The translations under genes and the position numbers were made by a program. This document shows, piece by piece, positions 1-64,000 of a stretch of DNA of 64,000 nt (its first letter is position 1; the number at the start of each line of letters is the position of its first letter). Source of the stretch: Batillaria attramentaria (taxonomy: Eukaryota > Mollusca > Gastropoda > Batillariidae); assembly GCA_018292915.2 (NCBI GenBank), contig JACVVK020000169.1, positions 749,501-813,500 of the forward strand, written 5' to 3'. The notes under the pieces are model-generated. The model saw nothing but the letters and a program-made list of their open reading frames with translations, was not told the origin of the DNA and made no database searches.

Positions 1-798
1 ATCAAGCGATTTCTTTCTAATGCCCCTAATAGGTGTTTGATGGATCAAGTGCCCTCACACACAAAAGGGTTGTGCCACTCCTGGGCTCAAGCCAGCGTCA
101 AGTCGTTTCAATATCTCACCTCTAGGAGATTTTTGTTATGGGCCATATTAGGTCACTTGACTCAACTTCCACAAAGATAACTTGCCGTGACGCATGTCTA
201 TTGTGAGTTCCTTCAAAAGGCACTCAACCAAAAGTACTAGCAGAGTCCTACAAACCGTCCTATTGACAAACTGACTACTACACTAACAGCGGTACTTTCC
301 ACAGTGGTGAAGGGAGTGTACCTGGCAATAATATAAAAGATATGTTCCTCGTAAATGGTTATTCTGGTGAAGTTCCTGCTTGGGAACGTTGCCAGTGAGC
401 TCAAGAATTCTCATTCAAGCACAGTGTGCTTTGTAAGGTTTGTTAGTAAGATATATGTCTTACCCAGAGCTAGTGGCAAAAATCAAATGGCCATTGAAAG
501 GTGTACTAAGTCAGTAAGTGCAAAGTTGTTTCTGGTACGACTTTCCACGGCAAAAGGGGTTGGACAGAGTTCCATAAGTTTGTTCAGTTCTGCTACCCTG
601 CTGTACGCCTATGCTAGTGTACATTGTACTAGTTCTGTGCTGCTAAACCTCTGGCAAATTTGATTAGAGAAACTAAGCTGCGAACTTCCAAATATTGCAA
701 CGACCACATAACTGAAAACGCCAGCCTCTTTCAATCTTTCCTCTCGCCACACGGTTCCTGGTGCCACATACAAGATTAATGATTTTCGAGGCTTACGT

Positions 799-833
<35 letters not shown>

Positions 834-1122
834 CTACGGACTGGTCAGAGTGCCGACCAGCACTGTAAATTCCAGGCAACATCGCCTGTACAAGACATGA
901 ACTGCTGATCGAAGCCATTCTGGCATACACCCTCTTACCGTCAAAAACATGATGCCCTGGTTTTGGGAAGAAAAGAAAAACGACCGATGAAACAGCCTAT
1001 AATAGAATACGTACACTGTACGTGTCACAACACACTGCATAGCTACCACTGTCGCCATTCAGTGAGTGTGTAATTACTGACACAATGCGTGGAACCTCCT
1101 TCCTGCAAAATCAATAATGTAC

Positions 1123-1127
1123 CCTGC

Positions 1128-1162
<35 letters not shown>
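1123..1162. repeat. (CT)n(CA)n microsatellite
   Basis: Compound dinucleotide tract; a further (CA)n lies at 799-830. Confidence 0.9.
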
Positions 1163-1359
1163 GTGGTCATCAATATCTGCTGTGCGAGCACTTCCTTCAC
1201 CCTGCTCACCCCATTTTCCTCACAGCAGCTTGAAATAACCTGCACGTAATCCCCTTAAGTCTGCGCAACTGGCACAACGAGCAATTTTCTCTTGCTCTAA
1301 CGACTGAGAAAAAAGAAAATCCCACGTAACTGGATTAAAAATCTTCCTTATCTCCCCCC

Positions 1360-1360
<1 letters not shown>

Positions 1361-1453
<93 letters not shown>
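1361..1453. repeat. (CA)n microsatellite
   Basis: About 43 CA units preceded by a short CT tract. Confidence 0.95.
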
Positions 1454-1455
<2 letters not shown>

Positions 1456-1605
1456 GGCTTTCTGAGACAGCGCTGCCTCCAAAAAAAACGTTGCAGTACA
1501 TTCTGAACACAAGAAGTACATGTACACAAAATGCATCAAAGGATTTTTCATGCACAAAATTGGTATCAGTCTACCATGATGCAGTTTTCATGAAGACAGA
1601 AGGAA

Positions 1606-1622
1606 GAGAGAGAGAGAGAGAG

Positions 1623-1708
<86 letters not shown>
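1606..1708. repeat. (GA)n(GT)n microsatellite
   Basis: Compound tract, the mirror arrangement of 1361-1453. Confidence 0.95.
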
Positions 1709-1710
<2 letters not shown>

Positions 1711-1774
1711 TGCATAAGCAGAGAGTTCAACATGCTAACCAAAAGAATCAAGATGCTGTGTGCCATGCTCTTAC

Positions 1775-1799
1775 CTGGCCTGCTGTATCCGTTCAGTCT
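1775..1799 (-). CDS. Candidate kinesin microexon 22 (25 nt)
   Basis: Bounded by acceptor acccttcag and a strong donor gtaaga. In phase 0, as required directly after exon 21, it would read RLNGYSRP; in another phase it reads TERIQQA, which looks coiled-coil-like. Splice signals alone support it; I cannot match it to a known kinesin segment. Confidence 0.28.
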
Positions 1800-4767
1800 C
1801 TGAAGGGTAAGTATGTTCCAAGTCCAAACTGAAAAATCATGCCAAACACATGCCACTAAGACTGCATTCTCAGCATGTCATGTAACAGAGAAACTGTTAG
1901 TTCATGCAACATGCCATGAATATATATTACCATCATACATACATCAACTCTGAAAATTCCACTCATTACGTAGAGTTTTGAATTATCACTTTCAGATATA
2001 CCAGCACCAACACCTTCACCGGGACAGATTTGTAGTGTAAAGGAAAATCCACTCACACAAGGATGACAATGAAATTTAACACACACAAAATCTCTTGGAA
2101 ACAAGGATGAATCATGTACGATTAACTCCCGCAACACTTCAGCAGATACAGTGACTGAATGTTGTTAGCCTGAAGGTTCTCATTTACTTATTTTACTCTT
2201 TTTTCCCACATTAATGTAATTTTCAGATAGTGCACACTTTTTATTTTCAGACTCTCTTCTTTCACTTAACAAAAAAGCCACCAAAAATTGACAGGTTGTA
2301 AGTATTTCCAAGTTAGAATCTGAATAAGTTAGTTACGGTCTGTAAACAATACAAGTCAATGTTCTAAGAAAGTTACAAAAAGAAAACTCAGCTACCAAAA
2401 CTTGGAAAAGAGACAAAAATGTGAATGTCTACTAAAATAAAAAGCAATGCTACAAAACATCTCCTTTCCTGTTCATGGGAGCTCAGTGTTTTGACCCAAC
2501 ACCTTGTCCACGTCAGTACCTTTTCTGATCCTCATAAACGTTCTGTGAAGACTGCCTTAAGTACAGATGTGGCAGGTTATAATGTAAAGGAGAATGAAAC
2601 ACACCATGCACCATTACTGGGATTTCATAAACTATGATAGAATGTAGTCATGCAGCACAACACATTACTGTTCAGGACGGTCACATTATGAATTCACTTG
2701 TACAGTAGTTGCACAACGCTTTTATGGAATACACTAGGCAAAGCAACATGCATAAAAAATGCACACCCAAACAGAAACTGTCTTAAGTGCCAGGTTTCAC
2801 CACTGTCCTGCTTAAAACCCAAAATGGTTTCTCGCTTAAAACCCAAAATGTTTCTCGGTCTGTCTTGCTGAAACAGGCTGGACCTTCAAATTTTGTTGAC
2901 TTCAATTTGACTATCTCATACCTTATGCCTATACCTTGTGGTAAAGTATAATCACTGGTAGAAAGAAAAGCAGCACACACCTGCTGTAGTTTTCCGTCTG
3001 TATGAAGTTGACACAGAAATACTGCTAGCTACAATTAATGTACCATCCAGACAACGTCCAGCTAGCCTGAAGGTGAAGTGTGTGACAAAGTCAGAGATTA
3101 GAGAAGTACTTAAACAGCACATGTGGTGGTACTCACTGCAGGGTGTTACTTCATGCCACACTTGCTTCTGTCCTAATCCAGTTAAGAGAAAGTACACAAC
3201 AGTCACGGCTGTTACAGCGATACTAATGTTTCTGACTGGGAGAAGCCTGGACAGCAAAAGGAAGAAATCAGTCCTTCTCAGAAAATTCTGACATTTCTCT
3301 TACTTTGTGAGTGAAAAATAAAATTTTGTAAGATCTCCAATCAGATCTTAAGTCAGTGATCAGCAAATTTAAAAGTGAATCCTCTTCTTTAAAGGAAGCT
3401 TTCAAAGTGACAAATCTTATTTTCCTGCATAAGACGATTCACATATCATATCTCACAACTCATCTGAAGATTTAGTTTGTAGTTGGTAAACACCTTTCCA
3501 ATATTTTATTTTATAAAGAACCACTTTCAGAAATCAATTAACTGATATAAAAATCCAAGTTTGTGACTGCAAAATCTTCTGATGTCCACCATGTCCACCG
3601 GTCAAGTGTACACCCCAGGAGGGGCACGAAGCAAAAGTTGGAATATGTTTAGGGTCACCTCATTAAGGGGGGTGAGGCCACAACACCTGTACTCATAACC
3701 CAGTCACAGGAGATAACTCAAGCAAGGCGCAGATAACTGTGTGCTAACACCTGATAAGCCTGCCAATATCCCCCTCCCTAATCTGAGCACTTTCAATAGG
3801 TTTTGTTTAAGTCCCAAGGCAAAAGATAGAGCGTGGGGAAGCGGTGTGGATTAAAAACACCTACCAGCGCCAGCCACCTTAGTATGGTCTTAGGCTGTCC
3901 CTTAGTGATAATGGCATGCACTAAACCAGCCAGCCTCTTTAATCATAACAATTACTGGAAGTCATACAAACAGCGGTGACTGTGAACAAACAGTATTGGA
4001 ATACCAGAGATACTGCTGCCCAACTTCAAAGCCCAGTATGCTCTAGCAAAGCGGTCAACTCAATCGATCAGCTTCTTATGAGAAAACACTGAAGAATCCA
4101 TTTGCTGGAAGTCTTTTCAATGCCACAGTAAAATGCACAAGTGCGAAACCTTCCCCAGTTCTGTGCAATTAATATGCATCATAATCCTGCTTGCTGTGTA
4201 CACATGACAAAAATTATGCATTGTCTACCATAAACCACATGTGCTGGTATAACCAAGGAAGAAATGATCGAATGATCAAAATTATAAAGTATTCTATGAA
4301 GCAGTTTTCCAGTTACGCTTCCTGTCTACTGTAAGAAATTGAAAAAAAAATTAAAAGAAAAACCCACAACCCAAGCACACCTGTGCCTAAGTAGACAAAA
4401 CTTGAAACTTTGAACTAGCTGCTAACAGCAGCTTTGCAGAACATCTTCTACAGGCAGCAAAAGAACCGTCTTCAAACTGACACACTAACATTAGAACTGG
4501 TGACTGCAAGCGTGCTACAAAACTTCTCTCATAAAGCCAAGAAGGAGTGAAATGTAACGTAAGCGGTATTTCAAACAGCATCATTCAGCCAGCTCCTAAT
4601 ATGGTAAGATATAGCAAACAACACGCATGCGCTGACATGGCAAAAGACCGAGTAGGGTGGTACATTATCCACAGGTACTGGTAACCAGTGGGCTGGGAAT
4701 GAATGAGGGAACATGCAAGGGGTGGGGAATGTACCCCAGGCAATGGGGTGGACAGGTGTCTTGTTCA

Positions 4768-5105
4768 GGGCTTAAAATGGTCCAAAGGAGGAAACGTTGA
4801 TAGCATCTGGTGAGTGTTGCAGACGCGTTATGCTAGGGGTGTCCAGAGGCATGATCCCCCGATTTTTTTTATTTTTATTTTTATTTTTTTTTGGGGGGGG
4901 GTGTAAATTTGGTGCATTCTGGCATGATTTTAAGTGCTTTAGAGGAGAAAACACTTTCATTTTGAGGAAAATTTTTAGAATGTGACCAAAATCTGTGCAG
5001 TTTTCGAGTGGTTCTATGTGCTTCAAAGAAGGAAACACACTTCTAGGGGAAGGAACATTTTTAGCCAAAGGTTGCCACCACCAAAAGGTGGAAGATTTTA
5101 AGCCC
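4768..5105. mobile_element. GGGCTTAAA inverted-repeat element, copy 1
   Basis: Ends GGGCTTAAAA...TTTTAAGCCC; interior shares the GGCATGATCCCC, TTTTAAGTGCTTTAGAGGA and GGAAAATTTTTAGAAT blocks with 7841-8182. About 338 bp, no coding capacity. Confidence 0.78.
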
Positions 5106-6644
5106 TGCTTGTTACTGAAGGGAAAAGGGGATGGGATGGTGGGGAAAGGAGGGTGGGGGAGGGGGAGGTGGTCTTGGAACTTACCAGATCTGGGCAGAAG
5201 CCAGCCTGGAGGTGGGACAAAGGATGGGAAGCAACGGTTAATGGTGTGGGTTGAACAATGTGAAAAAGAACCTCAAAAAAACAAAACAAAATAAAACCCA
5301 CGGTTTAATGTAAGATTTCTGACTGAATAAACCCAGAGCACACACAAATTCCAGGGAGAAGGAATAAATTGGTGTGCCCTGAATGGATGCTCGGTAATTA
5401 GCATTATGGTGGGTGCACCAGACATAGCGCATGCTGCCAAATACTAAAAGGGAACAATCTCATCAAATAGCCATCATAAACGTAAAACAGTACCAACCAA
5501 CTGATGCACAATGTGCAGAATGCACTCAAAGTGACACAAACACCGTAGGAGAGGTCACTAGTCAGGTGCACAAGATTACCCATACTGTGACTGAACACTG
5601 GAACATCTTCTAGACAAGTTACAAATATAAGCACTGATCATGGGCTGGACATTTTGAACAACTGAAAACGGGTGATACTCTAGTAATAGTACTGTACCTG
5701 CAGTATCAATGTGTGCCAGCACATGTACATTCATTTTCACGACATGCCAAACATTATGGCCAAACGCTGACCCATACACAAGCCACATTTACAGACACAA
5801 ATGTTTCACACTCTAGCAAATGAATTTACAAGAATATTTCAACTGTCTGATCAGGTCCATACCACTCATCTTTTTCTTCATTCTTGCAAAGATGTGGACA
5901 ATCACATACACAGTGCTTGTTTCTTCGATCCTTATTGTGGCATTTCTTTGATATTCATTTGGTCATTCGCCATACCATTTCACTTCTAGGTTGGTCTTGC
6001 CCAGTTAGGAAGACGAAGTTCTGGCCGTTTGTTTTTTCTGTTTGTTTGTTTTTTGTTTGTTTGTTTTTTCTTTATCCCAACTTGATTGTGGGAAAATTAT
6101 TTTGCTTGCGTTCCAGGTTTTATCCAGTATTTGCTATGACATGCTATGAATAACAATCATCATCTGAATAAATGACATTTTCACATGAGCTGGTTGTCTC
6201 TTTTCTATTTCAACTGTTTTGTCCCACAATCAGTGAACTCAACCTTATTGATATTTAGAGGGTTTGCTCACACAAAAATGTATTCTCAATCTTCACACTT
6301 TCACAATTCACGGTCCTGTGTGTGCAGTGCACAAACAAAAGACACGCAGAGTGTTCAGGAGTCTCAGCATGCACCGTGCAAGAAACAGGAAATAAAATCT
6401 TGCATAGTGATTTGAGGGTGATAATGAGGACAGTGTTCTGGGGACTGGGTGTACATATGGTCTCATCCACAAACAAGCCAAACACACGAGGGAATATGGC
6501 TGGGTACATACTTGGGATTGAACATGAGCAATGGTGCAACACGAGCAGCCTCCGTCTCTGGTATGGATGCGATGCTGCTTGCAGATGACAGCTCTCCTTC
6601 ATGTAAACTCTGAAAACACCATCAGTAAATATCAGGTTTTGTTT

Positions 6645-6647
<3 letters not shown>

Positions 6648-6715
<68 letters not shown>
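6648..6715. repeat. (CA)n microsatellite
   Basis: Uninterrupted CA tract. A shorter CT/CA tract lies at 7375-7441. Confidence 0.95.
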
Positions 6716-6719
<4 letters not shown>

Positions 6720-6881
6720 TACAGATGAGCTAAAGACAATACCGCTGCCTGCAAACTGAGATTATTGCTTGAATTAAGTCAGCTGAAGGTCTGTGTACTG
6801 GGTATTCGTACTCCTGGTTAATTCCCTTTTTTGTTTTCTTCTTCTTTTTTTTTTTTTCTTTTTCTTCCTTCCTTTTTTTTT

Positions 6882-6912
<31 letters not shown>

Positions 6913-7373
6913 TCTACATGTACTTCAGACTTCATCACCCCCACCACTGAACTAATAGCAATGAGAAAAATAACCAGACTAACTGGACATTTACACCATA
7001 ATAAGTTATTTCCAGAGTTTAAAGCCAAGTATGACAGCATAACCTTATTCAGAATTAATGACCCAGTATAACAAAACACTGGTAGTTATAGAGTTAATAG
7101 CCCTGTATGACTGTACATTGCTATTTAGAGTATAGTGTGTACACCTGCAAATGCATTAAACCCAAAGCGCAATGTTGAAGAGTTGCTGTTCAAAAAGTTA
7201 TAGAAGACGATAGACTTGTATAATGTAAAGTTGTTGGATACAGAAAGCATTGTTGTTCAGCAAGTGTTACTGCACATCATATGCTTATGCGTAATCAAAG
7301 AGCAGAAAACTGGTGCATGTACAATGTACTTCCATGTATGTGATGCTGCATACTGCATACATGTATTATGCAA

Positions 7374-7409
<36 letters not shown>

Positions 7410-7840
7410 GCACGCAGGCACACACGCACATACACACACACGCATGCATGAACGCACATCGGGCTAAAGGGATTAGTCAGCAGCATTACGTAAAATGAAG
7501 CAAATGTATTACAACAGGATGTTTGTACTGGTTTGACTGAGCGTGGAAGGTTAAACGAGATGTGCAAGTCAACCACTCCTGCTGCATGCACAGAACAGTG
7601 TGCAAGTACATGTAGTATCTACAGATGTGCACCTGGTGTCACACATGAGTGACTTTCTCATTAAGCCCACTTCATCAAATACTCGTATCATATTCATGTA
7701 TATTCACACACACACAAAATATTTATGCAATGTCTAACACATCACATTATAAATATTTACTCTGTTACTCATTTACCACCTGCTACACTTATCATAAATA
7801 CTTGTGATATATGATACCTTACACAGCTTTCTCTACATCA

Positions 7841-8182
7841 GGGCTTAAAAGTGTCCATGATCCAAAACGAGGAAAAGTGTGTAGCATTTAGTGGCAAAGT
7901 GGCAAAGCTACGAGCGTACGTCCACTGTAATGCTCAGGTGTATGAGGGCATGATCCCCAGATTTTTTTTTTTTAAATAATAAATATCTGTGCAAGTTAGT
8001 GCATTTTTCATGAGTCTAAGTGCTTCAGTGGAGGAAACACTATTTTTGGAGGAAAATTTTTAGAATTAAAATCTGTGCAGATTGGTGCATTAATCTTGCG
8101 TGGTTTTAAGTGCTTCAGAGGAGGGGAGGAAAATTGTTAGCCGAAGGTGGGAATCCATCAAAAGGTGGAAGAGTTTAAGCCC
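7841..8182. mobile_element. GGGCTTAAA inverted-repeat element, copy 2
   Basis: About 342 bp with the same ends and internal blocks as 4768-5105, same orientation, 3 kb away. Confidence 0.78.
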
Positions 8183-9320
8183 TCCTGCATACATGTTTAT
8201 ATGTTGACCTGGTTTGTTAGTGGATGACAAGAACACATGTTCAATGCGGGCAAGATACTAAAACTGGTGAGTAGACTATATAACTAAAGTTAAGCAGGGT
8301 TAGTAAGGTGTTCAGCATGAAGCAGTTATGAAAATTTTCACCACATGCTTACCACAGTGCGCAAAGTCTGCAACAAGGGACAACAAAACATGCAACCTGC
8401 CTTTACCCAAAAAGCATTATGTTGTTTATGCATATATCTCAACCATCCACAGCAAAAAATACAATGCCCCTTCAAGCATGATGTGGTAGACCTAAACCCT
8501 ATCTCAATTTGGCAAAAATGACTATGGGTTAGGCTGCAGGTTAGTCTGAAAGTACCACAAATGGCAAGTCACCAGTGAGCAAAAATTTATCCTAAGCAGA
8601 ATTTCACCATCACCTTCATCATCCAAGTAAGCGCAACAAAATAAACGAGGAGGGAATTAACTGCCAGCAGCAAACAGTATGAGAATCATAAGCAACACCA
8701 TATTCTGTTTAATATGGTCGTGCTGCTCCTTCTTCTTCTTGTTTTTTTGTTTGTTTTTTTCCTTCTTTCTTTTCTTTTGTTGTTGTTGTTGGGGTTTTTT
8801 TTGTTGTTTTTCTTTTTTTTTTTCCTTGGGTCTTTTTTGTTTGTTTGTTTTTTCCTTTTTTTTTTTCTTTTTTTTTTTTGGGGGGGGGGGGGGGTGGGGG
8901 GGGGGGAGAGGGGTTGGGGGGGGGGGGGAAGGGGGATCTGTTTTTGTTTGTTATTTTTATGGGGGATGTCCCCATAATCTGTTCAGGAACAAATGACAGA
9001 TTACCTTGTGAAGATTTTCAAATACATCCAATTCAATTAGCAATGAAAGCAAACAGCAATGGGCTGAGACTGGGGCTGGATAATAATGCAAACAGTCCAG
9101 ATGTGAGAAAACAAGAGGAGAAACCTTAGCAATATAATAATCGTATACTAGCGACTGATCATTCCACACTACACACACACCTTTCTACATCAAGCAACAA
9201 AAAACTAGATCCATGAAAGAGCGCATGCATGGAAATGGTAACGTGAAATGACTTGAGTGTCTTCCGTGTAGCTGTTATTAGAAAAGGAATAAGGTGTACA
9301 TGTACTTTAAGACAACTCAC

Positions 9321-45795
<36,475 letters not shown>

Positions 45796-46453
45796 GGCAC
45801 GTGTAAAGCCAAGTCACCCGTTATCACCGACAACTTTCCGTAACTCCATCGTGTGTAATCCACAAAGAAAGTGTAATCCAAACGGTCCAGACACACACAA
45901 CACATGCACCACAACACAACACCACAGCACAGCACACTGTTTCCCGCTACACACTGTACTCCATTCGCCGCTTGTCAGTACACTGATCAAACGGCACACT
46001 TGCTGCCGCTCAGCTGGGGCCTCTCGCGGACCGGTCCACTTTTCACAGAAATAGGGGGTGTGAGGGCTTCACGGGCAGTGGTGCCGTCACGCTTCAACTC
46101 CGCCCTCGCAGACCCACCTTGCTTTGTTCCGAATCAAAGGAATGTCCATAGGGCGTGGTTCCTCAAAAATCGGTAAAGCCGATCTGGGACAGTGCAACAG
46201 ACTGTTTTTCTTGTCCTTTTACCGCCGGTCGACTCATCGAGTAAACTTCGCTTGCTTGGTCAATCGCCACCTACTGAAGTCAGTCACGGCCCGCCCGCCG
46301 GGACGTAGGTTTCACGGAAGCACGCAAAACTCCGGGCTCAGTTTCTCATAGAATAACCGGCTTGCTGATGAACGGTCATGTCGGTGTCAAACAAATAAAA
46401 CAAGAGGCAAACCCATCAAGGCTCACGTGTGAATGCCACTGGTACCACTGCCT

Positions 46454-47310
46454 ATCATCATGCCGGCCAGATTTCGTGACCCTGACGGCCTTTAATTGTT
46501 ACATGAGAGAAAATGCAATAGATTAAAATTTTGCATTCTACTCCTGTGACCTTGACTCCAGCAGAGGTCACTGAAAATGATGTCCCTGGATCAGTCTTGT
46601 GGTTGTCTATCATCTTGTAAGAGTTTGGTGCCTCGGGCATTTGTAGCCGGTTCGCGAGAAAAATACCAATGTTAAGGTTTTAGATCTGAAATTGTCATTG
46701 TGACCCCTATGAACTTAACCTCAGGGCAAGGTCACCCGAAAGGGTATCATACCGTAGGTTTGGAAAGCCCTTACCATTACCTCTCATTATGCCAGATTTC
46801 GTGACACTGACCTGTTACATCAGAGAAAATGCAAATAGATTAAAATTTTGCATTCTATTCCTGTAAATTTGACCTCCAGCAGGGGCCATTGAAAAGGATA
46901 TCCCTGGATAGGTCTTACGGCTGTCGATCATCTTGTAAGATTTGGTACCTCTGGTGTTTGTAGTACTAGTTCCCGAGAAAATGCCAATGTTAAGGTTTTA
47001 GATCGGAAATTGCCATTGTGACCTCTATGAACTTGACCTTTGGGCAAGGTCACTCGAAAGGGTATGTTTGGAAAGCCCTTGCCACTGCCTATCATAATGC
47101 CTGATTTCGTGACCGTGGTGTATGTTACATCAGAGAAAATGCAAATAGATTAAAATTTTGCATTCTATTCCTGTGACCTTGACCTCCAGCAGAGGTCATT
47201 GAAATTGAAATCCCTGGATAGGTCTTGTGGTTGTCTATCGTCTTGTAAGATTTGGTGCCTCTGGTGTTTGTAGTTCCCGAGAAAATGCCAATGTTAAGGT
47301 TTTCTATACA
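46454..47310. repeat. Tandem satellite, about 3 units of 308-325 bp
   Basis: GATTTCGTGAC at 46470, 46795 and 47103 anchors successive units; each holds AGATTAAAATTTTGCATTCT and CCAATGTTAAGGTTTT. Confidence 0.9.
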
Positions 47311-47321
47311 TTCCCGACGGA

Positions 47322-47360
<39 letters not shown>

Positions 47361-47542
47361 ACGACGGAGGATTAGTACACAGACTTCCATTGTTACACAC
47401 GGGAGCCAAAAATGGCTTCACTTCCCCCTTGAGTAAGAAGATGGCCTTACTGACGCCGAATCACTGAGTGCTGAATGACTGATTCAGTGATGATCGATCT
47501 TTCACTAGTGATGGCGGGTACTGTACCCTTCGATCCAATGAC

Positions 47543-47544
<2 letters not shown>

Positions 47545-47599
<55 letters not shown>

Positions 47600-47619
47600 T
47601 GCGTGCGCGCGCGCGCGCC
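47545..47619. repeat. (GT)n(GCGT)n microsatellite
   Basis: GT tract passing to GCGT and GCGC repeats. A CA tract lies at 47325-47357. Confidence 0.92.
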
Positions 47620-47845
47620 AGAAATTCACTGAAATAATAATAATAATCAGGTGTCTTGCTATTACTAATCTGAAATTAATGTGACTTCCGAAAGAAAAAA
47701 AAAAGAATGGTCACTGACATCAGTCTTCGATTTACTTCCGTGATTAGTTTTCAAGTCATGGACGGCCCACCGGGTTCCACACAATAGATAACCAGTAAAT
47801 CTCAGTCAGTCTTGGTGCTAGCCCTTCTTCACGCTTGGTACTTAC

Positions 47846-47874
47846 AGTTTCCTGGCCGCGTTCTCCGCCTCTGT
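47846..47874 (-). other. Candidate 5' UTR exon of the kinesin gene
   Basis: A 29-nt block 2 kb upstream of the kinesin ATG with acceptor cattttag and donor gtaagtac on the minus strand. It has no ATG. It could be a non-coding leader exon, or chance. Confidence 0.22.
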
Positions 47875-48639
47875 CTAAAAATGCCAACGACTATCGTAAA
47901 GAAGCCAACAAAAACAAAATTGCCGTTGTATGACCTTCAGTAATGGCTGCTTGGACAAAGCGACTATTGAGCCTCAACCATGCGTGGCAAATCTTCATGA
48001 GAAGGGTGTCTTTATTCCTGAGGGTTCGTCACGTGCTGATGGATTTTAGTGTCCTCTTGGCTTACTATTCACTTCTATTGTGCCAGGCTCCACAACAAAA
48101 GATCTTTGTAGCCAAAGCTACAAATCATTGAGCCAAACATATGAAAATCGCCATTAGCGTAACCCGCATCTTGGATGATTTCTCGGCTATGTGAACTACT
48201 TCACTGCTTGAGTCTAGCTTTCAGCCCGGCGAAAATCACGTGCTCTCCGTTTGCGCAGCACGATGGGCGCCACAGTTTTGAGTTGATTCATTCGGGCTGA
48301 GTTCTGACCTTGTGGCATTTCTGCACACGGTTTCTGGAATCGCGAGCTGCCCGGACTTGAACGACGTATCTTCAGTAAGCAGATACATGTAGCAGACGAC
48401 AATATCATCGCACTGATCACTGACTAGTGACGTTACCATTGAATCGAATAAAATATTGTTTCGGTGCAATAAACTACTCACTTTACGCTTTCTATTCTTT
48501 TTGCTTCATGTATCAGCGAATTGCACCGACTCCGTCTCAGTCGCTGTAGCCACTTAGCCCGGGGTAAATCCAAACTTTCCCACCATGCAAACTTCCAAAG
48601 GTAAGTAAAGAAGGGGAGTTATTCTAACGATATTTGTGC

Positions 48640-48925
48640 GACAAGGTCGGAGGAGTTATCGCTCAATTGGCAGAAGGGAAATAACCGCAGAATTGTTATC
48701 AATAATAAGACTACACGAGTTATCTCTTCGAAAAACTCTTCGGGACATTTCGGCAGTATCCGGCATTTTCCGAAGATAACCGGAATCGTTCGGCTATTTT
48801 CGTTACGGACGTAACCGATTGGTTACGGAAGTAGCCGAATCGTTCCGGAAACGAAATTCGTAAACATCGGGTTATTTCCCCGGAGATTTCTAACGGCTTT
48901 CAAAGATAACTCCTGCGACCTTGTC
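48640..48925. repeat. Palindromic element, 286 bp, with 21-bp inverted ends
   Basis: Ends GACAAGGTCGGAGGAGTTAT / ATAACTCCTGCGACCTTGTC. Interior (48770-48860) is itself built of complementary CGG/CCG and GTTACGG/CCGATTGG blocks, so the unit can fold extensively. Confidence 0.65.
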
Positions 48926-50178
48926 TTTTGGGGGAGTATTGTAGTGTTGTCCCCCTTTTACCAGGTGGCAATAACTTGACTCCTGAGACCTTGTTCAAAA
49001 AGGTATCAGAGTAGCGTTTTCTTTAGCCAACTCAGTTTATCATCATGGCTGACTATGCTACAAGTTTATGTGGCGGGATGATTTGAACTGGAAGCGCGAC
49101 CGCTGCTTTGACAACTGGAAATTAATGTTCACTGCAACTATGGTAACACTCGCTTGGTCACAATGGCCGGGTGGAGTATTACTCAGGCGAAACGCTTGGA
49201 ATCTTCACGATTCAGGACTGACTGAGAAGAAGACTGCCGGAACTGTCTTTTATACCTACCGTGGCCGGAATGAAACTGCTCAGCTCAGCTCCTATAGGTA
49301 ATAGGGACTGCTGGCCGTTTTAAGCCGCCTAACGTCCCATCGTACTGTTTATAGATACTAAGGGTCTGCAAAAATGGAGTCGGGTTCAACATTTACGGCA
49401 TCATAATTATAGTCTACACAGAACAATTCGGAAACCTGAGGTTCCCCGGGAACAGGGGAGATTTTTAAAACTGTTTGTTTGGTGCACATTTTACACTATG
49501 ATGAGGTGGTAAAGTGTTCCTTAAGTGAGGGTGCTGTTGTGTTAGAAAATACATTCTTTCGTGAATTAATACGGCAGTGCTTCAGTTATGAAAACTATGC
49601 GGGTCAGTGCTGTTTCTTGTGCTCGACTTAAGGGTCACGGTGTTAGTTCAAAGATATCACAGACACTGAGATGTATTCATGTCAGTTATCCGATGCCGGT
49701 CATTGAAGGCTGATCTCAGTTAAACAATTGGATCAAATCACTTCAGTCTTGTTCAGTCTTCTAAACTTCAGAGAAGGTATACTAGTATATATCCCAAACT
49801 GTCATGCGTTCAATGTACGATAGCGTGTTTGTTTCTCGGCCGGTTTAACGGCACTGACTGATCTTATATAGTGGCCCGGCCTCTCGAACCTGTGCTCAGG
49901 CTCTCGATGACATGATTACGCCGGATTCAGTCAAGTTACTGTCGCTTCTGTAAGGGAGACCAGACCATACTGGTATTCAAGATGAGGCCGCCGTACTTCG
50001 TATTGCCGGAAAACTAAAAATGAACTGATCTCGATCCAAAATAGTCTTGAAACGGCTCATGGTGATTTCAAGCCGGTACGGCCGGTGTCCGGGTGCGCGG
50101 GCCGGCCCGGCGGGTGGTGCCGGTCAGCCTGTCCGTCAGTGTGTGACGGTGTGTATGTGATCACTGAGTGTGTGTGTG

Positions 50179-50182
50179 CCGG
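50179..50182. repeat. Target-site duplication CCGG, left
   Basis: CCGG immediately before TGTAG; matches 54680-54683. CCGG is a known Ginger1 target. Confidence 0.92.
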
Positions 50183-50413
50183 TGTAGCATCCGGTCCGGT
50201 CCCCCCTCTGAAGTAGTCCCCCGGGGGACCAATTCGTGGCAAAAACTGCTCTATAATGGTCCCCCCCTTAGACATCCAGCCTCGTTTTCGACTGGTCCCC
50301 CTGGGCGATTTTGGTCCCCCCTCGCATCCAAAATAGGCCCCCTCTCGAACTGGTCCCCCTCTTTTCTAACCAATGTAGAGCTATGTCAGTATTTATTTTT
50401 AACTTTATTGTTA
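50183..50413 (+). repeat. Ginger1 left terminal inverted repeat
   Basis: 231 bp, inverse copy of 54457-54679. Packed with about six GGTCCCC/GGGGACC motifs, including the palindrome GTCCCCCGGGGGAC, possible transposase-binding sites. Confidence 0.95.
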
Positions 50414-50659
50414 CAAAACTTTATTGTCCCCAAAAGCACAGGGCCATAGGAACATTTTTTTTTCTTTTTTTTTTCCCGATTTATGTGCTTGTTGTTATTT
50501 TTGTGTGTGTGAGATATATTTGTTTGGTTGTTGGTTCTTGTTTCTTTCAGTTGTTTTTTTGCATTGGTTCTTTTTTTTTTGTTTTTGTTTATGAGATGGT
50601 TGTACCGAATACTAAACATTATTACTAGAATTTCAAACAATAAATAAATAAGTCAATCA

Positions 50660-50691
<32 letters not shown>

Positions 50692-51283
50692 CCCCCCCCC
50701 CCCCACTCTCTATCTCTCTCTCTCTAGCAAAACCTGAAATAGACATTTACGTTCTTTGACAAGAAAAACTTTATTTCAAAAGGTATGTCCAGTCAAACTG
50801 TGTCAAAGAAACAAGAAATGAAACAAGAAACAGTTAATGAATAGCAAAGAGTTGCAACAGAAATTGTTAACCAGAGCGCTGTGCACTTTATAACGCAACA
50901 TAAATGTAAATTAATAAATTGTTAATCGCACATCTTGTCCTGAAATGAGCAAAATAATAACAATAGCAAAGTACAAAACAAACTTCTACCGTACTGTCTT
51001 TGCATGAAACGTCATCGAATGCATGAAAGTCCACATTTCCTGTCAATTTTTTTAAACTGGAAATAGCATTTAGAGAATAACATCAAAGACCAAGTATCTA
51101 ATATTTTCTATACAACGCCATAGAAAAATATTTCTTCAAAATTAAGTAAGTGTCCATGACATGAAAACTAGTTGCCACCTTTGGCTTTCAGCGTACTTCA
51201 AGTAGACAGTCAAGACTGAGTACCAGTGTCTCAAATCATGACGCTTGAAACAACAAAAACAGCAGAAGACTAACAGTTCTGGT
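50414..51283 (-). other. Ginger1 region between left TIR and transposase stop
   Basis: Low-complexity T-rich and CT-rich DNA (50663-50726) and AT-rich sequence; presumably the transposase 3' UTR. No gene seen. Confidence 0.55.
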
Positions 51284-51814
51284 CTAAGGAGTGACACAAA
51301 AAACAGGAGCAAAGTGATGTCCAAGATTCATTATATAAATTGCTCTGTCTGTTTTCAATGGGGCCGATTGCCAAACTGGCCCGTATTTCAGCCACCTAGG
51401 TTGTCGGCCTGGAGCCTCTCTTGTGAACACATACACGGGCGTGTCCAAGAGGGTGGCTGCAGCAAATATCTCAACCTCGGTGGCCCAAGTACGGTCGTTT
51501 CTCATGTTTGATGTCGCGACGTAATTTTCACGTGCGCTCGTTCCGTAGAAGCGTTTGTCATTCTTTTCAATCCAATCGCAAATGATATTTCGGAATTCCT
51601 TATATTTCGACTCAGTCCCCAAAACAACAAAGCTCACAGACCGGAAAAAACAATTCCCATCTCCTTTTACGCTAACGCTATCGAGAGGTGTAGCCGTAAT
51701 GTCAACTTCAACACTTTCCCTTGAGGGGTGCCGCCTGAAAAGTCTGGGGAAATTCAAACTGGAGGCCCGATCCTTTTGCCAGGCACCATCAACGGGGTGG
51801 AACTTCATTCTCAA
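51284..51814 (-). CDS. OTU-like cysteine protease domain, open frame of 176 codons
   Basis: The C-terminal part of the transposase remains open. OTU proteases cleave ubiquitin or similar chains. Seen: VKGDGNCFFRSVS (catalytic Asp/Cys loop), ATEVEIFAAATLLDTPVYVF, and LGHHFAPVF with the expected catalytic His near the end. The nearest upstream Met is at 51814, but the frame continues upstream into the repeat linker, so this is not a separate gene in origin. Confidence 0.85.
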   Translation of the reverse strand: MRMKFHPVDGAWQKDRASSLNFPRLFRRHPSRESVEVDITATPLDSVSVKGDGNCFFRSVSFVVLGTESKYKEFRNIICDWIEKNDKRFYGTSARENYVATSNMRNDRTWATEVEIFAAATLLDTPVYVFTREAPGRQPRWLKYGPVWQSAPLKTDRAIYIMNLGHHFAPVFCVTP

Positions 51815-52908
51815 TGGCGGCTGGCAAGAGGGGTCAGCCTGTGGATGATAGGAGGGGTCAGCCTGTGGAGCAGGGGAGGGGTCAGCCTGTGGATGATAGG
51901 AGGGGTCAGCCTGTGGATGATAGGAGGGGTCAGCCTGTGGAGCATGGGAGGGGTCAGCCTGTGGAGTATGGGAGGGTCAGCCTGTGGATGATAGGAGGGG
52001 TCAGCCTGTGGAGCATGGGAGGGGTCAGCCTGTGGATGATAGGAGGGGTCAGCCTGTGGAGCATGGGAGGGGTCAGCCTGTGGATGATAGGAGGGGTCAG
52101 CCTGTGGAGCATGGGAGGGGTCAGCGTTGTCCTGTGTACGATCATGGAACAATTTGACGTTGCTGATATTGTAGAGATTCTTCAGTATTTTCCCACTTTT
52201 AGTGTTCTTCAGTTGAAGTCGACCCTTCGGCAACACACTTATGACCTCATATGGCCCGACGAATCTTGGTGCCATCTTGCCTCCCATTCTGTGTACTCGT
52301 GCAGCATTGATGATTAAGACTTTGTCTCCGATGCGGAACCCGTGGTCATATGCACGCCTGCTGTCATAGTACTCTTTCTGCTTCTTCTGCGCCCTTGAAA
52401 TGTTTTCACCAATTTTGTTCTTGACTTCCTCGTGAATCCCCTTCATAGTGTCCATGATTTCTTCGTTCAGATCTTGCTCGTTGGCATCACCAGTGACGTC
52501 AAATGGTAGTTTTGCCTGCTCACCATACAATGCCAAAAAGGGTGAAAACTGTGTAGACTTGTGAACGGATGTTCGGTAGGCGAACAGGGCTGCTGGCAAG
52601 AGTTCATCCCAATCATCATTGTCTGTGATCTTTACCAAAGTGTCTTTGAGTGTCCTATTGTCCCTCTCCCGTTGGCCGTTCGTCTCAGGGTGGTAGGCCG
52701 AAGAAATGCGATGGTTGATATTGAAACGGTCGGTGAGAATATCAAGCGCAAAGTTAATGAACTCACGGCCTTGGTCAGTTATGAGGGAATCACAACGCGC
52801 CAAAGATGCAGATGGTTTCGTACATGAATCTGGCAACTTCCTCTGAACTCTTGCACGGGATGGCCTTGGCAACGGGAAACTTTGTAAAGTGGTCTGTGAG
52901 GGCAACAA
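51811..52908 (-). CDS. Integrase core (second Asp to GPY) and octapeptide linker, open frame
   Basis: 365-codon open stretch containing TDQGREF, NGQRERDNR, the RNase H-like C-terminal helices and RFVGPYEVI. It then enters the octapeptide repeats and shifts frame at about 51970, after which it reads PPMLHRLT-type peptide until it stops. Confidence 0.85.
   Translation of the reverse strand: MLPSQTTLQSFPLPRPSRARVQRKLPDSCTKPSASLARCDSLITDQGREFINFALDILTDRFNINHRISSAYHPETNGQRERDNRTLKDTLVKITDNDDWDELLPAALFAYRTSVHKSTQFSPFLALYGEQAKLPFDVTGDANEQDLNEEIMDTMKGIHEEVKNKIGENISRAQKKQKEYYDSRRAYDHGFRIGDKVLIINAARVHRMGGKMAPRFVGPYEVISVLPKGRLQLKNTKSGKILKNLYNISNVKLFHDRTQDNADPSHAPQADPSYHPQADPSHAPQADPSYHPQADPSHAPQADPSYHPQADPPILHRLTPPMLHRLTPPIIHRLTPPIIHRLTPPLLHRLTPPIIHRLTPLASRH
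51828..52130 (-). repeat. 24-bp coding minisatellite (octapeptide linker)
   Basis: About 12 units alternating two 8-residue versions (ADPSHAPQ and ADPSYHPQ on the minus strand), giving a 48-bp higher-order unit. One unit lacks a C (near 51970). Confidence 0.93.
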
Positions 52909-53114
52909 TGTACTGGTTACCTCTGTCAGTGACCTGCAAAGGTCCTATGATGTCCATTCCAACGAGGCTCCACTTCTTTTTGGGCACTGGGATGGGGGTG
53001 AAGCGGTGCTGCTGGCTTCTTTCTGCAAGCGTTCATGTTCTGGCACACACAGCATGATCTGCAGTAGTCTTCAACCTCCTGTTTCATTCCATGCCAGAAG
53101 TAACGCTCCAAGAC

Positions 53115-53472
53115 CTAGAGAGAAAAAAGAGTAATGAAATATTTATAAATACTATGTCTTAAAGATAACTGGTAGATAAACAGTGTGTGTGTGTGTGTGG
53201 GGGGGGGGGGGTGTGAGTGAGAGAGAGAGAGAGAGAGAGAGAGCCAGCAAAGGAAATGTCTTCAATCCGGAAAATGTCCGTTATATACCGAAGACATCGG
53301 CTATACCGGAAAATTTTACGTTATATACGGAGTCATCGGATATAACGTCCACCAGGACAAAAGTGGCCGCTATATCCGATGTGTTGGTTATACCAGACAT
53401 ACCAGAAACACACAAAACCTCGTTCCCATTCTAAAGCCTGTTAAAACTGGGAGTACAAAAACGGGTGCTCAC
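53115..53472 (-). other. Intron of the Ginger1 transposase
   Basis: 358 bp with donor gtgagc and acceptor ttttctctctag. Removal joins TYKK to VLERYFW exactly where integrases are continuous. Contains a GT/GA microsatellite (53181-53243) and two partly repeated blocks built of Ccggaaaa and ttatat motifs. Confidence 0.82.
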
Positions 53473-53738
53473 CTTCTTATAAGTCTTGTTCATCCCCAAA
53501 TGTCCTCCGCTCACATAGTTGTCATGAAACTCTTGCAATATCTCTGGAACCTGGTTCCTCTTTGCCACGAGGATTCCGTCGTGGTAGAGCACATCCTCTC
53601 GAATTGTGTATTTGCAGCAGTCTTTCTCAACTGTCTCTTTTTAACTTTAGTCACATCACGGTTTTTCCCCTTTCGCGGTCAGAGGGTAAGTGCCATTTTC
53701 AAATAGTTCAACACGTTGTCATACAGAGTGTCGTCCAT
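53473..53738 (-). pseudogene. Ginger1 transposase exon 1 (N-terminus and zinc-binding start)
   Basis: Starts MDDTLYDNVLNYLK and ends EFHDNYVSGGHLGMNKTYKK just before donor gtgagc. The frame changes about three times between 53700 and 53580, so it is not translatable as it stands. Confidence 0.8.
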
Positions 53739-53805
53739 GATGATAGTCAATGAAAAACGAAGACTGGTTGACGGAATGAATTGTCGTGTACTTATAATTA
53801 TAGGC

Positions 53806-53887
53806 ATGTTTGACACGAGTCACGTGACGTGTCAAGAAGCGTGGCGATGTTTGACACGAGTCACGTGACGTGTCAAGAAGCGTGGCG
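53806..53887 (-). promoter_or_regulatory. Two 41-bp direct repeats with CACGTG palindrome upstream of the transposase
   Basis: Units 53806-53846 and 53847-53887 each contain GACACGAGTCACGTGACGTG, a nearly palindromic motif around CACGTG, 70-150 bp before the transposase ATG. Possibly promoter elements. Confidence 0.5.
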
Positions 53888-53928
53888 ACCGTTTTCTCAT
53901 CCCACAAAAAAAAAAAAAAAGAGAAAAC

Positions 53929-54113
53929 AAATCTAAACTTTTAAAAGTGATTTAACTTCGTAGATTTGCCGTTCTATGTAGCCTATACTTTTGGTTTTTT
54001 AGTGGCGACCGTTTTCTCATCCCACAAAAAAAAAGAGAAAATAAAAAACAAAAGTATAGGCCACATAGAACGGCAAATCTACGAAGTTAAATCACTTTTA
54101 AAAGTTTAGATTT
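53929..54113. repeat. Long inverted repeat inside Ginger1 (65-bp arms)
   Basis: Arms 53929-53993 and 54049-54113 are near-perfect reverse complements with a 55-bp spacer. Lies upstream of the transposase ATG; a transcript would form a long hairpin. Confidence 0.92.
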
Positions 54114-54200
54114 GACACTGTAACCTTGACCCAGTTCAAGATCATCTTGAATAACATCTCTGTACAAAAATGAAAATAATTATACATATAACGAAAGAGG

Positions 54201-54201
<1 letters not shown>

Positions 54202-54284
<83 letters not shown>

Positions 54285-54352
54285 GTGCGTGCGTGCGTGA
54301 GTGAGTGTGCACGCGTGCGTGAGTGCGTGCATAATGTGTGTGTGTGTGTGTG
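54202..54352. repeat. (GT)n microsatellite inside Ginger1
   Basis: Long GT tract with GCGT interruptions, followed by a G/A-rich tract to 54418, near the right TIR. Confidence 0.95.
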
Positions 54353-54456
54353 TTTGAGAGATGGGGGGAGGAGAGAAAGTGTGGGGGCGAGAGAGAGGAG
54401 AGAGAGAGAGTGAGAGAGATCCAGAGTCACGTTTTCTACTGAGTTGACACACACTA

Positions 54457-54679
54457 TAACAATAAAGTTAAAAATAAATACTGACTACATTGGTTAGAAA
54501 AGAGGGGGACCACTTCGAGAGGGGGCCTATTTTGGATGCGAGGGGGGACCAAAATCGCCCAGGGGGACCAGTCGAAAACGAGGCTGGATGTCTAAGGGGG
54601 GACCATTATAGAGCAGTTTTTGCCACGAATTGGTCCCCCGGGGGACTACTTCAGAGGGGGGACCGCACCGGATCCTACA
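54457..54679 (-). repeat. Ginger1 right terminal inverted repeat
   Basis: 223 bp; lacks a 7-bp segment present in the left arm (near 50376-50383) and has one C fewer in a homopolymer. Otherwise nearly identical. Confidence 0.95.
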
Positions 54680-54683
54680 CCGG
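54680..54683. repeat. Target-site duplication CCGG, right
   Basis: CCGG immediately after CTACA, the partner of 50179-50182. Confidence 0.92.
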
Positions 54684-55444
54684 CACGGTATACAGTTGTA
54701 TCTCAGTCTTAGTGGACTCTGCGGCTCTCCCGCATCGTGGAGCCACTGAGTATCCGTTGATCGTGACGGTGACGACAGTCACTGGACGCCGCCGGACTGA
54801 CTGACAAGCCGGCGACTGACCCTGTCAAAACTGAACTGTGCTCTCTGCCGGGCGCCAGCTGAGAGGTTGAACTCGGTTGAAATCAGCCACGATCACCGGC
54901 GCCGCCGGGCCGGCGGTCCGGTGACCGACCAGCTAAGGCAAGGGGTGCAATTGCAGGCGAACGCAAAAATCTGTATCTCAGTTAATGGGTTCAGTTGTGT
55001 CCCATGGTTTACACTTGGGCAAACTGTCAACACTGACTGAAATGAGAACTTGACCTAAAACAACCGACCATTGAGCGCAGCGCTCACTCGCCGGATCGGT
55101 CTCACTGCGGCAGTGAGACGCCCGGGAACTGAATCTGTCAGTACACATTCTTCACACGCACGAAACCGGCCGCCTCGAAAGAAAATAACCAAATTTGTGT
55201 GTTCCCTGAAAACTGAGTTATTTTGTCAAACATGGGCTCTTTCTATTTACTGATTTGCTGTGGCGGATCCGCCGGTTCACTGGCTGGCAGTCAGTGCCAG
55301 TCACCGCTTCCAACAGATGGCCCCAACCATGGACCCTAAATACGTCCTTGCCCCAACCTATGAGCCAAAGAGGATTCATGCTTTAGTGACCTTAACCCCT
55401 GACCGTACCCGACCTACATACTGTATTTCCGGCAAGACGCAAGC
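54684..55444 (+). promoter_or_regulatory. HAAO upstream region, GC/CpG-rich
   Basis: The segment between the Ginger right end and the HAAO ATG is rich in CpG (especially 54760-54930), unlike the AT-rich introns, so it may hold the HAAO promoter. No TATA box or precise start can be fixed by eye. Confidence 0.35.
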
Positions 55445-55578
55445 ATGGCAGACGCTGAGAACGAGCAACCTGCGGCCAAAAAGCGCACATCGGTGTCCAC
55501 ACCCGTGCAGTACAGTACAGACAAATGGATCGAAGAGAACAAGAAGTTCTTTTTGCCTCCCGTCTGCAACAAGATGAT
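55445..55578 (+). CDS. HAAO: HAAO exon 1
   Basis: Encodes the start [16 protein letters not shown] through PPVCNKM plus two bases. Donor gtgcgt splits the second Met codon. The first ATG was chosen; it follows a stop-rich leader and gives a short charged N-terminal extension relative to the human protein. Confidence 0.95.
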
Positions 55579-58460
55579 GTGCGTTACATTTCTCTTTTTC
55601 ATGTATATCTGTATTTATGCCCTCGATTGCAGCTCGGGTCGAGATCATTCTGGTGCCTGGAAGCAAAAACTGTGTTTTGACCCTGATTATAAATAAGGAA
55701 GAATGCCGGTTGAGGCTTTCCGATATGCAGCGCGCCTGCAACATGTGGAGTTCTTTTGTGAAAGGTTGTTAAAGTGCGCAAAACGTTTTCAGTGAGAACC
55801 AGAGTGCAATGCACACAATCGAAACGAAGTTCAATGACCTCTTCCTTTCGTGTCACTCGTGCCGAGAAACATGTAGGATGCATTTGTTTTTTGGGTTTTT
55901 TTTCTCATTTTTAGAGGCTTTTTAGGAAAGACTTCATTCAAAGTTTTGTACACACATATTTGTACAGCCAATATGATCTCCACCCAGCTAGAACTTGAAC
56001 AGATGGACCCACCTGTAAACATACATGCCCAGGGTAAATTCAGTTTGTTTTTTTGTTGTTGTTTTTTTAACATTGATGACCAAATGTACTGTTTGAATAC
56101 AAGGCCAGTTTACTATGGTGTACTGGAACTAATCTTAGAAGCTGGTCCAAACTGTAATCAATCAATACTGTAATTGATAACACATGAGAGATGGTGTTCC
56201 CCATAACCCAGAATGGTACAGACGTGAGTGTATGGCTTAATTATGTCTGTGGCAGTCTTGACATGCGATGTTTTCGTTTTCTCAGGCACAATGAGGGACA
56301 AATGAAGGTGTTCTATGTGGGTGGACCAAATGAACGAAAGGATTTTCATATTGAAGAGGGAGAAGAGGTGAGATGTAGTGGGTACACTAGCTGGCTTCTG
56401 ATGATCACATTTTAAAGAGCTGAGTATGTAATGTGGTAAAACAGGTTGTGCATGCAATTTCTATCATTCCTCTCGTTTATTTATTCATGCACATGAACAG
56501 TCTCTAAATTGTGTGTTGTAGTGCATTACCAATATAGTGATCCTGTGACCAGCTGATCATATTAGTTTATTTTTTCCCAGCTGTTCTACATGCTGAAGGG
56601 TGACATGGTTCTGAAGGTGGTGGAACAGGGCAAACACCGAGATATTCCAATCAAAGAAGGACAGGTGAGAGGGGTTCTGTATGGTCTAGTCACTTAGGAA
56701 TACTACTTACTAGAGTAAAGACTCGGTCAGGTTTGTTTGAAGTTCTTCAAGTTTTCAGTTCTGTTGTTCAGTTACCTCTAGACACAGATTACCATTATGT
56801 ATGTTCACATTACAATGTAAACATTTAGTATTATACATTTGTATCAACCTGCAGTGACCGTAGTCAGCCTGCAATGTCTGATAATTCAAGCTTTCTCAGG
56901 GCTTGTGCCGTACCCATGTTGCTCCACTTGGATTTTCATTATGATGCTTACGGGTGTGTATTACAGCTATTTTTGTTACCTGGGCGGATTGCACACTCAC
57001 CACAACGTAAAGCAGACACCATTGGGCTGGTCATTGAGCGGGAGCGATCAGAGGAGGAAAAGGATGGCTTGAGGTATATGGCACTTGCTATTTGTTGTGT
57101 CCCTCCACTCTCTCCTAAAGGAGAGTGGTTTTAAAGTAAGACCAAAGAAAATCTTGAACAACAGGAAAATGAGTCGCTTACTACCGCTTTGAATGACTAC
57201 AGTTAATTTAAGTTTGGGTATGGGCCGTGCAGATCTTGATATTGATAGTGATATATGTGTGTGTATGAGGGGAAAGAAGGTGTCTTTGATGTACAGTTCA
57301 CATCTCTGGGTGTATTTTTCACACAGAGTTCTGTCGTCTGTTGCAGGTACTATGTGGAGAAAGATGGGAAACTGACAACTGAGTCCTTGTATGAAGAATG
57401 GTTTCACTGTGAGGATCTTGGCACACAGCTGGCTCCTATCATTAAAAAGTACGCTGCCATGTGTTGAAATAGGGAGAGGGAGTGTGTGTGTGTGTGTGTG
57501 TGGTGTGTGTGTGTGTGTGTTTGTACACATGTTTGTGCATACTCTGTGTGTGTGTGTGTGTGGATGTTTCTGATGAACTGTACAGAGTTCAGCTTTGTCA
57601 GCAGAAACATGGTTCAGTGTCCATTTATCTGTTACAAAGGTGATAAAACTGATACCTTATTCTTGGGCAGAAAATACTCATTTTATTTTATGTTATTTTT
57701 TAAGCAGCAATGAGCATGTTGGGTGATTGTTGCAGGTTCTTTGCTTCAGAACAGTACAAGACTGGGAAGCCAATTCCAGGTAAGAACAGATAATTTGCGT
57801 GAGACACTGCATCATTATTTTAAACATTTATTTAGAGCAAACAGCATGAATGTAAAGCCTTGGAGAAGACAGATACTCCTCAAACATCACATTTCCCTAG
57901 ACATTCATTTCTATTGAAAATGTTATTACTGCTGCGACTTCAAATAACAAGCTTGCCCTGGAGTGTAAAGTGAAGTCAGAAAACACCCATCTCTGAAACA
58001 CTTTCAGGAACGATCCCTGAGAAGCCACCAGTAACACTCAACTCGGAGATTGCTTTGGAGGATCCATTTCATCTGATGACGTGGATCGCAGAGAACCGCA
58101 CCCAGCTGGATGAGGAGGGTTCCATCCCAGTGTTTGGTGAGCAGTATCAGTTCCAGGTAAGTAGTGCCCCATTTCTTCTGTTATCTCAAGTGCATGTGTA
58201 TATATAGTAGAGCACGTGGTGAGCAGTATCAGTTCCAGGTAAGTAGTGCCCCATTTCTTCTGTTATCTCAAGTGCATGTGTATATATAGTAGAGCACACG
58301 TTCAGATGAGTTTATGATATTTTTTCCCATCAATCATGCTATGTCAGAATCACTCAGTTGTGTTCACACACACACACACACAGCACACTTTTACATGAGT
58401 TTATGATATTTTTTCCCATCAATCAGTGCTATGTCAGAATCACTCAGTTTGTGTTCACAC

Positions 58461-58515
<55 letters not shown>

Positions 58516-58584
58516 CACACTTTTAGATGAGTTAATGATATTTTTTTCCCATCAATCATGATATGTCAGAATCACTCAGTTGTG

Positions 58585-58621
<37 letters not shown>

Positions 58622-58785
58622 CACACTTTTAGATGAGTGTATGATATTTTTTCCCATCAATCATGCTATGTCAGAATCACTCAGTTGTGTTTACACACAG
58701 ACACACACACACACAGCACACTTTTAGATGAGTTTATGATATTTTTTTCCCATCAATCATGCTATGTCAGAATCACTCAGTTGTG

Positions 58786-58840
<55 letters not shown>

Positions 58841-59157
58841 CACACTTTTAGATGAGTGTATGATATTTTTTCCCATCAATCATGCTATGTCAGAATCACT
58901 CAGTTGTGTTTACACACACACACACACACACAGCACACTTTTAGATGAGTTTATGATATTTTTTTCCCATCAATCATGCTATGTCAGAATCACTCAGTTG
59001 TGTTTACACACACACACACACACACACACACAGCAACACACACACACAGCACACACACACACACACAGCACACACACACACAGCACACTTTTAGATGAGT
59101 TTATGATATTTTTTCTCATCAATCATGCTATGTCAGAATCACTCAGTTGTGTTTACA

Positions 59158-59229
<72 letters not shown>

Positions 59230-60462
59230 TACACACTTGCAAGATCATATCAGAGAGTAAGGTGTGTATGAGGTATGTTTTTTTTTTATAGAGAGAACTT
59301 TTGCTGCTGCTGTGCTATATGGTTGTCTGTTTTGCAGGTTACGGTGTATGGTAATGGCAAAAATACTGGCAAGATTGATAATGTGGAAACTTTCATCTGG
59401 CAGATTGTAAGTACTGGTAATTTCCATGGCTATATTCAACTGTACATAAAACAGTTTATTTTCTATACTGCTTAGCTGCAAAGCTACAGTATTTCAGTTT
59501 CATTTTGTCAGTTTTTTTTATTTATTTCATTCTTTTTCTTTGCTACTATTATCATTATGATTATTTTGCTTTTTTTTCTGAAGTGTGCTGTCGGAGACAC
59601 TAGTAGTGTCAAAAGGGGCAGCAGATTCCTGCTACAGTAACAGAAATCATTTGTGGTTACAGGAGGGCCAGTCAACTGTAACTGTGGAAGGGAAAGAATA
59701 CACGCTACAGGAAAACGATACACTGTTGGTGCGAGCTGGACAGGAGTGAGTAGACTATTGTACTCTGTAAGATGATAATGCTCAAGTTTACTGGAGTCTA
59801 GTGCTTACTAAAGAAGTCTTCTTTTCACATTCTTTTTCACTGAAAATTATCATCTTGAGGTGTTCTTAACTCATCAATCACCATGTCAAGCGGATCTGAC
59901 TTTTGATGAACACACACCTTGTTTGAGTCTGACCTGTTTTTATTCATTAATTTTGGCTACTTATTCTGCATCATTTTGAGTGGGATATATATATATATAC
60001 TTTTGAAGCTCAGAAATAGCGCATTCATTGGAATACATTAATGTGGTGAACTTGATACTAGATGTTGATGTACAGCAGTGTACACAATAGTGGTAAGACT
60101 TCATGCATTTGCATACCTGGCATGGCGTGCCAAAGAGTTCAACACCTTGGAGGGGTGTAAATGTTATGGGCATTTAAATTGCATGCTGTTTTCATTGAAA
60201 ACGTGAAACTTCTGCTGCCCACACCATGTCTGTGAAAGTGGTTTTCAGAAGCTAGAGAGAGCTGTTTCACATGCTTGCGTGCTCTTGGTGTATTCTCATG
60301 GATTTATCTTCAGGAAGATAATCTGTTTGTATCAGTAAGAATTTGAATGTTCAGAGCTGCTCATTCCTGTTATTATTTTGCAGGTACAAAGCAAGACGCC
60401 CCACAGGTTCAATGTCCTTGATCTGCTACCAGGATCCATCCCGCAAGGGCATGGCTGCGTAA
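55445..60462 (+). CDS. HAAO: 3-hydroxyanthranilate 3,4-dioxygenase, complete, 10 exons, 310 aa
   Basis: HAAO opens the ring of 3-hydroxyanthranilate with O2 to give the precursor of quinolinate, in the kynurenine branch of tryptophan breakdown; it is a cytosolic cupin with one ferrous iron. Exons: 55445-55578, 56286-56367, 56581-56664, 56967-57073, 57347-57448, 57736-57779, 58008-58156, 59338-59406, 59663-59745, 60384-60462, all GT-AG and in phase. Diagnostic strings: [66 protein letters not shown]. Iron ligands are H66, E72 and H110; substrate contacts are R114 and E124, with the same spacing as in other HAAO enzymes. Human HAAO is 286 aa; the extra length is mainly an N-terminal extension before [11 protein letters not shown]. 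No frameshift or stop. No C-terminal CxxC rubredoxin-like site, as in animal enzymes. Confidence 0.98.
56286..56367 (+). CDS. HAAO: HAAO exon 2 (iron ligands)
   Basis: Encodes [20 protein letters not shown] then HIEEGEE. The His and the final Glu of HIEEGEE are the first two iron ligands (H66, E72). Confidence 0.97.
56581..56664 (+). CDS. HAAO: HAAO exon 3
   Basis: 28 codons, [20 protein letters not shown] then DIPIKEGQ, the cupin strand pair after the first metal motif. Acceptor tttttcccag, donor gtgaga. Confidence 0.97.
56967..57073 (+). CDS. HAAO: HAAO exon 4 (third iron ligand)
   Basis: Encodes [20 protein letters not shown] then [16 protein letters not shown]110 is the third iron ligand; R114 and E124 hold the substrate carboxylate and hydroxyl. 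Confidence 0.97.
57347..57448 (+). CDS. HAAO: HAAO exon 5
   Basis: Encodes [20 protein letters not shown] then [13 protein letters not shown]. The W(F/Y)[11 protein letters not shown] stretch is highly conserved in HAAO. Confidence 0.97.
57736..57779 (+). CDS. HAAO: HAAO exon 6 (44 nt)
   Basis: Encodes [14 protein letters not shown], matching the FFSSEQYRTGKPIP segment of vertebrate HAAO. Phases fit both neighbours. Confidence 0.96.
58008..58156 (+). CDS. HAAO: HAAO exon 7
   Basis: 49 codons plus a split Gly: [20 protein letters not shown] through [10 protein letters not shown]. The last bases of this exon and its donor are duplicated 82 bp downstream. Confidence 0.95.
58135..58289 (+). repeat. 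82-bp tandem duplication spanning the HAAO exon 7 donor
   Basis: TGGTGAGCAGTATCAGTTCC at 58135 recurs at 58217, each with the same gtaagtag donor and following intron sequence through GTAGAGCAC. Only the first donor keeps the frame. Confidence 0.93.
58290..59225 (+). repeat. Minisatellite in HAAO intron 7 (about 8 units)
   Basis: Units of about 90-150 bp containing GATGAGTTTATGATATTTTT, CATCAATCATGCTATG and CAGAATCACTCAGTTGTG, each followed by a (CA)n of varying length. Confidence 0.93.
59338..59406 (+). CDS. HAAO: HAAO exon 8
   Basis: 23 codons, [20 protein letters not shown] then WQI, the start of the second, degenerate cupin half. Acceptor gttttgcag, donor gtaagt. Confidence 0.95.
59663..59745 (+). 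CDS. HAAO: HAAO exon 9
   Basis: Encodes [20 protein letters not shown] then LLVRAGQ, matching the EGSSVVTM.GR...L...D.LLV.AG segment of other HAAO proteins. Confidence 0.95.
60384..60462 (+). CDS. HAAO: HAAO exon 10 and stop
   Basis: Encodes [20 protein letters not shown] then KGMAA and TAA. The C-terminal (S.)QDP..K pattern matches animal HAAO. Confidence 0.95.
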
Positions 60463-61048
60463 CCTTGAAGATGGCTGCTCAAAAGTTCTTTGCACAACGT
60501 GTGTGATTACCGACATCCAACCACTGTTGTGTTTTCCTGTTCAGTTTCAAATTTGTCCAGATGGTTAGTGTCTGTTGTGATATGTGTAGTATGAACTATG
60601 ATACTACCTTCTTGTCCCTTGTTTTTTCATGGGCACCATTTCTTCAAGGAGAGTTGTTCATGTGTGTCAGATGTTCATGTTCTATTTGTTGTGCATTTCA
60701 AAACAGATAATTCATCAGTATGTTCAGATGGTGCACATGTGATTGTGAAACATTGTGTCTAACAGTGACATGGTTTCTCTTTGTTGTACATGTACTGGTG
60801 ATGAAGTTATCTCCTGTTGAACCCTTGTTTTATTCAGTTACATCATGTGTTTGATGTTCGGATTCTGATCTCTTTCACTTTTTATTTTCCTATCATGTCT
60901 TTCTTGTTCTCTGGCAGTTGCGGCTTAATACATTACTAACTGTGCCATAATTTCATTTTAAAGAAACTGTGGGTCTGGTTCTTGTATTTTACAACTCATG
61001 GTGTTTTTAAACAGTACATGCAGCAGTAACTGATAACTAGGACCATAC

Positions 61049-61054
61049 AATAAA
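61049..61054 (+). terminator. HAAO: Candidate polyadenylation signal for HAAO
   Basis: AATAAA about 590 nt after the HAAO stop. A second AATAAA at 61397-61402 follows a T/G-rich run and is an alternative. Confidence 0.4.
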
Positions 61055-61845
61055 AAAACATAACAGACATTTTTCACCACGTGCTGAAATTTTGCAACAG
61101 ATCTGATGGTACATGTACTTACTTGCATGACACTGCAGTTTGTTTTCCAGAAAACTCCAGGGTCAGCAAAGTCATCATTTCCAAGCTGCCATAAGTCACA
61201 TAGATGGACAGAATTAGGAAGCAGTCGTTGATTCAAAATATCAGTGTAAAAATACCTAACATTGATGTATTTTGTGGAGTTTTTTTTGTTTTTGTTTGGT
61301 TTGGTTTTTTGTTTGGTTTGGTTTTTTTGTTGTTTTTTTTTGTTGTTTTTTTTTTTTTTTTTTTGGGGGGGGGGGGGGGGGGGTCTAGCAGCAGTGAATA
61401 AAGTGAATCCCTTCAGTGAATCAACTGTAAAACTTCATTAAGCTGTAAGGAACCGTTATTTCTTGAACAATAACAAGTCATGTTGCTCCACAAACTGTTT
61501 TAGTGGAACACAAGACGGATCCAGCAGATCACATGTAACAGACCTGCATTTATTGATTTTGAAAAAGCACTGTGCAAAGCTACTGTTTGCAATAGTCAAC
61601 AAATTTCAGTCATCAAAATGTTGTTTTTTTTTTGGTGGGTTTTTTTTTTGGTTTTTGTTTTTTTTTTTTTTTGGTTAAACATGGATCTATATACTTAATC
61701 ATATGACATGTAGCTTTTCCCTTGCTTTCAATGCATTTTAGCTGATTACATTGTTTTAGACATGTCTGTACTTGCCTTTGCATGTCAGCTTCATGTTGGA
61801 GTTATCTTCATGTCTTCTACTATAGCCTTTGATTTACCATAGTTT

Positions 61846-62264
61846 GGCTCAGCTGGTAAGGTTTGCCCACTAGGGGGTGCAAATGTATCCCAGTCATTTG
61901 CAGCAGGAGCAATTGTACTCCAACTCTCCACTCAGCGGGGGAATTGTATTCCTGCCCTTCAGTCACCTCTCGCAATATTTCCACGCTATTTCTATCAACA
62001 GGCTCGTGCCCAGACAGCCAAACGGTTACAAATTACAACAGATATTATATACCTGCACATATATTTCACCATCTGATTCGTTTAATGCTTTTGTTCAGTT
62101 ACAATCATAAAACAAAGCTGTCACGTGACTTCAACTTGCAAGACTCAAATCCAGAATAACATATATATGCACTGTGTCCCATGCAGCCAGGGTACATTTG
62201 CTTCCCCTGCAAATGACTGGTATACATTTTGCACCCCTAACAGGTGAACTACGCCAAATGAGCC
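61846..62264. mobile_element. MITE family A copy downstream of HAAO (419 bp)
   Basis: Inverted ends GGCTCAGCTGGTAAGG / CTACGCCAAATGAGCC. A TAGTTT-like repeat on each flank may be the target duplication. The orientation matches the copy at 18583. Confidence 0.83.
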
Positions 62265-63383
62265 TTAGTTTGGAATTCTTTATCATGTTGAACGTGTTTT
62301 CTACAGTAAAGAGCATGTTGTTTTCACTAATGTAAAGTGATGTACTGTTAACAGGAAAACCACAATAAAACAAAAACAAACAAAAACATGTCTTTTTCTA
62401 TATCATCAGATCCAATTTACTCACAAGAATCTCTGTACTTTAGACATAGAATGAAAATGAGATCCTGGGGGTTGTGACTGGGTACTACAGATTCATCTGT
62501 ATCCAGTCAAATTGAATAAGCAGTGTTTTTGAGACTCTGTACACATTCACTCAATTCGTAAAAATCAGACATTTCAATCTGCATCTGATCAGACCACACA
62601 CTGCAAAGTGACTGGTGTATGTCTGTACAGCAGCACCTAATATGATTGCACAGTTACTACAAATTGCTGAATCACAGGGTAAAAAATACCTGACATACTG
62701 TTTGCAAAATACAAGAATAATTTTGAGTTGACCAATGCCTTTCTTTACAAATGCTAAATATAACACTTGTCATGATGGAAGCACTCTAAATGTCCAAAAA
62801 TATGCACCTGGTATGGGCTGCACCTAATGTTGGATTGTAATTATGCAGGTGCTTTGTGAAAATAGACATGAATAATTGACAGTGACGACGCAGTTACAAA
62901 TGCACTAACACAGTAATGTTCACCACAGCTGTTTGCACACTGCACACGTTTGTACCCTCTTTGTCATCTGTAACATCCTGACATTTACAAACAAAAAACA
63001 GAAAAAAAGGTGACAAGTAATAACCAAAAGCAAAGAGGACTGGAGGCAAAACCTGTCCATAGTCATGTCTTCACATTCATTTCAGGATAGCGAGATCAGG
63101 AAGGTGTCAAACTAATGGTGTTTATCATGTCGTCATAATGACTACTACATATTCTACAACAATGGCCACCATTTGCTAAGGAAACCAGCAGTGTTATGCC
63201 AGTGACTTCAAAGAGGAACAGCAGATGAGAAGATCTGTCCCAACAATCTACCAGTGACCAGAATTCAAGCATGACTCAGGAGAACTCTAGCTCCTGCATA
63301 ACTGAAGAAGATGCCCATCAAGGAGAAGTGATCACAGAAGGAACACTTACTAGAGTTACTTCTTCTTCTTCTGCGTTCCCTCT

Positions 63384-63740
63384 TCTGCACTCCGCCTCTG
63401 TTCTGCACTCCGCCTCTGTTCTGCACTCCGCCTCTGTTCTGGACTCCGCCTCTGTTCTGGACTCCGCCTCTGTTCTGGACTCCGCCTCTGTTCTGCACTC
63501 CGCCTCTGTTCTGCACTCCGCCTCTGTTCTGCACTCCGCCTCTGTTCTGCACTCCGCCTCTGTTCTGGACTCCGCCTCTGTTCTGGACTCCGCCTCTGTT
63601 CTGGACTCCGCCTCTGTTCTGCACTCCGCCTCTGTTCTGGACTCCGCCTCTGTTCTGCACTCCGCCTCTGTTCTGCACTCCGCCTCTGTTCTGGACTCCG
63701 CCTCTGTTCTGGACTCCGCCTCTGTTCTGGACTCCGCCTC
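63384..63740. repeat. 18-bp minisatellite, about 20 units
   Basis: Unit CTGCACTCCGCCTCTGTT with a C/G variant at the fourth base. The two variants occur in blocks (three C, three G, four C, three G, then mixed, then three G). Begins directly after the LINE stop codon. Confidence 0.95.
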
Positions 63741-64000
63741 AGATGATTAGCTTTGTGGTCTTTATATCAGCAGTGGTCTTCAAGAGGTCTGTTTTGCTGC
63801 CCCAGAGTTTCTCTGCCAGTGTGGCTCCGTTCGGCCAGTGTTGTGTCCTTGCTTCTTTGAAAAGGGGGCAGGACTGCAGAATGTGTTCTGGGGTTTGAGG
63901 GGCTGTTCCGCACGGACAGTCTGGTGAGTGTGACAGCCCAAGGCGGCACAGGTGGGCACGCAGTCTGCAGTGTCCAGTTCGTAGTCTGAAGATGGTGGTC
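63739..64000 (-). pseudogene. LINE reverse-transcriptase ORF, C-terminal end (runs off the window)
   Basis: Minus strand encodes TIFRLRTGHCRLRAHLCRLG, a cysteine/histidine motif CPCG...PEHILQSCP, and ends [16 protein letters not shown] at 63739. This is the usual C-terminal pattern of LINE ORF2 proteins (...LRTGH..L..HL.R......C.CG....HIL..CP). Only the last ~86 codons are in the window; intact within it. Clade not determined. Confidence 0.8.

Follow-up and report, generated by a model that had tools for sequence, protein, structure and literature searches.

Ginger1 elements are DNA-transposon relatives of the Gypsy and retroviral integrases, and, according to the original description (Bao et al. 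2010, PMC2836005), they have TGTNR ends, terminal inverted repeats (TIRs) of 40–270 bp, CCGG or CCGT duplications and a single transposase with H2C2, DDE and GPY parts and a C-terminal protease, OTU or Ulp1; a YPYY motif precedes the zinc domain. Ginger1-1_AC from Aplysia californica is 4336 bp long with two introns and an OTU domain; the table of that paper gives at least 5 copies in Aplysia and from at least 5 to more than 100 for the Hydra families, and its Discussion describes Ginger1 families as small and the excision mechanism as unknown. The Ty3/Gypsy integrase (7q5b) is a homologous zinc-DDE-GPY integrase, and Ty3 integrates beside Pol III genes, with the chromodomain contacting TFIIIB (PMC8632968). 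Dada DNA transposons insert in multicopy small RNA genes (PMC3706591).

The window, the whole 64,000-nucleotide stretch of Batillaria attramentaria DNA that was analysed, contains a 4497-bp transposon at positions 50183–54679; the initial annotation's span of 50179–54683 adds both CCGG duplications. With a probability of about 0.95, it represents a single insertion of a cut-and-paste DNA transposon of the OTU type of Ginger1, whose copies have recently increased in number in this species (Table 1). Elements of this kind are known; the family itself appears to be new, as do its burst and its bias in target sites. The TGTAG...CTACA ends, inverted repeats of about 225 bp and CCGG on both sides reported initially were all recovered: the TIR arms measure ∼231 bp (left) and ∼223 bp (right), and they agree at 227 of 238 positions with 8 gapped, in an alignment that includes the CCGG and three bases beyond. 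At the junctions, CCGG is followed by TGTAGCATCC on the left and GGATCCTACA is followed by CCGG on the right. The left TIR contains five copies of GGTCCCCC and one of GGGGGACC (mean 0.009 and maximum 1 in 5000 mononucleotide shuffles), which makes these repeats candidate transposase-binding sites.

Table 1. Features of the transposon and its surroundings in the window
Feature	Position	Strand	Basis
Target site duplication CCGG, left	50179..50182	.	sequence and repeat alignment
Left TIR, begins TGTAG	50183..50413	+	repeat alignment
Exon 2, with the other half of H2C2, the DDE core, GPY, linker and OTU	51284..53114	-	translation, sister copies
OTU-like cysteine protease domain, GDGNC and HHF motifs	51311..51667	-	Pfam, sequence
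24-bp minisatellite encoding PQADPS-type linker between integrase and OTU parts	51829..52130 (approximate)	-	sequence repeats
GPY motif RFVGPYE	52246..52270	-	sequence; Ty3 alignment; sub-threshold SH3_Tf2-1
Intron, inferred phase-0 GT-AG, with simple repeats	53115..53472	-	predicted from sequence
Exon 1, with predicted start, YPYY-like stretch and first half of the zinc-binding H2C2 domain; reading frame interrupted in this copy	53473..53738	-	translation; sister-copy H2C2 match
Right TIR, terminates CTACA	54457..54679	-	repeat alignment
Target site duplication CCGG, right	54680..54683	.	sequence and repeat alignment
Kinesin motor exons	14.1-25.8 kb	-	–
3-Hydroxyanthranilate dioxygenase (HAAO) exons	56.2-57.5 kb, likely start near 55.4 kb	+	Pfam

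The transposase gene lies on the minus strand of the window, and its inferred spliced protein is 698 aa long in one fetched copy. Exon 2 consists of 609 open codons in sister copies and is broken by single-base indels in the window copy. The gene had been described as combining a Gypsy-integrase-like DD35E core with zinc-binding, GPY and protease parts, and each part was found. OTU matches the window ORF (Pfam, E=2.3e-11) and shares an ORF with the integrase in a sister copy (E=1.9e-10), and Integrase_H2C2 exceeds its cut-off of 25.5 bits in both exons of a sister copy (35.5 bits in exon 1, 27.4 bits in exon 2). In a sister copy with open frames rve reaches E=3e-7 at 31.1 bits, just under its cut-off of 32.6, and SH3_Tf2-1 reaches 21.6 bits in a sister copy, under its cut-off of 30. 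The D-to-E spacing is 35 (sister copy), RFVGPYE aligns with YVGPF of Ty3 integrase, and exon 1 has Y, P, Y and Y in that order, a possible counterpart of the YPYY motif. Among solved structures, Ty3 integrase is the best relative of the integrase part (E=9.7e-19), followed by PFV integrase; the relatives of the OTU part include viral OTUs and OTUD5. The aligned part of Ty3 has no OTU, unlike the Batillaria transposase.

The Ginger1 assignment made initially is supported by the following traits: TIRs within 40–270 bp, TGTAG as a TGTNR terminus, 4-bp CCGG/CCGT duplications, H2C2, a Gypsy-type DDE core, a GPY/F motif and a C-terminal OTU. As described in 2010 (PMC2836005), Ginger1-1_AC, Ginger1-1_HM and Ginger1-2_HM are alike in ends, TIRs, duplications and OTU-type transposase; the Batillaria family differs in having 72 or more copies whose open exon 2 is identical, a linker encoded by a minisatellite, 1.7-kb derivatives with internal deletions, an extended palindromic target and a bias toward SINEs. 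Ginger2/Tdd, with an AT-rich RTATAY target and no GPY, does not match this element, which has a CCGG target and a GPY motif.

In the mechanism we propose, the spliced transposase would bind the GGTCCCCC-rich TIRs, its integrase-type DDE core would join the TGT...ACA ends to CCGG with a stagger of 4 bp, and the duplication would arise during repair by the host. The 1.7-kb copies would be mobilised in trans, and the OTU part has a putative role in deubiquitination, either of the complex or of silencing or repair factors of the host.

Both ends were read for 71 insertions of the family, of which 68 carry identical 4-bp duplications (66 CCGG, one ACGG, equivalent to CCGT, and one CCGC), and the remaining three have one mismatched base between the duplications. 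Identical duplications were found in 32/33 discovery and 36/38 test insertions; the test list held 50 of the 72 places, leaving out the final 13, three from the C9 array and six that the discovery set already contained, and 40 of these 50 loci were fetched, 38 of which were read at both ends. Because the identical ends and 4-bp duplication recur in 68/71 insertions, the window's included, the boundaries are not due to chance, and their reproduction in other copies, on which the initial annotation had staked its assignment, is borne out.

The preferred target is a longer palindrome, R-W-S-CCGG-S-W-Y, with CCGG at its core. This motif was fixed on the discovery set (omitting sites that were mismatched or not CCGG, those whose right flank could not be read, and the second member of a tandem pair) and then held on 35 independent new sites (p=2e-11). 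Insertions are also enriched in two tRNA-derived SINEs, judged by homology to SINE-A and SINE-B: 20/70 against 10/279 background CCGG sites, or 12/38 in the test set and 8/32 in the discovery set, each against the same background. These counts omit discovery sites without a readable right flank and one of two probably allelic copies sharing a left flank; the homology measure replaced a crude scan for simple A/B-box patterns (6/39 versus 10/286). SINE insertions mostly fall directly 5′ of the A box. Target choice depends on a palindrome that extends beyond CCGG, with a bias to the promoter regions of tRNA-derived SINEs. This bias is partial, whereas Ty3, an LTR retrotransposon, targets strictly (PMC8632968), and Dada belongs to another transposase superfamily with 6–7-bp duplications and strict targets (PMC3706591), compared with 4 bp and a partial bias here. 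tRNA genes were rejected as targets: ARAGORN found a tRNA-like structure, of unclear isotype, in just 2/39 empty sites, and therefore the targets are mostly SINE heads.

It is fairly probable that the SINE enrichment reflects only a good CCGG palindrome, or open or unmethylated DNA, and is unconnected with the Pol III machinery. Palindrome scores are high at the SINE sites that are preferred, the effect weakens when only sites with a motif score of at least 5 are compared (test 11/25 versus 6/42, p=0.008; discovery 8/20 versus 6/42, p=0.03), and the preferred SINE-B site, used by five insertions, lies just before the B box, away from the transcript start, with one further insertion at the SINE-B start. 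However, part of the enrichment survives conditioning in both sets, the SINE-A CCGG before the A box was used 13 times versus once for that after the B box (background CCGG 3 and 5, p=0.011), and one insertion sits in 5S rRNA sequence. That the Gypsy-type integrase of this family is guided, like that of Ty3, to Pol III promoters, with RWSCCGGSWY in SINE heads and 5S rRNA as the target and SINEs as safe landing sites, seems to us unlikely, although, if true, it would help explain amplification after horizontal arrival and would suggest that tethering to Pol III is an old property of the integrase lineage rather than a yeast specialty.

Full-length copies had been called an uncommon find, which does not hold for the Batillaria genome: an identical, unbroken 609-aa exon 2 is encoded at 72 or more places (72/72 places scored), a lower bound since the copies are best-scoring candidates and best matches are biased to young copies. 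Eighteen long copies have a mean pairwise substitution identity of 99.89% (∼0.1% difference), a likeness that short-read polishing of the assembly could exaggerate, and in the coding columns compared 11 of them match the majority throughout. Four short copies of 1.7 kb with the same ends are internal deletion derivatives. Recent movement had originally been suggested on the basis of high TIR identity; recency itself stands, on a different basis. The left/right TIR differences are present in the 17 other long copies too, where, compared with the window left TIR, one end is 99.6–100% and the other 95.3–95.7% identical, and because the same differences recur, TIR identity is no evidence of recency. 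It is the copy-to-copy identity of the sequences that argues for recency, and the near-identity of the copies likewise suggests transposition activity. So many identical, uninterrupted copies in a living animal provide material on how an integrase-type enzyme excises DNA, on the role of the attached OTU protease and on target choice. Transposase is contained in 30 annotated Batillaria proteins, of which 20 carry another Pfam domain as well; we rejected host-gene capture and took these for probable gene models spanning insertions.

The window copy had been called near-intact, which is accurate for its structure and not for its reading frame: eight single-base indels, six of them in exons, interrupt both exons and the minisatellite linker. 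They are present in the sequence of a polished assembly and could be real mutations in a genuine pseudogene, a reading we find possible but somewhat doubtful, as outside simple repeats there are eight indel events versus four substitutions, seven of the eight indels fall in homopolymer runs (by eye), and 11/18 long copies lack any coding difference from the majority. PacBio long reads were among the data used for the assembly, and homopolymer indels are an error type of such reads; the indels are possibly assembly errors.

Outside Batillaria, a Nucella lapillus protein, ACOMHN_038313 (P0002), is identical at 441/457 residues (96.5%) outside the linker (integrase 270/277, OTU 171/180). It belongs to another snail lineage and has the same PQADPS linker repeat (76/84 aligned residues). 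Batillaria and Nucella are both caenogastropods, with lineages separated ∼230 million years ago. It is improbable that the similarity is due to vertical inheritance with the transposase under strong selection: transposases are constrained while active, and the comparison is made at the protein level with two host baselines, but 441/457 exceeds both a well conserved photolyase domain at 84% (perhaps somewhat low, since the gene model used is fused and only 94% identical to a second Batillaria entry) and HAAO at 134/166 (80.7%, versus Babylonia). Both proteins also share the linker repeat, which is of a type that changes fast, and another Nucella Ginger1-like protein is just 49% identical. Because the identity is 96.5% versus ∼81–84% for host enzymes despite the ∼230-million-year split, the family probably, though not provenly, entered at least one of the two lineages by horizontal transfer, judging from protein identity and the two baselines. 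This probable snail-to-snail transfer, like the SINE bias, is testable with existing genomes.

A decayed Gypsy LTR retrotransposon retaining its integrase alone has a negligible probability: the solved structures most similar to the integrase part are the Ty3 and PFV integrases, and weaker database relatives (P0098, P0100) carry reverse transcriptase domains, but the terminal repeats are inverted rather than direct, CCGG duplications flank both ends in 66/71 insertions, and OTU shares an ORF with the integrase in a sister copy. The outcome that the initial annotation had set against Ginger1, an LTR retrotransposon with reverse transcriptase, is refuted by repeat orientation and boundaries, and Pfam gave no reverse transcriptase match in the four ORF pieces scanned. 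A viral vector or prokaryotic relatives were also rejected: six peptide patterns had no match in viral contigs and two pattern matches, neither a relative, in genome contigs, and the seven phage records matched did so via the repetitive linker (six) or a short transposase stretch (one). Rfam matches to microRNA, CrcZ and scaRNA-type families in fetched loci, and to RAGATH-32, were below cut-offs and dropped. A search of the assembly for an empty allele of the window site found none; the right flank of the window copy is present there once. The insertion lies between two divergent host genes, as initially described, with kinesin on the minus strand and 3-hydroxyanthranilate dioxygenase on the plus strand.

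Direct reading of the window finds CCGG at the start and end of 50179–54683, the span assigned by the initial annotation, with the TGTAG and CTACA ends it described at the limits of the element proper; the inverted repeats, put at about 225 bp, have arms of ∼231 and ∼223 bp. Aligned together with CCGG and the three outer bases, these repeats (TIRs) are identical at 227 of 238 positions, with 8 gapped. The left TIR contains five GGTCCCCC and one GGGGGACC; in 5000 mononucleotide shuffles the count averaged 0.009 and never exceeded 1. The element sits between divergent genes, as had been proposed: kinesin exons are encoded on the minus strand, whereas the plus strand carries exons of 3-hydroxyanthranilate dioxygenase (HAAO). 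A distance of about 760 bp separates the end of the element from the codon at which HAAO likely starts (reading by eye). Upstream of the gene but still within the element, a perfect 41-bp tandem duplication and a near-perfect 72-bp inverted repeat lie in 53806–54114.

Features of the Ginger1 insertion and its neighbours, in window positions
Feature	Position	Strand	Remark
Element proper	50183–54679		4-bp CCGG duplications excluded; TGTAG at one end, CTACA at the other
Transposase gene, exon 1	53738–53473	minus	inferred
GT-AG intron	between exon 1 and exon 2	minus	inferred
Transposase gene, exon 2	53114–51284	minus	
Kinesin motor exons		minus	neighbour gene
HAAO exons		plus	neighbour gene

The window element belongs to a Ginger1 family that is real, of a known kind and amplified recently; the window copy is ordinary within it. 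In the assembly (863 contigs, 715,342,989 bases), a search with the left end, in which the best 40 of 890 first-look candidates were scored, gave at least 40 matches at 99–100% that cover 320 or more of the 322 bases, and one short piece besides. From 20 fetched regions we delimited 21 elements, 17 long (4.49–4.56 kb) and four short (1.68–1.71 kb), the short ones being deletion derivatives without the integrase part and without a second, smaller stretch. Pairwise substitution identity among 18 aligned long copies, the window copy included, was 99.75–99.98% (mean 99.89%), and 11 of the 18 agreed with the majority throughout the coding columns compared, in a sample biased to the young end because its members were chosen as best matches. 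When the assembly was searched with the 609-aa exon, all 72 scored places (the best 72 of 3385 first-look candidates) were 100% identical, open and without stops, giving at least 72 identical open exons; since the highest contig listed was C132 of 863, the true copy number is probably greater. Some of this likeness could be a product of polishing with short reads that map to several places. Proteins of Batillaria attramentaria in the databases also match the transposase at 100%.

Ginger1 elements, their CCGG/CCGT duplications, their OTU or Ulp1 domains and their host species were described by Bao et al. 2010 (PMC2836005). In 2022, 23 autonomous entries in Repbase were Ginger1 (PMC10045372); the present family may already be listed there. 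Among the open-licence PMC papers listed in our searches we found no report of this family, an extended Ginger1 palindrome, a Ginger1 bias towards SINEs or Ginger1 transfer between gastropods. What makes the family more interesting is its burst, together with its probable transfer and its bias in targets.

A single gene with DD35E, zinc-binding, GPY and protease domains had been claimed; the domains are borne out by Pfam matches in a sister copy and by alignment to Ty3 integrase, whereas the frame of the window copy is broken by eight single-base indel events (by eye, six exonic and two intronic, one of the eight in the minisatellite linker). The sister copy's exon 2 is open for 609 codons and matches OTU (E = 1.9e-10), H2C2 (3.8e-6) and rve (3e-7, 31.1 bits against a cut-off of 32.6), with a sub-threshold match to SH3_Tf2-1; the D-to-E spacing is 35. 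The best solved relative of the integrase part is Ty3 integrase 7q5b (E = 9.7e-19), in an alignment reaching through the GPY region, and PFV integrase is also among the best. For the OTU part, matches were to OTU domains of viruses (best E = 7e-7) and to OTUD5 (6e-4). Circumsporozoite proteins, matched by the repetitive linker in the whole-exon search, were taken as a composition effect. P0003, a 62%-identical OTU-Ginger1-like transposase, carries another linker repeat (PSPQGDAG) at the same place; repeats between the integrase and OTU parts may arise repeatedly.

Among 120 database matches listed, at least 30 annotated Batillaria proteins contain the transposase (P0001, P0004–P0007, P0009–P0029, P0031, P0032, P0034 and P0035). 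A further domain recognised by Pfam, such as GPCR, MFS, TIR or photolyase, occurs in 20 of the 30, P0001, a run of transposase copies, being left out of this count; in 14 of the 30 the transposase stretch ends at residue 378–379. Batillaria also has a separate photolyase entry that lacks the transposase domain. These proteins are probably gene models reading through insertions.

The boundaries are reproduced in other copies. In the discovery set, both ends were read for 33 of the 40 insertions listed, each copy of a tandem pair being counted on its own, and 32 of the 33 had identical duplications (31 CCGG and one ACGG, which is CCGT on the other strand), the remaining one being off by one base. 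In the test set, for which 40 of the 72 exon-search copies were fetched, identical duplications were found in 36 of the 38 read at both ends (35 CCGG, one CCGC), and two were off by one base. The discovery flanks suggested an extended palindrome, R-W-S-CCGG-S-W-Y, each of whose six positions differed from 283 background CCGG at p ≤ 0.03, uncorrected and on the very sites that suggested it. In the test set, retrieved after the motif had been fixed, the 35 sites also scored higher than 279 background CCGG (p = 2e-11). Two tandem arrangements were also seen. At L010:3844–7208, two short non-autonomous copies lie head to tail with one CCGG in common, as if the second had inserted into the target duplication made by the first. 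At L074 and L075 (C9:2626000–2641500), a head-to-tail array of at least three units, each about 4330 bp long, has inner joints in which the TGTAG left end directly meets the right TIR at an internal point and CCGG is absent; the array resembles a tandem duplication of the element more than a set of separate insertions.

Discovery flanks repeatedly fell in two repeats with tRNA-like heads, SINE-A and SINE-B, the latter supported by an Rfam tRNA match (29.7 bits against a cut-off of 29); one other insertion had a 5S rRNA match just under the cut-off (37.9 against 38). Insertions lay within these SINEs in 8/32 discovery and 12/38 test cases, compared with 10/279 background CCGG (p = 1e-4 and 4e-7), of which only the test set is independent, because the SINE references were taken from discovery sites. 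The background, drawn from 123 kb in the window and around the first loci, possibly misjudges the genome, in which all SINEs make up 5.55% of the assembly (PMC10382545); against the window-only background (2/93), the combined 20/70 gives p = 8e-7. Among high-scoring motif sites only, the bias is weaker and still present (test 11/25 versus 6/42, p = 0.008; discovery 8/20 versus 6/42, p = 0.03, or versus 2/42, p = 0.001, when only exact target positions are counted). Within SINE-A, 13 insertions lie at the CCGG before the A box and one at the CCGG after the B box, compared with 3 and 5 in the background (p = 0.011). Guidance by tethering to the Pol III machinery is a plausible but unproven explanation; however, the five insertions at the preferred site of SINE-B are immediately in front of the B box and away from where the transcript starts, and no contact between proteins is known.

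Among the matches listed, the best named one outside Batillaria is a protein of Nucella lapillus, from a contig of 2.4 Mb; it is identical at 270 of 277 integrase and 171 of 180 OTU residues. In the linker 76 of 84 aligned residues are identical, with 16 more positions gapped, and the PQADPS repeat is common to both species. Host proteins give a lower baseline: 84% identity to Nucella for a photolyase domain, searched with a fused gene model that itself shares only 94% identity with a second Batillaria entry, and 134/166 (80.7%) for HAAO, over four exon segments, between Batillaria and Babylonia. Babylonia, like Nucella, is a neogastropod. The split between Batillaria and Conus is placed at ∼230 Myr (PMC10382545). 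Horizontal transfer is the best reading of this protein identity, and a probable one. Batillaria and Nucella differ at six positions of a 237-residue core, and at two of these the odd residue is that of the Batillaria burst copies, with P0035, Nucella and three more distant relatives in agreement. P0035, a diverged Batillaria gene model with a poorly aligning tail, may represent an older lineage of the family within the Batillaria genome. Another Nucella Ginger1-like protein has 49% identity over about half of the query.
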